Source of the DNA: Streptomyces sp. SID8374
GTDB lineage: Bacteria > Actinomycetota > Actinomycetes > Streptomycetales > Streptomycetaceae
Length of the DNA stretch: 64,000 nucleotides
Assembly (NCBI RefSeq): GCF_009865135.1
Contig: NZ_WWGH01000001.1
Span: forward strand, 2,976,001 to 3,040,000
Direction of reading: 5' to 3'
Shown: in pieces, positions 1-64,000 of the stretch
Layout: the number at the start of each line of letters is the position of its first letter
How positions within the stretch are numbered: the first letter of the stretch is position 1
Translations under genes and position numbers: made by a program
Notes under the pieces: model-generated
Databases searched by the model: none
Seen by the model: only the letters and a program-made list of their open reading frames with translations
Told to the model about the DNA's origin: nothing

Positions 1-3000
1 GCAGCGGGGAGCCGCCGGAGGCCGGGAGGGCGGTCAGGTCGGTGCGGCCGTGCCGGTCCAGGGGCAGGGCGTCCAGGACGGTGTAGCGGGCGGGCACGGC
101 GTGGGCGGGGAGGCGCTCCAGCAGCCAGCCGCGCAGACCGGCGGCGGTGGGGGCGGCGCCGGGGGCGGGGACGAGGTGGGCGGTGAGCTGCTGGGAGCCC
201 TGCCCGTCGGGTCCCGCGGTGACGGCGGCCGCGGCGACGCCGGGGTGGCGGAGCAGGGCCGCCTCGGTCCCGGCGGGTTCGACGCGGACCCCGCGGACCG
301 TGGCCCGGCGGTCGGTGCGGCCGAGGTGGGTCAGGGTGGCGTCGGCCCGCCGCCGTACGAGGTCGCCGGTGCGGTACATCCGGGAGCCGGGCGGCCCGTA
401 GGGGTCGGGCACGAAGTGCTCGGCGGTCAGGGCCGGGCGGTGGTGGTAGCCCCGGGCGAGCGAGGCGCCGGAGATGTGCAGCTCTCCCGCGACGCCGGAC
501 GGCACGAGGTTGAGGGCCGCGTCCAGCACGTACGCGGCGGTGTTGCGCACCGGGTGGCCCAGCGGGGCGGCCTCGGGCCAGCCGTCGATGCCGGGGGGCA
601 GCTCGTGGGCGGTGGCGATCTGGACGTCGGGGCCGCCGTGGTGGTGCAGAAGGCGGCGGCCGGGGCGTGCGGCGACGAACTCCCGCAGGGCCGGGCCGAG
701 TTCGAGGGTCTCACCGGTCTGTACGAGGTGAGCGAGGGCGGGCAGCGGACGGTCGTCGGCCAAGGCGGCGCGGGCGAGGAGTTCGAGGACGGTGGCGGGC
801 GCGTACAGGTCGCTCACCCGGTGCTCCGCCAGCCAGGCCGCGAGGTGCGCGGGGGCGGAGCGTACGCCGTCGGGCACCAGGGTCAGCGTCGCGCCGGAGA
901 GCAGCGCGGTGAGCGTCTCCCGGACGAACCCCTCGGAACCGGCCGAGGTGAACTGGGCGATCACCCGGCCGGGGCCGGACGGCAGGGCGGCGAGGTGCCA
1001 CTCGGCCATGTTGACCAGCGCGGAGTGGGGCACCGTCAGGGCCGCCGGGCGGCCGGAGGCGTCCGGGGCGGGGAACAGGCAGGCGGCCGTGGCACCGGTG
1101 ACGGGGACGGGCAGGTCCTCGCCGTCCCGGTCCGGGCAGGCGGTGAGCGGTGGGTCGAGGACGAGGAGCCGGTGGCCCGTGCCGGTGAGCCGGCGCGCCC
1201 CCGCCTCATCGGTGACCACGAGGTGCGGCCGGGCCTCGCCGAGCAGCGCGAGGAGGCGGCCGTCCGGCAGGGCGGGCTCCACCGGCAGATGGGTCCCGCC
1301 CGCCGCCAGCACGGCGAGGAACGCGGTGACGGAGAGGCCGCAGCGGGGCAGCAGCACCGCGGCGGTGCGCTCGGGTCCCACCCCTTCGGCCACCAGGGCG
1401 CGGGCGAGCCGGTCCGCACGCTCACGCAGCTCGAGGTAGGTCCAGGTGCTCCCGCCGTCCACCAGGGCGAGCGCCCGGGGCACGGCGGCGGCGCGTTCGG
1501 CGAACCAGCCGGCCAGGGACTCCCCGCGCGGTGCCCCGCCCACTCCGGCGGCCAGCAGCTCGGGCCGGTCGGCCGGGTCGATCAGCGGGAGGTCCAGGAC
1601 GCGGGCGCCGGGGTCGGCCACCAGCCCTTCGAGCAGCGTCACATAGAGCCGGGACAGCTCCTGGACGGTCTCCTCGTCGAACAGGGCGGTGGCGTACTCG
1701 AAGCTGCCCTGGAGTCCGTCCTCCGTCTCCCCCACGAAGAGGGAGAGCCCGAACTTCGCGGTGGTGCTGGGCTGTTCGACCGGGGTGACGGTGAGGCCGT
1801 CGAGTGCGAACTCCTGGGCGCCGAGGTGGGAGAACATCACGTCGAAGAGCGGCCGGTCCCGGCCGAGTCCGGCCACCACCTGGTCGAAGGGCAGCTCGCG
1901 GTGTTCGTAGGCGCCGATCACGGTGGTGCGGACGCGGTCCAGGAGGACGGCGAAGGCGGGGTTGTCCGAGAGGTCGGCCCGGATCACCACGGTGTTGGCG
2001 AAGTAGCCGATCATCGCCGCGGTGTCGGGGTGGACGCGGGTGTCGACGGGGGTGCCCACGCTCACGTCGTCCTGCCTGCACCACCGGGCCATCAGCACCT
2101 CGAAGGCGGCGAGCAGCACCATGAAGGGGGTGGCGGAGGAGCGGGCGGCGAGGTCCTGGAGGGCGGCGGCGAGAGCGGGCGGCACGGTGAAGCCGGTGGA
2201 GGCGCCCGCGTGGTCGGGGGTGGCGGGGCGCGGCCGGTCCAGCGGCAGATCGAGTCCGCCCCTGGCACCGTCCAGCTGCCGCTTCCAGTACGCCAGGTGC
2301 CCGGCCCACGCGTCGCCGGGCCGCTCGCGCTGGCGCAGCGCGTGATCGGCGTACTGGGCGGGGAGTTCGGGCAGTTCGGGGGCGCGGCCGGTGCGCAGGG
2401 CGGCGTAGGCCTCCTTCAGCTCGGCGAAGAGCAGGCCGATGGAGGCGCCGTCGACGACGATGTGCTGGGCGTTGAGGGCAAGCACATGGCGGTCCGCTCC
2501 GAGTTTCAGGAGCCGCACGGCGAACAGCTGGTCCCGGCCGAGGTCGAAGTGGTGTGCGAAGAACTGCTCCAGACGGGTGGTCAGCTCTGCCTCTCGCCTC
2601 CCGGCGGGCTCACCGCTCAGGTCGGTGTGCTCCAGCCGCACCCCTTCGTCGGGGACGACGACCTGGGCGACGGCGCCCTCGCTCTCCCGGAAGCGGGTCC
2701 GCAGCACCTCGTGGCGCCGCACGATCAGGTCGAGGGCTCCGCGCAGGGCCGCGGTGTCGAGGGGGCCCTCGATCCGCACCACCGTGCCCACGTTGTAGCT
2801 GGCCTGGAGCCCCATCCGGTCGAGGAACCACAGGCTCTCCTGGCCGTGCGAGAGCGGCAGCGTCCCCGGCCGGGGGCGGACGGCCAGCCGGTCCGGTTCC
2901 GGGTCGGCCTCCGGCCGCTCCAGAAGCCCGACGATCTCCGCCTTGTGGGCCCGCAGGGCGCCCATCCGGTCGGGTGTGAGGGCGTCGGAGGGCCGGAAGC

Positions 3001-3076
3001 GCAGGCGCCCGTCCTGGACCCAGAGTTGCACGCCGTCGGCGGTCAGCCCGCTCAGCAGGTCACGCGCTGTGGTCAT
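1..3076 (-). CDS. NRPS with TubC-type docking domain, C domain and degenerate A domain (partial)
   Basis: The reading frame is open from an ATG at 3076 to the left edge (1025 residues visible). Residues 1-53 have the TubC_N docking pattern (LLSGL..GVQLW...GRLR, ending KAEIVGLLE). A condensation domain follows to about residue 500; its core motif is QHIVVDG (Gln204, His205, Asp209), so the second, catalytic His is kept but the first His is Gln. The adenylation domain (about 500-1015) lacks normal core motifs: the A3 loop (about 664-676) has no GSTG or PKG lysine, A5 reads GGPD instead of GPTE, A8 lacks GEIE, and the A10 lysine of NGK is Arg (HGR). The frame is intact without stops. I infer that this A domain does not adenylate, and that the module is loaded in trans or skipped. 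What lies after the A domain is outside the window. Confidence 0.9.
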   Translation of the reverse strand, partial: MTTARDLLSGLTADGVQLWVQDGRLRFRPSDALTPDRMGALRAHKAEIVGLLERPEADPEPDRLAVRPRPGTLPLSHGQESLWFLDRMGLQASYNVGTVVRIEGPLDTAALRGALDLIVRRHEVLRTRFRESEGAVAQVVVPDEGVRLEHTDLSGEPAGRREAELTTRLEQFFAHHFDLGRDQLFAVRLLKLGADRHVLALNAQHIVVDGASIGLLFAELKEAYAALRTGRAPELPELPAQYADHALRQRERPGDAWAGHLAYWKRQLDGARGGLDLPLDRPRPATPDHAGASTGFTVPPALAAALQDLAARSSATPFMVLLAAFEVLMARWCRQDDVSVGTPVDTRVHPDTAAMIGYFANTVVIRADLSDNPAFAVLLDRVRTTVIGAYEHRELPFDQVVAGLGRDRPLFDVMFSHLGAQEFALDGLTVTPVEQPSTTAKFGLSLFVGETEDGLQGSFEYATALFDEETVQELSRLYVTLLEGLVADPGARVLDLPLIDPADRPELLAAGVGGAPRGESLAGWFAERAAAVPRALALVDGGSTWTYLELRERADRLARALVAEGVGPERTAAVLLPRCGLSVTAFLAVLAAGGTHLPVEPALPDGRLLALLGEARPHLVVTDEAGARRLTGTGHRLLVLDPPLTACPDRDGEDLPVPVTGATAACLFPAPDASGRPAALTVPHSALVNMAEWHLAALPSGPGRVIAQFTSAGSEGFVRETLTALLSGATLTLVPDGVRSAPAHLAAWLAEHRVSDLYAPATVLELLARAALADDRPLPALAHLVQTGETLELGPALREFVAARPGRRLLHHHGGPDVQIATAHELPPGIDGWPEAAPLGHPVRNTAAYVLDAALNLVPSGVAGELHISGASLARGYHHRPALTAEHFVPDPYGPPGSRMYRTGDLVRRRADATLTHLGRTDRRATVRGVRVEPAGTEAALLRHPGVAAAAVTAGPDGQGSQQLTAHLVPAPGAAPTAAGLRGWLLERLPAHAVPARYTVLDALPLDRHGRTDLTALPASGGSPL

Positions 3077-3105
3077 GGTGGACCGGTCTCCCCTGGTGTC
3101 GGTGG

Positions 3106-4299
3106 TCAGCTCGGACGGAACGTGAGCGGCAGCGAGGTGAGGCCGCCGAGGATGTACGAGCCGATCCGCTGCGGCTCCCCGCTGACCTCGATCTCGGCGG
3201 GCAGGTGGGCCAGTTCGTCGAGGAGCACCCGGATGGTGAGCCGCGCCAGATTGGCGCCGATGCAGAAGTGGCCTCCGCCGCCGAAGGAGACGTGGTGGTT
3301 GGAGGTGCGGTCGAGGAGGAAGCTGTCGGCCCGGTCGAAGACCTTCTCGTCCCGGTTGAGCGAGGGCAGCCAGACGGTCACCGCGTCCCCCGCCCTGATC
3401 CGCACCCCTTCGAGCACGGTGTCGTGCTGGGCGGTCCGCAGGATGTGGGTGACCGGGGCGGTCCAGCGCAGGAACTCCTCGGCGGCGGGCTTCAGCCGGA
3501 GGTCGCCGTCGCGCAGACCGCGCCACTGTCCCGGGCTCTCCAGCAGCGCCAGCATCCCGGCGCCGACGGCCTGCCGTGTGGTCTCGTTGGCCGCGACGAT
3601 GACGTTGTCGCAGGTCAGGATCACCTCGTCATCGGTGATGTCCAGGCCTTCGGCCTGCGCGGAGGTGAGGGCGGAGACCAGGTCACGGCCCGGGTTGCGG
3701 CGCTTCTCCTCGATGATCGAGGAATAGTGCCGCAGAATCTCGAAGTGCGCTTCCTGCGCGTCGATCCCGTCGATGTCGGTGGAATTCTCGGCGGCGTCCG
3801 TGGTGACCTTCGCCAGCATTTCCACATCGTCCATCGAAATGCTCAACAGCTCGGCGGAGACGGCCAGCGGAATACGGGCGGCTATGTCCTTGACGAAGTC
3901 GCACCGCCCGGCTTCGACCACCCCGTGCAGGGCTTCGCGCACGACTTTGCGGGTGCGCTCCTCCATCCGGGATACCGCCCGTACGGTGAAGAGGCCCATG
4001 ATCGCCTTGCGCAGCCGGTCATGGCGGGGCGGGTCGCTCAGCGCCATCATCTTCCCGGCGCCGGGATAGGGGTCCTTGAAGTTGGGGCGGAGGAAAATGC
4101 CCTTGGTCGAGGTGAAACGCTCCCAGTCGGTGAGGACTTCGAGCCCGGCCGCATGCGTGGTGACGGCCCAGTACCCGCCGTGCTCACCGTATTCGTGCCA
4201 GGAGACGGGGGATTCCCGCCGGAGCGTCCGCCATACGGCGTGCGGGTCTCCCCGGGAGTAGAGAAGGGGGTCGGTGAGCGCGGGAAGAGTCTGCAGCAC
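3106..4299 (-). CDS. cytochrome P450
   Basis: A 397-aa soluble bacterial P450 from a GTG start at 4299, preceded by a GAGGG ribosome site; in-frame ATGs further upstream add a tail unlike the family. Family marks: an I-helix segment ANETT, an EExxR-type EEFLR helix, and the heme loop FGGGGHFCIG with Cys346 as thiolate ligand. It sits 29 bp upstream of the docking-domain NRPS on the same strand, so the two are probably co-transcribed, and it is divergent from the exporter gene. The likely role is oxidation (hydroxylation or similar) of a peptide residue or a carrier-bound amino acid. The substrate cannot be read from sequence. Confidence 0.92.
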   Translation of the reverse strand: MLQTLPALTDPLLYSRGDPHAVWRTLRRESPVSWHEYGEHGGYWAVTTHAAGLEVLTDWERFTSTKGIFLRPNFKDPYPGAGKMMALSDPPRHDRLRKAIMGLFTVRAVSRMEERTRKVVREALHGVVEAGRCDFVKDIAARIPLAVSAELLSISMDDVEMLAKVTTDAAENSTDIDGIDAQEAHFEILRHYSSIIEEKRRNPGRDLVSALTSAQAEGLDITDDEVILTCDNVIVAANETTRQAVGAGMLALLESPGQWRGLRDGDLRLKPAAEEFLRWTAPVTHILRTAQHDTVLEGVRIRAGDAVTVWLPSLNRDEKVFDRADSFLLDRTSNHHVSFGGGGHFCIGANLARLTIRVLLDELAHLPAEIEVSGEPQRIGSYILGGLTSLPLTFRPS

Positions 4300-4495
4300 A
4301 GTGGGCCCTCGAATTCGCAAGGTCGGTGTTCCGTCTGCCTCCGACGAGAGAATATCCAGCGTTCGATGAAGCCATCTGTGCAGTCGAACGCCCCTGCGGC
4401 GCCCGCGGGGTGTCCGGTAAGTTTTCCGGGACCCTGCCGTACCCGGTCCGCCGAATACCTCCCGCGGCCGGCTCTCCGTACCGAAATGGTGAACG
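4300..4495. promoter_or_regulatory. divergent intergenic region between P450 and exporter
   Basis: This 196-bp gap separates a leftward P450/NRPS unit from a rightward exporter/thioesterase unit, so it must hold two divergent promoters. I see no strong dyad or known operator in it. It contains in-frame upstream ATGs for the P450 frame, which I judge not to be used. Confidence 0.5.
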
Positions 4496-5758
4496 ATGGC
4501 CACTCAATTACTGGACCGTCTGCCCGGTCTGCTGCGGCAGGCCACGTTCCGCCGGTTCTGGGCTGCCCAGACGGTCTCGTTCCTCGGGGACCAGGTCAGC
4601 ACGATCGCCATCCCGCTGACCGCGGTGCTCGCACTCGACGCGTCCGCGGCCCAGATGGGTTTCCTCGGCGCGCTGGCCTCGCTGCCCAACCTGATCTTCT
4701 CGCTGCACGCGGGCGGGCTGGTCGACCGGTACGGGCAGCTCAAGCGGATGATGATCCTCTGCGACGTGGGGCGCGCCCTCATCCTGCTCACCGTGCCCGT
4801 CGCCTACCTGCTGGGCACGCTGACCCTCACCCACCTGTGGATCGTCGCCTTCGCCACGGGCTCCCTGGCGATGCTGTTCAACATCTCCAGCTACAGCCTC
4901 TTCGCCGCCATCGTGGACCGGAAGGACTACGTCCAGGGCACCTCGCTGACCCGCGGCAGCTTCTCCTTCTCCTGGGTGGCGGGGCCCGGCTTCGGCGGGG
5001 CCCTCGTCCAGGCGCTGTCGGCACCGGTGGCGCTCCTGGTCGACGTGGTCACCTTCCTGGGGTCGGCGGTACTGCTGCGCGGGGTCGACGCGGACGAGCC
5101 GGAACCGGCGAAGAAGCGGTCGAAGTCCCATATCCGGGACGGGCTGCGGTTCGTCTCCACCAACGCCGTGCTGCGCGCCAAGTTCCTCTCCGGCGGCGCC
5201 CTCAACCTCTTCTACTCGATCTACTTCACCCTCTTCCTGCTGTTCATCGCCAAGGACCTGAAGCTCTCCCCCGCGATGATCGGGGTGGCCCTCGGGCTCG
5301 GCGCGGTGGGCGCTCTGCTCGGGTCGTTCGTCACCGGCTGGTTCAGCCGGCGCATCGGCCTGGGCCTGACGTTCATCCTCGGCACGCTGCTCTTCCCCGG
5401 GGCGCTGGCCCTGGTGCCGTTCGCCTCGGAGGACAAGTGGGTGGCCTTCGGCCTGGTGGTGGCGGCCGAGTTCTTCTCCGGCCTGGGCCTGATGCTCTGC
5501 GACATCACCGGTGCCTCCCTCCAGCAGGCGCTGACCCCGGACGCGTACCGCTCCCGGGTGCAGGGCGCCAACCTGGGCCTGATCAACGGTGTGCGGACGG
5601 CCGGCGCGCTCATCGCCGGCGGCCTCGGCACCTGGCTGGGGCTGCGGCCCGCGCTCTGGCTCGCCGTCATCGGGGGCGCGCTGAGCGTCCTGCCGCTGCT
5701 GTTCGCCCCGGTCGCCCGGATGCGGACGCTGCCGGAGGAGGCGAAGGTCGACGTCTGA
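4496..5758 (+). CDS. MFS exporter
   Basis: A 420-aa protein with about twelve hydrophobic segments and the MFS fold. The loop after TM2 carries GGLVDRYGQLKRM, the usual A-motif position, and the N-terminus (FRRFWAAQTVSFLGDQ) matches the MFS_3/EntS-like siderophore and peptide exporter group. It is the first gene of the plus-strand pair and is followed 84 bp later by the thioesterase. In this context it most likely exports the peptide product and gives self-protection. Substrate inference rests on position only. Confidence 0.9.
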   Translation: MATQLLDRLPGLLRQATFRRFWAAQTVSFLGDQVSTIAIPLTAVLALDASAAQMGFLGALASLPNLIFSLHAGGLVDRYGQLKRMMILCDVGRALILLTVPVAYLLGTLTLTHLWIVAFATGSLAMLFNISSYSLFAAIVDRKDYVQGTSLTRGSFSFSWVAGPGFGGALVQALSAPVALLVDVVTFLGSAVLLRGVDADEPEPAKKRSKSHIRDGLRFVSTNAVLRAKFLSGGALNLFYSIYFTLFLLFIAKDLKLSPAMIGVALGLGAVGALLGSFVTGWFSRRIGLGLTFILGTLLFPGALALVPFASEDKWVAFGLVVAAEFFSGLGLMLCDITGASLQQALTPDAYRSRVQGANLGLINGVRTAGALIAGGLGTWLGLRPALWLAVIGGALSVLPLLFAPVARMRTLPEEAKVDV

Positions 5759-5842
5759 AGCCGCCCGTGGCCCTGAGACCCCCGCCCTCGTGGAGCCGGA
5801 GGGAGAAACCCCTGGAGCCAGAAGAAGAACGGAGACCCTGCC

Positions 5843-6784
5843 ATGTCCTTCCTTGCCGACCAAGTGATCGGTGAAGCCCGGCGCCGCCAGGTGCGGCTCT
5901 GGGTCGATCCGGCGGGCAGCCTCCAGCACGCGGGGCCCGCCGAGGTGCTGGACGCCCGCTTCCTGATGCTGCTGCGCACCCAGGCGAAGCCGATCGCCGC
6001 CCGCCTGGGCCAGGAGCCCGCCGGCCGGTGGTTCAAGCGCCTCGCCGGGGACGACACCGGCACCCTGCTGTATCTGATCCCCGCCGCGGGCGCCGGGCCC
6101 GGCGCCTACCGCTCCTGGTCCGAGGCCGCCCCGGCGGGGCTGCGGGTGGAGGCCGTGCTCACCCCGGGCCGCGAAGAGCGGTTCAACGAGGCGCCGTTCA
6201 CCGATGTGGCGGCGCTCGCCGACCGGATCGCCGAGCAGATCCTCGCCCACACCGACCGGCCGTTCGCCGTGTTCGGGCACAGCACCGGGGCCCTGGTGGC
6301 CCGCGAGGTCACCCGGCGGCTGGCCGCCTCCACCTCCCGGCAGCGGGCCCTGTTCGTGGCGGGGGCGCTCCCGCCGCACCTGGTGGGCGAGGAGGCGGCG
6401 GCCGGGGACGAGGAGCTGCTGTCGTACCTGGCCGCCTGGCAGGGCACCCCGGCCGAGCTGATGGCCGATCCGGAGTTCCTGCGGGCCTTCCTGCCGACGC
6501 TCCGGGCCGACCTGAAGGTGTTCCACTCGTCCCGCAGGACCGAGGCCGCCGGGGAGCAGGTGGCGGTGGACCTGGTCGCGCTCGGCGGGCTCCAGGACGA
6601 CACGGCCCCCGTCGGCCACTGCGAGGCCTGGCGGCGCTGGGCCGGCGGCCGGTTCGCCGTGCACATGGTGCCGGGCGGCCACTTCTTCCCGGTCGCCGCC
6701 GCGGCCGAGGTGACGGGGCTGATCGCCGGTGAACTGGCGGCGGCCGGTGCGCCGGAGGGCACGGAGCCGGTGGTACGCCGCTGA
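5843..6784 (+). CDS. type II thioesterase with N-terminal docking-like domain
   Basis: A 313-aa alpha/beta hydrolase of the NRPS type II thioesterase group. The catalytic triad can be placed as Ser147 in GHSTGA, an Asp at 252 or 253 in LGGLQDD, and His280 in PGGHFFP. Type II thioesterases are usually about 250 aa; here residues 1-58 add a segment with the TubC_N pattern (RQVRLWVDPAGSL, then LLRTQAKPIAARL), like the start of the NRPS at 3076. The start has GGAGA five bases upstream. The family removes wrong or stalled acyl groups from carrier domains. The docking segment suggests physical recruitment to the assembly line, or a role in release in trans. Confidence 0.88.
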   Translation: MSFLADQVIGEARRRQVRLWVDPAGSLQHAGPAEVLDARFLMLLRTQAKPIAARLGQEPAGRWFKRLAGDDTGTLLYLIPAAGAGPGAYRSWSEAAPAGLRVEAVLTPGREERFNEAPFTDVAALADRIAEQILAHTDRPFAVFGHSTGALVAREVTRRLAASTSRQRALFVAGALPPHLVGEEAAAGDEELLSYLAAWQGTPAELMADPEFLRAFLPTLRADLKVFHSSRRTEAAGEQVAVDLVALGGLQDDTAPVGHCEAWRRWAGGRFAVHMVPGGHFFPVAAAAEVTGLIAGELAAAGAPEGTEPVVRR

Positions 6785-6834
6785 GCTCGGCGTCCACGAC
6801 AGGGCCCGCCCACTCCGGGGCCCTCCCACGAAGA

Positions 6835-6871
6835 GGCCGGGGGCCACGGCGGTTCGCCGTGGCCCCCGGCC
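6835..6871. terminator. bidirectional terminator hairpin
   Basis: A perfect 17-bp inverted repeat with a 3-nt loop lies between two convergent genes, the thioesterase ending at 6784 and the NRPS ending at 6884. Arms are 6835-6851 and 6855-6871, followed on + by a CTTT tail. Position and strength fit a shared bidirectional terminator. Confidence 0.9.
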
Positions 6872-6883
6872 TTTGCGCACCGG

Positions 6884-9800
6884 TTACGCGGTCCCGTCCG
6901 CCCCCGCCCGCAGGAAGCCCACCAGCCCCTCGGCCAGGCTCCGGGCCGTACCGGGGTCGAAGATGTCCGTGGCGTACTCCAGCGTGCCCGCCATCCCGGC
7001 CGGTTCACCGCCGGGGCCGAACCGCTCCACCACCTTGAAGCAGAGGTCGAACTTGGCCACGCCCAGCTCCACCTCCTCGAACCGCCCCGACAGCCCGGCC
7101 AGCCGCGGCGGTTCGCTCTCCTCGACCTGGAAGGCCAGCATGGTCTGGGCGAGCGGGTGGTGGCTGAACGAGCGGACCGGGTTGACCAGTTCGACCAGGT
7201 GCTCGAAGGGCAGGTCCTGGTGGGCGAAGGCCCCGAGGTCCGCCTCCCGCACCCGGTCCAGCAGCTCCGCGAAGTCCGGTCCGCCCGAGGCGTCCACGCG
7301 CAGCACCAGCGTCCGTACGAAGAAGCCGACCAGCTCGTCCAGGGCCGGATCGCCCCGGTCGGAGACGGCCGCCGCGACCACGATGTCCTCCCCCGCGCCC
7401 CGCTCGGCCAGCAGCGCGGCCAGGGCGGCGTGCACCACCGTGAAGGTCGTGGTCCGGCTCCGCTGCGCGTAGGCGCGTACGGCCCGGTGGAGCGGGATGT
7501 CCACGGTGATCGGGACGGCGCCGCCCGCGCCCGTGCGGACCGGGGGCCGTTCGCGGTCCAGGGGCAGCGGGATGGCGGCGGGCAGACCGGCGAGGTGCTT
7601 CTCCCAGTAGCGCCGCTGCCCGGCGAGCAGCCCCGCCGCGGATGCGGGCCCGCCCCCCTCGAACAGGTCGCGCTGCCAGGCGGCGAAGTCGGCGTACTGC
7701 ACCGGCAGTTCGGCCCACTCGGGTGCCCGCCCCCCGGTGCGGGCGCCGTAGGCGGTGGCCAGGTCGCGCAGGAACGGGCGGAGCGAGGCGCCGTCGCAGG
7801 CGATGTGGTGCAGGACGACCAGCAGCAGATGGTCCTCCGGAGCCAGCCGGAACAGGGTGGCCCGCACCGGCAGGTCGGCGGCGAGGTCGAAGGGGACCCG
7901 GGCGGCCTCCCGCACCGCCGCGTCCAGGGCCCGCGGCTCCACGGCGACCTCGTCGAGGCGGGGCCGGGCGGCCTCCCCGTCCAGGACCCGCTGGCGCACC
8001 TGCCCGTCCACCGCGTCCAGCACCGTGCGCAGCACCTGGTGGCGTCCGGCCACGTCCGCCAGGGCCTCGCGCAGTGCGGCGGGGTCCGGGCGGCCGGTCA
8101 GCCGCAGGGCGTACGGCTCGTTGTACTGCGGCCCCGCACCCTCCAGCTGGTCCAGGACCCACAGGCTCTGCTGGGCGAAGGAGGCGGGCGCGTCCCCGGG
8201 GGCGGTGCGCGGGGTGACGGGCGGGCGGGCCGGCTCCACCCGGGTGAGCAGGGCGGCCAGTTCGGCGACGGACGGGTTGCTCAGCACCTCCCCCAGGCTC
8301 AGCTCGGCCTGGAACTCCTTGCGTACGCGCACCGTGAGGTCGGCGGCGAGGAGGGAGTGGCCGCCGATGTCGTAGAGGTTGTCGTGGACGCCGACCGCGG
8401 GCAGGCCCAGCACCTCGGCGAAGATCCGGGCGAGCCGCTCCTCCTCGCCGGTGCGCGGCCGGTCCTGCTCACCGGGCCCGGCGAACACCGGCTCGGGCAG
8501 CGCGGCCCGGTCCACCTTGCCGTTGGAGTTGAGCGGGAGGACGGGGACCACGGTGAAGGAGGCCGGAACCATCGCGGGCGGCAGGGTGCGGCGCAGCTCC
8601 GCGCGGACGGCGGTCCCCAGTGCGGCGGGGTCCGCGTCCGGGGCGGGCACCAGATAGGCGTCGATACGCCGGGCGGCCGCGTCCCCCGCGGTGACCAGGA
8701 CCGTGTCGCGGACGCCGGGGGCCTGCCGCACCGCCGCCTCGATCTCGCCGAGTTCGACGCGTACACCCCGGATCTTGACCTGGTGGTCGGTGCGGCCCAG
8801 ATAGACGACGGCCCCGTCGGGGCGGCGGCGCACCAGGTCGCCGGTGCGGTACATCCGGGAGCCGGGCGGGCCCCACGGGCAGGGCAGGAACCGGTCGGCG
8901 GTCAGGTCCGGGCGGCCCGCATAGCCCCGGGCGAGGCAGACCCCGGAGACGTACAGCTCCCCCGCCACCCCCGTGGGGACCAGCCGCAGCGCCTCGTCCA
9001 GCACGTACAGCGAGGTGTTCCAGACCGGCAGCCCGACCGGCGGGGCGGCGGCGGGCCAGGAGGCCACATCGGCGGGGGCGGCCCAGGAGGTGACGGCGTG
9101 CGTCTCGGTCGGCCCGTAGTGGTTGTGCAGCCGGCGGCCGGGGCGCAGCCGGAAGAACTCCCGTACGGCGTCGCTCAGTACGAGCGCCTCACCGGCCTGG
9201 GCGACCTGGGCGAGGGCGGGCAGGGTGAGGCCCTGTTCCAGGGCGGCGCGGCAGACCAGCTCGATCACCACGTTGGGGGCGAACAGGTCGGTGACCCCGT
9301 GCTCCTGGAGCCAGGGCGCCAGGTCCTGCGGGCTGCGGCGCACGTCCTCGGGGACGATGGCGAGCGCCGCACCGGAGAGCAGGGCCGCCAGCATCTCCTG
9401 CACGGAGATGTCGAAGCTGACGGAGGTGAACTGGACGGTCACCCGGCCCGGTCCGCCGGGCAGTTCGTCCAGGTGCCAGGCCATCAGGTTGGCCAGCGCC
9501 TCCCGGGTCATCACCACGCCCTTGGGGCGGCCGGTGGAGCCGGAGGTGTACAGCAGGTAGGCGGGGGTCGCACCGGTGACGGGGGCGGAGAGATCGGCGG
9601 CGGACAGGCCGTGCGCCGCGTGCCCGGCGCAGGCCGAGAGCTCCTGGTCGACGATCAGCGGCGGCGCCTTGGCGTTCTCGGCGAGCCGGGCGCCTGCGGC
9701 GTCGGTGACCACGACGGCGGGCCGGGCGTCCTCGAGCATCATCGTGACGCGGGCGGGCGGGAGTTCGGTGTCGACGGGCATATAGGTGGCGCCGCTCTTC

Positions 9801-10795
9801 AGCACCGCGAGGAAGGCGATCACCGACTCCGCCGAGCGCGGCAGCACGACGGCGACGGCCCGCTCGGCGCCCGCGCCCGCCGCGAGCAGCGCCCGCGCGA
9901 GCCGGTTGGCGCGGGCGTCGACCTCGGCGTACGTCAGCCGGCGCGGGCCGTCCACGACGGCCACCTCACCGCCGCTCAGCCGTACCCGCTCCTCGAACCA
10001 GCGCTCCACCCCGCCCTCCGGCACGGCCCCGGCGAACCCCTCGCCGATCAGCCCGGACGCCTCGCCCGGCAGCAGGCAGTCGACGGTGTCGAGGCGGGCT
10101 CCGGGCTCCCGCACCAGCCGGGCCAGGACCCGGGCGAGGCGGTCGCAGAGCCGCTGGGCGTCGTGGTGGCCGAGCACGGCCGGGGAGTGGGTGAGCCGCA
10201 GCCGCGCCGGTCCGGCGCCCCCCGGGGCCGTACCCAGCGAGAACCAGAGCGCCCCGCCGTGGCCGGGCGGCGGGGTCCCGTCCGGGGCGACCCCGACCTG
10301 GAAGAGGGGCAGGCCCGGGGTGGCGCGGTCGGCGTTGACGGCGGCGGCCAGCTCCTCGTGGGGCACCCCGTCCTGGCCTGCGGCGGCCCGCTCCTGGGCG
10401 GCGGTGGCCGCCAGCAGGGAGTGGAAGGTGTCCGCCGTGGAGGTGGCGACGCGCAGCACCCGGACGCCGGCCCGGGTGCCGGTCCCGGCGCTCCCCAGCG
10501 GGAGGTCGGTGCCGCACCGCAGGAGGGTGAGCAGCCCGGCGGCACCGGCCAGCAGCGCCGTGCCGGGGGTGGTGCCCGCCGCCTCGGCCAGGGCGCTCAG
10601 GCCCTCGGCGACGCGGGCGTCCAGCGGGGTCCGGACCGTGACCGTCCGCGCCGCCCCGGGGCCCTCGGCCCGGCGCAGGCCCGGCAGGTCGGTCCGCTCC
10701 GGCAGGCCGGCCAGGGCCTCCCGCCAGTCGGGCGGTGGAGCGTCCCGGGCCGGCAGCGGGGCCGGGGAGGGGGGCAGGGTGGGCTGGATCGCCAT
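6884..10795 (-). CDS. NRPS: half C - A (proline-type code) - T - C
   Basis: 1303 aa from the ATG at 10795. Residues about 35-240 look like only the C-terminal lobe of a condensation domain, with no HHxxxDG. The A domain (about 270-790) is canonical: YTSGSTGRPKG (about 410), FDISVQE, NHYGPTE (about 560), YRTGD, GEIE, and NGKVDR with the A10 lysine. Aligning to GrsA by eye gives the pocket code D-I-Q-F-A-A-H-A-V-K, close to proline-type codes (DVQxIAHVVK) with smaller residues at two places, which suggests a bulkier proline such as 4-methylproline. A carrier domain follows (GGHSL, about 811), then a complete C domain (HHIACDG, about 994-1000), and the protein ends there. The code is a manual reading. 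It lies 85 bp after the alcohol dehydrogenase gene. Confidence 0.93.
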   Translation of the reverse strand: MAIQPTLPPSPAPLPARDAPPPDWREALAGLPERTDLPGLRRAEGPGAARTVTVRTPLDARVAEGLSALAEAAGTTPGTALLAGAAGLLTLLRCGTDLPLGSAGTGTRAGVRVLRVATSTADTFHSLLAATAAQERAAAGQDGVPHEELAAAVNADRATPGLPLFQVGVAPDGTPPPGHGGALWFSLGTAPGGAGPARLRLTHSPAVLGHHDAQRLCDRLARVLARLVREPGARLDTVDCLLPGEASGLIGEGFAGAVPEGGVERWFEERVRLSGGEVAVVDGPRRLTYAEVDARANRLARALLAAGAGAERAVAVVLPRSAESVIAFLAVLKSGATYMPVDTELPPARVTMMLEDARPAVVVTDAAGARLAENAKAPPLIVDQELSACAGHAAHGLSAADLSAPVTGATPAYLLYTSGSTGRPKGVVMTREALANLMAWHLDELPGGPGRVTVQFTSVSFDISVQEMLAALLSGAALAIVPEDVRRSPQDLAPWLQEHGVTDLFAPNVVIELVCRAALEQGLTLPALAQVAQAGEALVLSDAVREFFRLRPGRRLHNHYGPTETHAVTSWAAPADVASWPAAAPPVGLPVWNTSLYVLDEALRLVPTGVAGELYVSGVCLARGYAGRPDLTADRFLPCPWGPPGSRMYRTGDLVRRRPDGAVVYLGRTDHQVKIRGVRVELGEIEAAVRQAPGVRDTVLVTAGDAAARRIDAYLVPAPDADPAALGTAVRAELRRTLPPAMVPASFTVVPVLPLNSNGKVDRAALPEPVFAGPGEQDRPRTGEEERLARIFAEVLGLPAVGVHDNLYDIGGHSLLAADLTVRVRKEFQAELSLGEVLSNPSVAELAALLTRVEPARPPVTPRTAPGDAPASFAQQSLWVLDQLEGAGPQYNEPYALRLTGRPDPAALREALADVAGRHQVLRTVLDAVDGQVRQRVLDGEAARPRLDEVAVEPRALDAAVREAARVPFDLAADLPVRATLFRLAPEDHLLLVVLHHIACDGASLRPFLRDLATAYGARTGGRAPEWAELPVQYADFAAWQRDLFEGGGPASAAGLLAGQRRYWEKHLAGLPAAIPLPLDRERPPVRTGAGGAVPITVDIPLHRAVRAYAQRSRTTTFTVVHAALAALLAERGAGEDIVVAAAVSDRGDPALDELVGFFVRTLVLRVDASGGPDFAELLDRVREADLGAFAHQDLPFEHLVELVNPVRSFSHHPLAQTMLAFQVEESEPPRLAGLSGRFEEVELGVAKFDLCFKVVERFGPGGEPAGMAGTLEYATDIFDPGTARSLAEGLVGFLRAGADGTA

Positions 10796-10880
10796 GGAAT
10801 CGTTCCCTCGTTCCGGGCCGCGGCACCGCGCCGCGGCCATGGGTGGGCTGCGTTGGGGTGGGGTCCGGCGGGGCGCCGGT

Positions 10881-11984
10881 TCAGCTGACGAGTACGGCCT
10901 TCATGACGGCCCCGGCGGCGACGTCCGCCAGCGCCCGGGCGTTCTCCTCCAGCGGGTAGGTGGTCACCAGCCGCGCCAGGTCGAACCGGGCCACCAGGGC
11001 GGGCAGCAGGCCGACGTACTGCACCAGGTGCGCCCCGGTGAAGGCCCAGGAGCCGACGACGTCCAGCTGCCGGTGGACGATCCGGTGCGGGTTGATCGTC
11101 GTGTCACCGCTGTCGGTGTACTGGCCGACCACCAGGTACGAGCCGCCGCGCCGGGCGAGGCGCAGCCCCTGGTCGATGGCGGCGGGCACCCCGGTCGCCT
11201 CGATGACCAGGTCCGCGCCGCGGCCTCCGGTCAGGGCGAGGACCTCGGCGAGTACGGCGTCGGGGTCGTCCGCGCCGACGATGTCGAGGTGGTGGTCGGC
11301 GATGCCGCTCTCCGCCGCGGCGCGCAGCCGCTGCTCCGGTCCGCCGACGAGGATCACCCGTGCGGCGCCGGAGAGCTGGGCGAGGGCGGCGGCGGCCAGT
11401 CCGACCGGGCCGCTGCCCTGGACCACGACGCTCTCGCCGACCCGGACGGGACGGCGCTCGTACAGGGCGTGGACCATGGTGGGTCCGGCGCAGGCGAAGG
11501 CCATCGCGGCGACGGGGTCGACCCCGTCGGGGACCTTGACCACCGTCGTACCGGCGCGCAGGCAGATGTACTCCCCCCAGGAGCCCGAGAGGCCCGGCTC
11601 CTGGTCCGTGGGGCGGTTGACCCCGTAGGTGCGGCGGTTCTCGCAGAGCGTGGGCTCGCGGTGGATGCGGCAGGGTACGCAGGCGCCGCAGGCGATGGAC
11701 GAGGCCCACATGACCTGGTCGCCGACTTCGAGCGGGGTGCCGTTGACGTCGGTGGCCGCCCGGGGGTCCAGTTCGTGGACCGTGCCGAGCCCCTCATGAC
11801 CGAGGACCAGCGGGGTGGGCACCTCCAGGTGGCCCTGGGCCAGGTGGAGATCGGTGCCGCAGACCCCGCCGTACCGGGATGCCACGACCATCCCGCCCTC
11901 GGGCGCGGCGGGGACGGGCAGCTTCCACAGCTCCAGGGGCCGGCCGAACTCCGTCAGGACGACCGCGCGCGCCTCGCCGCTCAC
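10881..11984 (-). CDS. zinc alcohol dehydrogenase, GriF-like
   Basis: A 367-aa medium-chain dehydrogenase. It shows the catalytic zinc site (GGVCGTD, GHEGLG), a structural zinc cysteine cluster (CGACVPC and a later C in TLCENR) and the nucleotide loop GSGPVGL. The GTG start at 11984 overlaps the stop of the GriE-like dioxygenase gene (GTGA), so the two are translationally coupled. In griselimycin biosynthesis the same pair (GriE leucine 5-hydroxylase, GriF dehydrogenase) turns leucine into the aldehyde that cyclises on the way to 4-methylproline. I infer the same role here. A dedicated reductase for the last step (GriH/ProC type) is not in the window. Confidence 0.88.
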   Translation of the reverse strand: MSGEARAVVLTEFGRPLELWKLPVPAAPEGGMVVASRYGGVCGTDLHLAQGHLEVPTPLVLGHEGLGTVHELDPRAATDVNGTPLEVGDQVMWASSIACGACVPCRIHREPTLCENRRTYGVNRPTDQEPGLSGSWGEYICLRAGTTVVKVPDGVDPVAAMAFACAGPTMVHALYERRPVRVGESVVVQGSGPVGLAAAALAQLSGAARVILVGGPEQRLRAAAESGIADHHLDIVGADDPDAVLAEVLALTGGRGADLVIEATGVPAAIDQGLRLARRGGSYLVVGQYTDSGDTTINPHRIVHRQLDVVGSWAFTGAHLVQYVGLLPALVARFDLARLVTTYPLEENARALADVAAGAVMKAVLVS

Positions 11985-12793
11985 ACCAGCACCTCCATCG
12001 TCGTGGCGGTCTCCTGGCCGGACATCTCCAGGGGGGCGGTGTCCCGCCCGACCACGTACGCGGGCCGGGGCTCGCCCAGCGGCACGGGCACATTGGTGAC
12101 GTCGTTGTACGTCACGATGAGCAGCCGGCGCGGGAAGGGGGCCATGTTGGAGGCGGAGCCGTGCACGATCTCGGGGTCGAAGAGGACCACGGAGCCGGCC
12201 GGGCCCTTGGCGCTGACCAGGCCGTGCCGGTCGACCAGGGCGGTCATGTCGGTGGCGGTGAGGGAGATGTCCTCGGGGTCGACGTGCTGGTCGGAGGCGG
12301 CGGAAGCGGCGGTGCGGCCCTTCTTGACCAGCCCGTCGCGGTGGGAGCCGGGGCAGAAGATGACCGGCCCGTTGAACTCGGTGACGTCGTCGAGGAAGAC
12401 GCCGACGTTCACCAGCCGGGGCGCCGCCAGGTTGTCGGCCATCTGCCAGGCCGCGAAGTCCTGGTGCCAGGACCAGCCGGCCCCGGCGAAGGGCGCCTTG
12501 GAGTTGATCTTGAACTGGTAGATGTACGCCTCGCTGTCGAGGAGCTGGCGCACCGGTCCGAGCACCCGCGGGGAGCGGATCAGGCCGGCGAACTCGCTCT
12601 GGCGTACATGGGAGGCGTAGACGGCCCGGACGTCCTCGCCGTCCTGCTCCAGGACCCGGTGCTCGCCCGGTATCCGGGAGTCGCGCCGGAACGCCTCCTG
12701 GAAGGCCACCGCCTCCTCGGGGCTGAACAGCTGGTCGAGTATCAGATAGCCGTGGGTCCGGAAGTGCCGCACCTGCTCTTGGCTGAGCTGCAT
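11981..12793 (-). CDS. GriE/EctD-like 2OG dioxygenase, putative L-leucine 5-hydroxylase
   Basis: A 270-aa phytanoyl-CoA dioxygenase family protein. The iron triad is readable: His110 and Asp112 in WHQDF, and His211 in PEIVHGS. The block VFLDDVTEFNGPVIF and the QFKIN segment are shared with ectoine hydroxylase EctD and with the leucine 5-hydroxylase GriE. The resemblance to GriE as I know it extends over the whole length, including DQHVDPED and TYNDV near the C-terminus. The family hydroxylates free amino acids with 2-oxoglutarate and O2. Coupling to the zinc dehydrogenase and the proline-type A domain next door support leucine as substrate. Confidence 0.88.
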   Translation of the reverse strand: MQLSQEQVRHFRTHGYLILDQLFSPEEAVAFQEAFRRDSRIPGEHRVLEQDGEDVRAVYASHVRQSEFAGLIRSPRVLGPVRQLLDSEAYIYQFKINSKAPFAGAGWSWHQDFAAWQMADNLAAPRLVNVGVFLDDVTEFNGPVIFCPGSHRDGLVKKGRTAASAASDQHVDPEDISLTATDMTALVDRHGLVSAKGPAGSVVLFDPEIVHGSASNMAPFPRRLLIVTYNDVTNVPVPLGEPRPAYVVGRDTAPLEMSGQETATTMEVLV

Positions 12794-12821
12794 GTCATCA
12801 CTCTGCTCATCGGTAGAAGGG

Positions 12822-13649
12822 TCAGGACCAGATCTGGAGCGGGCCGCGGCCGGTCACTCCCAGGAAGAAGGAGAGGCTGACCCGCCGCCCCTCGCCGCCG
12901 ATCGCGTTGACGGCGTGGAGGTTGCGGGAGTCGAAGATCACGACGTCACCGGTCTGCGGACTCGCGACCGCGACCGGCTCGTCCTCGACGACCTTCTCGT
13001 CGTACCCGTAACCGTCGCGGTGGATCTCGTCGGCGGGCCGCCAGCGGCGCCGGTACACCCGGGTCTCGCCGCCCTCCTCGGGCATGGAGAGGTACCAGTT
13101 CAGGGTGAGGAAGCTGGCCGGGGTCTCGTCCACGATGCCGGGGAACTCCCGGACGATCTCGTCGAAGTGGAGCTTGGCCCCGTTGGCGATCTCGCGGATC
13201 ATGCCCGCGAACATCTCGCGCCCCCGCGACCTGGCGGGCTCCACCTCACCGCCCCAGCCCCGGGCGACCCGGGCCACGGCCACGTCCATCGGGTCGTTGC
13301 CGCCGTACAGCTTGCTCCGCAGCCGCCGGGCCTCGTCGGCGTCCTCCCAGTAGGCGTCGGTCAGCGTGTGGGCGCCGTAGTAGTCGTACGCGGCCGGGCC
13401 GATCTTGGCGATCGGCGGGAAGATCAGGTTCTGGTCGTACTCCCCGAACTCCCGCCGGTCCAGGCCCTCCATGATGGCCGCGCACTCCTCGGGCGTGGAG
13501 AAGCCCCGGATGCGTACGGCCCCCAGGACGCCGACCGCCAGCCGCAGGATGTGGTCGCGGGTCAGCTCGTCGGCCGTCTCGGAGTCGAACAGGGTGAAGA
13601 TCGGCGAGTCGTTGGAGCTGATGTCCTGGTCAACCACCGTCTCAGGCAT
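12822..13649 (-). CDS. 2OG-Fe(II) oxygenase, prolyl-hydroxylase-like
   Basis: 275 aa from an ATG at 13649. An upstream extension of this frame exists but runs through the MbtH gene, so I reject it. The iron ligands read as His161-x-Asp163 (LHFDE) and His245 (NLHAVN), with Arg256 placed to bind 2-oxoglutarate; EEGGET lies between, as in prolyl 4-hydroxylase-like proteins. The start overlaps the end of the MbtH gene by 8 bp. Likely role: hydroxylation of a cyclic amino acid (piperazate or methylproline) or of a bound residue. Substrate unknown. Confidence 0.87.
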   Translation of the reverse strand: MPETVVDQDISSNDSPIFTLFDSETADELTRDHILRLAVGVLGAVRIRGFSTPEECAAIMEGLDRREFGEYDQNLIFPPIAKIGPAAYDYYGAHTLTDAYWEDADEARRLRSKLYGGNDPMDVAVARVARGWGGEVEPARSRGREMFAGMIREIANGAKLHFDEIVREFPGIVDETPASFLTLNWYLSMPEEGGETRVYRRRWRPADEIHRDGYGYDEKVVEDEPVAVASPQTGDVVIFDSRNLHAVNAIGGEGRRVSLSFFLGVTGRGPLQIWS

Positions 13650-13863
13650 GCTGCTGCTCCTCCATGAACGTCCGCAGGCTGAGCGGCCGCATATCGGTCC
13701 ACAGCTCCTCGATCCGCTCCAGGCACGCCTCCCGGGAGCCGGGCTCTCCCACCGGGTCCCAGCCCAGGGGCAGTTCACGGTCGGCACGCCAGAGCGAATA
13801 CTGCTCCTCGTGGTTGCGGACCACGAGGTAGCGCTCCTGTGCGGTCCGGGTGGTGTCACTCAT
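13642..13863 (-). CDS. MbtH-like protein
   Basis: 73 aa with the family signature NHEEQYSLW, LPLGWDPVG and the conserved Trp in the EELWTDMRPLS helix. MbtH proteins bind adenylation domains and help them fold or work. It overlaps the piperazate synthase gene upstream by 8 bp and the oxygenase gene downstream by 8 bp, so it is translated in tandem. It probably serves the intact A domain of the NRPS at 6884-10795 and others outside the window. Confidence 0.95.
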   Translation of the reverse strand: MSDTTRTAQERYLVVRNHEEQYSLWRADRELPLGWDPVGEPGSREACLERIEELWTDMRPLSLRTFMEEQQHA

Positions 13864-15958
13864 GAACGCCTCCTATGGCGAGGGGGGAGAGCGGACGGCC
13901 GGCGAGGTCCCGCGGGTCGTCCTCGGTGATCAGGCTGAGCCCCACGACGTACTCGATGAAGTCCCGCTCGCCGCGCTCGGTGGCGCGGGCCAGCGCGACG
14001 GCTGCGTGGCGGCGGTCGGTCTCGTCGCGGTCCTGGGAGAGCTTGAACCGCCCGACCAGCTCCTCGACCTCGAACTCGAACCCGACGATGGAGCCGATGA
14101 TGCGGTCGATGCGCGGGTCGTCGGCGGCGAGGCGGTTGTCGGGCTGGGAGCGCTCGGCGATCCCGATGAGCCCGCGCACCAGGGCGTCCTGGTCCCGGAC
14201 CGCGCGGACCCGGCCGCGGACGTGGACGGACATGGAGTTCCAGGTGGGCAGCGGGTCGCTCTCGAAGACACCCGGCGGCATATAGGCGTTGGGGCCGTGG
14301 AAGACGGCGAGCATGTGCCGCCCGTCGATCAGCTCCGCGTGCTCGTTGCCCCGGTCCAGATGGCCGAAGAGCACCCCGTTGGCGCCGCGCGAGCGGTCCA
14401 GGATCAGCGGCAGATGGGTGGCGAACGGCTCGTCGCCGGAGCGCGCGGAGATGAGGGTGGCGAACCGGAAGCGCTCCATGAGCCCGTAGAGCTTCTCCCG
14501 GTCGTGCTCCAGGTACCACTTGGGCGGGTAGACCGCCGAGGGGACCGGGCCGTGCGGCGAGGTGGAGACCACACCACTGCCGTACGGGGACATCACCGGG
14601 CACCCGCCGACGCCCGCGGCCGGCACCCGGTCGGCGATGTCCTCCACGATCTCCTGGGAGCGGAAGGGCAGCAGCGACAGCAGGGTGTCGCCGAGGCCGA
14701 ACTGCGCCTCGCCGAAGCCCTGGAGATACAGCCCGGCCCGCAACTCGGGGGACGTACGGGCCCGGTAGTGACGCGAGAGGGCGACGCCAGCGGCGCCTTC
14801 GCTGTCGCCGGGGGTGAGGTGGGGCAGCACATCGCCGAAGACGGCCGGGTCCAGCGACCGGTCGTAGCCGGTGGCCAGCACCACACCGTCGCAGCGCAGA
14901 GACTCCTCGGGCCCTTCGTCCAGGCGCGGTTGGAGGGTGACGGCCAGCGCCTCCCCGTCCTCGCGCACCTCGGAGAGGCGGGAGAAGGAGTGGATGTGCA
15001 GCCGCTTGCGGCCCTTGACCTGGTCCAGGTAGTCGGTGTTGAAGAGCCGCTCCAACAGATCCTCGCGGACCACACCGTAGTTGGCCGCCCGCAGCCGGCC
15101 CGAGACGGCGGCACGCTGCTCCGGCCTCATCCGGTAGAAGGCGTCGGCGTTGCCGGAGTAGAACTGCTCGTTGACGAAAGGGCTGTTGTCGGTCGGCAGG
15201 AGGGTGTAGCCGGGGACGACGACGTGCACCTCGGCCCGGTCGTAGTGGTCGAGGAGGTACTCGCTGATCTCGCCCGCGCTCTGCCCGCCGCCCACCACGA
15301 CGAAGCGGTACGCCCCGTCGTGGTCCTTGAACTGGCCGGGGAAGCGGGTGAGGAACTCGCTGGAGTGCACGACCGAGGGCACCTCGGCCACCCCGGCCGT
15401 ACGGGTGGGCGGGCGCCCGCCGCCCGCGTGCACCACGTTGCGGGCGTAGTGGACGCTGCGCCGCCCCGTGGCGACGTCCTCGGTCTCGACCCGGAAGAGC
15501 GACAGGTCGCCCCCGTCCGGGCCCTGCACCGGGGTCACCCGGTCGACCTGGCTGCCGAAGCGGACCTGGTCGGCGAAGTCCTGGGCCACCCACTTCAGGT
15601 AGTCGTCGTACTCGATCCGGGTCGGCCGGGACTCGTTGAGGTTCACGAACCGCTCCAGCCGGCCCTTGGCCTTGGTGTACCGGAGGAACGAGTAGGGGCT
15701 GGACGGATCGCGCAGCGACACCAGGTCCTTGAGGAACGAGATCTGCATCCGGGCGCCGTCGATGAGCATCCCCGGGTGCCACGCCACGGTGTCCTGGCGC
15801 TCGACGAACAGGCAGGACAGCGGCAGCTTCTGTTCCCGCGCGCACACGGCGAGAGCAAGGTTGGAGGGCCCGAATCCGATGCCCAGGAGATCGTAGGGGC
15901 GTTCTGTGGTCGTGCCCACCGGATCGTCGTCGGGGTGGGTCGCGTGCGCGTTTCTCAC
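13856..15958 (-). CDS. fused ornithine N5-hydroxylase / piperazate synthase (KtzI-KtzT type)
   Basis: 700 aa from a GTG at 15958 with GAGGAG five bases upstream. Residues about 20-450 are a flavin N-monooxygenase: FAD site GIGFGPSN (26-33), NADPH site GGGQSAGE (about 222), and the late ATGYD motif. Residues about 455-700 are a PaiB/FMN-binding split-barrel domain, the family of the heme enzyme KtzT. KtzI makes N5-hydroxyornithine and KtzT closes the N-N bond to give L-piperazic acid; here both steps sit on one chain, as known for some other genomes. In sequence order the hydroxylase precedes the synthase, matching the reaction order. This is the best marker for a piperazate-containing product. 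Confidence 0.93.
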   Translation of the reverse strand: MRNAHATHPDDDPVGTTTERPYDLLGIGFGPSNLALAVCAREQKLPLSCLFVERQDTVAWHPGMLIDGARMQISFLKDLVSLRDPSSPYSFLRYTKAKGRLERFVNLNESRPTRIEYDDYLKWVAQDFADQVRFGSQVDRVTPVQGPDGGDLSLFRVETEDVATGRRSVHYARNVVHAGGGRPPTRTAGVAEVPSVVHSSEFLTRFPGQFKDHDGAYRFVVVGGGQSAGEISEYLLDHYDRAEVHVVVPGYTLLPTDNSPFVNEQFYSGNADAFYRMRPEQRAAVSGRLRAANYGVVREDLLERLFNTDYLDQVKGRKRLHIHSFSRLSEVREDGEALAVTLQPRLDEGPEESLRCDGVVLATGYDRSLDPAVFGDVLPHLTPGDSEGAAGVALSRHYRARTSPELRAGLYLQGFGEAQFGLGDTLLSLLPFRSQEIVEDIADRVPAAGVGGCPVMSPYGSGVVSTSPHGPVPSAVYPPKWYLEHDREKLYGLMERFRFATLISARSGDEPFATHLPLILDRSRGANGVLFGHLDRGNEHAELIDGRHMLAVFHGPNAYMPPGVFESDPLPTWNSMSVHVRGRVRAVRDQDALVRGLIGIAERSQPDNRLAADDPRIDRIIGSIVGFEFEVEELVGRFKLSQDRDETDRRHAAVALARATERGERDFIEYVVGLSLITEDDPRDLAGRPLSPLAIGGVHE

Positions 15959-16074
15959 AAGTACTCCTCGTAGAACACTTCGCTCTTACGCAGGGCCATA
16001 TCCCGATAATGCCCGTACCGGTCGTCCACCGTGATCGACTGTCCTGCGCGGTCGAACAACGCGGCCGCGCACAC
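15955..16074 (-). CDS. possible 39-aa small protein between DUF6421-like gene and piperazate synthase
   Basis: A short frame from GTG (16074) to TGA (15957-15955) fills the gap between two operon genes. Its stop overlaps the GTG start of the piperazate synthase gene by 4 bp (GTGA). The predicted peptide is charged at the C-terminus (RKSEVFYEEYL) with no signal or membrane segment. A GGAG lies directly against the start, too close for a normal ribosome site, so an internal ATG (DMALRK) is also possible. It could instead be only a coupling spacer. Function unknown. Confidence 0.35.
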   Translation of the reverse strand: MCAAALFDRAGQSITVDDRYGHYRDMALRKSEVFYEEYL

Positions 16075-16076
16075 TC

Positions 16077-17189
16077 CTAGACGCCGAGCCGGGCCTTGAC
16101 CTCGGCGAAATACGGAATGTGCCGGTAATCCCGGGCCTCGGCGTCGTAGTCCGTGTACCGGTTGGTGAAGTCGAGGAGTCGCTTCTTCACGGCTTCCACC
16201 GGCTCCTGGTGGATATGGGCCTCGATGCTCTCGATCTCCGAGAGGAAGTCCCGCAGAACGCCGGGAAGTTTCGGCGTGAGACGGATACGCCCGTCGCCCA
16301 GCTGAATTCCCCCGTGCCCTTCCAGGAAATTGAAGAGCAGCTGGGAGGCGACGGCGTCGTAGTTGGGGCGCGGGATGCCCTCGACGGCGTACCGCAGCAG
16401 CCGCTCGGAGAGGATGAACTCGTAGGCGGCCATCGCCTCCGCACGCGGCAGCTGCGTGTCGTGCAGGCAGGCGAGCATCCCCGACACGTCGACGCGCAGC
16501 TCCTCCAGGCCCGCCAGCGGCTTGAGCTTCTTGGCGGAGAGGAACTCCGGGATCGGCATGTCGCCGTGGCGGTGGTGGTACTCGTGCAGCCGCACCCACC
16601 AGGAGGAGGCCTGCTCGATCTTGGCGTCCGGGGCGCCCTGGATCATCGGGAAGCTGCCCGGCTCCATCACCTCGTCGATGAGCAGCCGCGTGATCTGGTT
16701 GTGGCGCTCCACGAACTTGTTGATGAAGTAGAAGATCAGGTCGTCCGGCCGCTGGATGCCGTCGATGTGGTTCTCCGGGAAGAGCGCCACCACCACCCGG
16801 GAGCCGAACCCGGTGGTCAGCCCGGTGATGTTGACGGGCATGGTGTTGCTCGCGTACCGCTCCGCCAGGTAGGGGTCGGTCGGCAGCGTCGCGTACGTCA
16901 GGTAGTCGAGGTTGAGCCGCGGGAAGTAGGAGGCGTCGAACAGCGAGAAGATGTGGTTGTCCCGCCGGGTGTTGATGTGCGCCTTGGTCGCTTCCAGCCG
17001 CTTTCCCGGTTCGTACACATCGAGATCCTCCAGGAACGCGCGGACCGCCGGGCGGCTCCGCAGGACACGGCTGGAGGAGAGCTTCCGGGAAAGCTCCTTG
17101 AGTTCCACCCCGTCCCGCCGGGATTTACGCTCGGGAAGTCCCGAACGTATGGCCTCCACTTCGGCGAAGACCTCGGTCATGTCATCCAT
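16077..17189 (-). CDS. DUF6421-like protein with HExxH motif
   Basis: 370 aa from the ATG at 17189, with GGAAGGA six bases upstream; it is the first gene of the operon. It has no signal peptide. Visible motifs are HEYHH (His202-Glu203...His206), which fits HExxH, and EELRVD (Glu229/230) about 27 residues later. That pairing recalls zinc sites and the HELLGH/EECRA pair of M49 dipeptidyl peptidase III, although the first motif is one residue shorter. I believe it belongs with Streptomyces DUF6421 proteins, from memory. No function is established; in this operon it could be a metal-dependent tailoring or hydrolytic enzyme. Confidence 0.8.
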   Translation of the reverse strand: MDDMTEVFAEVEAIRSGLPERKSRRDGVELKELSRKLSSSRVLRSRPAVRAFLEDLDVYEPGKRLEATKAHINTRRDNHIFSLFDASYFPRLNLDYLTYATLPTDPYLAERYASNTMPVNITGLTTGFGSRVVVALFPENHIDGIQRPDDLIFYFINKFVERHNQITRLLIDEVMEPGSFPMIQGAPDAKIEQASSWWVRLHEYHHRHGDMPIPEFLSAKKLKPLAGLEELRVDVSGMLACLHDTQLPRAEAMAAYEFILSERLLRYAVEGIPRPNYDAVASQLLFNFLEGHGGIQLGDGRIRLTPKLPGVLRDFLSEIESIEAHIHQEPVEAVKKRLLDFTNRYTDYDAEARDYRHIPYFAEVKARLGV

Positions 17190-17325
17190 GGAATGTCCTT
17201 CCGAGAGTGCACCCCAGAGGTCTTCTGAAGTGATCCGTGGAATGGTTGATGGATTTACCCGGCGCGTAGGTGTGCACGCGGGGATCGGCACTCCCGGGCG
17301 CAAGTCCCGCACCCGCGACACGGGC

Positions 17326-17383
17326 ACGGGTATCGCGGTACGGGTGCGGGTATCGCGAACTCGGCACGGGCACGGGCATCGCG
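17326..17383. repeat. three copies of a CGGG(T/C)ATCGCG element in the operon's upstream region
   Basis: The 216-bp gap before the NRPS operon (17190-17405) carries three near-identical 12-mers at 17326-17337, 17346-17357 and 17372-17383, all in one orientation. They lie about 140-200 bp upstream of the first operon gene. They could be operator sites for a regulator such as the adjacent ParB-type protein, or a simple low-complexity stretch. No test is possible from sequence alone. Confidence 0.5.
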
Positions 17384-17405
17384 GCACACGGGCGGGCGGG
17401 CGCCG

Positions 17406-18440
17406 TCAGCAGGCCTCGCGGTTGCGCTCCTCCAGCGCGGCGGCGAACTCGCCCCAGGCGTGGGCGTACTCACGGGCCAGCGCCGCGACCGAGTCGATGT
17501 TGTGCGAGGGCACGCGCTCCACGATCCCGGGACACTCGGCGACCCCGCGGCGGCATCCGTCGAGCCAGCGGATCAGCCGTCGGCCGATGTTGTTGTAGCG
17601 GATCGAGGGGTCCTTGGTCAGCGCCGCGATGATCGCCTCCGGGTCGGCCGGCTCCTCCCGCTCCGGCTCGGGCCTGACCGGCAGGGCCACCGCCCGGTCC
17701 TGCGCGGCCGGCTCCTGGGCCGGCGGCACCTGACGGTGGCGGGGCACCGGCTCCTCGCCGGCCTGGAGGCGCTTGCGGACGTCGTGGGCGGTCGAGGGGG
17801 AGACCCCCGCCCGCTTGGCGATCTCACGGATCGAGGCGGACGGGTTGCCCAGCAGCAGCTCGTACGCCTTCATCCGCCCGCTGGAGCCGTCGACCGGCCG
17901 GGAACGCCCGTCCTTTCCCACCCGGGTCCCGACCGGACCGGTCTGCGCGGTCAGCTGACCGCGCACCCGCCCGATGGTCCCGGCCGACAGGCCGGTGAGC
18001 GAGGCGATCATGCGATTGGACCAGTACGGGTGGGAGGTGACCAGCCGGGCGGCCGCCACGGTGCGGTCGGCACGGGAGAGCAGCAGCCCGCGGCCGTGCA
18101 CCAGGTTCAGCCGGACCGCCAGGACGAACGCCTCGTCGGCGGTGCCGTCGAACATCACGGCGGCCACCTCCTGCCGGCCCTGGAGGACGGCGGCGCGCAC
18201 CCGGTGGCTTCCGTCGATGACCTGCATGGTCCCGCTGTGCACGATGACCGGCGGCAGGGCCTCGCCGGACGCGGCGAGCATCCGGCAGTGTTCGTCGTTG
18301 AGCCCGCCGGTACGCGGCGACCGGCCGAGACGCAGGGCCCGGACGGGGACCGAGACCGTCGGCCCCCTGCCGAACTCCAGGGCGTCCGGGGCGAGCACGT
18401 CGACGGGTAGGGATTCCGGCAGATTGAGGGAGAGACTCAC
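17406..18440 (-). CDS. ParB/StrR-type cluster regulator
   Basis: 344 aa from a GTG at 18440 with GGAGGA upstream. The N-terminal part (about 30-110) is a ParB-like nuclease/sulfiredoxin fold with VIDGSHRVRAA and a LNLVHGRGLLLS segment. Next comes a helix-turn-helix (SNRMIASLTGLSAGTIGRVR), then a second one (SIREIAKRAGVSPSTAHDVRKRL). This layout is shared with StrR-family pathway activators of antibiotic clusters. It is on the same strand as the biosynthetic operon but separated by 216 bp with repeats. Likely the pathway-specific activator. Confidence 0.85.
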   Translation of the reverse strand: MSLSLNLPESLPVDVLAPDALEFGRGPTVSVPVRALRLGRSPRTGGLNDEHCRMLAASGEALPPVIVHSGTMQVIDGSHRVRAAVLQGRQEVAAVMFDGTADEAFVLAVRLNLVHGRGLLLSRADRTVAAARLVTSHPYWSNRMIASLTGLSAGTIGRVRGQLTAQTGPVGTRVGKDGRSRPVDGSSGRMKAYELLLGNPSASIREIAKRAGVSPSTAHDVRKRLQAGEEPVPRHRQVPPAQEPAAQDRAVALPVRPEPEREEPADPEAIIAALTKDPSIRYNNIGRRLIRWLDGCRRGVAECPGIVERVPSHNIDSVAALAREYAHAWGEFAAALEERNREAC

Positions 18441-18537
18441 ATGATCCTCCGGGCACTGGAGCCGCGGTGACAGGGGCGACCTGGAACAGGTGGGTGCGTG
18501 GGGGCGCGGGACCGGCCGTATCGCGTACGGCCGCCGC

Positions 18538-18831
18538 TCAACTCCGCCCGGGCCAGGGGACACAGGACTCCACTTGCCAGGCGTCGAGTGCGGGGATGAG
18601 CCGCACCATCCGCCGGCAGAGCGCGAGTCCCGAAGTCGTCGCGTCCCGCTCGGTCCTTCCCTGAAGGAAGAGGGTGACGGAGAGCCCTTGGGCGGAACGG
18701 GATATCCGTACGTGTTCCAGGCGGTCATGGTGTTGCGTGTGCGCCCAGAACGCATCGGTCAACGAAGCGCAGTCGATGCCCGGCTCCCGCCGGCCGTCGC
18801 GGGATTTCACGACGGCGACGACTGCGTACAC
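18538..18831 (-). CDS. hypothetical 97-aa protein
   Basis: A small soluble protein from a GTG at 18831, starting 13 bp after the end of the secreted-peptide gene, so the two form a pair. Composition is mixed, with Trp and His residues (DAFWAHTQHHDR) and no signal or membrane segment. I do not recognise the family. The pairing suggests it acts with, or on, the secreted peptide. Confidence 0.6.
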   Translation of the reverse strand: MYAVVAVVKSRDGRREPGIDCASLTDAFWAHTQHHDRLEHVRISRSAQGLSVTLFLQGRTERDATTSGLALCRRMVRLIPALDAWQVESCVPWPGRS

Positions 18832-18844
18832 GGTCGGCGGGCCG

Positions 18845-19030
18845 TTACTTTCCGACGACGCCCCACCCGAAGCCGTCGCCCCCTTCGTCGGAGGTTCCCG
18901 TCACCGAGACGCTGACCTGCGAGCCCGGCACGGTGGCGGCCGCGGCGGAGCCCCCCAGAGGCACGGTGACGGCAGCGAGTGCGGCGACGCCGATGAGGGT
19001 ACGAGCAGCGATGGAAACGGAATACTTCAC
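18845..19030 (-). CDS. small secreted peptide
   Basis: 61 aa from a GTG at 19030 with GGAAAGG about eight bases upstream. Residues 1-32 form a signal peptide: basic start (MKYSVSIAART), a hydrophobic core and a probable AxA cleavage site (GSAAAA). The mature part is about 29 residues, rich in Ser, Thr, Val, Gly and acidic residues, ending in GFGWGVVGK. There are no cysteines. It could be a small secreted signalling or structural peptide. No family recognised. Confidence 0.65.
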   Translation of the reverse strand: MKYSVSIAARTLIGVAALAAVTVPLGGSAAAATVPGSQVSVSVTGTSDEGGDGFGWGVVGK

Positions 19031-19615
19031 GGGGGAAACCTTTCCGAAGAAGTGGGCCGAAGGACTTCCCTTTCCCGGGAATTCTCTTCGCTCTGCCTGT
19101 CCGGAAGAAATTCTGTCCCGCGCCGGTTCGGCTGTCTGTACCTGCCGCCTTGCACAAAGAGGTCAGGCCGCGTGTGGCCGCTCGTGGCCACACGCGATCA
19201 GGCCTCTCATCTCGCGCGTTGCCCCGCTGTCCCCAAGGTGCCATGCAGCATCGTGCCACCACCCACCCCCCACGAACGGCACCCCCACCCACCGGAACCA
19301 ATGCCTCCACCCCAGAGCCCACCCCGCCCCCGCCTTGGAGCCGCTCCCCCACTCCTCCACTCCTCCACTTCCCACCCGGCCTACGCCCTGGAGCCGCTCC
19401 CCCACCCCGCTCCACCGCCCGGGATCCCGCCGCCCCACCCCACAGCAGCTCGGCACCGGCCCACATCCGCTACGCTGTCCATGGTCGGACACCAGCCCGT
19501 CCTGCTCCGCGCACCGGCAGCACCACGCGGAACAGCACGAGCCGCCCGACCAGCGGGCTGGCCGACCTCGCCGAAGATCCACTCCAGGTCTTCTCCGAGG
19601 CCTCACCCAGCCCCG
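19031..19615. other. non-coding C-rich stretch upstream of tRNA-Arg
   Basis: No convincing gene is present; open frames here are proline- or arginine-rich shadows of C-rich sequence. A 17-nt direct repeat (TGGAGCCGCTCCCCCAC) occurs at 19336-19352 and 19389-19405. The part nearest 19616 must contain the tRNA promoter. Confidence 0.5.
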
Positions 19616-19688
19616 GCCTTCGTAGCTCAGGGGATAGAGCACCGCTCTCCTAAAGCGGGTGTCGCAGGTTCGAATCCTGCCGGGGGCA
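19616..19688 (+). tRNA. tRNA-Arg (anticodon CCU)
   Basis: A full cloverleaf can be drawn by eye. The acceptor stem pairs GCCTTCG with CGGGGGC with two G-T pairs. The D-arm is GCTC/GAGC. The anticodon arm is CCGCT/AGCGG with loop CTCCTAA (anticodon CCT). The T-arm is GCAGG/CCTGC around TTCGAAT. The discriminator base is A and CCA is not encoded. tRNA 3' ends are common integration targets, and the region just downstream has att-like features. Confidence 0.95.
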
Positions 19689-19712
19689 CAGGTTCTACCA
19701 GCACGGATCGCG

Positions 19713-19755
19713 AGAAGGGCCAGGTCAGGGCACATGCCCGACCTGGCCCTTCTCC
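19713..19755 (+). terminator. terminator after tRNA-Arg
   Basis: A perfect 15-bp inverted repeat (GAGAAGGGCCAGGTC and its mirror) with a 13-nt loop begins 24 bp after the tRNA. Its position fits the tRNA transcript terminator. Confidence 0.8.
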
Positions 19756-19816
19756 GTTGACTCCCGCTCCACTCACGCTCCCAGACGCTCCGTCACGTAC
19801 TAAGCGCGGGACCTTG

Positions 19817-19835
19817 CTCCCCAAATTCTCCCCAA
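19817..19835. repeat. phased direct repeats (CTCCCCAA), possible integrase arm-type sites
   Basis: CTCCCCAA occurs at 19817-19824 and again at 19828-19835, 11 bp apart, about one helical turn. Short phased repeats close to a tRNA 3' end are typical of integrase arm-binding sites in att regions. This is inferred from position only. No second copy of the tRNA 3' end is visible in the window, so a matching att site would lie outside. Confidence 0.35.
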
Positions 19836-19910
19836 GCCCGTTCGCCATAGCCGCAGGTGACGCCAGGCGCTCGACAGAAGTGGCCCCCCGCCGAAGCGAG
19901 GGGCCACCGT

Positions 19911-19950
19911 GTGCCGGGCAGGAGGGTGCCGCCCTCGCGCTGCCCGGCAC
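19911..19950. terminator. large nested hairpin 3' of the tRNA
   Basis: An 11-bp perfect inverted repeat (arms 19911-19921 and 19940-19950) encloses a second 5-bp stem (GAGGG/CCCTC). A separate GTGGCCCC/GGGGCCAC hairpin sits just upstream. Together they may act as terminators or as structured sites in an integration region. Confidence 0.5.
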
Positions 19951-20050
19951 GTCTTGGTGCGCAGTCCCGTGGTGCGCACAACCATCGGAACACGCGTTCG
20001 ATTTTTAGCGCAATCCCTCGAAGGAGTGATAACAACAACTGATCAACTTT

Positions 20051-20066
20051 GTACCACCGATGGTAC
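20051..20066. promoter_or_regulatory. small dyad upstream of XRE gene, candidate operator
   Basis: GTACC and GGTAC form a short inverted repeat over 16 bp, 36 bp before the GTG of the XRE regulator gene. Such sites are commonly autoregulatory operators for XRE repressors. Weak evidence. Confidence 0.35.
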
Positions 20067-20101
20067 TGACACCCTTAGGGTGCAGGCCAGAGCGTTGACG
20101 C

Positions 20102-20365
20102 GTGCCGACCGATCCCCTACCCGACTGGGTCCCAGTCCGCCGCCGGGCCATCGGGGACAACGTTCGCGCCGCCCGCACGGCAGCCGGGCTCACCCAGGAA
20201 GGGCTGGCCGGCCGCGCCGGGCTTGACCGCAAGACGGTCAACCGGCTGGAGCAGGGCGCCACCAGCCCCCTGCTCGATCACCTGCTCGTCATTGCCGATG
20301 TACTCAACGTGCCACTATCCGATCTTGTCCGCGAGGAGGCGCCACCCACCCCAGCCCCGCCGTAG
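20102..20365 (+). CDS. XRE-family regulator
   Basis: 87 aa from a GTG. Residues about 17-72 form a HTH_3 domain with the usual order: IGDNVRAARTAAGLTQEGLAGRAGLDRKTVNRLEQG, then a DHLLVIADVLNVPLSDLV helix. The C-terminus is a short proline tail. Single-domain XRE proteins of this size are phage- or element-type repressors or regulators of a neighbouring gene. No partner gene follows on the same strand within 2 kb. Confidence 0.8.
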   Translation: MPTDPLPDWVPVRRRAIGDNVRAARTAAGLTQEGLAGRAGLDRKTVNRLEQGATSPLLDHLLVIADVLNVPLSDLVREEAPPTPAPP

Positions 20366-20565
20366 CCACACCAAGTGAAGGGCAGCGAATGTGCACCCTT
20401 GAAGGCCCCCACATCGGGAGCGACCGAGCTTACTGACCGGCGAGTCAGCACATTCAGAGCCTTGCTCATGTTTGACTGAAAAACTAGTGCCTGGCGGAAA
20501 CTGATGCCCTGACCACCTGTCAGGATCACCGCGCGTATAACCCCAGGCCAGGGGCAAGGCGGGCC

Positions 20566-20745
20566 TTACCGGGCGGTGCGTCGTAGAGCGGCCTGGAGTG
20601 GCGAGACGGTGGCCGGATATGGGCGGCACTCCGGATCCCCCACCGGGTGCGCATGGCCGTCCGGGCGGGCACCCGACATGGAGTCCGAGCGATCCAGCAG
20701 CACGGACTCCCCGAGGATCGGCTTGTCGCAGCGGGCGCAGATCAT
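20566..20745 (-). CDS. small CxxC protein
   Basis: 59 aa. It starts MICARCDKPI, one CxxC pair, with a lone Cys later, so it may bind zinc together with a partner. The ATG at 20745 overlaps the stop of the gene before it by 4 bp (ATGA), so it is translationally coupled and last in a small leftward operon. Similar short proteins follow regulator genes in many Streptomyces genomes. Function unknown. Confidence 0.65.
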   Translation of the reverse strand: MICARCDKPILGESVLLDRSDSMSGARPDGHAHPVGDPECRPYPATVSPLQAALRRTAR

Positions 20746-20981
20746 GCGGCACCCTCACCCCCGCGGCGAACGACCTCAGCCTGACGGGCGCACGCCGCCC
20801 GATCTGGGCACTCCCGGGGGAACCACGAGTACGCCGCACCTTCCGCCGGCGTCACCTTCTGCTCCCCCAGGCCGACGCCCAGCTCAATGCCGAGTGCTGC
20901 CAGGCACCAGACGCACACCCAGCCGCGCTGCTGCGCCTCGGTCAGGGTGGTGACCGACGGGAGTGGTCGTCTCGTCTTCAC
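20742..20981 (-). CDS. hypothetical 79-aa protein with cysteine motifs
   Basis: GTG start at 20981 overlapping the stop of the upstream gene (GTGA), and its own stop overlapping the next start (ATGA). The protein has VCVWCLAAL (CxxC) and a later C-x5-C (ECPDRAAC), which suggests a zinc site. It lies in the middle of a coupled mini-operon. No known function. Confidence 0.68.
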   Translation of the reverse strand: MKTRRPLPSVTTLTEAQQRGWVCVWCLAALGIELGVGLGEQKVTPAEGAAYSWFPRECPDRAACARQAEVVRRGGEGAA

Positions 20982-21166
20982 GGCAGTGGCCTTCCCTCGT
21001 GCGCCTCGCAGGCGACGACGTTCCACGCCTTGCCGTCGTCGTCGAGGGTGACTTCGCCGGCCGGTGTGAGGGTCTTGGTGACGGCACCGCAGTGCCAGCA
21101 CGCCAGGCCGTGTAATCGTGCGAACGGCGGCTGGTCGACCACGTTGGCGGGGGCTTGCGGTCTCAT
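20978..21166 (-). CDS. hypothetical small CxxC protein
   Basis: 62 aa from the ATG at 21166 (an ATG at 21178 is also possible). It contains CWHCGAVTKTL and CEAHEG, a likely Cys4 or Cys3His zinc ribbon. The next gene starts inside its stop codon. It begins about 95 bp downstream of the regulator gene that heads the operon. Confidence 0.65.
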   Translation of the reverse strand: MRPQAPANVVDQPPFARLHGLACWHCGAVTKTLTPAGEVTLDDDGKAWNVVACEAHEGRPLP

Positions 21167-21230
21167 GATGGTTCCCATCTGCCCGTTTGCTGCTGACAGA
21201 CAGATCATGAGGGGCCGCAAGGGCCACAAG

Positions 21231-21258
21231 TACCCCCGTGAGGGGTACCTCGGGGGTA
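21231..21258. promoter_or_regulatory. nested GGTAC palindromes between regulator and mini-operon
   Basis: GTACCCCCG and CGGGGGTAC form a 9-bp perfect inverted repeat around a central AGGGGTACCT palindrome. The site lies immediately after the stop of the XRE regulator gene and before the three coupled small genes. It could be a terminator/attenuator or the binding site of the regulator. The repeated GGTACC core favours a protein-binding site. Confidence 0.5.
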
Positions 21259-21259
21259 C

Positions 21260-22441
21260 CTAGTCGGCGTGGCACCACTCGGCAAAGTTCGTCAGGGACT
21301 CGGCGTCGGCCCGCTTCAGCCGACGTAGCGTCGCCGCGTCCTCCCGCACCCACGGATGTTCGCGGGTGTGCTGCGGGGCGATCCGCCGGGCCACCTTCAG
21401 CGACTCGAAGGCGTCGTCCGCCATGCCGCCCCACAGCTGTGCCCGAGCCAATTCCACGTAGAACCCGGAGCGGCGTTCGGCGGGCATGTCGGCGGGCGGC
21501 GCCCACTCGCGGGCCACGTCGAAAGCCCTGCCGACGTGGTCGTCACCAAGACTGACCGCGACGGACACCTCGTGGATACGCACCGAGTCCGGTCCGAACG
21601 CGGTGCCCTGGTAGATCCCCTCACGGACCCGGTCGCCGAGGACGCGGGCTTCATCGAGGTGCTCGTCGGCAGCACCCCCCTGGCCGGCGCGCCCGGCGAT
21701 GACTGCGGCCCGCATATGGAGGGCACCGCGGGCGGCCACGGTCTGGGCGTCGGCAGGGGCAGGGCAGGCGTCGAGGGTCTGCTCCAGGGCACGGAGCCCG
21801 GCCGTGTGGGCGTGGGCGGCGAAGAACGTTTCCGTGCGAACGTATCCGACGCTAGCCGTGAGCAGCGGGTCTTGGGCGCCCGGTGCCGCCCATCGCATCA
21901 GGTCGATGAGGCGGGCGGACAGGTCGCGGGCCCCGTACTTGTAGGCGACAGCGTCGGCGGACCGGTAGGCGGTGACGAGGAGCCTCGCAACTTCCTGGGC
22001 ATCGCCGGGCGGGGCCGCTGCGGCTGCACGGGCAAGCTCGCCGAGGAGGTCGGGGATGGTGCGGGCGATCTGCAGATACTGGGCGGACAGGCGCCACGCT
22101 GTTGTCTGCGCCACTGCGGTGCGGAGTTCTGGCAGCGGGCGGACTGGGCCGTCGTCCGGCATGTCGTAGGTGGCGATGGCTGCGGACAGGGTGGGCAGGG
22201 CGTCCCGGATGCGGGTGGAAACGTGCTCCCGATCAGCGGCCAGTCTCGACGGGTCGACTCCGAGGGCGGCGGCGATGTTGTCGAGGGTGTCGTCGCTGAC
22301 GCCACGCTCCCCCCGTTCGATCTTCCGGATGGTGCCCAGCGATACGAACGCCGCGTCAGCCAGTTGCTGTTGGGTGAGGCGGGCGATGCGCCGGTAGTAG
22401 GCGATGCGGTGGCCTACCGGTCCGGGTTTGGTGGGTGGCAT
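21260..22441 (-). CDS. XRE regulator with TPR-like C-terminal region
   Basis: About 393 aa from the ATG at 22441 (GGAG five bases upstream); a GTG 24 bp further up is the alternative. The N-terminus is an XRE helix-turn-helix (LTQQQLADAAFVSLGTIRKIERGERG). The remaining roughly 300 residues are Ala- and Arg-rich helices of TPR type (for example ARLLVTAYRSADAVAYKYG). This layout is typical of Streptomyces regulators paired with small downstream proteins. It heads the leftward mini-operon of three CxxC proteins. Confidence 0.85.
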   Translation of the reverse strand: MPPTKPGPVGHRIAYYRRIARLTQQQLADAAFVSLGTIRKIERGERGVSDDTLDNIAAALGVDPSRLAADREHVSTRIRDALPTLSAAIATYDMPDDGPVRPLPELRTAVAQTTAWRLSAQYLQIARTIPDLLGELARAAAAAPPGDAQEVARLLVTAYRSADAVAYKYGARDLSARLIDLMRWAAPGAQDPLLTASVGYVRTETFFAAHAHTAGLRALEQTLDACPAPADAQTVAARGALHMRAAVIAGRAGQGGAADEHLDEARVLGDRVREGIYQGTAFGPDSVRIHEVSVAVSLGDDHVGRAFDVAREWAPPADMPAERRSGFYVELARAQLWGGMADDAFESLKVARRIAPQHTREHPWVREDAATLRRLKRADAESLTNFAEWCHAD

Positions 22442-22546
22442 GCTGGCTCCGTTCGGGGCGTCCACTCCGAACCGTACCGGCAGATATGTGCTGTTGGTGC
22501 GCGAACAGCCCCGCCCTGACGCGCGCTCTGGGGCGGGGCTGTTCGG

Positions 22547-23188
22547 TCAGTAGGACACCAGGTCGAGCAGGTCGGTGAGGCTGTTGATCGACCAGTCCGC
22601 AGCTGCCTGAACGGCGTCGTCGTCAGCCCACCAGTACCCCCAGGGGCCACGCCGGAGGTGCGCTGTGCGGAGGCCTGCGGCGGCGGCCGGGAAGATGTCG
22701 TTGGCGGGGTGGTCGCCGACGTACAGCGTCTCTGACGGCATCGCCCGGGAGGCTTCCAGAACCCGGGCGAAGAACGCCGGGTCCGGTTTGGCGACACCCC
22801 ACTCGGCGGAGGTGGCGACCAGGTCGGCGGGCAGGTCCAGGTTCCGCAGCATGTCCCCGGCTTTGGCGGTCTGGTTCCCGGCGACGACAACCCGGATCCC
22901 GAGCTCCTGAAGCCCACCCAGGGCCGGCCGGACGTCGGGGTACAGGTCTCGCTCCCCCAGTTGCTCGCCGCGACCGGCTGCTTCACGTGCCGCGTATTCG
23001 GCGTCGATGTCGATGCCGGGGCGGACGAGTTGGAGGGCGTCGGCGTTGTCCCGGCCCTGCACGACGGCGGCTCCGACGAGGGCGCTGATGGTGTGGTGGG
23101 GGATGCCGAGCCAGTCGGCCCAGGTGGCCCAGTAGCGGTCGTCGCGGGTGAGGGTTTCGCCGACGTCGAGGACGATGGTCTCAATCAC
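22547..23188 (-). CDS. HAD-family hydrolase
   Basis: 213 aa. Motif I is LDVGETL with nucleophile Asp8; the usual second Asp of DxDxT is Gly, as in a known subset of HAD proteins. A cap region follows, then the Lys/motif III area AKPDPAFF and the acidic motif IV GDHPANDI. The family hydrolyses phosphate esters; the substrate cannot be told. It is about 100 bp upstream of the XRE regulator on the same strand. Confidence 0.85.
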   Translation of the reverse strand: MIETIVLDVGETLTRDDRYWATWADWLGIPHHTISALVGAAVVQGRDNADALQLVRPGIDIDAEYAAREAAGRGEQLGERDLYPDVRPALGGLQELGIRVVVAGNQTAKAGDMLRNLDLPADLVATSAEWGVAKPDPAFFARVLEASRAMPSETLYVGDHPANDIFPAAAAGLRTAHLRRGPWGYWWADDDAVQAAADWSINSLTDLLDLVSY

Positions 23189-23241
23189 AATCCGACCCTA
23201 CGGCAGGGATGATTGTCGGTGCCCGCCCGTAGACTCTGCGC

Positions 23242-23418
23242 ATGCCCACACCCTCACCCCAGTTGCCGCGCGCCCGTTCGCTGGCTGCTGTGAACGAGGA
23301 GATCCGGGCGTTGCTGGAGGCGGGTGGTCTGGTGTCGCCGGAGGGTCGCTGCCGGTATGAGGAGCTGTTGGTGGAGTGGGCTGCGGCGGTGCGCGGCGAC
23401 GTCACCGAAGCGGCGTGA
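23242..23418 (+). CDS. hypothetical 58-aa protein
   Basis: ATG at 23242, divergent from the HAD gene. Helical, acidic C-terminal half (AVNEEIRALLEAGG, YEELLVEWAAAV). It resembles a common Streptomyces small protein of unknown function. It is followed by repeats and a terminator hairpin. Confidence 0.6.
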   Translation: MPTPSPQLPRARSLAAVNEEIRALLEAGGLVSPEGRCRYEELLVEWAAAVRGDVTEAA

Positions 23419-23466
23419 CGTGCTCCGAAGGTCAGCAATGGACCGCCAAGTTCAACAAGAGGGCCG

Positions 23467-23511
23467 TCATCTACAACTAGCAGTTGTTGTAGGTCTAGGT
23501 TCATCTACAAC
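23467..23511. repeat. three CTACAAC half-sites (two direct, one inverted)
   Basis: TCATCTACAAC occurs at 23467-23477 and 23501-23511. Between them is the mirror element GTTGTTGTAG at 23483-23492. The arrangement looks like a cluster of protein-binding half-sites between the small gene ending at 23418 and the hairpin at 23520. Confidence 0.5.
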
Positions 23512-23519
23512 GCACGAAC

Positions 23520-23544
23520 GCCCGCCCTCGCGTGGAGGGCGGGC
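23520..23544. terminator. terminator hairpin
   Basis: A perfect 10-bp GC stem (GCCCGCCCTC and its mirror) with a 5-nt loop, downstream of the 58-aa gene. Confidence 0.75.
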
Positions 23545-24093
23545 GTAAGGCTGGACGTCTCCGGGGCCTCCGTCCCGTTCGGCTTGACCTCCCCGTTGGG
23601 GCACCTTGCGGGTGGGTCTGGCAGCAGACCTGACCTGGTTCCGGCAGACGCGGCGGCGGAGAGACGCCCCATCGCGGATGTGCGTCGCCTGCCCGGAGTA
23701 GGCTCCACCGCCCCTTGGGGGGTAGAATCCCGCGCGCCGTTCCGGGCGGAGGTTCCTAGGACTTCCGTCGTTACCACCCCGCCAACCGGGCCCGGCTCGC
23801 GAAGCGTTGAACCCAGTTTGCCAGAACGTCAACACCGCTGTCTTGCGGATGAGCTTGTGGTTCTGCTGCAACGAAGAGGCCCCCGCCACGAGCGGGGGCC
23901 TTGATCGTGGGCCTACCCTGCCAAGGAGGGCGGGTTCAGTCCACTGCGGCACAGGGGTCGTCCGACTCCGCGTGGGTAGTCGGGCCGCCTTTCAAGCAGC
24001 GCGGGGCGTGAAGGCCGGGTCTCGCACCCGGATGCCGCTGCCACCAGCATGGCAGACGGCTCATTGTCAGTGCTGCCGTTTAGGCTTCCGGCC
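23545..24093. other. intergenic region, no supported gene
   Basis: About 550 bp with several open frames of arginine- and proline-rich shadow composition and no ribosome sites that convince. A second strong hairpin (GGCCCCCGC/GCGGGGGCC) lies at 23878-23900. It is likely untranslated sequence separating two small transcription units. Confidence 0.5.
23878..23900. terminator. bidirectional terminator hairpin
   Basis: A 9-bp perfect stem with a 5-nt loop, flanked by AAGA before and CTTG after. Looks like a small bidirectional terminator. Confidence 0.7.
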
Positions 24094-24318
24094 GTGGCGA
24101 ATCCGAGCGAGAACCTGATCAAGCTGTGCCGTGCTGCTGTTGAGGCGGAGCGTGTGGCGCTGTCCCAGCCGTACACCGAAGAGGGCTGGAAGCCGTGGCG
24201 TGAGGCGGCAGAAGCGTTCCAGCGGGCCGTGACCGAGGAGGCTGGGGGCGGCAACCGGTTCGAGCTGGAGCAGGCGGCGAAGGAGGCTGTGCTCCACCCC
24301 GAGCCGGACGGCGAGTAG
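24094..24318 (+). CDS. hypothetical 74-aa protein
   Basis: GTG start at 24094. The protein is alpha-helical and charged (ENLIKLCRAAVEAERVAL, EAFQRAVTEEA), without signal or membrane segments. It resembles small Streptomyces proteins of unknown function. Earlier starts in the frame lack a ribosome site. Confidence 0.6.
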   Translation: MANPSENLIKLCRAAVEAERVALSQPYTEEGWKPWREAAEAFQRAVTEEAGGGNRFELEQAAKEAVLHPEPDGE

Positions 24319-24474
24319 CCCCGGACGCAGCCCCGCCCCCGTCCGGTTCCACTCGGGCGGGGGCGGGTTCAGAAGCAACACCCTGTTTCGCGGGCCCTGT
24401 GGGTCCTGGGGGTTGGTGGTTCCAGGTTACGGGGCCGGTATGACAATCCGGGTGGGATCAGACGGCGTGGCGGA

Positions 24475-24696
24475 CTAGCGGCCGACCGCCCACCGCAGGA
24501 CCTGTACGGTCACGCTTCCCCCAGCGATGATGAGCGCCGCCACCTGGAACCCTGCCCCCAGGAAAGAGGCGACCAACGCCACCGCCGCAATCGAAAGCGC
24601 CGACGGCAAGTCCCGCTCAACCGTCACCTTGATCGCCTGGAAAGCGCGGGCGTTTTCCCGCCAGTAGGTGCGGCCAGCGCGGGCGAGTACGTGCAC
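24475..24696 (-). CDS. small membrane protein
   Basis: 73 aa from a GTG with GAGGAGG seven bases upstream. A basic N-terminal helix (RAGRTYWRENARAFQAIKV) is followed by one long or two short hydrophobic helices (ALSIAAVALVASFLGAGF, ALIIAGGSVTV). It is the last of four small leftward genes. Function unknown. Confidence 0.65.
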   Translation of the reverse strand: MHVLARAGRTYWRENARAFQAIKVTVERDLPSALSIAAVALVASFLGAGFQVAALIIAGGSVTVQVLRWAVGR

Positions 24697-24841
24697 GGTG
24701 TCCTCCTCGGGTGCCCCCGCCGGCGGGGGAGGCGACGGGGGCAATGCCAGTGTGGCAGGGCAGGTACGGGCAGGGTGGGCGATACGCTGACACGGCGACG
24801 CCCCGGCCACTTGTCCTGGTCGGGGCGTCGCGCTGTGCGAG

Positions 24842-25006
24842 CTACTGCCCGGTGGTCGATGGTGCGAGCGCGCTCCACCCCTGGGACTCCAGCTCGGCAA
24901 GGCGGGTGAGGTCGCTGGCCGCGCGGTTCGTTACGCCGTACTTCTCTCGGAGGTAGTCGGCAGCCAGCCGGAGGGTCTCCTCGCGGACTTCCTGTGTGCC
25001 GCTCAT
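24842..25006 (-). CDS. hypothetical 54-aa protein
   Basis: ATG at 25006, 11 bp after the preceding gene's stop. Helical (EVREETLRLAADYLREKYG) and acidic. No motif recognised. Part of the leftward unit headed by the Phd-like antitoxin. Confidence 0.6.
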   Translation of the reverse strand: MSGTQEVREETLRLAADYLREKYGVTNRAASDLTRLAELESQGWSALAPSTTGQ

Positions 25007-25017
25007 GGTCGTGGTCC

Positions 25018-25272
25018 TCACTGCTCGGTGGTGGCGGTAACCCGCTGCACTACAGGGGTCCCGTCGCGGACGACCTCAGTCCACCCGTCGGCCTCCAGAG
25101 CCAGGGTCCACGACTCTCCAACGCCGCTGCCCTTTGCATCGAGGGTCGGAAGCTCCGCCCCTCCCTCCAGTGCGGCAGTCGCGATGCTGTACGGGTCGGT
25201 CACGCCGTCGGGGACCTCAACCACGACGGTGGCGTAAGCGACCGTCTGGACATCGACTTGGTACCTGGTCAC
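25018..25272 (-). CDS. hypothetical 84-aa protein
   Basis: GTG at 25272 with AAGGAG eight bases upstream, 2 bp after the Phd-like gene. The sequence alternates hydrophobic and polar residues (YQVDVQTVAYATVVVEVP), which suggests beta strands. Its position directly after an antitoxin-type gene makes it a candidate partner, but it matches no toxin family I know. Confidence 0.6.
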   Translation of the reverse strand: MTRYQVDVQTVAYATVVVEVPDGVTDPYSIATAALEGGAELPTLDAKGSGVGESWTLALEADGWTEVVRDGTPVVQRVTATTEQ

Positions 25273-25274
25273 GG

Positions 25275-25631
25275 TCAGCTCTCCTTGGTCGGTTCGTTGG
25301 CGAGGACGTTGACGGCAGGGGCTTCATCGGGGCGGATGTCCCACTGGACGTTCACGACGTCCCAGAAGTTCTCATTGCCGTCGGGGGTCTCCACGAGGAT
25401 GGACTCCCCGATACGCGGCACGCCGGGGAAGGTGTAGCTGACGGCCTCCCGGTCGCCGAGGTACAGCCAGACCTGGACGCCGACGAGCGGCTTGATGGCT
25501 GCGACGGGGCCGATGGCGGCGACAGGTCGCCCGTGTCGAGTGAGGCTGATGACTTCGCCGGTGGAGCGTGTGTGATCGGCGATGTCGCCGAGTTGGCCTC
25601 GTGCGGCTTCGATGCCGTAGGACTTCTCCAT
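25275..25631 (-). CDS. Phd/YefM-type antitoxin with C-terminal extension
   Basis: 118 aa. Residues 1-45 match the Phd/YefM DNA-binding fold (IEAARGQLGDIADHTRSTGEVISLTRHGRPVAAIGP). Residues 46-118 are an extension not usual for the family, with aromatic residues and an acidic tail (WLYLGDREAVSYTFPG, NFWDVVNV). No RelE, Doc or PIN toxin is next to it. It may be a stand-alone regulator or pair with the 84-aa gene 2 bp downstream. Confidence 0.72.
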   Translation of the reverse strand: MEKSYGIEAARGQLGDIADHTRSTGEVISLTRHGRPVAAIGPVAAIKPLVGVQVWLYLGDREAVSYTFPGVPRIGESILVETPDGNENFWDVVNVQWDIRPDEAPAVNVLANEPTKES

Positions 25632-25710
25632 GGAAGAACCTTAAGGCCTGTAAGGTTCCTAGGCAAGCCCCAGCACCCCAGGACGCTCGGCGCACACTAG
25701 ACTCGAACGC

Positions 25711-26049
25711 ATGTACGACCTGCCGCCCGACCTGCCACGCCTCCGAACCCTCCGCACCTGGTACGCCATGTGGCTCGTGCGCATCGACCAGGCGATCCAG
25801 CAGGCCGAGGAGAAGCAGCGGGCCGAGGAGCTCAAAGCCCAACGGGAAGCCGCCGCCACCCCCGACTGGGTCGTCGAGCTCGGCATCGGACAAGGCGCAC
25901 CAGCAGTCGACGTCCACATCGGCGGATGCCACATGGCAGGCAAAAGGCGGAAGGCCATCAGCCGCGACGAAGCTGTCCAGCTCATCAGTCAAGGCGTCAA
26001 CGCCTGCACCCACTGCCGACCCGACACCGAACTCGGGCTGCTGGAGTAA
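25711..26049 (+). CDS. DUF6233 family protein
   Basis: 112 aa, divergent from the Phd-like gene. The N-terminus (LPPDLPRLRTLRTWYAMWL) and the C-terminal block (VHIGGCHMAGKRRKAISRDEAVQLISQGVNACTHCRPDTELG) match Streptomyces DUF6233 as I remember it. Cys and His residues in the second block (GGCH, CTHC) may bind metal. Function unknown. Confidence 0.75.
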   Translation: MYDLPPDLPRLRTLRTWYAMWLVRIDQAIQQAEEKQRAEELKAQREAAATPDWVVELGIGQGAPAVDVHIGGCHMAGKRRKAISRDEAVQLISQGVNACTHCRPDTELGLLE

Positions 26050-26090
26050 CCCCGCGAGCGGCCCACGCGCCCCCGGCGCACGATCAGGCT

Positions 26091-26960
26091 GTGGAGTACC
26101 CGGTCAAGCCCGCCCTCGCCCAAGCCGTCCCCGTCATCCCCGACGGGCCCGGGTGGTGGTACGAGCCCAAATTCGACGGGCACCGCACCATCCTCCGACG
26201 CACCGAAGAGGCGGTCATCCTCTACGCCAGGTCAGGGCGCGACATCACCACCCACTGGATGGACCTCGCCGTCGCAGGCATGCAGCTGCCACCTGGGACC
26301 ACACTGGATGGCGAGGCGGTGATCTGGCAGGACGGGAAGATTGACTTCGGGGCAGCCCAGTCCCGGGCCGCATCCAGCGTCACCCGGGCCTACAAACTGG
26401 CCGCACAACACCCCGCCTCCTACCTGGCCTGGGACGTCCTCGAACACCCCGACCAAGGGCAGGTCACCTCGCTCCCCTACACCGAGCGGCGCCAACTGCT
26501 CGTCGACCTCCTCCACGACATCCAGCCCCCCATCCAAGCTGTGCCCGCCACCGACGACCGAGACGTCGCCGTGGCCTGGTACGACGGGCTCCAGGAGCAA
26601 GGCATCGAAGGGATCGTCGCCAAGAAGGGGACGGCGTCGTATCCGCTCGGCCAGCGCGGGTGGCTCAAGATCAGGCACGCCGATACCGAAGACGCGCTCG
26701 TCGTCGGCTACCTCGGACCCCGACGCCGGCCCCACCGGCTCGCACTCGCCATCGGCGATGAGGGCGGGCCCATCCGGCTGTCCGCACGACTCGACCCCGT
26801 ACTCGCCGGCAGGATCGGTGAGGCGCTCACCGCAGCCGAGGTCATCGGGGAACGGCGGGCCGACGGGGAGACCTACACCTGGGTCGACAGCGACGTGACC
26901 GTTGAAGTCCTCGCCGGCTCCGGCAGGCACGGGACACTCACCGTCACCCGCATGCGGTAG
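26091..26960 (+). CDS. ATP-dependent DNA ligase, LigD/LigC-type
   Basis: 289 aa from a GTG at 26091. The nucleotidyltransferase motif I is EPKFDGHR with Lys27 as the AMP-accepting residue; motif III-like LDGEAV, motif IV EGIVAKKG and motif V WLKIR follow. A C-terminal OB-fold part is present (DALVVGYLGPRRRPHRLALA). The length fits a minimal ligase with no nuclease or polymerase domain. These seal nicks in DNA repair or end joining. It stands alone among small genes, so the partner is unknown. Confidence 0.88.
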   Translation: MEYPVKPALAQAVPVIPDGPGWWYEPKFDGHRTILRRTEEAVILYARSGRDITTHWMDLAVAGMQLPPGTTLDGEAVIWQDGKIDFGAAQSRAASSVTRAYKLAAQHPASYLAWDVLEHPDQGQVTSLPYTERRQLLVDLLHDIQPPIQAVPATDDRDVAVAWYDGLQEQGIEGIVAKKGTASYPLGQRGWLKIRHADTEDALVVGYLGPRRRPHRLALAIGDEGGPIRLSARLDPVLAGRIGEALTAAEVIGERRADGETYTWVDSDVTVEVLAGSGRHGTLTVTRMR

Positions 26961-26986
26961 CAGCCCGCCGGGAGCACCCTGGAGGT

Positions 26987-27196
26987 ATGGCCGCGCCCAT
27001 CGTCATCCACCGTCCCTCCCCCACCGGCGGCCGGCGAGTCACCATCCAAGGACAGATCGCCGGACTCGCGTACAACGACGCCGACGTCGTCGAGTTCCTC
27101 CGCCGGGCCGGGCTCCCAGACGCCGACGACCTCCTCGACCAGGCCAGCTGGGTCGAATGGCGCGGCGGCAGGGCACACCACTACGAAGCGGCATGA
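26987..27196 (+). CDS. hypothetical 69-aa protein
   Basis: ATG at 26987, 26 bp after the ligase gene. It begins with two beta strands (VTIQGQIAGLAYNDADVVEFLRRAGL) and ends basic and aromatic (SWVEWRGGRAHHYEAA). Probably co-transcribed with the ligase. Family known only as a small Streptomyces protein. Confidence 0.65.
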   Translation: MAAPIVIHRPSPTGGRRVTIQGQIAGLAYNDADVVEFLRRAGLPDADDLLDQASWVEWRGGRAHHYEAA

Positions 27197-27508
27197 CTAG
27201 CGGCGCGGCTGGCCGCCCATAGGCGTACTGATCGGGAGAGGCTCACCAGCGGGCCTCAGGACTTTTCGCCGCTCGGGGATGAACTCCTCCTCATAGAGCA
27301 GGTGCGCAGATTCCACGGCCTCCTCGAAGCCCTCGGGGTCAGCTGCCCACTCTTTGCCAGTCCCCTGCATGCTCCACATGGAGACAGTCCAGAACTCCTG
27401 ATCGCCGGGCTCTTCAGGGGCGTGGTACTTGATGTCCCCGATCCAGTCGTCGCCCTCGTACAGCTTGAACGCCTTCGGGTTGTCGCCCTGCCGAAGCTCA
27501 ATGCCCAT
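27197..27508 (-). CDS. hypothetical 103-aa protein
   Basis: ATG at 27508 with GGAAGGG five bases upstream. The sequence (YEGDDWIGDIKYHAPEEPGDQEFWTVSMWS) is acidic and Trp-rich, with a helical segment and a proline-rich tail. Its stop abuts the convergent gene ending at 27196. No function known. The following 266 bp up to the integrase stop hold no gene. Confidence 0.65.
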   Translation of the reverse strand: MGIELRQGDNPKAFKLYEGDDWIGDIKYHAPEEPGDQEFWTVSMWSMQGTGKEWAADPEGFEEAVESAHLLYEEEFIPERRKVLRPAGEPLPISTPMGGQPRR

Positions 27509-27774
27509 AGCGGCCCTTCCTTCGCGCGGAGCGGAGACGCTACTCCGACGGGTCAACCTCACACAATGGAATCTCAGGGTTCCGCCGAGAGCCGCACCCC
27601 GGGCAGCCGCTTGGCCTCCCGTGGGGAGCCGGGAGGAGCGGCAGGCCCCGCCCGCGACGGGGGGCGCGGGCAGGGCCTGAGAGTGGAAACCTCGCCCTGG
27701 AAGGAGGGGTCTCACAAGGGCAACGATGCACCCGAACCCGCCACAGGGGTAGAGGTGTGACCGGAAACGGTTGA

Positions 27775-28878
27775 TCAGGGTGCGGCGGGATTGTCAGCGT
27801 CCCGGCCCTGTACCCGCAGCATGCTTAGCGCGGCGGATCGCCGACCGTCGTCAGTACGCTTTCCTGCTCGCCTCAAGCCGACCTTGCGATACTTTTCCAC
27901 CTGCTCCGTCGACGACCAGTCACCCGTGATCTCTTTGATCTCGGCAGCCGAGTAGCCCGCCGCCCCGAGATCCGTCGGCACGCCAGCTCGCAAGCCGTGT
28001 GCGGTGATGTCGGCTGCGACGTCCACCTCGGCGCGCTCCGCGATGCTTTTGACGAGGTTGTTCACCGCTTGTCGGGTCACACCCCATCCTTGCGGGCTGA
28101 CGCTGCCGAGGTTGCCCCAGCGGTCCACCGCGCGCAGCAACGGTAGACCGCGGCCGGTCTGACCGTTCTCTGCGAGATGGACGAGCCAGTCTTTCACCGC
28201 TGCGAGGCAGGCCGGGTCGTCGATCTCGTACTCCCGGCCGACATCGGTCTTGTCGTTCTTGCTCACGCGCTTCGTGGCGACCAAGAGCTCGGAGCTGACG
28301 AACTCAAGGTCGCCCACCCGTAGCTGAGACAGTTCGGAGGCGCGCGCCCTCATGTAGTACCCCAGCAGTAGAAGTACACGATCGCGCTTGCCGGCAGGGG
28401 TTTCTGCGGGGCAGGCGGCAAGCATGAGGCGAAGCCTCTGGAGGTCGACCGGAGCCGACGAGTTCTGCCCACGACCAGCTTTCTGCCAGGCGTGTCGATG
28501 GTCCTGGTAGATCTTGAGCGCCGCAGCCTGATCAGGATGTTGTTCGTAGCCAGCGCGGGCGTTCATGTGGCGGATGGCCGCGACGCTGAGGCGCAAAACG
28601 CCCGGCTGGAGGTCCCGCCTACGCAGATGGGAGATGTACGAGGTGAGGTTCTCCTCGCTCGTGGGAGGCCCTGGCATGCGCCCCAAGGGTGCGCACCAGC
28701 GCGCGAAGGCCTTCCAGCGGTCTTCATAGGTCTGTCGCGTGTTCTCCCGCCCTGAGTTGGCGAGGTCTTCTGCGGCCTCAGGCGTGAGAGTCGCGTTGAT
28801 GTCTACGACAGCCGGCAAGGCTGACGTCTCAGCCGCCACCAGCTCGGCATCATGGACGGCTTCGAGTTCGGCGGTCAC
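27775..28878 (-). CDS. int: tyrosine recombinase (phage integrase)
   Basis: 367 aa from a GTG at 28878 that overlaps the stop of the upstream gene (GTGA). The N-terminal core-binding domain (about 40-140) has TRQTYEDRWKAFARWC. The catalytic part shows Arg in MRARASEL, His-x-x-Arg in AHGLRAG, GDWSS in place of the more usual GHxS (Trp for His) and the nucleophile Tyr in VEKYRKVG. It integrates and, with a directionality factor, excises the element. Its target is not proven; the tRNA-Arg 8 kb away is one candidate. Confidence 0.93.
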   Translation of the reverse strand: MTAELEAVHDAELVAAETSALPAVVDINATLTPEAAEDLANSGRENTRQTYEDRWKAFARWCAPLGRMPGPPTSEENLTSYISHLRRRDLQPGVLRLSVAAIRHMNARAGYEQHPDQAAALKIYQDHRHAWQKAGRGQNSSAPVDLQRLRLMLAACPAETPAGKRDRVLLLLGYYMRARASELSQLRVGDLEFVSSELLVATKRVSKNDKTDVGREYEIDDPACLAAVKDWLVHLAENGQTGRGLPLLRAVDRWGNLGSVSPQGWGVTRQAVNNLVKSIAERAEVDVAADITAHGLRAGVPTDLGAAGYSAAEIKEITGDWSSTEQVEKYRKVGLRRAGKRTDDGRRSAALSMLRVQGRDADNPAAP

Positions 28879-29513
28879 GCGAGGAACCTTTCTGCGGCCT
28901 GCCGGATGATCCCTCCGGGGTCGGCTGCATCCTCTCGGTCTTGCATGGTCGCGTAGAAGAACAGCCAGATGTCGTCAGAACCATAGGGCCAGCGGGCGAC
29001 GATCCCTCCTTCAGTGAGGTGCAGGAAGGTTCGAGAGGCGTCGGTGTATCCGATCTCCAGGGGGGCGCTGTCGGCCCACGGACACAGTGGTCGTTCCACC
29101 TCCTTGCCGTAGCCGTCGATCCAAGGCATGGCTGCGTCCTGCGGCCAGGACAGCCGGGCATCGCCGTCATGACTGTTGCCCTCATACACCGTGGCGGCGA
29201 ACTCGGCCGGCAAGCCTTCTGTGAGTCGTCTTTGATTGCCGGCCCGGTCAGCGTCGCGACCAGGCGAACTGCCCACGGGCACGATCAGCTTGATGACCTT
29301 GCCTGTGGCGATCAGGTAGTGCACGCGCGAGTAGGCCGCGACTTGCCCGTCGGTCCAACCTCCGTAGGGCTGCCCGATGGCGTGGGTGTAGTCGATCCCT
29401 GCCCGGTCTTCGATCATGTCGCGGTAACTGGCGATGAGCCTTCGGCCGTCTTCGGTCCCACGAAGCTTTCTGGCGTAGTTCTCTGCGGCTTGAGCGTGGA
29501 TGGCTCGCGCCAT
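28875..29513 (-). CDS. integrase-coupled protein of unknown function
   Basis: 212 aa from the ATG at 29513 with GGAGGTG three bases upstream. It has no membrane or signal segment. The N-terminal part is helical (QAAENYARKLRGTEDGRRLIASYRDMI); the rest is rich in Trp, Tyr and Gly (GQPYGGWTDGQVAAY, WPYGSDDIWLFFYA). Its stop overlaps the integrase start by 4 bp, so the two are made together. It may be an accessory or control factor for integration. No family recognised. Confidence 0.72.
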   Translation of the reverse strand: MARAIHAQAAENYARKLRGTEDGRRLIASYRDMIEDRAGIDYTHAIGQPYGGWTDGQVAAYSRVHYLIATGKVIKLIVPVGSSPGRDADRAGNQRRLTEGLPAEFAATVYEGNSHDGDARLSWPQDAAMPWIDGYGKEVERPLCPWADSAPLEIGYTDASRTFLHLTEGGIVARWPYGSDDIWLFFYATMQDREDAADPGGIIRQAAERFLA

Positions 29514-29561
29514 GAACACCTCCGATGTGGTTCGAGTCTGACTACGCAAAGGGTACCAATC

Positions 29562-29593
29562 TCACGTTCCATAAGTGGAGTTATGGAACGTGA
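29562..29593. promoter_or_regulatory. 13-bp perfect dyad, candidate operator of integrase operon
   Basis: TCACGTTCCATAA (29562-29574) is mirrored exactly at 29581-29593 around a 6-nt spacer (GTGGAG). It sits between the divergent integrase operon (start 29513) and the gene at 29627. A perfect 13-bp repeat in a divergent promoter is what a dimeric repressor site looks like. The binding protein is not known. Confidence 0.75.
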
Positions 29594-29626
29594 TGCCTGA
29601 GATCGATACCGCGCTACCCTCCGCCC

Positions 29627-29962
29627 ATGACAACTCGCCGCCCCTTCCACCCTGGAGACGGACGCCTCCGTTACGTGGGACCCGCCACCGTCGTCTTTCA
29701 GGACGGAAGTGAAGTCCCCGTCACCGCCTCCCTCGTCTTGCGCCACGACCCAAGCCGCGACGACAACCGCGAGTCAGACCGGGACAGCACCTGGACCGGC
29801 AGCGTCACCCTTGTTGATGAGTCCTCAGACGTCGACCTCTCGGACGCGTTCCCCGGAGTGCTCCGGCTGCCCAACGGGCGGCAGAGCGAGTTCATGGCCA
29901 CCGGCGGCCGGCGTGAGAGTGGCTGCTCGGGCATCGGGCCAGCGCCCTTCGTCAACGCCTGA
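29627..29962 (+). CDS. hypothetical 111-aa protein
   Basis: ATG 34 bp after the perfect dyad, divergent from the integrase operon. Beta-rich sequence (GDGRLRYVGPATVVFQDGSEVPVTASLVL, TWTGSVTLV) with a Gly/Arg C-terminus. It resembles small Streptomyces proteins of unknown function. It is followed by a GC hairpin. Confidence 0.65.
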   Translation: MTTRRPFHPGDGRLRYVGPATVVFQDGSEVPVTASLVLRHDPSRDDNRESDRDSTWTGSVTLVDESSDVDLSDAFPGVLRLPNGRQSEFMATGGRRESGCSGIGPAPFVNA

Positions 29963-30113
29963 CCCCGCACGCAACACTGCGCCTCGCCCTCGGATGAGAG
30001 CGGGGCGCAGGCGCGTCTGCCTCTCCCCCGCTGTTTGGTCACAACTCCGTCATCACCGTCGCCCCTCTGGCGTTGGTCCGCATGCCAGGATTCTTGAACA
30101 CCGCGACACCTTG

Positions 30114-30148
30114 CAAAGTATGGGTTGAAACTGCTAAAGTATGTGTTG
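30114..30148 (+). promoter_or_regulatory. direct repeats AAAGTATGnGTTG, candidate promoter/operator
   Basis: Two copies of AAAGTATG(G/T)GTTG lie 21 bp apart (two helical turns), about 60-90 bp before the GTG at 30206, in an AT-richer patch. They look like tandem sites for a DNA-binding protein or part of a promoter for the rightward genes. Confidence 0.5.
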
Positions 30149-30205
30149 TCGGAAGGGGGGAGCACCCCGAACGACAAGCAGATTCCCAACTCAAAAGAGG
30201 TAGCC

Positions 30206-30547
30206 GTGACAGACGGAACCCTGTCTCTCCCCGAGAGACTGAACATCGTCTACCAGCGCCTGACAGCGCTACCACCGGCAACAGGCCCCGAGGAAGCCCT
30301 CCGCCAACTCGCCGAAACGCTCACCAGCGTCGAAGACGAATACAGCGGAATCCCCGAGGACCCGAACCCCGGACTCGCCTTCGACGGCAGGATGTACCCG
30401 CCCCGCGCGGACTACACCACCCGGCAGGACGACGGCACGCTGGTCGCAGTCACCAAAGGCAACGTGATCTACGCGAAGCCCGACGGCGAACTGATCATCA
30501 CCAGCAGGCGGAACGGCGAAACGGTCTACCAGCGTCCCGGCGCATAG
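30206..30547 (+). CDS. hypothetical 113-aa protein
   Basis: GTG at 30206 with AGAGG just upstream; the longer frame from 30125 lacks a ribosome site. An N-terminal helix (LPERLNIVYQRLTAL) and a beta-rich C-terminus (GTLVAVTKGNVIYAKPDGELIITSRRNGETVYQ). First gene of a rightward early unit. Unknown function. Confidence 0.62.
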   Translation: MTDGTLSLPERLNIVYQRLTALPPATGPEEALRQLAETLTSVEDEYSGIPEDPNPGLAFDGRMYPPRADYTTRQDDGTLVAVTKGNVIYAKPDGELIITSRRNGETVYQRPGA

Positions 30548-30553
30548 ACCACC

Positions 30554-30582
30554 GCCCGCCCCGGCACCCAGCCGGGGCGGGC
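30554..30582. terminator. terminator hairpin
   Basis: Perfect 12-bp stem GCCCGCCCCGGC with a 5-nt loop, just after the stop at 30547. Confidence 0.8.
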
Positions 30583-30619
30583 ACCCCTCCGTCACAGCTA
30601 CCGCCCCAGGAGACAACCG

Positions 30620-31186
30620 ATGCACCTCAACCTCATCGTCATCTACACCGACCACCTCGACGCCTGCCACGCCTTCTACACCAGCCTCGGCCTCACCTTC
30701 GCCAAGGAACAGCACGGCACGGGTCCGGAGCACTACGCCACCGAACTCGACGCCCGGACCGTGTTCGAGCTGTACCCGGCCAGCACCCGCCGCCCCGCCA
30801 CCGGATCACTGCGCCTCGGCCTCAACCTGACCGCCGGCCCCCTCACGCCGCCCGTGGGCCGACACACGCACACCGACCCGGACGGGCGCACCGTCATACT
30901 CACCATCACCCAGGAGGCACACCCCATGACGACAGCCGACGAAGCCCGAACAGCGATCCACCACGCGCTCGGCGACACCGCCCACACCGATATCAAGACG
31001 CTGCCCGCCGGGAACCTGGCCATCACCATCACCAAGGGCGACCACACGGCAACGATCGACGGCCACAACTCCAGCGGCTGGGGCTGGACCATCGACCCCG
31101 CCGAGGACGACGGATTCACCGGCCACGAGACCATCGCCCCGACCCTGGACGAGGCGCTCACCAGCATCCGCGCCGCCCTGGTCTGA
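30620..31186 (+). CDS. VOC-like domain fused to a small beta domain
   Basis: 188 aa. Residues 1-100 resemble a glyoxalase/bleomycin-resistance (VOC) fold with its middle shortened: LNLIVIYTDHLDACHAFYTSLGLTF at the start and THTDPDGRTVIL at the end. Residues 103-188 are a separate segment starting at an internal ATG (30926) that has AGGAGG nine bases upstream. The same DNA may therefore yield both a fusion and a separate 86-aa protein. VOC proteins bind or alter small toxic molecules; the role in a prophage is unknown. Confidence 0.68.
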   Translation: MHLNLIVIYTDHLDACHAFYTSLGLTFAKEQHGTGPEHYATELDARTVFELYPASTRRPATGSLRLGLNLTAGPLTPPVGRHTHTDPDGRTVILTITQEAHPMTTADEARTAIHHALGDTAHTDIKTLPAGNLAITITKGDHTATIDGHNSSGWGWTIDPAEDDGFTGHETIAPTLDEALTSIRAALV

Positions 31187-31194
31187 CCGCCTGG

Positions 31195-31255
31195 GGCCGA
31201 CGGGGCGGGGCCCTAAGGCCCACCGCCCAAAAGCGGGGAGCACGCCCCGTCGGCC
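31195..31255. terminator. long inverted repeat between VOC-like and HTH genes
   Basis: GGCCGACGGGGCG (31195-31207) mirrors exactly 31243-31255, with GGGCC/GGCCC pairs inside. It sits in a 99-bp gap and ends just before the ribosome site of the next gene, so it may be a terminator or an attenuator controlling that gene. Confidence 0.6.
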
Positions 31256-31285
31256 AGCAGATTCCCCCGGAGGAGAACCACCACC

Positions 31286-31702
31286 ATGGTAGCCACCAGC
31301 GCGCCCACACCCCCTGAGGGGCGGCCGGGCGTCACCTACGCGGAGATCGCCGCCCACTACGACCTGGCCCCCCGCTACGTCGCAGAGAACACCCGCTGGG
31401 GCCGCCACCCCGGCTGGCCGGCTGCTGTCGCCAAGCGCGGCCGATCAGCCGAATTCGACGCCGCCTCAGTCCACGCCTTCGTCCAGCAGCACCACACCCG
31501 CCAAGCCCCCGGCCTGGACCCGGCCCGCCTCTACACGGCCACCGAGATCGCCACCCACACTGGGCTCAGCCCCGCCACCATCTACGCCGACATCAGCCGC
31601 AACCGGTGGCCCGCCCCCGACCAGGAACTCAACGGCGCACGCCTCTGGTACGGCTCGACCGTGACAGACGTGCTGGCGAGGCGGCGCAGCTACGGGCGCT
31701 GA
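31286..31702 (+). CDS. tandem winged-helix DNA-binding protein (Xis/AlpA-like)
   Basis: 138 aa with GGAGGAG ten bases upstream. Two similar wHTH units sit in tandem: YAEIAAHYDLAPRYVAEN...WPAAVAKRG (about 17-68) and TATEIATHTGLSPATIYADI...WPAPDQELNG (about 84-132). The pattern is the excisionase/AlpA type, where a helix-turn-helix is followed by a WPxP wing. A double unit could bind paired sites. It could be the directionality factor for the integrase or an early regulator. Confidence 0.75.
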   Translation: MVATSAPTPPEGRPGVTYAEIAAHYDLAPRYVAENTRWGRHPGWPAAVAKRGRSAEFDAASVHAFVQQHHTRQAPGLDPARLYTATEIATHTGLSPATIYADISRNRWPAPDQELNGARLWYGSTVTDVLARRRSYGR

Positions 31703-31746
31703 CCGCACCTGCGGGTCACGAAAGCATCACTTACGGAAGAAGAGGG

Positions 31747-31769
31747 GCCACCCGGTGAAGCCGGGTGGC
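31747..31769. terminator. terminator hairpin
   Basis: 9-bp perfect stem GCCACCCGG with a 5-nt loop, between the wHTH gene and the lipoprotein gene. Confidence 0.65.
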
Positions 31770-31806
31770 TACGGTCGGGTCCTCAAAGAACTACCAGGGG
31801 GATCCG

Positions 31807-32523
31807 TTGCGTACCCGTATCGCTGCTGCGGCAGCTGTCTTTCTCGCCTGCTCTCTCACCGCTTGTGGCGAAGGCGGCGATCCTGCCGCGCCCAAGGCCG
31901 AGGCGCAGGCTTCCGCGTCCAAGAAGGTGGATTGTTCGGATGAGAGCCTCGGCCAAGCAGAGTGGGTGGAGAACTGCGCCGGTGACAGCGAGGGGGCCGG
32001 AACCGATGGTGACGGCACCGACGATGCGGCCCCGCCGACCGACGAAACAGTGCATGTGCTGGGCGACCCGGTGCTGACCGTCGGCGACGAGGGCGCTGGC
32101 GTTCTGGAGATGACGCCCACCACCCTCGTATTCGCGAAGGAGAGCGACGGGAACGCCCCAGCAAAGGACATCTTCGTGGTCGTCACCGTGAAGAAGCGAC
32201 CCACGACCGCAGCCCCGGCCGAGGAGTCGTCCCCGATGGGGCCCGGCGGTTGGCAGTGGCGGGCCCCGGACGGGCAGGCCCTCGATGAGGGCGACGGCGA
32301 GTCGTACAACGTGGTCTTGGGCGACTTCAACGCGTCCGGCACGATCCAGCCCGGAAGCTTCGTCTGGGACGCCGAAGCTTTCGACCTCACCGCGGCGCAG
32401 GCGAAGGGCGGGACCCTCGTCTACGTCGACGGCGAGGGCACGGCGCACCAGTGGAAGATGCCCGCCGAGGACAGTGGTCCGCAGGTCGCCGAGGTGAAGC
32501 GGGATCTCTCTACAGTGGGGTGA
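31807..32523 (+). CDS. prophage lipoprotein
   Basis: 238 aa from a TTG at 31807 with AGGGGG a few bases upstream; the ATG at 31765 would put extra residues before the signal. The signal is MRTRIAAAAAVFLACSLTAC, with a lipobox ending at Cys20. An acidic, Gly- and Asp-rich linker follows, then a beta-rich globular part (VFAKESDGNAPAKDIFVVVTVKK, VLGDFNASGTI). Surface lipoproteins carried by prophages often block superinfection or change the host surface. Its 3' end overlaps the convergent tail gene by 14 bp. Confidence 0.8.
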   Translation: MRTRIAAAAAVFLACSLTACGEGGDPAAPKAEAQASASKKVDCSDESLGQAEWVENCAGDSEGAGTDGDGTDDAAPPTDETVHVLGDPVLTVGDEGAGVLEMTPTTLVFAKESDGNAPAKDIFVVVTVKKRPTTAAPAEESSPMGPGGWQWRAPDGQALDEGDGESYNVVLGDFNASGTIQPGSFVWDAEAFDLTAAQAKGGTLVYVDGEGTAHQWKMPAEDSGPQVAEVKRDLSTVG

Positions 32524-34696
32524 TGGCGAGGTTCCGCCAGAACGGGCGCGACGCCAAGTCGGTGATGCTCCCGTTCGACAACCCGAAGTGCCCGCCTCTG
32601 TACGCGGTATCCGCGATCGGCCCCGTCGTCCACAGCGGATTCCCGAGCCGGCGCGCTTCGATTGTCGTCGGTGTCACGTCGACCTGGATTGTCATGGACT
32701 GCCCGGCCACTGGGGCGTCGGTGCCGATATCGGCCGCCCCGAGGAGGATGCCGCCGGTTTGTGTGATGACGTGCCTGTAGAGGCGCAGGACCCCGTTGTG
32801 GCGGAGGATCAGGTGGTATCCCGGGCTCGGGTTGATCGTGTTGAACTCGTACCGATCGTCGCTGGCCTTGCCGAGGTACAGGCCGCCGTGGACGGCCATG
32901 TCGGCCGTGTTGAGTTGGTCGTACTTCATCTCGATCTGGATGCGGTACGAGGTCACCGCAGGGTTGATGGTGTACCGGCCGAGCCCGTAGGTGCCCTTCG
33001 GCTTGTTGATCGACACCCAGCCGCCGTCGTGGAACTTCAGCGCATCGCCCTCGCTGTAGTCCGTCCACGGTGTCCCCCCGGACTCCTTCACCTGCTGATC
33101 CCACCGCGACGCCGTCGCCGAGGCCGTCGTGCCGCGCACGTACACCGGGTCCGACGACATCATCCCCACCACCCCGTCAGCCTCCAGAGCGGTCCGCTGC
33201 GACCTCCTGTACACCGGCCAGCTGAAGACGGGCTTCCCCCCGGGCCGCTGGACGATCTCCTTGCGCCGAGCCGACGGCATCGTGGTGGACACCCCCCAGT
33301 AGTCCACCTGGGAGTCCTTGGCGTCGAGGACCGAGTTCGCCGAGCCGTCATCGACGTAGCACCAGGTGCGGAACCCGTTGTTCTTCGGCCACGTGAAGCT
33401 CGTGCCGACGTGCGCTTTCCAGATCACCGACTGGTTCGCCTGCGGATATGAACTGGCCAGCAAGGTCTGGAGCGGTACCACGGCGTCGTTCCCCTTCGGT
33501 TCGAGGAAGAGGATCACGCCCTTGCCGAGGTACTTGTCCAGCATCTTCCGCAACGGCACCAAGGGCTGCTCCGTCCAGCCCGGGCCCAGCAGCGGCTTCG
33601 AGTTCGTCAGGATCTTGTTCGCGATCCCGGTCGACGGATACGTGTTCAGAGCCCCCGTGGAAGACGTTGTCCGGTCCAGCGTCAGGTCATGCAGGCACCA
33701 CAGCTGCCCCTCGCTGTCCACGTTCACGGACAGCTCCATGGCCTGGATGCCATGCGCGACCGCGTAGTCGTAAGCGGCCTCCGAGTGCTCCGGCGCCACC
33801 ATGCCCGCCCCGCGGTGCCCGAAGATTTTCGTGCCGGGCTGGGCCATGAACTGGTCGACGGTCAGGATCGCCTTGGGGAGGTACAGGGCGGCAGCCGCCG
33901 ATGCCGCAGCAGAAACGGCGGCGGTCTGCGCGCTCCCGGCCTTCGTCGTCGCGTCTGTGGCCGCCGTGGCGATCGCAGTGTCCCGTGCGGCGGTTGCCTT
34001 CGAGGTGGCGTCGCTGCTCGCCGCTGTGATGGCTGCTGACTGAGCGGCTGCGGCCTTGCTGGCGGCGTCCGCAGCTGCGGTACTCACCGCCGCGGTGACG
34101 GCCTCGGCCTGGGCGGTAGCCGCAGCACCGGCCGGCTCGTATGCGGTGTCGGCGCGCGTCACTTCATCGGCCAGGGCCTGGGTGACGGTCTCGTCGGTGT
34201 ACTCGTTGGCCGCAGCGATGTCCCCCGGTGGCCCGATCAGGCTCGCGAGGAAGTCGGCTTCGTCACCGTCGTTGCCTGCACGCTTCCATGCGTCGTAGGC
34301 GGACTCCCCTGGTACGGCGAGGTACTGGGTGAGGTCGGGGGCGAGTTGCTGGATGGCCCCGAGGTCGACCTCTTCCGCATCGGCGTCCAGGACGAAGTAG
34401 AAGTGTCTCGGCTGGGAGCCGTTCACCGATTCGATGCCGAGCCACGCCCACACAGCCGGGTTGGCGCCATCGATGCTGGTGGGGAGGAGCCGCACCTGCT
34501 CGCCCTCGCCGTCGACGAGCTCGCCGTTCACGAACCTGTAGGTGCCGCCGCCGGTGAACACCCCATCCACACCTGGGATGCGGACGGCGGGGACTGTCGG
34601 CATCAGCTGAAGGGTGCCCTCCCCCGGGCCGCCACCGGCCGGGGACGTGATGGTGTAGCGGACGGCGACGGACGGGACACCCTCGGGGAACGGCAT
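32510..34696 (-). CDS. tail protein with glycerophosphodiester phosphodiesterase domain
   Basis: 728 aa. The N-terminal part is a tail/fibre attachment segment, followed by an Ala-rich coiled region (about 200-275, repeats of TAAADAASKAAA type). Residues about 285-520 form a GDPD domain: FGHRGAGMVAPEHS (catalytic His-Arg and Glu) and CLHDLTLDRTT (second His). A C-terminal beta domain (about 560-728) looks like a carbohydrate-binding jelly roll. GDPD domains on tails cut glycerol- or ribitol-phosphate teichoic acids on the host wall. The ATG overlaps the upstream stop (TGATG). Confidence 0.87.
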   Translation of the reverse strand: MPFPEGVPSVAVRYTITSPAGGGPGEGTLQLMPTVPAVRIPGVDGVFTGGGTYRFVNGELVDGEGEQVRLLPTSIDGANPAVWAWLGIESVNGSQPRHFYFVLDADAEEVDLGAIQQLAPDLTQYLAVPGESAYDAWKRAGNDGDEADFLASLIGPPGDIAAANEYTDETVTQALADEVTRADTAYEPAGAAATAQAEAVTAAVSTAAADAASKAAAAQSAAITAASSDATSKATAARDTAIATAATDATTKAGSAQTAAVSAAASAAAALYLPKAILTVDQFMAQPGTKIFGHRGAGMVAPEHSEAAYDYAVAHGIQAMELSVNVDSEGQLWCLHDLTLDRTTSSTGALNTYPSTGIANKILTNSKPLLGPGWTEQPLVPLRKMLDKYLGKGVILFLEPKGNDAVVPLQTLLASSYPQANQSVIWKAHVGTSFTWPKNNGFRTWCYVDDGSANSVLDAKDSQVDYWGVSTTMPSARRKEIVQRPGGKPVFSWPVYRRSQRTALEADGVVGMMSSDPVYVRGTTASATASRWDQQVKESGGTPWTDYSEGDALKFHDGGWVSINKPKGTYGLGRYTINPAVTSYRIQIEMKYDQLNTADMAVHGGLYLGKASDDRYEFNTINPSPGYHLILRHNGVLRLYRHVITQTGGILLGAADIGTDAPVAGQSMTIQVDVTPTTIEARRLGNPLWTTGPIADTAYRGGHFGLSNGSITDLASRPFWRNLAITPL

Positions 34697-34995
34697 CAGT
34701 GCTCCTGGTGGCGCTGGGCGCGGATCACCATGACCGTGCGCTGGACGAACAGTGCGGCGATAGCGAGGACGACGACGGTCCTCACCAGGCGGAGCGGCCA
34801 GAGATCGGGCCAGGCGGTGATGGCGACGGTGTAGGCGCTGAGGGCGGTGACCGCTGCCCCGAAGGCCATGAGGTGCCTGCCCGTCTCGGACTTCCACCAG
34901 GGGGCGAGGAGGTGGTAGGTGGCCATGAACGTGAGCCCGGCGCCAGCGGTGATGGCGGAGGTGATGACGTTCAGGAGCCGGTCCCAGGTGCCCAT
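34696..34995 (-). CDS. small membrane protein, holin-type candidate
   Basis: 99 aa from ATG 34995 (a GTG at 34998 is possible). It has three hydrophobic stretches (VITSAITAGAGLTFMATYHLL, LMAFGAAVTALSAYTVAI, RLVRTVVVLAIAALFV) and the segment WWKSETGRHLM seen in actinophage membrane proteins. It lies in the lysis region between the endolysin and tail fibre genes. Could be a holin or antiholin. Confidence 0.65.
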   Translation of the reverse strand: MGTWDRLLNVITSAITAGAGLTFMATYHLLAPWWKSETGRHLMAFGAAVTALSAYTVAITAWPDLWPLRLVRTVVVLAIAALFVQRTVMVIRAQRHQEH

Positions 34996-35198
34996 CACTG
35001 GTCGCCGCCTTCCATGACTGCTCTGATCTTTGCTTCGAAGTGGTTCTCATGCCGGAGGGCCCGGAGGCGGGCGCTGAGGTGGCTCCCCTCCGGGCGCTGT
35101 CGTGCCAGTTCGCTACTGACCTGATCCGCGCGCTGAATCGCTTCCTTGGCAGCGGTGGGCTTTCCCCGCTTCTTACGGCGCCACAGTTTGATCACCAT
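34995..35198 (-). CDS. small basic protein of the lysis region
   Basis: 67 aa, start ATG at 35198, stop overlapping the next start (TGATG). Basic N-terminus (MVIKLWRRKKRGKP) and a charged helix (AKEAIQRADQVSSELARQRPEG). It overlaps the preceding gene by 26 bp. Unknown function, typical actinophage small gene. Confidence 0.6.
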   Translation of the reverse strand: MVIKLWRRKKRGKPTAAKEAIQRADQVSSELARQRPEGSHLSARLRALRHENHFEAKIRAVMEGGDQ

Positions 35199-35463
35199 CG
35201 GCTGTCACCTCCCCACGTGGCAGGGAGTCGAGGAGGTGCACGCCGGTGCGGGACAGTTCGGTCAGCTCGCCGTTCTGCCGGACCGCTTCAGTGAGAGCGT
35301 CGGCGACCTTGTTGTGGGCGGTGCGCCAGTCGTTGCGGTCCTCTTTGAGGTCGTCGTAGGTGCGTCTCGGTACGAGGCGGCCGGTGAGGACCATGAGGAC
35401 GACGATCACGAGGAGGGCGACGGCTCCTATGTCGGCGAGCTTGAATCCGAACAGTTCAGCCAT
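35173..35463 (-). CDS. membrane-anchored protein with helical tail, holin or spanin-like candidate
   Basis: 96 aa. One N-terminal membrane helix (IGAVALLVIVVLMVLTG), then a charged helical stretch (TYDDLKEDRNDWRTAHNKVADALTEAV). This shape is common beside actinophage endolysins, where such proteins assist lysis. Located between the two holin candidates. Confidence 0.65.
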   Translation of the reverse strand: MAELFGFKLADIGAVALLVIVVLMVLTGRLVPRRTYDDLKEDRNDWRTAHNKVADALTEAVRQNGELTELSRTGVHLLDSLPRGEVTADGDQTVAP

Positions 35464-35497
35464 CCGCTGCCTCCTGGGGTGTTCTGTGTGCGGTTGA

Positions 35498-35869
35498 TCA
35501 GGCGGCGGTCTTGACGGCGCTGGACTGCTCGACGCGGGTGGTTGGTACGGGTGCTTCGACGGCGGGTCGTTCGATGACGACGAGGACGGCGGACACGAAC
35601 GCCATCCACCCGGCTTGCTGTTCGACGGTCATGTCGAGGCCGAAGCCGACGAACAGGGCGAGGCCGGCGGAGGCGAGCTGGAGGAGCGCGGCGTAGAGGG
35701 CGCCGTTCTTGAGGACGACGGCGGAGGCGGCGGCGACGGCGCAGGCGAGGAACGTGTTGATGAGGGTCTGCTGCGTTTCGGACACCTGGATGCCGTAACC
35801 GGCGAGGAGCTTTAGGAGTACGGCGATCGCGCCGAGGATGACGACGGGCTCACGGCCGAAGATGCGCAT
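35498..35869 (-). CDS. holin
   Basis: 123 aa with three to four hydrophobic helices (VVILGAIAVLLKLLAGYGI, LINTFLACAVAAASAVVL, LLQLASAGLALFVGF, WMAFVSAVLVVIERP) and a polar C-terminus. The start MRIFGREPVV and the overall layout match a holin family common in Streptomyces phages. It starts 20 bp after the endolysin gene, the expected place. Best of the holin candidates here. Confidence 0.78.
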   Translation of the reverse strand: MRIFGREPVVILGAIAVLLKLLAGYGIQVSETQQTLINTFLACAVAAASAVVLKNGALYAALLQLASAGLALFVGFGLDMTVEQQAGWMAFVSAVLVVIERPAVEAPVPTTRVEQSSAVKTAA

Positions 35870-35889
35870 GGTGGTCTCGTTTCTGGTGG

Positions 35890-36834
35890 TCAGGGGGTGA
35901 CGGTGAAGCCGGCGCGTTTGCCGAGTCGGGTGAGGGAGTCCTTGCCGGGGATGCCGTCGGCGGCGCTCCCGGTGTAGCCGCCGCCGGCCTTGGACTTCTG
36001 CCAGCGGGAGTAGGCGGTGACGGTGGCGGTGCCGAAGTGCCCGTCGAGGAGGGGCTTGGCCAGGTAGCCGGCGTCGACGAGGGCGGCTTCGACGATGCGG
36101 ACCCCGGGGTAGGTGACCGGGGTGCCCTTCGCCTTCGGGTTCGAGCGGGCGGCGGCGATGAGCTTGGACAGGTCGACGACCGGCGCCTTCGGCGGAGTGG
36201 GCATCGTCGGAGTGGTGGGCGGCTTGGTGGGCGCCGGATCCGGCGTGAGGCGCTTCCCGATCCGGTCACGCATGGAGTTCATGGTGAAGCCGCGCGGGTC
36301 GATCTTGCCGGGCTGCCATTCGAGGTGCCCGATGACGGAGCGCTCGGACCAGCCGTGTGCCCGACAGATTGCGGCGGCGGCCCGTTCGATCGCTTCGAGC
36401 TGGGCGGCGGGCCAGGGGTCCTGTCCGTTGCCGAGGTTGACGCATTCGAAGCCGTAGAAGTACCGGTTGCCGTCGGTGTTGGCCTCGTTGTCGGTCGGCA
36501 GGCTCTTCGCTTCGGCGGTGACGGCGCGGAGGACGTCGCCGTCGCCGAGTCCGGCGTGGTTGGTGCGTCCGTTGCCGACGAGGTGGACGACTCCGGCTTT
36601 GTCGATGACGCCGTGGCAGAGGGGTCCGGGGAGGGAGCTGTGCCCGTTGTAGCAGAGCTCGACGCTGTTGGCGGATCCCGTGGTGACGGTGTGGTGGATC
36701 ACCACCCCGTGTACCGGACCCCACGGTCCCTTGTGGTTGCGGTTGTTGGTGCGCCAGTTGCGGTGTTCGACGACGGTGAGGCCTTCGTTGCGGAGGGCTT
36801 TGAGGAGCTTGTCGGCTGTGAGTGGTGTGGCCAT
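35890..36834 (-). CDS. endolysin, N-acetylmuramoyl-L-alanine amidase
   Basis: 314 aa. Residues about 25-190 are an Amidase_2/PGRP domain: zinc ligand region VVIHHTVT (His47/48) and the later GHLEWQPGKIDPRG. A proline-rich linker (PAPTKPPTTPTMP) leads to a C-terminal peptidoglycan-binding repeat (VRIVEAALVDAGY...DGHFGTATVTAYSRWQ), closing with GIPGKDSLTRLG. It cuts the amide bond between MurNAc and the stem peptide at the end of the lytic cycle. There is no signal peptide, so it needs the holin. Confidence 0.92.
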   Translation of the reverse strand: MATPLTADKLLKALRNEGLTVVEHRNWRTNNRNHKGPWGPVHGVVIHHTVTTGSANSVELCYNGHSSLPGPLCHGVIDKAGVVHLVGNGRTNHAGLGDGDVLRAVTAEAKSLPTDNEANTDGNRYFYGFECVNLGNGQDPWPAAQLEAIERAAAAICRAHGWSERSVIGHLEWQPGKIDPRGFTMNSMRDRIGKRLTPDPAPTKPPTTPTMPTPPKAPVVDLSKLIAAARSNPKAKGTPVTYPGVRIVEAALVDAGYLAKPLLDGHFGTATVTAYSRWQKSKAGGGYTGSAADGIPGKDSLTRLGKRAGFTVTP

Positions 36835-36877
36835 GGTGTCTCCTGCGGGGTGGCGGGGTACTGACCCGCATCGACCG

Positions 36878-36933
36878 TTGACCTTTGAATCATAGGCTTC
36901 CGATTCGCATATGCCTACGATTCCAAGGTTCAG
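36878..36933. promoter_or_regulatory. imperfect long dyad in divergent late promoter region
   Basis: Between the endolysin (-) and the small-gene cassette (+) is an inverted repeat of two 18-nt arms (about 36880-36897 and 36913-36930, 15 of 18 matching) around GATTCmAAGG. The same element recurs near 57665-57710, the other divergent control region of this phage. It is a candidate binding site for a phage transcription factor driving late genes. Confidence 0.6.
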
Positions 36934-37045
36934 GGGTTATGCTTCCCTCGGGTCGCCGCTTCACCGGTCCACCCAGCGGCGGGCTCCTTCTGGCAAGGGG
37001 CGAGCCCGCCGCCACCCTTGCCAACCCCCTTGCCGAGGAGTCCTC

Positions 37046-37513
37046 GTGTCCGATCACGCCACTTCGCCGTCGCTCCGGAAAACGCCCACCTTGCTGGCCA
37101 TCGGCCGTGACGGCAGTGTCCACAACGTCGCCGTCGAGGGGCCTTTCACGGAGGCCGCCCGCAAGCGCGTCGAGGGCATCTTCAAGGGGCGGCGTTTCGT
37201 CCGGTACACCGTGCTCAACGACCAGGGCGCACCGACTGACTGGATCGACGTACCGCTCGGATTCGCCGGTCCCTACGAGGGTGAGCCCAAGTGCAGCCTC
37301 CCTGCGCCAACCGCTGAAGGCCCGAGGGCTGACGCCGAGCGTGATGGGCGCCGTCAGCTCCGCAACGCCCTTCGAGTTCTGTGGGAAGCAGGGTTCGCGT
37401 TCGGGCCCGAGCTAGTCGACGTGGCCGAGTCCGAGACTGCCACCCTCTACCGGCAGTGGCGGGAGACGGGCGTGGACCCGGGGCTCCAGCAGCAGGAGGC
37501 CCCCGATGCCTGA
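37046..37513 (+). CDS. hypothetical 155-aa protein, first gene of inserted plus-strand cassette
   Basis: GTG at 37046 with GAGGAG upstream. The N-terminal half is beta-rich (LLAIGRDGSVHNVAVEGP, RRFVRYTVLNDQGAP); the C-terminal half is helical (RRQLRNALRVLWEAGFAFGPELVDVAE). No family recognised. It overlaps the next gene by 8 bp, and the cassette genes follow closely, so they are one unit against the direction of the late operon. Confidence 0.65.
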   Translation: MSDHATSPSLRKTPTLLAIGRDGSVHNVAVEGPFTEAARKRVEGIFKGRRFVRYTVLNDQGAPTDWIDVPLGFAGPYEGEPKCSLPAPTAEGPRADAERDGRRQLRNALRVLWEAGFAFGPELVDVAESETATLYRQWRETGVDPGLQQQEAPDA

Positions 37514-38261
37514 TGTTCAGGGTCATTGCCCGGCGTGTGGTGCCACCAGTCTGTTCCTCGGCGAGGGCGGACACGTCACCTGCGCCCGCATCGAATGCCC
37601 TAACCCGTGCGCCGCTGACGACCTGCTGCACGGTGGCGAGGAGGCGCTCGTGCATGCGCTGGGTGGCGACCGGACCGCGCGCGTCATCGCCTACAACCTG
37701 CACTGCCACGGGCACTCCCTCGCCGACGCACGCCGCATGACCGACGAGGAGTTCCGGGCCGTGCCCGGCATCGGCCACACGTCCCTCAGGCGCATCCGGC
37801 GGGCGTTCCCAGCGCAGCAGCCCCGCCTTCTCGACTGCGGGTTCTGCTACGAGGAGCAGGGCGAGGAGGTTCACCCGCACCCGGAGTGCGCCATCGGAAG
37901 CACCGCTCGTCAGCAGCCGCCCGTTGTAGCCACGGCACGTGTTCACGTGGACGTAGCCACCCCCACGACGGCGTACCTGACGGAGTTCGAGCGCGCCCAG
38001 GCTGTGGCGCGCGCTGAGGAGGCCGAGGCCGTCATCCGGCGGGTACGCGACGCCTCCGCCTTCATCCGGGCCACCACCCGCACATGGGACCCCGTAGCCG
38101 ACATCATCGACGCCGCCCTCGACGAGGACGGGGACCCCGTACACGCCCGCGTCGCCCTGGCCGTGCGTACCGTGCTGAACCAGGATCTCCCCGGCGACAT
38201 GGGCGGACACGTAGCCACAGCAGTGCTGGCCGTACTCCGCAAGGAGACCGGCGATGCCTGA
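37506..38261 (+). CDS. DUF6085-like zinc-finger protein with helix-hairpin-helix
   Basis: 251 aa. Residues 1-40 hold a four-cysteine motif (CPACG...CARIECPNPC), like DUF6085 of Streptomyces and their phages. A helix-hairpin-helix segment follows (ADARRMTDEEFRAVPGIGHTSLRRIRRAF, about 75-102), then a CGFC motif and a helical tail. Zinc finger plus HhH points to nucleic acid binding. Function not known. Confidence 0.7.
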   Translation: MPDVQGHCPACGATSLFLGEGGHVTCARIECPNPCAADDLLHGGEEALVHALGGDRTARVIAYNLHCHGHSLADARRMTDEEFRAVPGIGHTSLRRIRRAFPAQQPRLLDCGFCYEEQGEEVHPHPECAIGSTARQQPPVVATARVHVDVATPTTAYLTEFERAQAVARAEEAEAVIRRVRDASAFIRATTRTWDPVADIIDAALDEDGDPVHARVALAVRTVLNQDLPGDMGGHVATAVLAVLRKETGDA

Positions 38262-38409
38262 GCCGACCGACCCCATGACCGAGCTGGCCGCCGCAGCCGC
38301 CCAACTCCACGAGCTGTACGCCACCTACGTCCAGGCCGGGTTCACCGAACCGCAGGCATTCGAACTCACCAAGGCCGTCCTCCTCGTGCACATCGGCGGT
38401 GGGGCGTGA
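38254..38409 (+). CDS. hypothetical 51-aa protein
   Basis: ATG at 38254, overlapping the gene before by 8 bp and the gene after by 4 bp. An all-helical small protein (MTELAAAAAQLHELYATYVQAG, AFELTKAVLLVHIG). Typical actinophage small ORF without known role. Confidence 0.65.
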   Translation: MPEPTDPMTELAAAAAQLHELYATYVQAGFTEPQAFELTKAVLLVHIGGGA

Positions 38410-38873
38410 GCAACCGAAAGCTTCGGCTGAACCAAGTCCGGCGACACGGCGCACCGGAGGAAGTTGTCACAGTCACCGAGTGGGACGTCACACCTGGCCT
38501 CCATGCGTGGATCACCGAGGAGATTGGAAAGCTGGAGGCGGCGGCCAAACCCCTGGTCGCTCTCGGAGTCTGTCCCGAGTGGAGGCACTGCAAGCCAGAG
38601 TGCTACCACCCTGAGGGGCTGCCGACCAACGACTCGACGACGGCCCTCCGCCGGTGTGCCGCCGACCGGAAGATCCTCGCCGCGCACCCGTACAGCACCC
38701 AAGTCGTCAACCCCAGCTACGGGCCGCACAGCGCCGGGTTCGGGTGCGAGACCTGCCACGACTGGGACGGAGTCCCCGAAGGGCGCGGGGACTGCCCCAC
38801 CATCCTCGCCCTCGCCGAAGGCTACGGACTCGACGACGAAGACAACGCCGACGTGGAGGTCATCCGTGGCTGA
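38406..38873 (+). CDS. DUF6221-like protein
   Basis: 155 aa from a GTG inside the upstream stop overlap. The C-terminal half has DRKILAAHPYSTQV, CETCHDW and CPTILALAEGYG, which match DUF6221 as I recall it; the CETC and CPEW...CKPEC cysteines suggest zinc. Located mid-cassette. Function unknown. Confidence 0.68.
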   Translation: MSNRKLRLNQVRRHGAPEEVVTVTEWDVTPGLHAWITEEIGKLEAAAKPLVALGVCPEWRHCKPECYHPEGLPTNDSTTALRRCAADRKILAAHPYSTQVVNPSYGPHSAGFGCETCHDWDGVPEGRGDCPTILALAEGYGLDDEDNADVEVIRG

Positions 38874-39270
38874 CCTCGCCTGCCAGTTTCGTGTCTCCAC
38901 CCGTGCCGCAGGGCCGCTGCGTCGCGTCGCTGTCCAGGTTTACGAGGACTTGGCGGAGCTTCGTGTAGCCGCAACCCGGTACGTCGGTGCCGAGCCACTC
39001 CACTTCGCCGAGGCGCTCGGCGTCTGCCACGCCTACACCGGCGGCGGAACCACCGCCGCCCTCATCCGACTCTGGAGGCAACGCCTCGGCACCAGCGTCG
39101 TCGTCCACGAAGTCACCCACGCTGCCATGGGCATATACCGCACCGACTGGCAACCCGACCACGGCGGCCCGAACGACGACCTGGACAACGAAGAGGTCCT
39201 CGCCTACCTCGTCGGCAACCTCACCAGCCGCATAGTCGACCGCCTCCACCACCACGGGATGTACCCATGA
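38866..39270 (+). CDS. small HExxH zincin-like protein
   Basis: 134 aa from a GTG at 38866, overlapping the preceding gene by 8 bp. It carries VVHEVTHAAMG, a full HExxH metallopeptidase motif, with a possible third ligand Glu in DNEEVLAYLVGNL about 28 residues later. The N-terminal part is beta-rich. No signal peptide is present, so it would act inside the cell. Possible roles are cleavage of a host or phage regulator, or a non-proteolytic metal site. Confidence 0.75.
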   Translation: MADLACQFRVSTRAAGPLRRVAVQVYEDLAELRVAATRYVGAEPLHFAEALGVCHAYTGGGTTAALIRLWRQRLGTSVVVHEVTHAAMGIYRTDWQPDHGGPNDDLDNEEVLAYLVGNLTSRIVDRLHHHGMYP

Positions 39271-39653
39271 GCAGCAACTTCTACGTCCTCTGCGTGTCCC
39301 ACGACCGCCTGAGCACCGAGCACAGGACAAGCGGAGACGCAGCCGAAACCATCAAGACAGGAAGCGACCTCCACCCCGGGTGCGATCTCGTCATCGAGGA
39401 AGTCTCCGGCGGACCGGTCGAGATCGGCTGCCCGCCAGCCGACTCCAGGGATGCGGGGCCGCGCTGCTACCACCGTGACGTGCGGTGGGTTGAGGTCGAG
39501 TGGCTTCGCGTTCTGTCCCGGGCGTACACGTCGACGGACCCGAAGGTCGCCGAAGCTGTGCGGCGGGGGCGCTTCACCTGCTGGCCCCAAGAGCGGCTCC
39601 ACCGGCTACGAGGGTCACTCGGCATCGAGGATGAAGCGAGAGAACGCCCGTGA
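39267..39653 (+). CDS. hypothetical 128-aa protein
   Basis: ATG overlapping the previous stop by 4 bp. Contains HPGCDLVIEEV and CYHRDVRWVEVEWLRVL, with scattered cysteines. A moderately basic C-terminus (RRGRFTCWPQERLHRLRG). Last complete gene of the plus-strand cassette. No family recognised. Confidence 0.65.
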   Translation: MSSNFYVLCVSHDRLSTEHRTSGDAAETIKTGSDLHPGCDLVIEEVSGGPVEIGCPPADSRDAGPRCYHRDVRWVEVEWLRVLSRAYTSTDPKVAEAVRRGRFTCWPQERLHRLRGSLGIEDEARERP

Positions 39654-39722
39654 CCGCCTGCCCGTTCTGCGAGATCAACGACGGGCGTGCGCCGCCACCT
39701 TCATCGCGCGACTCCACCACCA
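39650..39722 (+). pseudogene. truncated HIT-like N-terminal fragment
   Basis: A GTG overlapping the upstream stop opens a frame beginning TACPFCEINDGRAP, very like the first strand of HIT-domain proteins (CxFCxIxxGxxPA). After about 15 residues it changes to low-complexity sequence antisense to the tail gene that ends at 39723. I read it as a HIT gene cut off at the junction with the late operon, a trace of the cassette's insertion or deletion history. Confidence 0.4.
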
Positions 39723-40010
39723 CTAGGAACCGCGCACGACCACCATGCCCAGCTGCTGCCCGTAGGTGGCCCGGAACTGGTCCGGTGTCCACGCCCGGCC
39801 AGCAGCCAGAAACACCGGATCCACCCGGGCACCACCCACCGCCCCCTCGGCGACAATCAGCACCCAGCCCACCACCGAGCCACCAGACGGCACCCCGGAC
39901 ACATCAGTTCCCGAAGGCGCCGCCACCTCGACGCGAAGCCCATCGAACGCCGGGACCATGCCCACAACACCACCGGGCACACCCTGACCACCCTCAACCA
40001 TGATCGGCAT
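39723..40010 (-). CDS. hypothetical 95-aa tail-region protein
   Basis: ATG at 40010 with GAGGAG four bases upstream, 8 bp after the tail fibre gene. Gly- and Val-rich beta sequence (VGMVPAFDGLRVEVAAPSG, VVGWVLIVAEGAVGGARVDPVF), perhaps a small structural or chaperone protein for the fibre. Last gene of the leftward tail block before the inserted cassette. Confidence 0.6.
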   Translation of the reverse strand: MPIMVEGGQGVPGGVVGMVPAFDGLRVEVAAPSGTDVSGVPSGGSVVGWVLIVAEGAVGGARVDPVFLAAGRAWTPDQFRATYGQQLGMVVVRGS

Positions 40011-40018
40011 TCCGCTCC

Positions 40019-42652
40019 TCAGGTCATCAGCAGCGGCAGGAGCTTGCTGGCAATGTAGGCATGCCCCGCATCCGACGGGTGCACCGAATCCGAGGAACCC
40101 GCCGCCCCAGGGGTGGCCTGATCACCCCAGTAGCCCAACCCCTGCCAGTACGCGTAGTTGTTCTGACCCATCGGCCACAGATTGACAAGGGCCGCCCCGT
40201 ACTCCTCGGCGATCCCCCGCATCCGGGCCCCGTACTGCGAGTAAATCGTCCCCGCGAAATTCCCGCGATGCTGCATCACCAGCAGCAGATCCGTGGCCCC
40301 GGTACCCGTGCCCTTGATGGTGTTCAGCGTCGAGTACACGTTCGCCGCCCACGCGTCGAGGGTGACGTTCTGGTTCGCGTCGTTCAGCCCCAGCGCGTAA
40401 ATCACCAGGTCGGCAGGCTGCGACGTCCCACCGTGCCACAACGTGTTCCCCGTGCCTGACACGAAGTAGTGCGACGTCTGCGCACCGCTCCGCCCGGCAT
40501 TATCGACGATCACACCCGTGTCCCGCTCCCCCGCCACCCCGATCAACTGAAGGCGAGCACCAGCAGACCCGTTGTACGAGATCACCACCGTGTGCGTACC
40601 AGCAGACAAGCCGGTGATGGTCTGGGTTCGGACCGACGCCGAGCTCAGCCCCGGATCCGCCACGGCCACAGCGGCAGCCCCATCGATCGCGTAGGTGTAG
40701 CCGGCGTTCGGGGTGTTGACCCCCGCCAGCGTGTAGATCTTGATTGTGGAGCCGCGCACGGTGAAGGTAGCGGTGGCTGCGGCGGTGGCGTAGATGCTGC
40801 TGATGCCCGGCCCGTACCACAGAACGGTGTCGGTCCATGTGCCGGTCGTGGTGGCGATGGACTGGTTGGCCTGCCAGGCGGCGATCGCTTCAGGCTTGGC
40901 CCCGATGATCGCGGGGGTGCGGTTCACCGAGTACAGGCCGCTGCCGCCATCCCCATAAGCCGACTGAAGGGCGGTACGCAGGATTCCGACGTAGCTCTTG
41001 GAGACTAGGTCGGAGCAGTAGTACCCCTTCGTCACCGAGTCGCCCACCGCGATGATCCGGGCCTTGCCCGTACCAGCAGCGTCACGCTTCGCCCGCCAGA
41101 ACTTCCCCCACCCGTCCGGGACATACACACCCAGCTCCCCCGCCGAACGGGGCCGGGCAGTGCGAGCCGCAACCGTGGTCGCCCCCCGCACGGTGGTGAT
41201 CGACGACCCCAGGCGAACCGTTGTGTTCGTCCCGTCGTCGAACAGCCCGCCCGACGCGGCATGCAGGTAGGCGTCATCCAGGAGCACCGTGGAAGCCCCG
41301 GACAGGCGTACCCCGTACTGGGGGCTGTTCGTCGACCCCCCGCCGTCATCCACCCCTGGGTAGCACGTCACCCCGTTCACCGTGACCGGCACCGTCGCCC
41401 CCACCACAGCCAAACCGGCGAACCCGCCGCCACCGGTGCCGCCGTTGCGGCCGTCGCGGCGAGTCATGAGCCCAGTGATGAGGATGGGGGTGTTACCCGT
41501 GGCGTCCACGAACACGCCGTGCTGCCCATTGCGGTCCGTGGAGCAGCCGGTCATCTGCATGCCACCGGAGCCCTGCCAGTCCCCCCACGCCCCGGTGATG
41601 CGGTACCCGTGGGAGCCGCACCACTCCACCCGGCAGCCAGCGAGCTGGGCGTTTGTGCAGTTGGTGAGGACGATGCCCTGCGCCTGGCAGCCGAGTACCT
41701 GTACGTCGTCGAGGGTGAGGTCGGTGTTGCCGTTGAGCAGGATGCCGTTGCTCGTACACCGGTTGATCATGACGTTATGGAGGCGCCACGAGTACGGGCG
41801 GATCCCGCCCGCCTGCCCGGTGATGATCCCGTTGTTCGGCATACGCCGGATGCACACATCGCGCATCACAACGTTCTGCACGTTGCCCTTCGCATACAAC
41901 CCATCCACCGACCCGGTGATCTGAGACCCGTCGATCATCAGGTTGAACAGGCGCTGCTCGCCGTTGATCGCCGGGTGGGTACCATCGTCCTCTCCGATGA
42001 TCTGGAGCACACTCGACCCGGTGAACGGCACGGCGGCCTCGATCCAGCACGGGTAGTCGGCCTCCGTCATCCCCGGGCCGATCATCAGGTTCGAGTGGGT
42101 TCCCAACAGGGTGATCCCCGGCGGCAGGTCAAGAGTCGCCGACACCTTGTAACGGCCGGCAGGGAAGTACACAACTCCACCGACCGGGCATGCGGTGATC
42201 GCCGCCTTGATGGCGGTCGTGTCGTCCGCGGCTCCGTCACCCAGCGCCCCGTGGTCGGTCACGAATTGCCAGTCCAGCACCGACGGCAGGCGGCCCGCCG
42301 GCACCCTGCCCCCAGGGTCCAGGGATGGCCAGCCGCCGGGCAGGTCCTTGAGGGCCAGGTGGTCCTGGAGGATGGTCCCCAGGTCCACTGCGGCGGCGGC
42401 GTAGCGGCGCCCGTATCCGAAATCCATGTACAGGTGGGTGATGCCGTCGGGTCCGAAGAACGCAACAGCCCCGTCGCCGTCGGCAGTGACGGTGCTGATG
42501 GGTGTGCCTGCCAGGTCGGTGAGGTCAGTGATCTGGGTGCCGTCGGAAGCCGCATCCCAGATGGTGCCCGTAGCTCCGGGGCGGACCAGGAGCTGGTTCC
42601 CGACTCGCTCCATGGCGTAATCGGACGTAGAGCCCCCGAAGAGGTGGCGCAT
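40019..42652 (-). CDS. tail fibre/spike: beta-helix plus SGNH (GDSL) hydrolase
   Basis: 877 aa. A short N-terminal attachment part (about 1-125) is followed by a right-handed parallel beta-helix of pectate-lyase type (about 130-490), starting HGALGDGAADDTTAIKAAI. A C-terminal SGNH hydrolase (about 530-877) shows block I VGDSVTKG, block III GLNDANQ and block V SDSVHPSDAGH. It also contains an inserted beta domain. Such fibres bind and trim surface glycans; SGNH enzymes often remove acetyl groups. Likely host-recognition protein. Confidence 0.88.
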   Translation of the reverse strand: MRHLFGGSTSDYAMERVGNQLLVRPGATGTIWDAASDGTQITDLTDLAGTPISTVTADGDGAVAFFGPDGITHLYMDFGYGRRYAAAAVDLGTILQDHLALKDLPGGWPSLDPGGRVPAGRLPSVLDWQFVTDHGALGDGAADDTTAIKAAITACPVGGVVYFPAGRYKVSATLDLPPGITLLGTHSNLMIGPGMTEADYPCWIEAAVPFTGSSVLQIIGEDDGTHPAINGEQRLFNLMIDGSQITGSVDGLYAKGNVQNVVMRDVCIRRMPNNGIITGQAGGIRPYSWRLHNVMINRCTSNGILLNGNTDLTLDDVQVLGCQAQGIVLTNCTNAQLAGCRVEWCGSHGYRITGAWGDWQGSGGMQMTGCSTDRNGQHGVFVDATGNTPILITGLMTRRDGRNGGTGGGGFAGLAVVGATVPVTVNGVTCYPGVDDGGGSTNSPQYGVRLSGASTVLLDDAYLHAASGGLFDDGTNTTVRLGSSITTVRGATTVAARTARPRSAGELGVYVPDGWGKFWRAKRDAAGTGKARIIAVGDSVTKGYYCSDLVSKSYVGILRTALQSAYGDGGSGLYSVNRTPAIIGAKPEAIAAWQANQSIATTTGTWTDTVLWYGPGISSIYATAAATATFTVRGSTIKIYTLAGVNTPNAGYTYAIDGAAAVAVADPGLSSASVRTQTITGLSAGTHTVVISYNGSAGARLQLIGVAGERDTGVIVDNAGRSGAQTSHYFVSGTGNTLWHGGTSQPADLVIYALGLNDANQNVTLDAWAANVYSTLNTIKGTGTGATDLLLVMQHRGNFAGTIYSQYGARMRGIAEEYGAALVNLWPMGQNNYAYWQGLGYWGDQATPGAAGSSDSVHPSDAGHAYIASKLLPLLMT

Positions 42653-42670
42653 GATGATGTCCTTTCGGGG

Positions 42671-43684
42671 TCAGGCGAGCCAGTACGAGCCGTCGATGGT
42701 GATGATGTCGCCGGGGCGGATGTTGAAGGGGGTGTTCGTGAACATGCTGAAGGCGTTCGGGACCGAGCTTTGAGAGGAGCCGTTGGTCATGGAGTACCGC
42801 AGCCGGGCGATCTTCGTCGTGGAGGACGACGGGAACGTCACTGCGGCCCCGACAGCGGAGCCTTCACCGTTGTCCGAGGAGTAGTTCCACGTGAAGAGCG
42901 ACCGGTGCAGCGTGCTGCACGGGTAGCCCGGGGGGAGGGTGACCCCGATCGGATCTGGGTATCCGGGCGGGTTCGAAGCCACCACCACGTGGATCGTCAG
43001 GTCGACCCGGCGGCCCCGCACTTGGAAGAGCCCCCGGTTGGTGGCCGACGTGCCCCAGTGGAAGTTCGTGTTCCCCGCCGACCACTGAGGTGTGTACGTG
43101 TTCTCCTCGACCCCTGGTGATGCCAGCCAGTGCCATGTGGCGCCGTCGCCGATGTAGAGGCGGCTTCCTTCCGTGAGGAGCTGTCCGCGCACACTGGGCC
43201 TGCGCGCTCCGGGGAGGCTGGGCATGGCCCCCCGGTCGGTGAACCACCGGCGGTCGAGGACGTTGACGGCGGTGACTACGGACGACCCGGCGGCGACGGT
43301 GCACTGGGCAAGGGGGACTTCGTAGGTGCCGTCCTCGTCGGCGGCCAGCGTGGGGGCGCTGGTGCCACCGGTTTTGTAGAAGGCACGGACCGTTTTGGCG
43401 CTCATGCTGGACCGGAGAACAACGGTGTCGATGCGGGCCGCAGACCCGGCGTTCGGGGTTACGGGGATGTTCTTGGCGGTGTCGTTGAGGTAGTAGAACC
43501 CGTTGACGAACGCCTCGCCCGGCTGGAGGACGACGTTGCCGCTGCCGTTTCCGGTGACCTTGAGGGCCGTGTCGGCAGGGTCCGAGGCATGAACCCCGTC
43601 CAAGCCCCACCGTCGTGCCATGCGGGACCACTGGGACTGGGTGGCGATCGGGGCACCGTCGAACGGCGCACTGAACTCGGCCAT
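42671..43684 (-). CDS. tail/baseplate structural protein
   Basis: 337 aa. The N-terminal part has FDGAPIATQSQWSRMARRWG and a block common to upper fibre proteins of actinophages (VNGFYYLNDTAKNIPVTPN, RIDTVVLRSS); the C-terminal part is beta-rich and may trimerise. Stop/start overlap by 1 bp with the Gp37-like gene. Probably connects the fibre to the tail tip. Confidence 0.75.
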   Translation of the reverse strand: MAEFSAPFDGAPIATQSQWSRMARRWGLDGVHASDPADTALKVTGNGSGNVVLQPGEAFVNGFYYLNDTAKNIPVTPNAGSAARIDTVVLRSSMSAKTVRAFYKTGGTSAPTLAADEDGTYEVPLAQCTVAAGSSVVTAVNVLDRRWFTDRGAMPSLPGARRPSVRGQLLTEGSRLYIGDGATWHWLASPGVEENTYTPQWSAGNTNFHWGTSATNRGLFQVRGRRVDLTIHVVVASNPPGYPDPIGVTLPPGYPCSTLHRSLFTWNYSSDNGEGSAVGAAVTFPSSSTTKIARLRYSMTNGSSQSSVPNAFSMFTNTPFNIRPGDIITIDGSYWLA

Positions 43685-44856
43685 CAGGCGGCCTTCCTGG
43701 TCTTGACTCTGCCCATGTCTCGTTTGAGCTGGGCAAGGAACTTGTAGATGCGGGCCACCGTGCCGTCGCCGTCACTCGATCCGACAGTGGCCTTCACGGT
43801 GGTGCCGTCACTGGCTGTGCAGGTGAGGGTGACCTCGCGGACCACGTCGGTCATCCACGAGTCACGGACCTTCGCGGACGCGGTGTCGCCGACCTGGTAG
43901 TCCCGCCCGTAGCGCAGCTGCGGAATGTCGATCGGGCTGATCGCCAAAGAGCCTTGGCCTGCGCCAGCACTGAGGGCCTCTTCGGCGGCCTGGTCCATCT
44001 GGGCCGCCAGGTCGACGGAGGCGGTGTCGACCGAGGTGAGGTCGACGAACTGCTCCATCATCAACCCGGGATAGAGAGGGTCGGCCCTGTCGTAGGCCTT
44101 GCACTGGCGTGGTGAGGACTGGCCACCGGCGACGACTAGGGCCCGCGTGCAGGTAGGCGGTGTGGTCGAGTAGTCGGCGTCGGTGAGGTTCCCGAAGTTG
44201 AACGCGAACCGGGCGGTCCCGGACCGGTCGACGGGTGCGTACACCTGGAACTGGAGGTTGCTCCCGACCTGGACGACGCGGAACCCGAGCCCGGCCGCGT
44301 TCGCGATGTCGGTAAGGACGGCGAGGAGGCTGTCGAACTGGTTGAGCTGCCGGGTGATCGTCGGCCCGCGGTTGCCGTTGGTGGCGAGCGTGAGGAGCGC
44401 GTTCCTGCGCGACGCCAATGCCCCAGGTCCGGCGTTGACGTTGACGAGGGTCCGCATCGCCGTCTCCGCCACCGCGCCGCTGATCTTGTACACCGCGTCC
44501 GCCTGGGCGCCGATTGCGCTGCCCGGCGCGGGCCAGCAGGTGTAGCGGGCCAGTACCTCGGTGTCGGACACTCCCCCGACAGTGAGTTTCCCGGCCCCCG
44601 AGTCGTCCTTGGAGCGAGACCAGTCCACGGTACGGATCGGCCCGGAGTCGACGAGGGTCCCGTCGGCGGTGCGGATGATCAGCCCGTTGCCCTCGGCCAG
44701 CAGGTTCGCTTTCCCGGAGTCGGCGGAGATCTCCAGCACGTAGGACCCGATGGCGTTGTAGCGAGGGATGACGGTGAGGCTGGTGTAGTCGTCTACCTGC
44801 CCGATGCGCTCCAGAGTGGAGTTGCGGACGTAGACGCGGAGTGCGGTACTGGTCAT
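43684..44856 (-). CDS. Gp37-like tail hub protein (Siphovirus ReqiPepy6 Gp37 type)
   Basis: 390 aa. The start (RVYVRNSTLERIGQVDDYTSLTVIPRYNAIGSYVLEI) and the block LRYGRDYQVGDTASAKV match the ReqiPepy6 Gp37-like family, which corresponds to the gp27/hub-type tail protein at the tail tip. It lies between the distal tail gene and the baseplate gene, the usual order. Confidence 0.85.
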   Translation of the reverse strand: MTSTALRVYVRNSTLERIGQVDDYTSLTVIPRYNAIGSYVLEISADSGKANLLAEGNGLIIRTADGTLVDSGPIRTVDWSRSKDDSGAGKLTVGGVSDTEVLARYTCWPAPGSAIGAQADAVYKISGAVAETAMRTLVNVNAGPGALASRRNALLTLATNGNRGPTITRQLNQFDSLLAVLTDIANAAGLGFRVVQVGSNLQFQVYAPVDRSGTARFAFNFGNLTDADYSTTPPTCTRALVVAGGQSSPRQCKAYDRADPLYPGLMMEQFVDLTSVDTASVDLAAQMDQAAEEALSAGAGQGSLAISPIDIPQLRYGRDYQVGDTASAKVRDSWMTDVVREVTLTCTASDGTTVKATVGSSDGDGTVARIYKFLAQLKRDMGRVKTRKAA

Positions 44857-44869
44857 CTGTGCCCTCCTC

Positions 44870-45811
44870 TCAGGAAGCCAAGTAGCGGGGTTGGTACGTC
44901 ATACGGACCGAGGTCGCCGACGTAGAGCCGGCGACGGTGAGGGTGAGCTGGTTGACGCCGGTCTCCAGAGGCCACAGGGCTGAGGCGTTGGAGAGGTTGG
45001 GCCAGAGGTTCGTGACCCCGTTGAGGAGGGCGGTCTGGCGGCGGTCGCGGGTGTCGATGACGATCGTGTCGGCACCGGTGATGGTGCGGGTCATGGCGAG
45101 GGTCTGCCCGGTCGTCACGTTGGTGAGGGTGACCGAGGTCGCCGGGCCCTTGATCGTCCACACGGGGTGCGCGTCGTCGTCGCCGTCGTTGTCCACCGTG
45201 ACGGAGCCGAGTACCTGGGAGTCGCCGACGGTCAGCGGCAGGAACGGGAAGAAGTCGCCGCCCGTACCGTTCCGCCACTCGGTGGTGACCTCTCCCCCGG
45301 TCCAGTACGGGGACGGGACGGCGAACACCAGCGCGGTGATGCACCAGCGGGCACCTGCGGCATCCAGGGATTCGTCGCCTTCCATGCCGTCCTGGTAGCG
45401 GACGCCAATGCTGCGGGTGGCCCCGTCGGGCTCGGTGAGGGTGAGGGTGCCTTGGCCGCGCTTGGGGTTGAGGGAACGGACCAGCGCCCGACGCCGGGCC
45501 TTGTAGGCAGCCCTGCTGTCGTTGGCCCAGAAAGCCACCGGCAGGGTGATCGTTTTCCCCTCGGCGCGGACCTGCCGCACCTCGTACCCGTCGATCCCCG
45601 GGGACTCGTCGGTCGCCATGGCGTACCCGGGCATGTCCAGCCCCTTGGCGCCGGGCTGGACGACCCATCCGCGTTCCCAGTCGGTGAGCATCGTCGTCAC
45701 ACCACCGGGGTCCGTGAAGGACACCAGGGGCATCTCGATCAGGCGTTGCGGCCACTCCCAAGGCGGCTGCTGCTCCTCGGGCGGGAGCGTTGAGGCTACG
45801 AGGATCGGCAT
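44870..45811 (-). CDS. distal tail protein
   Basis: 313 aa. Typical Dit-like layout: an N-terminal beta domain (GWVVQPGAKGLDMPGYAM) followed by a galectin-like C-terminal beta domain (SVTVDNDGDDDAHPVWTIKGPATSVTLTNV). Directly downstream of the tape measure gene with TGATG overlap. It forms the ring joining tail tube to tail tip. Confidence 0.85.
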   Translation of the reverse strand: MPILVASTLPPEEQQPPWEWPQRLIEMPLVSFTDPGGVTTMLTDWERGWVVQPGAKGLDMPGYAMATDESPGIDGYEVRQVRAEGKTITLPVAFWANDSRAAYKARRRALVRSLNPKRGQGTLTLTEPDGATRSIGVRYQDGMEGDESLDAAGARWCITALVFAVPSPYWTGGEVTTEWRNGTGGDFFPFLPLTVGDSQVLGSVTVDNDGDDDAHPVWTIKGPATSVTLTNVTTGQTLAMTRTITGADTIVIDTRDRRQTALLNGVTNLWPNLSNASALWPLETGVNQLTLTVAGSTSATSVRMTYQPRYLAS

Positions 45812-48800
45812 CAGTAGGCTCCGCTCATGACCGGGCGGTGCAGCATGTCCTCAGCCGCCAGGGCGTCAAGGATGCTCCGCTTGGAGGCGACTTCGCGGGT
45901 GGTGGCGTTGTAGTGCAGGTGCCGGTCGCCGCTCGTGTTGTTCACCGTGCGGGTTTCGGTGCGGGCCATGGTGGCTGCGGCTGTCGACCGGACGGTGCGG
46001 GCCATAGACGCTGCTGCGGCGGCGGCCTGCGGGATGGTGTCGCGGACCCCGCGGGCGAAGCCCAGCCCGGTGAACCGGCCGAGTGCGGCGAGTACCTGGG
46101 ACGGAGACTTGATCTTCAGTTCGACCCTGATGGTCTTCTGGATCTTCTTCGCCAGGTCGGCCATCGCCTTGATGATCGCCGACTCCTGGGCGACCAAACC
46201 GGTGAGGAATCCCTTGCCCGCCATGGCTCCGGCGTCGTACATGACGTCGGCGGCGTCCTGCCCGTAGGCGGTGGCCGCCTTCCCGATCTGCACCTGTGTC
46301 GCGTTGATGGACTTCAACTGCGCGTCCGTCGCCTTCACCAGCGCCGCGGCATACGGTGCGCCCTGGTCCGGGCCGGCCGCGATGAGCTGCCCGAGGAACT
46401 CCTTCGACAGGCCACGCTTCCCCAGGGTCGCCAGGTTCGAGGAGAACGTCTGGAGCTGACCGAGGCGGACCTTCAGCCCGTTGAGAATGCCGTCCGCGCC
46501 GAACGGCAGGCCCGAGTTGGGGAGGCTGGTAAGGGAGGCGAAGTTTCCCGCGTTGGCGGTTGCTTCCTTCGCGAACGCGTTCGCCTGGGCGATCTTCGCG
46601 GTGAGTGCGTCGCGCTGCCCGGCGAGCTTCTGGAGAGTCTTGTTCTGGGCGGTGAGGTTCTTGATGAGCCGATCGTCGAGGGTCGTCTTCACGCCCTTGA
46701 ACGCGTTCTTCACTGCGGTGGCGACCTGGGTCATGGCCTTGTCGATCGCGGACGCCGTCCCGGCCAGGGCCTTGAGGAAGTTCGCGCCGACCGACGCCGC
46801 GATGGGCCCGGTATCGATGCTCTTGCCGCCCACCCGGATGATCCCGCCGGTGGCGTAGCCGGAGCCCCGGCGGAACCCTGTGTTGATCTGCACTCCGCCG
46901 CCGACAATGCCACCCCGCGCGTACCCGCCGATCCGGGTGTACGCGGCGGAGAGACTCCCGTAGGTCTTCAGCGCGTACCGCATGGAGGCGTACACGTTCG
47001 CCATCGGGTCGATGCTGACCCCGTACATCTTCGGGCCGACGCTCCGGTACTTCCCGGCGAACGCCTCGAACGTCGGCCGGATCACCTGCATCAACCCCAC
47101 ACTGGGTGTGCCGTTGATCCAGTTGATGTCGTTGCGGTTGACGGCCTTGGGGTTGCCGCCGGACTCCTGGTTCATCCGGCGGAGCGTCGTGTTCACCAGG
47201 GACAGGGACTGGCCGACCTGTCCCAGCGCCTGCGTGACGACACCCCGGAAGCGCTCCACCCCAGCCCCGGCGTCGCCGCCGGTGCCCCCTTCGAGGTAGC
47301 GCATCGGGTCGACGGTCTTGCCGTTGATGCGGGCTTCGAGGTGGAGGTGGGGGCCGGTGGTGTTGCCGGTGGCGCCAACCCGGCCGATCTGCTGGCCGCG
47401 CTTCACCGTGTCGGAGGCGCGCGCGAGCATCGCGGACATGTGGGCATACAAGCTGGACAGGCCGGACCCGTGATTGATCTCGATGTGCTTGCCGTAAGGC
47501 CCGGAGTCGATGGCCTGGCGGACGATGCCGGAGTCGACTGCCCGGATCGGTGTGCCGGTCTTCGCCGGGAAGTCCAGACCGGTGTGCCGGCCCGAGCTCC
47601 ACATGAGCCCGGCCTTCCCGAACGGGGTGCCGTAGGGGGCGCTGACGGGCTTCAGCCAGTCGCCGGTGCCTTCGACCAAGTCCTTGCCGCGGATGTAGTC
47701 GATGGCCCGGTTGATCAGCCCGATCGGGGCCTGCCCGATCATGCCGGGCCAGGTGCTCTTGTTCTTCCCCAGGGCCTTGCTGATGCCCTTCTTGACTGGA
47801 GAGAACGCGGACTCGGCGAGGTCTGCGAGACCGCCGCGGGCGACGTCGGCACCCTTGGAGAGGACGCTGCCGACAGCGTTGGTGATGCCGTCGAAGATGC
47901 CGCCCTCGGCGAACCCGCGGAACTGTCGGAGGCTGCGTCCCTGCATGGCAGCCTGGTTGACGGCGTGGAGCCGGGCCCGCTCGTAGGGGTCCTGCATCGC
48001 CTCGGAGACGTACACACCCTCGCCGCGCCGCATGGGGACGAGCTGGTCGTCACCCTGTCTCCAACTGCTGGAGCCGGGGAGGATGCCGCCCCGGGCGAAG
48101 CCCTTCGGCATGGGCATGGTCGTGAGGTCGTCGACACCAGGGATCTTTGCCGCGGTTTTGTTCCAAACGGCGACGATGCCCTTGTTGTAGACGACGTCGA
48201 TCCAGAACTTGATCGGCGCCTTCACCAAGTCTTTCAGCCCGGCCCAGATTTTTCCGAGGCCCTTCTTCAGCGTCTCGAAGGCGCCGGACAGCTTCTCGGC
48301 GAAGGTGTTGAAGCCGCTGCGGACGGAGCCCCAGGCGTCGGTGGCGGTGGTCTTGATGTTGGTCCAGAGGCCGGACCACGCGTCGGACACCTTCGTCTTG
48401 ATCGCGTTGAAGATCAGAAGCGCCTTGTTCCGCAGGTCCGTGAACCAGCCGATGGCACCGTTAACGATGTCGGGGATGATGCTGTGCCCGAGGAGGACGT
48501 CGTACAGCCACCGGAACGCCTTAGCGATGGCGTTGGTGAGCCACTTCACTGCGTCGACGCCGGGCTGGATGTCCTTGCGGAGCTTCGCCATCGACTTGAT
48601 GAACTCCCGCATGGCGGGGATCACGATCCGCAGGATGATGGCTGTCGCCAGCTGGGTCATCAGCATCGAGAACTGGATCAGCGGCGGCAGCAGCGGCATG
48701 ATCGCGGGCAGCAGCTGGATCAGGAACTCGGTCCCCAGTAGCGCCAGCTGCGGGAGCAGCGGCGCCAGGGCGAGAAGGATGTCGCCGATGCTCTTGCCGA

Positions 48801-51675
48801 GCTGCATCAGCGGCGGCACCAGCATCGGGATGATCGGCAGCAGCTGCTGGAGCACTCGCATGAACGCCGCCGCGTACTGGCCGGCCAGCTCGGCGATGAC
48901 CGCGGACAATCCCTCAATGATCGGAGAGAGGATCGGCCCGAGCATGCCCGCGATCTTCGTGATGACAGGGACGAGATCATTGAAGACGCTGATCATCAGG
49001 TTGAAAATCGGGACGACGAGCGGCAGCAGGTCGGCGATCAGCTTCCCGAGTACCGGCAGCATCGGCGACACGGCCTCAACCAAGGCGATGATGGCCTGCG
49101 TCGCCACCACCAGCACCGGGCCGAGCGCTTGGGCGATCGGCAGGAGCGCGCCGCCCAGTGATTCCATCAGCTCGCGGATCGCAGGCCCGAGGAGCTTCGA
49201 AATTTGGATCACTGACGGTGCGAGGGCGGCGAGGATCGGCAGGACGGCCTGGAGTGCGGAACCGAGCGCCCCGGCGATGAGGCTGGCGACAGCCTGCACC
49301 GCTGCGAAGATCGCCTTGAGGGATTCCTGCACTTCCGGTAGGGCGGTGACCCTGCGGATCTCCTTCAGCGCCTCGCCTACGACGGCGAAGAAGTCGCCGC
49401 CCCCCTCGGCGGCAGCCCCGAAAACGTTCTTGATAATCCCGCCGAGGTCGGCCAAGACCCCGCCGAAGCTGACGGCGACATCCAGCGCCGTGTTGATGGC
49501 CTCTTCGAGGCGCCCGTTCTCCAGCCCCTTGGCGAGCTTGCCCATGACCCGGTCCATGGCCTCGCCAGCGCCGGCGGTGATCCGGTTCCAGGCTGGGCCG
49601 GCGGCGATGGTGAGCTGGGACAGGCCGGTGAGGATCTGGCCGGGGATCTTGTTGAGGTTGCCGAGGCCGTTCCGGATGACGTCGAAGGTGCCCTTGAGCT
49701 GCCCCGACTTCTCCAGGTTGTCGACCGCGTTCAGGGCGTTCTTCGCCATGGCGCCGAGCTCGCCTGCGGCTCCGACGAGCCCGGCCCGGACGGTGGGCAG
49801 GATGCGTCCGCCGACAGCCTGGAGGCGGGTGCCGAGCCCGTCGAACAGGCGGTCCTGGACATCGAGTTTCATGGCCCGCCAGGCGGGCGCCATCTCCTGA
49901 AGGATGCCGATGAAGCTGCGGGCGTTCGGGCTGAGCTTGCTGATGGCGTCGTTGAGCTTCGTGGTCTGGGTGGCGGCGTTCTGCTGGGCGTCGGCCACGG
50001 TGCGGGCGGCGTCCGCGACTGCACGGTGGGCGTCGGCCAGGCTGCGTTCCTGGTCGGCTACGCGTTCGCCCGCGGCCCGGATCCTTTCCTGCGCCTGCAT
50101 TACGGCGTCGGACCCCGCCACTCCGGCCTTGTTCGCCGCGGCGGTGTCGACCTGGCGGCGCTTCTGCTGCCGGTCCTGCTCGTCGGCGGCGGCACGAGCC
50201 CGCTTTACGGCAAGGTCGGCTTGCTGGATCTGGAGCTGAGTGGCGGTGGGGTCGGACCGCGTTTTGGCCAGGTCGAGTTCGGCCTGCTCAATGTCGAGTG
50301 CGGCTTGCTTCTGATCCAACGCACCCTGGCGGAGGCGCTGGTTCATGTCCTCCAGGTCACGCGTTGCTTGGCGCCGGGCGGCGGACAGTTCCTGCTGCGC
50401 CTGGCGGGCGGCCCGCTGTGCTTGAGACAGATTTCGTTCGGCGTCGGCAACGCCCCGGTGGGCGTTGGCAAGGGAGCGCTGCGCGGTCTCCACTTGCCGG
50501 GCGGCGGTCACCGCTGCTTTCGCTTCGGCTGGCGCCGGGTTGAACGCGGCCTTGATGGCGTCGCCGACACCTGAGGTGCCAAGCTTGATCGCGGCGAACA
50601 CCGAGACCAGCGTGAGGATGCCTGGTGCGGCCACCGCGGCGAGCGGGCCGAGCTGCCCGATCGACGCCCCCAACGCCGAGAGTTGAGGGGTGGCGAGGAG
50701 TGCGGCGGCAGCGATCTTCGCTATTCGGCCGGAGAGAATCCCGGCTTGGGCGGATGCGTTACCCCCGCTGCCGCCGAAACTCCCGAGCGCCGAGGTGATT
50801 CCGGCGAGCCCGAGGATGCGGGTGCGGATGTTGACGATGCGGTCGCGGGCGGCATGGTTGAGGGCGGTGTTCGCTGCGGCGGTGACAGCACGAGCGTCGA
50901 TGCGGGTGGTGCGCCGGCGGGTGAGGTTCGCGAGGTCGTTCACTGCGACGCGGGTGTCGACGTCGACGCCGAGCCGGACGCGCTGTCGTTGGGTGAGCCC
51001 GCGGAGTTCGTTGGCGGCGACACGGGTGTCGAGGGTGGCCCGGATTTGGACGAAGCGGTCTGCCGTCAGCTTGTCGAGGGCCTTCTCGACCCGCTTGTAC
51101 GCGGCGTCTTGGATCTTGGCGACGATGTCGACGGTGGTCTGCCCGAACCCGGCGAGGCGCGTTTTGGCTGTGGTGTCGTCGACCTGGGCGACGATCCGGA
51201 CGGTGCGTTCGTCGGTGAGGCGGGCGAGGGCCGTCTTCGCTGCCTTGTCGTCAAGCTGGGCTGTGATCTTGACGGTGCGCTGGTCCGTGAGCTTGCCGAG
51301 CCCTGTTCGGGCTGCGGTGTCGTCGAGTTCGGCACGCACCTTGACGGTGCGTTCGCGGGTAAGGCGGGTCAGCGCGGTGGTGGCGGCCTTGTCGTCGAGC
51401 TCGGCCGTCAGCTTGATCGTGCGCGGCTTGGTCAGCCTGGTCAGCTTGGCCTCGGCCACCGTGGTGAGGAGGTCGACGCCTACGCGGACGGTGGGTGTGG
51501 CGGCGGCAAGCTTCCGCTGGATGCCGTCGAGGATCTCGTCGCCCGCCACTCGCCCGGCGAGTTTGGCGGGCTGGCGGATGGCGGAGGGCAGCTCGACACG
51601 GAGCTTGTCGCCGAATGTGGTCGTGTCCGGGATGAGTGAGACCCGGGTGGACCCGACGAGTGTCGGCTCGGCCAT
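45811..51675 (-). CDS. tape measure protein with M23 peptidase and lytic transglycosylase domains
   Basis: 1954 aa. The N-terminal part (about 75-300) holds eight or so repeats of about 25 residues of the type LTRLT-ERTVKVRAELDD. A long helical and membrane-active middle follows. Residues about 1345-1462 are an M23/LytM endopeptidase: GRHTGLDF and HLHLEARI give the zinc ligands. Residues about 1495-1585 are an SLT-type transglycosylase (RMNQESGGNPKAV, PSVGLMQVI). The protein sets tail length, and the two enzymes can open the wall during DNA entry. A C-terminal helical region (about 1650-1900) completes it. Confidence 0.93.
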   Translation of the reverse strand: MAEPTLVGSTRVSLIPDTTTFGDKLRVELPSAIRQPAKLAGRVAGDEILDGIQRKLAAATPTVRVGVDLLTTVAEAKLTRLTKPRTIKLTAELDDKAATTALTRLTRERTVKVRAELDDTAARTGLGKLTDQRTVKITAQLDDKAAKTALARLTDERTVRIVAQVDDTTAKTRLAGFGQTTVDIVAKIQDAAYKRVEKALDKLTADRFVQIRATLDTRVAANELRGLTQRQRVRLGVDVDTRVAVNDLANLTRRRTTRIDARAVTAAANTALNHAARDRIVNIRTRILGLAGITSALGSFGGSGGNASAQAGILSGRIAKIAAAALLATPQLSALGASIGQLGPLAAVAAPGILTLVSVFAAIKLGTSGVGDAIKAAFNPAPAEAKAAVTAARQVETAQRSLANAHRGVADAERNLSQAQRAARQAQQELSAARRQATRDLEDMNQRLRQGALDQKQAALDIEQAELDLAKTRSDPTATQLQIQQADLAVKRARAAADEQDRQQKRRQVDTAAANKAGVAGSDAVMQAQERIRAAGERVADQERSLADAHRAVADAARTVADAQQNAATQTTKLNDAISKLSPNARSFIGILQEMAPAWRAMKLDVQDRLFDGLGTRLQAVGGRILPTVRAGLVGAAGELGAMAKNALNAVDNLEKSGQLKGTFDVIRNGLGNLNKIPGQILTGLSQLTIAAGPAWNRITAGAGEAMDRVMGKLAKGLENGRLEEAINTALDVAVSFGGVLADLGGIIKNVFGAAAEGGGDFFAVVGEALKEIRRVTALPEVQESLKAIFAAVQAVASLIAGALGSALQAVLPILAALAPSVIQISKLLGPAIRELMESLGGALLPIAQALGPVLVVATQAIIALVEAVSPMLPVLGKLIADLLPLVVPIFNLMISVFNDLVPVITKIAGMLGPILSPIIEGLSAVIAELAGQYAAAFMRVLQQLLPIIPMLVPPLMQLGKSIGDILLALAPLLPQLALLGTEFLIQLLPAIMPLLPPLIQFSMLMTQLATAIILRIVIPAMREFIKSMAKLRKDIQPGVDAVKWLTNAIAKAFRWLYDVLLGHSIIPDIVNGAIGWFTDLRNKALLIFNAIKTKVSDAWSGLWTNIKTTATDAWGSVRSGFNTFAEKLSGAFETLKKGLGKIWAGLKDLVKAPIKFWIDVVYNKGIVAVWNKTAAKIPGVDDLTTMPMPKGFARGGILPGSSSWRQGDDQLVPMRRGEGVYVSEAMQDPYERARLHAVNQAAMQGRSLRQFRGFAEGGIFDGITNAVGSVLSKGADVARGGLADLAESAFSPVKKGISKALGKNKSTWPGMIGQAPIGLINRAIDYIRGKDLVEGTGDWLKPVSAPYGTPFGKAGLMWSSGRHTGLDFPAKTGTPIRAVDSGIVRQAIDSGPYGKHIEINHGSGLSSLYAHMSAMLARASDTVKRGQQIGRVGATGNTTGPHLHLEARINGKTVDPMRYLEGGTGGDAGAGVERFRGVVTQALGQVGQSLSLVNTTLRRMNQESGGNPKAVNRNDINWINGTPSVGLMQVIRPTFEAFAGKYRSVGPKMYGVSIDPMANVYASMRYALKTYGSLSAAYTRIGGYARGGIVGGGVQINTGFRRGSGYATGGIIRVGGKSIDTGPIAASVGANFLKALAGTASAIDKAMTQVATAVKNAFKGVKTTLDDRLIKNLTAQNKTLQKLAGQRDALTAKIAQANAFAKEATANAGNFASLTSLPNSGLPFGADGILNGLKVRLGQLQTFSSNLATLGKRGLSKEFLGQLIAAGPDQGAPYAAALVKATDAQLKSINATQVQIGKAATAYGQDAADVMYDAGAMAGKGFLTGLVAQESAIIKAMADLAKKIQKTIRVELKIKSPSQVLAALGRFTGLGFARGVRDTIPQAAAAAASMARTVRSTAAATMARTETRTVNNTSGDRHLHYNATTREVASKRSILDALAAEDMLHRPVMSGAY

Positions 51676-51688
51676 GCTGCCCTCCCCT

Positions 51689-52183
51689 CTACGGTGCTGC
51701 TTCGAGTTCGCGGAGCTTTTGCGCCCAGTAGTCGACGTCCGCCTGGTCGGACTGGGTGCCGGGTGAGAGCTGGTTGAGGATTGCCTCGGAGTAGCGGACC
51801 CCTGCGGCTTCGAGTGCGGCTTGCTGCTCGTCGGCTTCCGTGGCCGGTGATTCGACGGGGGGCATGTCCGGTGGTTCGCCCTTGAGGTGGGCGGCCCATA
51901 GGACTCGGATCATGAGGAGGAGGGCGTTGTATTGGGCGGCCTGGATGTAGGTGCCCTGCGTCCACCGCCGTCCGTCCATGTCCCCCGCTGCTGCCGCCTT
52001 GGTCGCGGAGTCCTCTGGCAGGTGCTCAACCAGGTCCCGGAGTTCAGCCCAGGACATGGACCCCTCGCCCCAGGACATGGCCCAGAACTCTTCTAGGCGG
52101 CGGCCTGGGTAGTACCGCTGGATGTCGGCTCGGACGGCTCCGGGGTGCTCTTCGAGGAGCTGGAGGAGCCGGAGCCTTCCCCC
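51689..52183 (-). CDS. tail assembly chaperone, frameshift part (gpT-like)
   Basis: The conserved sequence extends upstream of the first ATG (52078) without a stop: LLQLLEEHPGAVRADIQRYYPGRR continues into MSWGEGSMSWAELRDL. That is the gpT pattern of tail assembly chaperones, and it overlaps the end of the gpG gene in the -1 frame. The protein is therefore made as a G-T fusion by -1 frameshifting; the start given is the proposed slip site. It helps build the tail around the tape measure. Confidence 0.82.
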   Translation of the reverse strand, partial: GGRLRLLQLLEEHPGAVRADIQRYYPGRRLEEFWAMSWGEGSMSWAELRDLVEHLPEDSATKAAAAGDMDGRRWTQGTYIQAAQYNALLLMIRVLWAAHLKGEPPDMPPVESPATEADEQQAALEAAGVRYSEAILNQLSPGTQSDQADVDYWAQKLRELEAAP

Positions 52184-52521
52184 GTGTCGGTGCCCGCCTC
52201 CCCGTTGATCTCCTTGAGGAGTTCGGTGAGTTCGCCGACGGTGAGCTGGGCGACTTCGACGAGCTGGTCGAATGCTTCGGGCGGGGTGGCGATCTTGCGG
52301 AGGATGCTGAGGTTGGTGCTGTCGCTGTCTGCTTCGACGGCCTTGACGACGACGAGGGGCCAGTGGTCCTGGGTGAGGAACGAGCAGGTTCGCTCTCTGA
52401 CCTCGGCCTCGGTGTCACCGGGGACCTCGAAGACTAGGTCGACGTGCTTGACCCCGGCCTTCTGGGCGATCTGGGCGCGCATCTCCTGGAGGCGGATGAC
52501 CTTGCGATTCGGCTTGGACAT
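52093..52521 (-). CDS. tail assembly chaperone (gpG-like)
   Basis: 142 aa. Conserved core EVPGDTEAEVRERTCSFLTQDHWPLVVVKAVEA, then a Ser- and Pro-rich tail (SGSSSSSKSTPEPSEPTSSG). It lies between the tail tube and tape measure genes, the standard place for the gpG/gpGT pair. The frameshift region is near its end. Confidence 0.83.
   Translation of the reverse strand: MSKPNRKVIRLQEMRAQIAQKAGVKHVDLVFEVPGDTEAEVRERTCSFLTQDHWPLVVVKAVEADSDSTNLSILRKIATPPEAFDQLVEVAQLTVGELTELLKEINGEAGTDTGEGSGSSSSSKSTPEPSEPTSSGTTQAAA
52177..52183 (-). other. candidate -1 programmed frameshift site
   Basis: On the coding strand the heptamer GGGGGAA (codons ACG GGG GAA in the gpG frame) lies just before the start of the conserved gpT sequence. 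Shifting back one base joins gpG to the open gpT frame. The P-site codon re-pairs perfectly but the A-site does so only partly, so this is not a textbook slippery site. The frameshift itself is well supported by conservation; the exact site is less certain. Confidence 0.6.
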
Positions 52522-52622
52522 GGGGTTGGTCCTCTACTCGGGCGGGGATGGGGCGGGGCTTCAGGTGGTCCGTCGCGCTCTCCCCGCCCCGGGTTGGAGC
52601 GCGACGGGCCACCAGTCGGGGG

Positions 52623-53213
52623 TTAGCCCTCTTCGATCTCGGGGACGGCGACGTCGGTGATCATGTGCTGGACCGATTGGGCGCCACCCGGGGCGGCGAG
52701 GGCGGTGAAGGTGAGCTCGAAGTTGGAGGAGTCGTCCGCGCTGTGCTTGCGGGCGCCTCGGTCGGACACGCCGCAGCGGGCGATCATGATGCGGTGGCGC
52801 TTGCCTCCGTAGATGACGTCCAGGCCGAGGGCGATCTCCACCGTGTCCTGGGTGCTGCCCGAGCCGAAGGAGACGAACTGCTTCTTGCCCGCAGCCGCCG
52901 CCGTGGACGTCATGTTCGCCATCTTCACCTGGTAGTACAGGGATAGCAGGCGGGCGTTGGTCTGCCGGAACGTCAGCTTGAATGTCTGATTCCGCTTCTT
53001 TGCGAGGTCGACCACGGGGGCGTCCTCGCCCCACGCGTCGAGCTGCGTGCGCTCTTCGGCGAGCGCCTCTTCCAGTCCGTCGGGGGTCACGAACCCGAGG
53101 TCGGTGAAGTCGGCACCCCACGCGAGTTCGGGGCCGAGGGGGAAGGTGGAGCCGACCTCGGCGGCGTATGCCTTGCCCGCTGTGCCGACGATGATTTCTG
53201 CCGAGTCGCCCAC
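52623..53213 (-). CDS. major tail (tube) protein
   Basis: 196 aa from a GTG at 53213. The blocks AWGADFTDLGFVTPDGLEEAL and NQTFKLTFRQTNARLLSLYY are typical of actinophage tail tube subunits, with a beta-rich C-terminus. It lies between the tail terminator and the tail chaperones. Confidence 0.88.
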   Translation of the reverse strand: MGDSAEIIVGTAGKAYAAEVGSTFPLGPELAWGADFTDLGFVTPDGLEEALAEERTQLDAWGEDAPVVDLAKKRNQTFKLTFRQTNARLLSLYYQVKMANMTSTAAAAGKKQFVSFGSGSTQDTVEIALGLDVIYGGKRHRIMIARCGVSDRGARKHSADDSSNFELTFTALAAPGGAQSVQHMITDVAVPEIEEG

Positions 53214-53223
53214 GACGGGCCTC

Positions 53224-53655
53224 CTAGCTGTTCGGGAGGGGTGGGCGGACGCTCATCCCCAGGATCATGCCGACACGGGCAATGCCTGTGTTGGGCTCTT
53301 CTGGTCGGTCTTGCGGGCCGGTCTCCTGCGAGATGGCGCTGACGATGCCGTCCTCGGTGGACCGGCCGGGGAACAGCTCCCACGCGGCACACACCCGCAG
53401 TGCGAGGCGCATGGCAGCGCCCTCGTCGGCGGCGTAGCAGTCGATCGAAAACCGGGGCCGGTCGGTAGTGGCCGGGTCGGACCAGCCGCGCATGGTGCTG
53501 GTGCCGCCGATCCGCAGGACCCTGACCGCCGGAAGCTTGGCGTTGAGCGCCTTGCCCTCGGGGAGCTTCGACGTCACGTAGGCGTCGGGCATGTCGAGGT
53601 CGAGAAGGTCGATGGCGACCTTCTTGCCGTCAGGGAGGACCAGCAGGGCGGCCAT
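53224..53655 (-). CDS. tail terminator/completion protein
   Basis: 143 aa. Beta/alpha layout with DRPRFSIDCYAADEGAAMRLALRVCAAW, similar to tail-terminator proteins (gpU, DUF3168-like). Its place just upstream of the tail tube gene agrees. It would stop tube growth and join tail to head. Confidence 0.75.
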   Translation of the reverse strand: MAALLVLPDGKKVAIDLLDLDMPDAYVTSKLPEGKALNAKLPAVRVLRIGGTSTMRGWSDPATTDRPRFSIDCYAADEGAAMRLALRVCAAWELFPGRSTEDGIVSAISQETGPQDRPEEPNTGIARVGMILGMSVRPPLPNS

Positions 53656-53657
53656 GG

Positions 53658-53864
53658 CTACTTGCCTGCGGCCTTCTGCGGCTGGCTGCCGGTCGTTGGG
53701 TTCTTCTCCCCGGCAGTCTTCGCGGCTTCGTCGGCCTTCTTGTCGTCGACGACCTCGGCGAAGCCCCTCCAGCGGTGGACCTCATCTGCCGGGACCTCGA
53801 CCGTCTCGCCGGGCATCGCCTTGCCCCGGGGGAACGTCAGGCGCATCTTCACGGTGTCAGACAT
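53658..53864 (-). CDS. small head-tail protein
   Basis: 68 aa from the ATG at 53864. Beta N-terminus (KMRLTFPRGKAMPGETVEVPADEVHRW) and a Lys/Ala-rich tail. The longer frame upstream is a shadow of the next gene. Small proteins of this sort are common between connector genes; role unknown. Confidence 0.65.
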   Translation of the reverse strand: MSDTVKMRLTFPRGKAMPGETVEVPADEVHRWRGFAEVVDDKKADEAAKTAGEKNPTTGSQPQKAAGK

Positions 53865-54190
53865 CAGTGGTCGCCTCCTGCGGCGTCGAGAGCGTTGCCG
53901 AGCGTGTGATGGGGAAGGTGGATGAGGCGGCCGTGGCGGTCGGTCTGCCGGGTGCCGAGCTCTACGTAGATGGAGTGTTTGGCGACGGCGTCCACGTGCC
54001 GGGCGCCATCCGCGTCGGGGCGCTCCACGACGTGGATCTTCGAGCGGAACTCGCCGGTGTCGACCGGAGCCGTCAGCTGCGCCACGCCTACGACCCGGCC
54101 CATCCGCTCCCCGAGATCGGCCTGCACATCGGGGTGCAGGACCAGCCCGGCGATGGCTTCCTCGTCGACTTCGACGACGATGCGGCTCAT
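53864..54190 (-). CDS. HK97 gp10-like head-tail protein
   Basis: 108 aa, start overlapping the next gene by 4 bp. Contains AQLTAPVDTGEFRSKIHVVE and HSIYVELGTRQ, the hallmark of the HK97 gp10 family (VDTGxLRxSI, YVExGT). It acts in joining tail to head. Confidence 0.85.
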   Translation of the reverse strand: MSRIVVEVDEEAIAGLVLHPDVQADLGERMGRVVGVAQLTAPVDTGEFRSKIHVVERPDADGARHVDAVAKHSIYVELGTRQTDRHGRLIHLPHHTLGNALDAAGGDH

Positions 54191-54525
54191 CCCGCCACCT
54201 CCAGCAGCCGTACCGTCTGCCCCGACAGTGGTCCAGCCTCCTGAACGTCCTTCGGAACCCCGTCGACCTCCCAGGTACGCCCGTCCCACTCCACCCGGGA
54301 CCACTCCGACACCCGAGGAGCGCGGCGCGGCATGTACAGGTACGCGGCCGTGACCGTCTGGTCCTTGGCTTCCTTCGACTCGGACGATGACGAGTAGTCG
54401 ACGGTGCACCCGTACACGGGGGTGCGGGTGGCGTGAGCCCAGTCCCGGACCTGCGTGTTGTAATCCCCGTTGACCAACGGTGCGTCGACAAGGACGACCG
54501 TCTGGCGTCCGATGTGGCCCGGCAT
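54187..54525 (-). CDS. head closure/adaptor protein
   Basis: 112 aa, beta-rich (VYGCTVDYSSSSESKEAKDQTVTAAYLYMP, DGRTWEVDGVPKDV). Gene order (after the connector, before gp10-like) matches the head-tail stopper. Overlaps both neighbours by 1-4 bp. Confidence 0.75.
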   Translation of the reverse strand: MPGHIGRQTVVLVDAPLVNGDYNTQVRDWAHATRTPVYGCTVDYSSSSESKEAKDQTVTAAYLYMPRRAPRVSEWSRVEWDGRTWEVDGVPKDVQEAGPLSGQTVRLLEVAG

Positions 54526-54899
54526 CAGCCCACCACCAGCGGCTCGAACCGGAACAGGCCGCAGGTACGAAGCAGATCCACCACAGACGGGGCCAACTGG
54601 GCGGCCTGCCCCGCCCCCTGACCGACCGTGCGCCGGGTGAACGACCGCTGCCCCGTCGACATCGACTGCAAATCCGCCTGCGCCTCGGTCTCATCACCCC
54701 GCTCCAGCATCCAGTGGACCTGCTGGACCGTCGCCTGCCGCAACACCTCCAGTACCTCGGCGTCATCGCGGTCGTACCACGCCCCCAAAAGGGCGCGGTC
54801 GACGCGCTGCGACGCCAACGTCAGCAAGCGCACAGCGTTCTCCGGCGGCGGCTCGGGGGCCAGCCACGCAGCAAGGTCGGGGACGGTCGCGTAGAGCAC
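54525..54899 (-). CDS. head-tail connector protein
   Basis: 124 aa, all-helical (DLAAWLA, AVRLLTLASQRVDRALLGAWYD, VLEVLRQATVQQVHWMLERGDE), as in the gp6-like connector family. First of the connector genes after the capsid-region genes. Confidence 0.8.
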   Translation of the reverse strand: MLYATVPDLAAWLAPEPPPENAVRLLTLASQRVDRALLGAWYDRDDAEVLEVLRQATVQQVHWMLERGDETEAQADLQSMSTGQRSFTRRTVGQGAGQAAQLAPSVVDLLRTCGLFRFEPLVVG

Positions 54900-54902
54900 C
54901 GG

Positions 54903-55490
54903 CTACTCCTGGCCCTCGGGGTCGACGGCGGTCTCGCGGGCGTCCTCGACGACCTGCGCGTAGTCCTGGCACTCCGCCTTGGTGGCGTCCTTCGCCTCGT
55001 CCGGGTCCATGCCCAGGGCGATGGCGTACTCCCGCCAGTCCACGACCTTCGCGTTCGCCGCAGGCCGGTCCGGCACCTCGGTGGCGGGTGTGGCCGGCGA
55101 CTCCGGGTCCAGGTTCGGAACCGGTGCCGGGGTGCCCTCGCCGAGCCCCTTCTCGTGGGCGGCCACCCACTCCTGGAGCTGGGTGATGGTGAGGGAGTAG
55201 GCGTGGTCAGCGAGGAGGCCGAGGGTGACGGCGTAGGTCGCCCACTCCCCCGCCGCGCCGTCATCGCCCGGCTTCTCGCCCACCGGGGGCTTCGTGCCGA
55301 TACGGTCCGCCGTGGTCGCCTCGGCGCCGTCGACGACGACGAGCGACTTGTCGCCGTCCGGGACGTCTGGGGCACTCCCGGAGACGGGGACCAGGTGGCC
55401 GCGGGCGACCTGTTTGGCCATCTCCCCGGTCGGCGGGTCGTCCAGGTGGAGCCGAAGCCCACCTGTGCCGATGTACTCGCGGCGTCCCAT
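54903..55490 (-). CDS. hypothetical 195-aa head-region protein
   Basis: The ATG at 55490 is followed by GRREYIGTGGLRLHLDDPPTGEMAKQVARGHLVPV, then acidic linkers and two helical repeats (EWATYAVTLGLLADHAYSLTITQLQEWV and DWREYAIALGMDPDEAKDATKAECQDYA) that resemble each other. The repeats look like small helical (SAP/Lsr2-type) modules. A DNA- or capsid-binding role is possible, not proven. Confidence 0.65.
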   Translation of the reverse strand: MGRREYIGTGGLRLHLDDPPTGEMAKQVARGHLVPVSGSAPDVPDGDKSLVVVDGAEATTADRIGTKPPVGEKPGDDGAAGEWATYAVTLGLLADHAYSLTITQLQEWVAAHEKGLGEGTPAPVPNLDPESPATPATEVPDRPAANAKVVDWREYAIALGMDPDEAKDATKAECQDYAQVVEDARETAVDPEGQE

Positions 55491-55491
55491 G

Positions 55492-55869
55492 TCAGTACGC
55501 CTTGGGGAGCTTGAACACCGTGATCGTGCCGGTGGTGCCGGACGCGAAGTCGACGTACAGCTTCGAGCCCTTCTGCTGGAACCGGGCCGAGGTGAACGGG
55601 CCGATGAACTGCTTCCCGGACGTCGCCGCCACGGTGGTGGCACTGTCACCCTGGCCGCCCATCCACGCCTGGGTCCCCGTACCGGCCTTGACGGTGACGA
55701 CCTTGTCCGTGCCAGCGGTGTTCGTGACGCGGATGAGGGTGCGCTCGGGGTCGACGTTGTTGACCACGACCCCGTTCGTGACGAGCGTGGAGTCGATCGT
55801 GGTACCCGCCGGGTCGGCGAGCGCACCGTTCGGGACGAACGGCGTGTACGGAACTGCGGTGCGAGGCAT
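55492..55869 (-). CDS. capsid decoration-type protein
   Basis: 125 aa. Beta-rich (LVTNGVVVNNVDPERTLIRVTNTAGTDKVVTVKAG, GSKLYVDFASGTTGTITVFKLP), following the major capsid gene. Actinophages often carry a small beta-sandwich head decoration protein here. Function inferred from position. Confidence 0.68.
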   Translation of the reverse strand: MPRTAVPYTPFVPNGALADPAGTTIDSTLVTNGVVVNNVDPERTLIRVTNTAGTDKVVTVKAGTGTQAWMGGQGDSATTVAATSGKQFIGPFTSARFQQKGSKLYVDFASGTTGTITVFKLPKAY

Positions 55870-55896
55870 GGGAGTCTCCCGGGTCGAATCGAGGGG

Positions 55897-56754
55897 TTAC
55901 GCGGGGTCGATGAACGCGACCGCGATCCCGGTGGGCCGCAGGAGCTTCGCGCCGTACACATGCAGGCCACGCACACCGTCGGCGATCGTCGACTGGAGGC
56001 GCAGCGCCTCGGTCTCCAGGATCTGCTCGGCGTAGGTGATCGCACCCGGGTAGCCGGCCTGGACGACCTGGATGTCGCCGGTGGGGTTGGGGGTGTTGTT
56101 GGATTCGAGGATGTCGAATCCGGCGGCTCGGCCGACGAACCCGTTGCGGAGGCCCTCGGTGGTGCCGGAGGCGTCGGCGCGAATGAACCGGTCGTCGGAG
56201 AGGAGGGACCCGATGAACTCCGGGGAGGCGACGAGGTACCGGCCCTCGGAGGGGACGTTGGCCCGGTTCAGCTTGGTGCGAAGCGGCACGAGGACCTTGT
56301 TGTAGGCGTCCTTGGAGTCGGTGTACGTGTTGATCGGCGACCCGGTGGAGCCCAGCGTGTTCGCGGCGGCGACTCCGGTGTACAGGGAGGCGACGTAGGC
56401 GTCGGCCTTGTCGCGGAGGCCGTAGGCGGCGTTCTGTGCCATCTGCTGCATCGGCGACACGAGGGCCTGCGCCTTGTCGACGTCGTCGAGCTTGAACGCG
56501 AACGCCTTGCCCTGGTCGATGACGAGGTCGGTGCCTGCGGTCTCGACGTCCTCGTAGTTGATGGTGTCGCCGGACGAGTAGTCGAAGATCGTCGGGTCGC
56601 CGATCGTCGTGATGTGCACCGATTGACCCTGGGAGGTGATTTCTCCCTGGTAGTTGGTGTTCACGAGCTGCGGCTGCGCATAGACGAGGCTGTTGCGGAG
56701 GGCGGTGAGCGTCAGGGCGCTCCAGATCTCCGGCTTGAAGTTGTTGATGGACAA
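55897..56754 (-). CDS. major capsid protein
   Basis: 285 aa with the HK97-type coat pattern: an N-terminal strand (IWSALTLTALRNSLV), the E-loop/P-domain (GDPTIFDYSSGDTINYEDVE, YGLRDKADAYVASLYTG) and a C-terminal A-domain (TYAEQILETEALRLQST). It sits between the scaffold and decoration genes. Confidence 0.92.
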   Translation of the reverse strand: MSINNFKPEIWSALTLTALRNSLVYAQPQLVNTNYQGEITSQGQSVHITTIGDPTIFDYSSGDTINYEDVETAGTDLVIDQGKAFAFKLDDVDKAQALVSPMQQMAQNAAYGLRDKADAYVASLYTGVAAANTLGSTGSPINTYTDSKDAYNKVLVPLRTKLNRANVPSEGRYLVASPEFIGSLLSDDRFIRADASGTTEGLRNGFVGRAAGFDILESNNTPNPTGDIQVVQAGYPGAITYAEQILETEALRLQSTIADGVRGLHVYGAKLLRPTGIAVAFIDPA

Positions 56755-56774
56755 CGGAGGCTCCTAGGGAGGCA

Positions 56775-57566
56775 TCAGCCACCGCCGAGGTAGGCGTTGA
56801 ATCGCCCTTCCCTGGTGGCCTTGTCGATCTCTTCGGGGGTCATGCGCTTGCGGTCCGCCTCGCCCAGCTGCCGCTTGCCGTTCCCGGCCCCGTCCATCGG
56901 TGCGCCACCCGCGGGGGTGCGCTCCGGCTCCCTCGGCTCCGGCGCCTTGGCCGCGAGCTTCTTGTTGGAGTCGACTGCCGTCTTCACTGCCTTGCCGACC
57001 TGCTCGTCGAAGTCGGCCGCGGTGGGGTCGAACTTCGAGATGGCGTTGGCGAAGGAGCGTGAGTCGAGCAGTGCGTCGGGGTCGCCGCCGTACTTCCCGG
57101 CCGTCTTGTAGACGGCGAGCTCCACCTGCGTCTGGCGGGCCTGCGCGCGGGACTCCTTGGTCTCTCCGCGGGCCTCGTCCAGTTGCTTGGCGAGTTCTTC
57201 GGGGGTGGGCGGCTTGGCCTCGTCGGTCTCCAGGCCGAACGCCTTGGCCACCCGCTTCATGAGGGTGTCCTGGTCGTCCTTGGCCTTCTGTTCCAGGGCT
57301 TCGCGCTTGGCCTTTTCGGCTGCGACGTCGCCGCGGAGGTTTTCGACGAGCTTCTCGAATCGGACGGGGTCGAAGTCGCCTTCGAACTTGGGCGCCTTGG
57401 CCTTCAGTTCGGGCTGGTTCGGTTCGCTCGGTTCGGCGGTGGTGGGTGCGGCCGGCTCTGGCTGGGCCGGTGCAGGTGGTGCGGCCGGGGAGTTGGGCGG
57501 GGTGGCCGACTGGGTGCCGGGGTCCGTCGTCGTTCCCTCGGGTGCTGCGGGGGCGGGGGTCGTCAT
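56775..57566 (-). CDS. capsid scaffolding protein
   Basis: 263 aa. Pro/Ala-rich N-terminus, then a long charged helical coil (RFEKLVENLRGDVAAEKAKREALEQK, AKQLDEARGETKESRAQARQTQVELA) and a short C-terminal capsid-binding tail (EEIDKATREGRFNAYLG). Located directly upstream of the capsid gene. First gene of the leftward late operon. Confidence 0.85.
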   Translation of the reverse strand: MTTPAPAAPEGTTTDPGTQSATPPNSPAAPPAPAQPEPAAPTTAEPSEPNQPELKAKAPKFEGDFDPVRFEKLVENLRGDVAAEKAKREALEQKAKDDQDTLMKRVAKAFGLETDEAKPPTPEELAKQLDEARGETKESRAQARQTQVELAVYKTAGKYGGDPDALLDSRSFANAISKFDPTAADFDEQVGKAVKTAVDSNKKLAAKAPEPREPERTPAGGAPMDGAGNGKRQLGEADRKRMTPEEIDKATREGRFNAYLGGG

Positions 57567-57720
57567 CTCGGTGCCTCCTTGGGCGGCCTACACGCGATCG
57601 GCGGCGCCTTGTCCGCTGGCGTGTTAGCCCAGATGTTAACCCTGAACCCACCACAATGCTGCACAATCAAAGGTCATAGCGCAAGATGTCCTTAGAATCC
57701 AAGGATCAAGGGGGTGGGTG
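57567..57720. promoter_or_regulatory. divergent late control region between scaffold and MuF
   Basis: A 154-bp gap between the leftward capsid/tail operon and the rightward packaging block. It holds two same-direction copies of AATCmAAGGwyCA at about 57666 and 57697 (31 bp apart), the element also found at 36880-36930. The right copy runs into the ribosome site (AAGGGGG) of the MuF gene. Candidate late promoter/activator region. Confidence 0.55.
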
Positions 57721-58593
57721 GTGGCAGCCAGCAGCAACCAGATCGCAGCAGCAGCAAGACACCAGTCGGCCGTCATCCGCCGCATCGAACAGCAAGCCGC
57801 CCGCGACGCCGCACAACCCCTCGCACAAGCCCTCGCAGCCGCCCAGAACACCGCGACCCGGCAGTGGGTCCACGTCACCGACCGGCAAGGCCTGCCGTCA
57901 CCCGGCGCCCTGGACCGGCTCATCAAGGCCATCAAGCAGCTGCTCGCCGACGCGTTCCGCGGCAAGGGCAAGCTGGCGGCTGACACCATCCGGATCGCCG
58001 CGTACAGCTCGGCGCAGCTCAGTGCCCGGCAAGCCTCCGCGCTCGCCGCCGCAATGAGTGGCCAGCCCGCCACGCCGATCCAGGCCGTCATCGGCCCCGA
58101 TGCCACCACGGCAGCCGACGCCGTACCCGCCGCCATCGAGGAAGAACACAGCAACGCGCTGGCGCTCCTCACCGCAGCCAGCCTCACCGCCCTTGGATTC
58201 GCCGGTGTCACCGGGGTGTTCAACCGGGCCCGGCGCGCCGTCACCCGCATCGCCCGGCACGCCGCCGTCGCCGTCACCAGCGCCGCCGCACACGCTGCCG
58301 CCGCAGTCACCCGCATCATCGGGCCCACCACCCGACTCCTCTGGGTAGCCGAACCCGGCGCCTGCCCCGCCTGCGCCGCATACGCCGGGCGCAGCGTCCC
58401 CGTCGGCCGCAGGTTCCCCGCCGCGCTCTCCCTCGACCCGCGGCGCACCGTGTTCGCCACCGCCCCCACCGGGCCCCCGCTGCACCCGCACTGCCGGTGC
58501 TGGACCATCCCCTACTCCCCTACCTGGCGCGTCGACGGCACACCGCTGCCAAGACTGCTGCGCCAGTACGCACTAGCCGAACGGAGGGCCTGA
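57721..58593 (+). CDS. MuF-like minor head protein
   Basis: 290 aa from a GTG at 57721 (a GTG at 57718 is possible), six bases after AAGGGGG. Helical N-terminal two thirds; the C-terminal part has the MuF signature with CPACAAYAGRSVPVG and HPHCRCW. MuF proteins sit on the portal inside the head. Here the gene is at the left of a plus-strand packaging block, pointing away from the capsid genes. Confidence 0.85.
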   Translation: MAASSNQIAAAARHQSAVIRRIEQQAARDAAQPLAQALAAAQNTATRQWVHVTDRQGLPSPGALDRLIKAIKQLLADAFRGKGKLAADTIRIAAYSSAQLSARQASALAAAMSGQPATPIQAVIGPDATTAADAVPAAIEEEHSNALALLTAASLTALGFAGVTGVFNRARRAVTRIARHAAVAVTSAAAHAAAAVTRIIGPTTRLLWVAEPGACPACAAYAGRSVPVGRRFPAALSLDPRRTVFATAPTGPPLHPHCRCWTIPYSPTWRVDGTPLPRLLRQYALAERRA

Positions 58594-59129
58594 TGCCCAC
58601 AGGGGTGATAGCCGAAGACAAGTGGGATCAGCTCAGGGCCCTTCACGCCGAAGGGAAGGGCCGCAACGTCATCGCCCGTGAAATGGGCATCGCCGCTGCC
58701 TGCATATCCCGCACCGCTGAATATCTGGGCCTGACGTTCGACCGGTCAAGGATCCGGGCAGCAACCGCAGCCAGGGTCGCGGACCTCGCCGAGCGGCGAA
58801 GCCTCCTCGCCGTCAAGTTCACCGACGTCGCAGAGGACTCCCTCGACCGGATCTACCAGCCCACAACGGTGTACGCGTTCGGCGGGTCGACGAACACCTA
58901 TGAGGAGCACACCTTCGGCGAGGCTCCAGCCGCCGAGCGTCGCGCCCTGGTTTCCGCTGCCGGTACCGCAACGGACCGGTCGCTGAAGTTGGCGCCGGCA
59001 GAGGTGTCATCGAACCTGGATGGCGCCAAGTCGATGCTCGCGAACCTGGGCACGATCCTCACCTCGTACTCCCGCGACATGGACGAGCAGGACGCGGTCG
59101 GCGACGCTGAGCCCGCGGACGAGGCGTAG
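58593..59129 (+). CDS. terminase small subunit-like HTH protein
   Basis: 178 aa. The N-terminal helix-turn-helix (WDQLRALHAEGKGRNVIAREMGIAAACISRTAEYLG) is followed by a helical region and acidic tail. It lies 2 bp before the large terminase, with start overlapping the MuF stop by 1 bp. It should recognise the packaging site (cos or pac). Confidence 0.8.
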   Translation: MPTGVIAEDKWDQLRALHAEGKGRNVIAREMGIAAACISRTAEYLGLTFDRSRIRAATAARVADLAERRSLLAVKFTDVAEDSLDRIYQPTTVYAFGGSTNTYEEHTFGEAPAAERRALVSAAGTATDRSLKLAPAEVSSNLDGAKSMLANLGTILTSYSRDMDEQDAVGDAEPADEA

Positions 59130-59131
59130 CC

Positions 59132-60382
59132 GTGTTGGACACCCTCCCATTGTCTCGCAAGCAGATCCGATCGGTCGCTGAGTCGACAACGAAGATCTCC
59201 TGCTGGGAGGGTGCCATCCGGTCGGGGAAGACGATCGCGTCACTGCTGAAGTGGCTGATCTTCATTGCCAATGCGCCGTCGACGGGCGAGCTCGTCATGA
59301 TCGGCAAGACGTCGCAGACCATCCACCGGAACCTGTTCCTGCCTATGCAGGACCCAGCCCTCTTCGGGGAGATCGCCCACCACATCCACTACACTCCCGG
59401 CGCGCCTACGGCGACGATCCTCGGCCGGGTTGTTCACGTCATCGGCGCCAACGACGCCAAGAGCGAGCCGAAAATCCGCGGCATGACGGTGTGCGGGGCC
59501 TACGTCGACGAGGTCACCCTCGTCCCGCAGATCTTCTTCGAGCAGCTCTATGGCCGCATGTCAGTGCGCGGCAGCCAGCTCTTCTGCACGACGAACCCCG
59601 ATAACCCGGCGCACTGGTTCATGCGGGACTGGCTGGCCCACGTCGGGAAGAAGCCGGTGCGCCGGTTCAGCTTCACGATCGACGACAACCCGTTCTTGGA
59701 CCCCGAGTACGTCGCCGACATGAAGGCGTCCCACGAGGGCCTGTTCTACCGCCGGTTCATCCTCGGCGAGTGGGTGGCCGCCGAGGGCGCCATCTACGAC
59801 TCGTGGGACCGCGAACGGCACATCGTCACCGACCTGCCCCGCGAGGGCATCCACAGGTGGATCAGCCTGGGTGTCGACTACGGCACCAGCAACCCGTTCC
59901 ACGCCGTGCTCCTTGGCCTGGGCCGGGACCGCCGGCTCTACGCTGCCGCCGAATGGCGGTACGAGGCGCGGCAGACGAAGAAGCAGCTCACCGACGCCGA
60001 ATACTCGCAGCGGATGCGCACGTGGCTCACGGATGTGCCGGGGATCGGTGCGGTGCGCCCGCAGTTCGTGACCGTCGACCCGTCCGCGGCGTCGTTCAGT
60101 GCCCAGTTGCGCCGGGACCGGATGACGCCGACCGCGGCGAAGAACGACGTCATGGACGGCATCCGCACCGTGTCGTCGCTCCTCGCCGCGAACAAGCTCC
60201 TCGTCCACACCTCCTGCAAGGACCTCATTACCGAGATCGGCGGCTACTCCTGGGACGACAAGGCCGCCCTACGCGGCGAGGAACGCCCCATCAAGGTCGC
60301 CGACCACGGTGTCGACGCCCTCCGCTACGCGATCTTCACGACCCGTGCCTTGTGGCAGCGCCAGCTCGCCCTGGCCGCCTGA
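59132..60382 (+). CDS. terminase large subunit
   Basis: 416 aa. ATPase: Walker A GAIRSGKT (27-34), Walker B-like VCGAYVDEV, and the coupling motif FCTTNPDNP. Nuclease: GVDYGTSNPFH, TVDPSA and DHGVDALRY carry the acidic metal ligands. Complete and intact. It pumps DNA into the capsid and cuts concatemers. Confidence 0.93.
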   Translation: MLDTLPLSRKQIRSVAESTTKISCWEGAIRSGKTIASLLKWLIFIANAPSTGELVMIGKTSQTIHRNLFLPMQDPALFGEIAHHIHYTPGAPTATILGRVVHVIGANDAKSEPKIRGMTVCGAYVDEVTLVPQIFFEQLYGRMSVRGSQLFCTTNPDNPAHWFMRDWLAHVGKKPVRRFSFTIDDNPFLDPEYVADMKASHEGLFYRRFILGEWVAAEGAIYDSWDRERHIVTDLPREGIHRWISLGVDYGTSNPFHAVLLGLGRDRRLYAAAEWRYEARQTKKQLTDAEYSQRMRTWLTDVPGIGAVRPQFVTVDPSAASFSAQLRRDRMTPTAAKNDVMDGIRTVSSLLAANKLLVHTSCKDLITEIGGYSWDDKAALRGEERPIKVADHGVDALRYAIFTTRALWQRQLALAA

Positions 60383-60397
60383 CCGAAAGGATCTGTC

Positions 60398-62086
60398 ATG
60401 CCGCTGCCTCCGTCTGGGAACACCCCGTGGCCACCTCCTCGCTTGGAGATCCCGCATGCCGACATGGACATGTGGCGCGCCTGGTATGCCGGCGACACCG
60501 GGCATCTGGCGCAGGTGTACGGGGGGCCGGCGTCGTACACGCGGAACGGCATCGCGCGCGCGTTCTTTGACATGGACAGGCGCCGTGCGGTGGGTGGTGA
60601 CGAGCTGCGGATGTTCTGGGGGCAGGACCCGTCTCCCGGTCAGCAGGCGGCGAAGCTGCATGTTCCGATCGGCGGGGACATTGCGGAGATGTCCGCGAAT
60701 CTCCTGTGGTCGGACGTCCCCACGGTGACGGTCGACGGGGACTCGACGGACAAGGCCACGGCGAAGACCACGCAGGCGCAGATCGGGCGATACCTGGACG
60801 ACCGCGGCCACGCGAAGATGCGCGAGGCCGCCGAGTTGGCCGCCGGACTGTCGAACGTGTACCTCAGGGCCGTGTGGGACACGTCACTGCGCCCGCGCCC
60901 GTGGTCGGATGTGATCCAGGCCAACGCGGTGGTCCCGGAGTGGCGTTGGGGGATGCTCGCTGCGGCGACGGTGTGGCGGGAGCTGGAGCCGCTGGATGAT
61001 GGCGGTGGGGTGTGGCGGCTGCTGGAGTACCACACCCCAGGGATGATCGAGTACGGGGTGTACAAGGGCGACCACGCGACGCTCGGCATGCTGATGGAGT
61101 TCACGGACCATCACGAGACCGAGTTCCTGGCGAGCCGCACCGACGACAAGGGGCGCCAGGCGACGGGCATCGACCGGCTGCTCATCACGCACCTGCCGAA
61201 CGTCCTGCCGAACCGGGTGTGGGACGGGGTGCCGGACACGGCCCCGCTCGGCCGCAGTGACTTCACCGGGATCGAACCGATGATGGACGCCCTCGACGAG
61301 AGCTGGACGTCCTGGATGAGGGACCTGCGTCTCGGTAAGGCCAAGGTCGTTGTCCCTCAGTCGATGCTGGAAACGGACGGCGCTGGTTCGGGGGCGACGT
61401 TCGACCTGGACAAGGAGGTCGTCGTCGCGCTGGGTGGTCTGATCGGTGCGGAGACGATGAAGGACTCGCTCACCGAGATCCAGTTCAAGATCCGCGTGGA
61501 TGAGCACGAGGCGACGACGAAGGCGCTGCGCCGGCAGATCCTGGCGTCGGCCGGCTACTCCGCCCAGTCGTATGGGGAGGAGGGTTCGGTGGCGGTGACG
61601 GCGACGGAGGTTGCGGCCCGGAAGGAGGAGTCGCTGACGACCCGGGGCCTGAAGGTCTTGTATCAGCGGCCGGCGCTGCTGGAGCACCTGACGACCCTGA
61701 TGTGGGTGGACGTGACGCACTGCGGGGCGAAGGGTGTGGATCCGGCCGCCGAGCTGACCGCCTCGTGGCCGCAGGCGGTGCAGCCGGACCCGGAGGCCAC
61801 CGCGCGCTCGTTGTCGCTGCTGGAAGCGGCGGGGGCGATCTCCACGTTCATGAAGGTGAAGATGCGGGAGCCGTCGTGGGATGACACGGAGGTGTTGGCG
61901 GAGGTGCGGCGCATCCGGGATGACAAGACGGCAGTACCGGCCGGGGACCCGTTCAGCACGGGCGGCGAGGCTCCGAACAAGGAGCAGCCGGACGACGGCG
62001 TGGAGCCCGGGTACGACGAGGGCCAGGAAGAGGACCCGGACGAGAAGTCGGCGGGCGCGGCTTCCCGCCCGGAGTTGGCGGCTTAG
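60398..62086 (+). CDS. portal protein
   Basis: 562 aa, in the SPP1/gp6-like portal family. Landmarks: a Trp-rich N-terminus (DMDMWRAWYAGDTGHLAQVYGG), ISANLLWSD-like clip/stem (AEMSANLLWSDVPTV), DLRLGKAKVVVPQ, and an acidic C-terminus. It starts 15 bp after the terminase gene. Confidence 0.9.
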   Translation: MPLPPSGNTPWPPPRLEIPHADMDMWRAWYAGDTGHLAQVYGGPASYTRNGIARAFFDMDRRRAVGGDELRMFWGQDPSPGQQAAKLHVPIGGDIAEMSANLLWSDVPTVTVDGDSTDKATAKTTQAQIGRYLDDRGHAKMREAAELAAGLSNVYLRAVWDTSLRPRPWSDVIQANAVVPEWRWGMLAAATVWRELEPLDDGGGVWRLLEYHTPGMIEYGVYKGDHATLGMLMEFTDHHETEFLASRTDDKGRQATGIDRLLITHLPNVLPNRVWDGVPDTAPLGRSDFTGIEPMMDALDESWTSWMRDLRLGKAKVVVPQSMLETDGAGSGATFDLDKEVVVALGGLIGAETMKDSLTEIQFKIRVDEHEATTKALRRQILASAGYSAQSYGEEGSVAVTATEVAARKEESLTTRGLKVLYQRPALLEHLTTLMWVDVTHCGAKGVDPAAELTASWPQAVQPDPEATARSLSLLEAAGAISTFMKVKMREPSWDDTEVLAEVRRIRDDKTAVPAGDPFSTGGEAPNKEQPDDGVEPGYDEGQEEDPDEKSAGAASRPELAA

Positions 62087-62113
62087 CGACGGCGTGAGGT
62101 GCACACTGTGTGC

Positions 62114-62359
62114 ATGACCACCCTCAGCGGCTACACCACAGGCCAGTGCAACACTGGGTGCCACCCGGTCCGGTACGAGCCCGTCCGGCTGCGTCAGGGG
62201 CTCCGCCGGGTCTATGCGGTACGCGACGCTCACCTCGGCGCAGCCCTGCACTTAGGCCGGTCCAAGGAGTTCACCCGGAGACGGGCTGCGACGCTCAACG
62301 ACTGGGAACAACTTGAGCGCCTAATGGGCAGGGACTCGCACGGCCTGACCACTGCCTAG
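62114..62359 (+). CDS. hypothetical 81-aa basic protein
   Basis: ATG at 62114 (ATG at 62099 gives five more residues). Two Cys in GQCNTGC, then a basic segment (RLRQGLRRVYAVRDAH, FTRRRAATLNDWEQLERLMG). It follows the portal gene on the same strand and overlaps the convergent gene by 4 bp. Unknown. Confidence 0.6.
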   Translation: MTTLSGYTTGQCNTGCHPVRYEPVRLRQGLRRVYAVRDAHLGAALHLGRSKEFTRRRAATLNDWEQLERLMGRDSHGLTTA

Positions 62360-62520
62360 CGGCGGGCGCTACGCCGGGCGGGGAGTCGCCGGTAGCGGGT
62401 GATCTTTCCGCCCTTGGTGGCGCGGGCCTTCTGGCGGGCGTAGCGGCGGAGTCGTGGGTTGGCGAAGAAGAGCTTCCACTGTGCCTTGGACTTGAAGCCG
62501 GTGCGTCGTCGGCCAGGCAT
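62356..62520 (-). CDS. very basic small protein
   Basis: 54 aa with GGAGGTGACC in front of the ATG at 62520. About a third of the residues are Arg or Lys (PGRRRTGFKSKAQWK, ARQKARATKGGKITRYRRL). It should bind nucleic acid or act as a small structural protein in the head region. Unknown family. Confidence 0.7.
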   Translation of the reverse strand: MPGRRRTGFKSKAQWKLFFANPRLRRYARQKARATKGGKITRYRRLPARRSARR

Positions 62521-62619
62521 GGTCACCTCCGAGGTCTGTCTGGAGTGTTCCCGCCGACGGCCTGCACCAACGCCTCGGGCCCGCCTGACGGTTCAGGACG
62601 GGCCCAGGGTGGGGGGTGG

Positions 62620-62859
62620 CTATCGGAGTGGTTCGCCGGTTCGGGCGTCGGTGATCTCGATGACCTCGATCTGCTTCTCGATGGGGAGTTCGTCGAGGAA
62701 CTGGGCGTCTCCGTAAGCAGCACGCTTGGAGGCGAGGGCGTCGGTTTCAGTGGCAGCAGTGAAGGCGACCCAGGTGGCGGTGCACCAGGGGGTGTCGCCG
62801 ACGGGGAAGGTGTGGAGTACGCCGTGGCTGAAGCACCAGGCGTAGTGGGCTGTTCTCAC
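62620..62859 (-). CDS. hypothetical 79-aa protein
   Basis: GTG at 62859 with AGGAGG upstream, overlapping the stop of the previous gene (GTGA). Sequence HYAWCFSHGVLHTFPVGDTPWCTATWVAFTAATETDALASKRAAYG suggests a small alpha/beta fold with two Cys. Unknown phage early gene. Confidence 0.65.
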   Translation of the reverse strand: MRTAHYAWCFSHGVLHTFPVGDTPWCTATWVAFTAATETDALASKRAAYGDAQFLDELPIEKQIEVIEITDARTGEPLR

Positions 62860-63113
62860 GTGTCCTCCTGTACGTATCCGGTGCGGCGGGGTGCCCCGTC
62901 GCGGGTGGTGGCGGTGGTGTGGAGCTTGTCGGCTCGCATCCAGCGGGGGCGGATCTCGCGGCCGTCGCTGGTGATGGTGGCGACCTGGACCTTCCGCATG
63001 CCGTCGATGTCGGTGGCGCCGATCGGGGCGTTGGTGATCCGGATGCGGATGGGCCCGTCGGCGGGGTGGTGGCGGTTGCTGAGGCTGCGGTATGTCTGTC
63101 CGGGCTGGATCAT
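62856..63113 (-). CDS. hypothetical 85-aa protein
   Basis: ATG at 63113; stop overlaps the next start and its own start overlaps the previous stop. Beta-rich (IQPGQTYRSLSNRHHPADGPIRIRITNAPIG, KVQVATITSDGREIRPRWM), like a small SH3-type barrel. Common actinophage ORF. Confidence 0.65.
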   Translation of the reverse strand: MIQPGQTYRSLSNRHHPADGPIRIRITNAPIGATDIDGMRKVQVATITSDGREIRPRWMRADKLHTTATTRDGAPRRTGYVQEDT

Positions 63114-63361
63114 CGCGGGGGCTCCTGGGTGGTGTTGCAGTCGGCGCAGAACCGGTACTTGTAGGCGGCCCAGTGGCCTTCGATCTGTGCACGGGAGCGG
63201 AGCGTCATGTACGGCTCGCGGAACTCGTCGTGGTCGGTGATCCGGCTGTAGGTGCGGATCGCCGGGTTGCAGGCAGCCTGCTGGTCGGACCTGAACCGGT
63301 GCAGGTCGTACATGTCCTCGGTGGTTCCGGCCCACTCGCGAACATCTTCGGCGGTCGGCAT
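63110..63361 (-). CDS. hypothetical 83-aa protein with CxxC
   Basis: ATG at 63361. Helical N-terminus (AEDVREWAGTTEDMYDLHRF) and a C-terminal CADC motif (YRFCADCNTTQEPPR). Part of a tightly packed leftward unit of small genes. Confidence 0.65.
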   Translation of the reverse strand: MPTAEDVREWAGTTEDMYDLHRFRSDQQAACNPAIRTYSRITDHDEFREPYMTLRSRAQIEGHWAAYKYRFCADCNTTQEPPR

Positions 63362-63413
63362 GATGCTCCTCGGGTTGTGGGCCGCTGTGCTGTACACAGC
63401 GGCCCAGGGGCGG

Positions 63414-63578
63414 TCAGACGGTCGTCGTGTTGTGGTCAGGGCAGGCGGTGCGTCCGTCGGTGTCCTCCCAGCCGAGTCGCTTGCGGGCCTCCTGGGCGTC
63501 CTCGCGGCTCTCGTAGTCGCCGTCCATGAACCCGAAGCAGACATCGCACTGGACCTGATAGATGGGCGTGATGGGCAT
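63414..63578 (-). CDS. small CxxC protein
   Basis: 54 aa, ATG at 63578. VQCDVCFGFMDGDYESREDAQEARKRLGW and a later CPDHN suggest a zinc ribbon followed by a helix. Closely spaced (4 bp) after the zinc-finger gene upstream. Confidence 0.65.
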   Translation of the reverse strand: MPITPIYQVQCDVCFGFMDGDYESREDAQEARKRLGWEDTDGRTACPDHNTTTV

Positions 63579-63582
63579 CGGT

Positions 63583-63738
63583 CTACTCCTCCTCGGTCTT
63601 CTGGTCGATGGCGGCGAACTGGCGGGTGGAGTGGGCGTAGGTGACCGGCCGGCCGGTCGGTGCGACGCACCGTTGTCCGGCGGGCTGTTCGCAGATGGGG
63701 CACTTGATGGTGGCAATGGCGCGGTCGTTGATGGTCAT
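63583..63738 (-). CDS. actinophage zinc-finger protein
   Basis: 51 aa, ATG at 63738. KCPICEQPAGQRCVAPTGRPVTYAHSTR follows the C-x2-C-x6-C...H pattern of a widespread actinobacterial and phage zinc finger that is often found with DNA-modifying or regulatory genes. AGGAGT is upstream of the start. Confidence 0.7.
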   Translation of the reverse strand: MTINDRAIATIKCPICEQPAGQRCVAPTGRPVTYAHSTRQFAAIDQKTEEE

Positions 63739-63742
63739 CGGT

Positions 63743-63892
63743 CTACTCCTCGTCGTCGTTGTTTTCGTACCGGTCCCACGATCGGTCCCAGGCGATGGTC
63801 TCGGCCAGGGTGTCCTCCCACGGCGGCAACGAGGCCGGGGCAGGCGGCGGGGTCACGGGATGGCTGGCTTCGGGACGCCGGGGCACTGCCAT
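63743..63892 (-). CDS. hypothetical 49-aa protein
   Basis: ATG at 63892 with AGAGGA upstream. Proline-rich N-terminus and acidic helical C-terminus (WEDTLAETIAWDRSWDRYE). It overlaps the next gene to the right by 40 bp. Confidence 0.55.
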   Translation of the reverse strand: MAVPRRPEASHPVTPPPAPASLPPWEDTLAETIAWDRSWDRYENNDDEE

Positions 63893-64000
63893 TCGTCCTC
63901 TCGGCCGGGCTCGTTGGTCTGTGGCTCGTGAGGGTTTTTGAACGCGCACGTCTTCGCGGCCGGGTTCGATGCCGTCGCGGTGGCCATCTGCTTGTTGAAC
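63853..64000 (-). CDS. hypothetical protein (partial, runs off right edge)
   Basis: The frame ends at 63853 and is open to the edge; an ATG at 63987 could be its start. It has two cysteines (KTCAFKNPHE and WQCPGVPKPAIP) and a basic N-terminus. It overlaps the 49-aa gene by 40 bp. Only about 50 residues are visible. Confidence 0.5.
   Translation of the reverse strand, partial: FNKQMATATASNPAAKTCAFKNPHEPQTNEPGREDEWQCPGVPKPAIP

Follow-up and report, generated by a model that had tools for sequence, protein, structure and literature searches.

A site of accessory-gene exchange in Streptomyces temperate phages, probably anchored by a twin-operator and pseudoknot-leader control module

Results

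Small genes of a phage accessory locus can run against the late genes around them, and the locus described here raises the question of what such a cassette carries and what controls it. The window is the 64,000-nucleotide stretch of Streptomyces sp. SID8374 DNA that was analysed. In its late region, the gap between the endolysin and tail fibre genes, both on the minus strand, is filled by six overlapping plus-strand genes (37046-39653) and then a broken HIT remnant, which bears out the preliminary description of a plus-strand cassette of small genes opposing the late genes. Adjacent ORFs among the six overlap by 4 or 8 bases. A search for a second copy of the tRNA region as an att site found no repeat of 15 bases or more. 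The genes of the locus are as follows.

35890-36834, minus strand: endolysin (amidase), divergent from the cassette; Pfam Amidase_2 4.6e-22, phrog_880 3e-75
37046-37513, plus strand: gene A, 155 aa, first gene; no family match, not found in the 16 relatives
37506-38261, plus strand: gene B, 251 aa, zinc ribbon (DUF6085) and weak HhH; Pfam 1.3e-6, phrog_4125 4.7e-12
38254-38409, plus strand: gene C, 51 aa; phrog_11511 2.5e-5, relatives in 6/16 slots
38406-38873, plus strand: gene D, 155 aa; CxxCH and EGRGxC conserved (by eye, alignment of seven)
38866-39270, plus strand: gene E, 134 aa, HEVTH mini-metalloprotease-like protein, with conserved HExxH
39267-39653, plus strand: gene F, 128 aa, no assigned function; relatives in 11/16 slots
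39650-39727, plus strand: HIT-domain gene remnant, N-terminal codons in frame and out of frame afterwards
39723-40010, minus strand: 95-aa late ORF at the far end of the slot; relatives in several slots
40019-42652, minus strand: tail fibre/minor tail protein, convergent with the cassette; phrog_11699 5.9e-83

Gene B had been described as a zinc finger/HhH protein. Its N-terminus only just exceeds the curated Pfam cut-off for DUF6085 (28.8 against 27.1 bits), but the HhH assignment fails (E 0.043); a predicted structure with a pLDDT of 52.5 was set aside. The DUF6221-like character proposed for gene D did not hold, as the score lies below the curated Pfam cut-off (E 0.084, 14 against 27.6 bits), and membership was rejected. 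The HExxH motif reported for gene E is invariant in all five aligned sequences, with H81, E82, H85 and a downstream glutamate, E110, and these conserved motif residues mark it as a predicted metalloprotease-like protein. The best AF2 model of gene E has a pLDDT of 79.8 and the top BFVD match is at 1.0e-8; a PDB sequence search and a fold search gave nothing at E 0.001 or better. The cut HIT fragment at the cassette end is real: an intact HIT protein is present in a relative, L018 (Pfam 1.5e-15).

The slot was occupied, by differing genes, in all 16 relatives read, so the locus is well supported as an exchangeable accessory locus and the cassette is not fixed in all relatives. Of the window genes, A was found in 0, E in 2 and F in 11 of the 16 relatives' slots. 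Left out before these counts were L062 (its contig stops close to the slot), L063 and L064 (both distant, with no slot call) and the duplicates L013 (copy of L012) and L060 (copy of L017); L061, where the endolysin side was not identified, was counted for the plus-strand genes next to its tail fibre. A scan of genome contigs with the minor tail protein gave 27 stretches that fit a pattern, none of which was confirmed. In the 44 loci linked by the leader described below, a simple script called 256 ORFs, which fall into 84 families; 49 families are confined to one locus. These family counts are approximate: the script missed window gene C and gave no gene for L206, family F9 probably represents false ORFs from the script, and family F2 merges B-like, XRE-like and HTH proteins through chaining. 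Pfam naming, which covers one of two sets of families, identified Epimerase (1.8e-39), Glycos_transf_1 (1.2e-10) and an Rv2179c-like exoribonuclease (5.6e-13) in sister cassettes, where HTH genes are also present. The epimerase, glycosyltransferase and exoribonuclease would fit lysogenic conversion or host takeover. A known anti-phage defence system was rejected, as none of seven cassette ORFs matched PADLOC-DB at E up to 1. The earlier interpretation therefore stands for the exchangeable accessory locus, and its suggestion of new defence functions is without direct support.

Between the divergent endolysin gene and the cassette lie two 15-bp near-palindromes, 32 nt apart.

36882-36896, no strand assigned: O1, operator-like near-palindrome CCTTTGAATCATAGG, conserved as a pair with O2
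36914-36928, no strand assigned: O2, operator-like near-palindrome CCTACGATTCCAAGG, facing the cassette
36938-36943, plus strand: TATGCT, possible -10 element of a cassette promoter, in a recurring TANNNT position

The preliminary description had seen a dyad upstream of the cassette and missed the layout of twin sites and pseudoknot. That dyad is non-random, with two arm matches (up to three mismatches) in 64 kb against 0.07 expected. A minus-strand promoter-like hexamer, TATGAT (36894-36889), sits within O1. The site pair, at 31-32 nt, was present upstream of 39 of 51 distinct motif instances, and a TANNNT hexamer lies no more than 30 nt past O2 in 43 of 45 distinct leaders (a raw count, without a shuffle control). 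A promoter scan of the window called no plus-strand promoter for the cassette. The class of the divergent gene varies by phage (Amidase_2, CHAP or GH25), and in L245 it is peptidase-like (phrog_16701). Among the ten divergent proteins scanned, two had no family match and two had only sub-cut-off matches other than amidase; other divergent genes were called endolysin by sequence start or by-eye similarity. Blastn of the control region against INPHARED with two queries gave no match, an outcome of little weight given how short the region is.

Phage morons, or lysogenic-conversion loci, are small foreign genes among the late genes, on the opposite strand and with their own control region. A classical moron would have the cassette on its own promoter in the lysogen, with the twin sites bound by an activator from host or phage and the leader shielding the 5' end of the mRNA without any regulatory role. 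A probable control region of its own, the antisense orientation to the late genes, the exchangeable content and the conversion-type cargo of sister cassettes all favor this explanation, but a host regulator is unlikely because the strict dyad occurs in only 3 of 392 genomes of the genus, always beside this phage slot. Moreover, the sites face not just the cassette but the endolysin gene too, and that gene is expected to be off in a lysogen. Since the twin sites face both endolysin and cassette, co-regulation with lysis is a real alternative to moron-type expression, and a classical moron is possible though doubtful.

Behind the twin sites, the cassette leader is able, by complementarity, to form an H-type pseudoknot; a second such layout was found in the tail region.

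36976-36986 and 37002-37012, plus strand: arms of pseudoknot stem P1, 11 bp, perfect
36991-36999 and 37015-37023, plus strand: pseudoknot stem P2, loop element complementary to repeat copy 1
37026-37034, plus strand: second tandem repeat copy, complementary to the loop and abutting the Shine-Dalgarno sequence
37035-37040, plus strand: Shine-Dalgarno GAGGAG, directly after repeat copy 2
52548-52610, minus strand: second pseudoknot layout, with the major tail protein gene (52623-53213) on one side and the late gene that follows (52093-52521) on the other

The 45 distinct leaders contain two (26 leaders), three (17), one (1) or five (1) repeat copies. P1 of at least 10 bp together with P2 of at least 8 was found in 16 of 17 aligned leaders, which are partly close relatives and non-independent, and in no more than 1 of 1000 shuffled versions per leader; the perfect-pair test failed in L021, which has a G.U within P1. 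There are 19 distinct P1 ten-mers among the 45 leaders, some being shifted registers, and P2 elements diverge as far as TGGCAAGGG versus GTGCGGGT. Support for the predicted pseudoknot comes from complementarity that survives this sequence change. In the window P2 is possibly weak, since energy folding with pseudoknots forbidden extends P1 into the loop. An upstream hairpin, P0, was rejected as a firm feature; a stem of at least 5 occurs in 45/45 leaders but also in 64% of shuffles. An Rfam 15 search with the leaders of the window and ten loci gave no match, and weak matches fall elsewhere.

At the tail-protein junction, the pseudoknot layout follows the major tail protein gene in all 12 distinct junction sequences (partly close relatives and non-independent) and occurs without the operator pair. 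Programmed frameshifting was rejected here because the structure sits between two genes, before the ribosome site and outside any gene overlap. Recurrence at a tail-operon junction could instead reflect a transcription terminator or roadblock, in which the repeats would insulate the endolysin from convergent late transcription and end the tail-protein transcript. The repeats have a high GC content and are symmetrical with respect to the two strands, and the slot is in the path of late transcription. Nevertheless, the terminator scan makes no call (a weak point, as the scan demands a T run), and in the instances read the repeats abut the ribosome-binding site, for which a terminator has no need. 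A terminator is thus unlikely.

The association of the two elements was examined from both directions. A search for the operator pair by pattern alone returned 44 IMG/VR stretches on 43 contigs. Of the 42 readable stretches, 40 had the pseudoknot on one side and none had it on both; random windows contained it in 55 of 2640 cases (2.1%). L081 and L243 were taken as unreadable, with 79 and 65 nt downstream, and L084 offers just 62 nt on its other side. L235 and L237, from one contig, have operators without a pseudoknot. The 40 pseudoknot-bearing stretches represent 39 distinct sequences in 25 clusters at ~90% likeness, and the clusters differ in sequence with pairing kept. The converse search, for the tandem repeat alone, gave at least 29 matches with a P1 score of 9.5 or more, at least 24 of them with the operator pair; among the matches listed, four lie behind a codirectional gene without the operator pair and one is cut off. 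A covariance model located a distant prophage with operators, pseudoknot and repeats all present in different sequence. Ten weaker matches to the model were read by eye, and the layout was seen in two (L090 and L091) and absent from eight.

Near-identical leaders directly precede different first genes, as expected if palindromes and tandem repeats acted only as DNA sites, either operators or recombination anchors, with the pseudoknot arising as a by-product of inverted protein-binding sites and the conserved block mainly providing homology for cassette swapping. DNA sites, too, can be inverted or direct repeats. The wide variation of P1 with its pairing kept, and the same layout at the operon junction without the operator pair, make this explanation improbable. 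Eight pairwise Nei-Gojobori comparisons gave dN/dS values of 0.11-0.38 for genes B, C, D, E and F (0.15-0.20 for F); gene A, with no relative to compare, is outside this set. A decaying cargo island without present function, as might be read from the HIT gene that is broken here and disrupted in L025 and L032 in our own ORF calls, is scarcely credible given these values for B-F, the intact overlapping frames and a control module kept across distant phages.

Discussion

The locus is probably best explained as a site where Streptomyces temperate phages exchange accessory genes, anchored by a control module with two parts. The first part is the pair of near-palindromes, whose conservation at 31-32 nt is established; a phage-encoded dimeric regulator may occupy both sites and control the endolysin and cassette promoters. 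In the second part, the cassette mRNA would open with a leader capable of H-type pseudoknot folding, in which the loop complements the tandem repeats, mostly two or three in number, that reach the Shine-Dalgarno sequence. The locus is probably under shared twin-operator control, with a leader that, as judged from sequence, is structured and probably limits translation. This leader might limit or conditionally repress translation of the overlapping genes downstream, either by pairing of the loop with the repeats beside the ribosome site or through a protein that first binds the pseudoknot and then extends along the repeats, in the way gp32 acts on T4 gene 32 mRNA. The cargo most likely tunes the host to the benefit of the prophage, for example by surface conversion or takeover, a role suggested by family names only.

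Paired palindromic sites near divergent promoters are familiar from lambda OL/OR. The likeness to the twin sites lies in that arrangement, with lysis and accessory genes on the two sides here. Among structured RNAs in Rfam, the leader resembles the cis-regulatory type with covarying stems, without an Rfam 15 match. In the T4 gene 32 translational operator, a 5' pseudoknot precedes a region of lower structure that contains short repeats and the ribosome-binding site (PMC535899). The cassette leader shares with it, by sequence layout only and without a claim of common descent, a pseudoknot and tandem repeats running to the ribosome-binding site; by contrast, the repeats here are rich in GC and complement the pseudoknot loop, and the cassette genes are not known SSBs. 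With phage morons (cf. PMC7067206), the cassette shares small foreign genes among late genes, the opposite strand and variable content, and probably a control region of its own. Content differs at the fixed site in 16/16 relatives, the control region has conserved twin sites and a -10-like box (the promoter scan made no plus-strand call), and the sister cassettes likewise carry surface-glycan-type genes. Unlike in morons, the control module stays in place as an anchor common to cassette and endolysin and lies outside the exchanged unit. This control region, combining twin DNA sites and a potential pseudoknot leader, is the new and unexpected part of the locus. In the partly available literature on Streptomyces phages in combination with pseudoknot, divergent promoter, endolysin, lysogenic conversion or moron, the module is not described, which is weak evidence of absence.

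More speculatively, and with a rather low probability, the twin operators and tandem-repeat pseudoknot could represent a new class of phage control module, a common docking platform in Streptomyces phages. Lysis enzymes and cassettes would be swapped on either side of it, the platform would act as an exclusive or coordinated switch between lysis and accessory genes, and the RNA element would set protein ratios at the tail junction.

Phage accessory loci are usually found singly, whereas here a searchable signature marks an exchangeable locus across differing phages; unknown accessory genes can therefore be gathered by their position and assayed together. Should the leader be a functional RNA element, it would represent a new cis-regulatory RNA family of phages, located before cargo genes and at a tail-protein junction, and the way in which phages separate or join their accessory and lysis genes would become testable.

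Cassette genes and exchange at the slot

The region is prophage-bearing, and its plus-strand cassette occupies a slot between minus-strand genes:

35890-36834, minus strand: amidase endolysin, one flank of the cassette
37046-39653, plus strand: cassette genes A-F, six genes, neighbors overlapping by 4 or 8 bases
39650-39727, plus strand: HIT gene remnant behind gene F, opening codons in frame, then out of frame
39723-42652, minus strand: 95-aa ORF and tail protein, the other flank

Genes B-F gave dN/dS values of 0.11-0.38 in eight pairwise comparisons; gene A, with no relative for dN/dS, is a probable gene by its frame, ribosome site, and position. The preliminary description had the cassette ending in a cut HIT fragment, and the first HIT codons do stand at its end before the frame is lost. 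One relative (L018, 11089-11508) has an intact HIT gene close to the end of its cassette, whereas the gene is broken in the window (39650-39727) and in two other relatives (L025 and L032), a mixture that gives it the look of decaying cargo. A HExxH mini-protein had also been proposed, and the HEVTH motif and a downstream glutamate of gene E are indeed conserved in five sequences. One of five AF2 models of gene E was usable (pLDDT 79.8; the other four, 35-37), and it matched 11 small phage proteins in BFVD at E ≤0.001, one of them annotated as a metalloprotease; the PDB returned no match at E 0.001 or better. Elsewhere in the window, a 367-aa ORF (27775-28878, minus strand) resembles a tyrosine integrase by eye.

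Relatives were gathered by searching with a conserved minor tail protein, which found 11 loci in IMG/VR, matches at E 1e-20 in 23 of 392 genomes, and five plasmid records, and by searches with genes B and E. The slot was readable in 16 relatives (L062-L064 were left out of the reading). Small plus-strand genes fill it in all 16 and, as judged by eye, no two gene sets are alike, which upholds the earlier proposal of an exchangeable accessory locus. By tblastn (E 1e-3), gene A was found in none of the 16 relatives, B in 9, C in 6, D in 10, E in 2, F in 11, and the HIT start in 4. Three of these relatives are records of circular plasmids (88-93 kb) that carry phage genes; their slots hold 4, 1, and 3 antisense genes. 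In L017, the first cassette gene, behind a P1 stem (see below) at 7813, appears to join the start of an HTH regulator in frame to the gene B zinc ribbon, likely a recombination scar.

Exchange occurs on both sides of the control region. A simple gene caller resolved 44 cassettes into 256 ORFs and 84 families, and one representative per named family was scanned against Pfam. Recurrent cargo, by number of loci, included a Cys-rich protein (20), D-like proteins (18), a chained B/HTH group (15), an NAD-dependent epimerase (14), a group-1 glycosyltransferase (13; one member is phrog_7162, category moron), F (12), an Rv2179c-like exoribonuclease (7, the first cassette gene in all seven), and HIT (4). 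The divergent gene, where it can be named, encodes an endolysin whose class differs between loci: among ten proteins scanned, four matched Amidase_2 (one below the cut-off), one CHAP, and one GH25, a papain-like protein (phrog_16701, peptidase) and a peptidoglycan-binding protein scored below the cut-off only, and two gave no family match.

Twin operator-like sites

Two putative operators separate the endolysin gene from the cassette:

36882-36896: near-palindrome O1, 15 bp, CCTTTGAATCATAGG
36914-36928: near-palindrome O2, 15 bp, CCTACGATTCCAAGG

A 16-base arm is confined within the window to this region, with two matches at ≤3 mismatches vs. 0.07 expected, in agreement with the dyad of its own previously ascribed to the cassette. 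One upstream block, which contains both near-palindromes, is common to different first genes. Across the genus, the strict dyad was found in 3 of 392 genomes, always adjoining the slot, and a relaxed twin-site pattern in 3 of 121; in the class, the latter was found in 1 of 197 genomes, the window's own. The site pair is present at 39 of 51 distinct motif instances from all loci. Single operator-like sites at 25131-25145 and 57690-57704, each differing from the 15-base consensus at two positions, could be either chance occurrences or additional targets of the same regulator.

A plasmid of Streptomyces cyaneofuscatus (NZ_CP109310.1) carries 26 exact copies of a 29-base repeat, CRISPR-like by eye (L251, 4996-6610). 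Of 24 spacers taken from this array (32 bases each), two match the window perfectly, at 36865-36896, across O1, and at 55580-55611.

A predicted pseudoknot in the cassette leader

The 5' region of the cassette mRNA has a predicted H-type pseudoknot of two stems, P1 and P2:

36976-36986 with 37002-37012, plus strand: P1, predicted pairing
36991-36999 (loop) with 37015-37023, plus strand: P2, predicted pairing
37026-37034, plus strand: second copy of the P2 partner, directly before the Shine-Dalgarno site

A strict form (P1 ≥10, P2 ≥8, perfect pairing) was found in 16 of 17 aligned leaders, which are partly dependent (L031 and L085 differ very little); the exception, L021, has a wobble. For each leader, no more than one of 1000 shuffles reached this form. 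Close relatives have two leader types that differ throughout P2 and share the layout. P1 is represented by 19 different ten-mers in the 45 distinct site-linked leaders, although some of these are the same stem in a shifted register, and the repeat is present in two copies in 26, three in 17, one in 1, and five in 1. Counting against the RNA reading, pseudoknot-free folding extends P1 into the loop. Six leader segments, three of them shortened by the chosen coordinates, gave z-scores of -0.7 to -3.4; an upstream hairpin, P0, was not clearly above shuffles, and Rfam gave no match for the leader where searched. Interlocked inverted repeats of similar topology, possibly a terminator, lie where a small ORF on the plus strand ends (24304-24367).

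The layout has a second site in the window:

52548-52610, minus strand: pseudoknot and repeat layout between the gene for the major tail protein (phrog_117) and the late gene that follows

Among the loci gathered, 12 distinct sequences precede MSKPN(R/K)(K/R) starts, drawn mostly from the window's close relatives and the three plasmid records; every one of them has the layout, and changes in P1 keep the pairing. The gene behind it has no PHROG match; it might be read as a tail assembly chaperone because it precedes a long tape-measure-like ORF.

Independent scans for the module

When IMG/VR was scanned for the twin sites and nothing else, 44 stretches on 43 contigs were found. Under a fixed rule (P1 ≥9, P2 ≥7, within 170 nt), 40 had a pseudoknot on one side and none on both (one opposite side is just 62 nt); random windows of the same loci satisfied the rule in 55 of 2640 cases. 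The 40 leaders comprise 39 distinct sequences, which group into 25 clusters at a likeness of about 90%. Of the remaining four stretches, two offer too little sequence for a reading (65 and 79 nt); the others, L235 and L237 from one 133886-base contig (IMGVR_UViG_2974628900_000001), have twin sites without the pseudoknot leader. The converse scan, using tandem repeat and GGAG alone, gave at least 120 hits, and at least 116 matches were scored in the 113 loci new to the set; among the matches listed, the P1 score was ≥9.5 in at least 29 and zero in at least 78. Among the 29 P1-positive matches listed, 24 had both sites, four (L150, L155, L166, and L182) lie behind a codirectional gene and lack the sites, and one was cut off. 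A covariance model built from eight leaders matched 44 of 150 genomes at E 0.1, mostly weakly. Ten matches were read by eye: G141 (L090) has the sites, P1 (GGCGGCAGGGG), and P2 (TGCGGGTT), different in sequence and the same in layout; in G041 (L091), a tail-type junction shows the layout but no sites; and the remaining eight appeared unrelated. A distant prophage-like region of G141 (L232, C2:1206000-1225500) carries the same module, and its cassette has ORFs that fall into the epimerase and glycosyltransferase families by clustering.

Possible mechanism and significance

As judged from sequence, the twin sites recur, as does the predicted pseudoknot and repeat layout before the ribosome site. 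A regulator would bind the twin sites, the leader would limit translation, and the cargo would act on the host; the cassette may be expressed in the lysogen or coexpressed with lysis, either of which fits. For the leader, the nearest worked-out analog is the operator of T4 gene 32, in which short repeats run from a pseudoknot through the ribosome site (PMC535899); the likeness is one of layout, not descent. Within the reach of a term search, the literature yielded no description of the control module. The cassette itself belongs to a known kind, the exchangeable accessory slot. The surprising part is the control module before it, with its RNA layout, which is recurrent and variable in sequence while the layout is kept.
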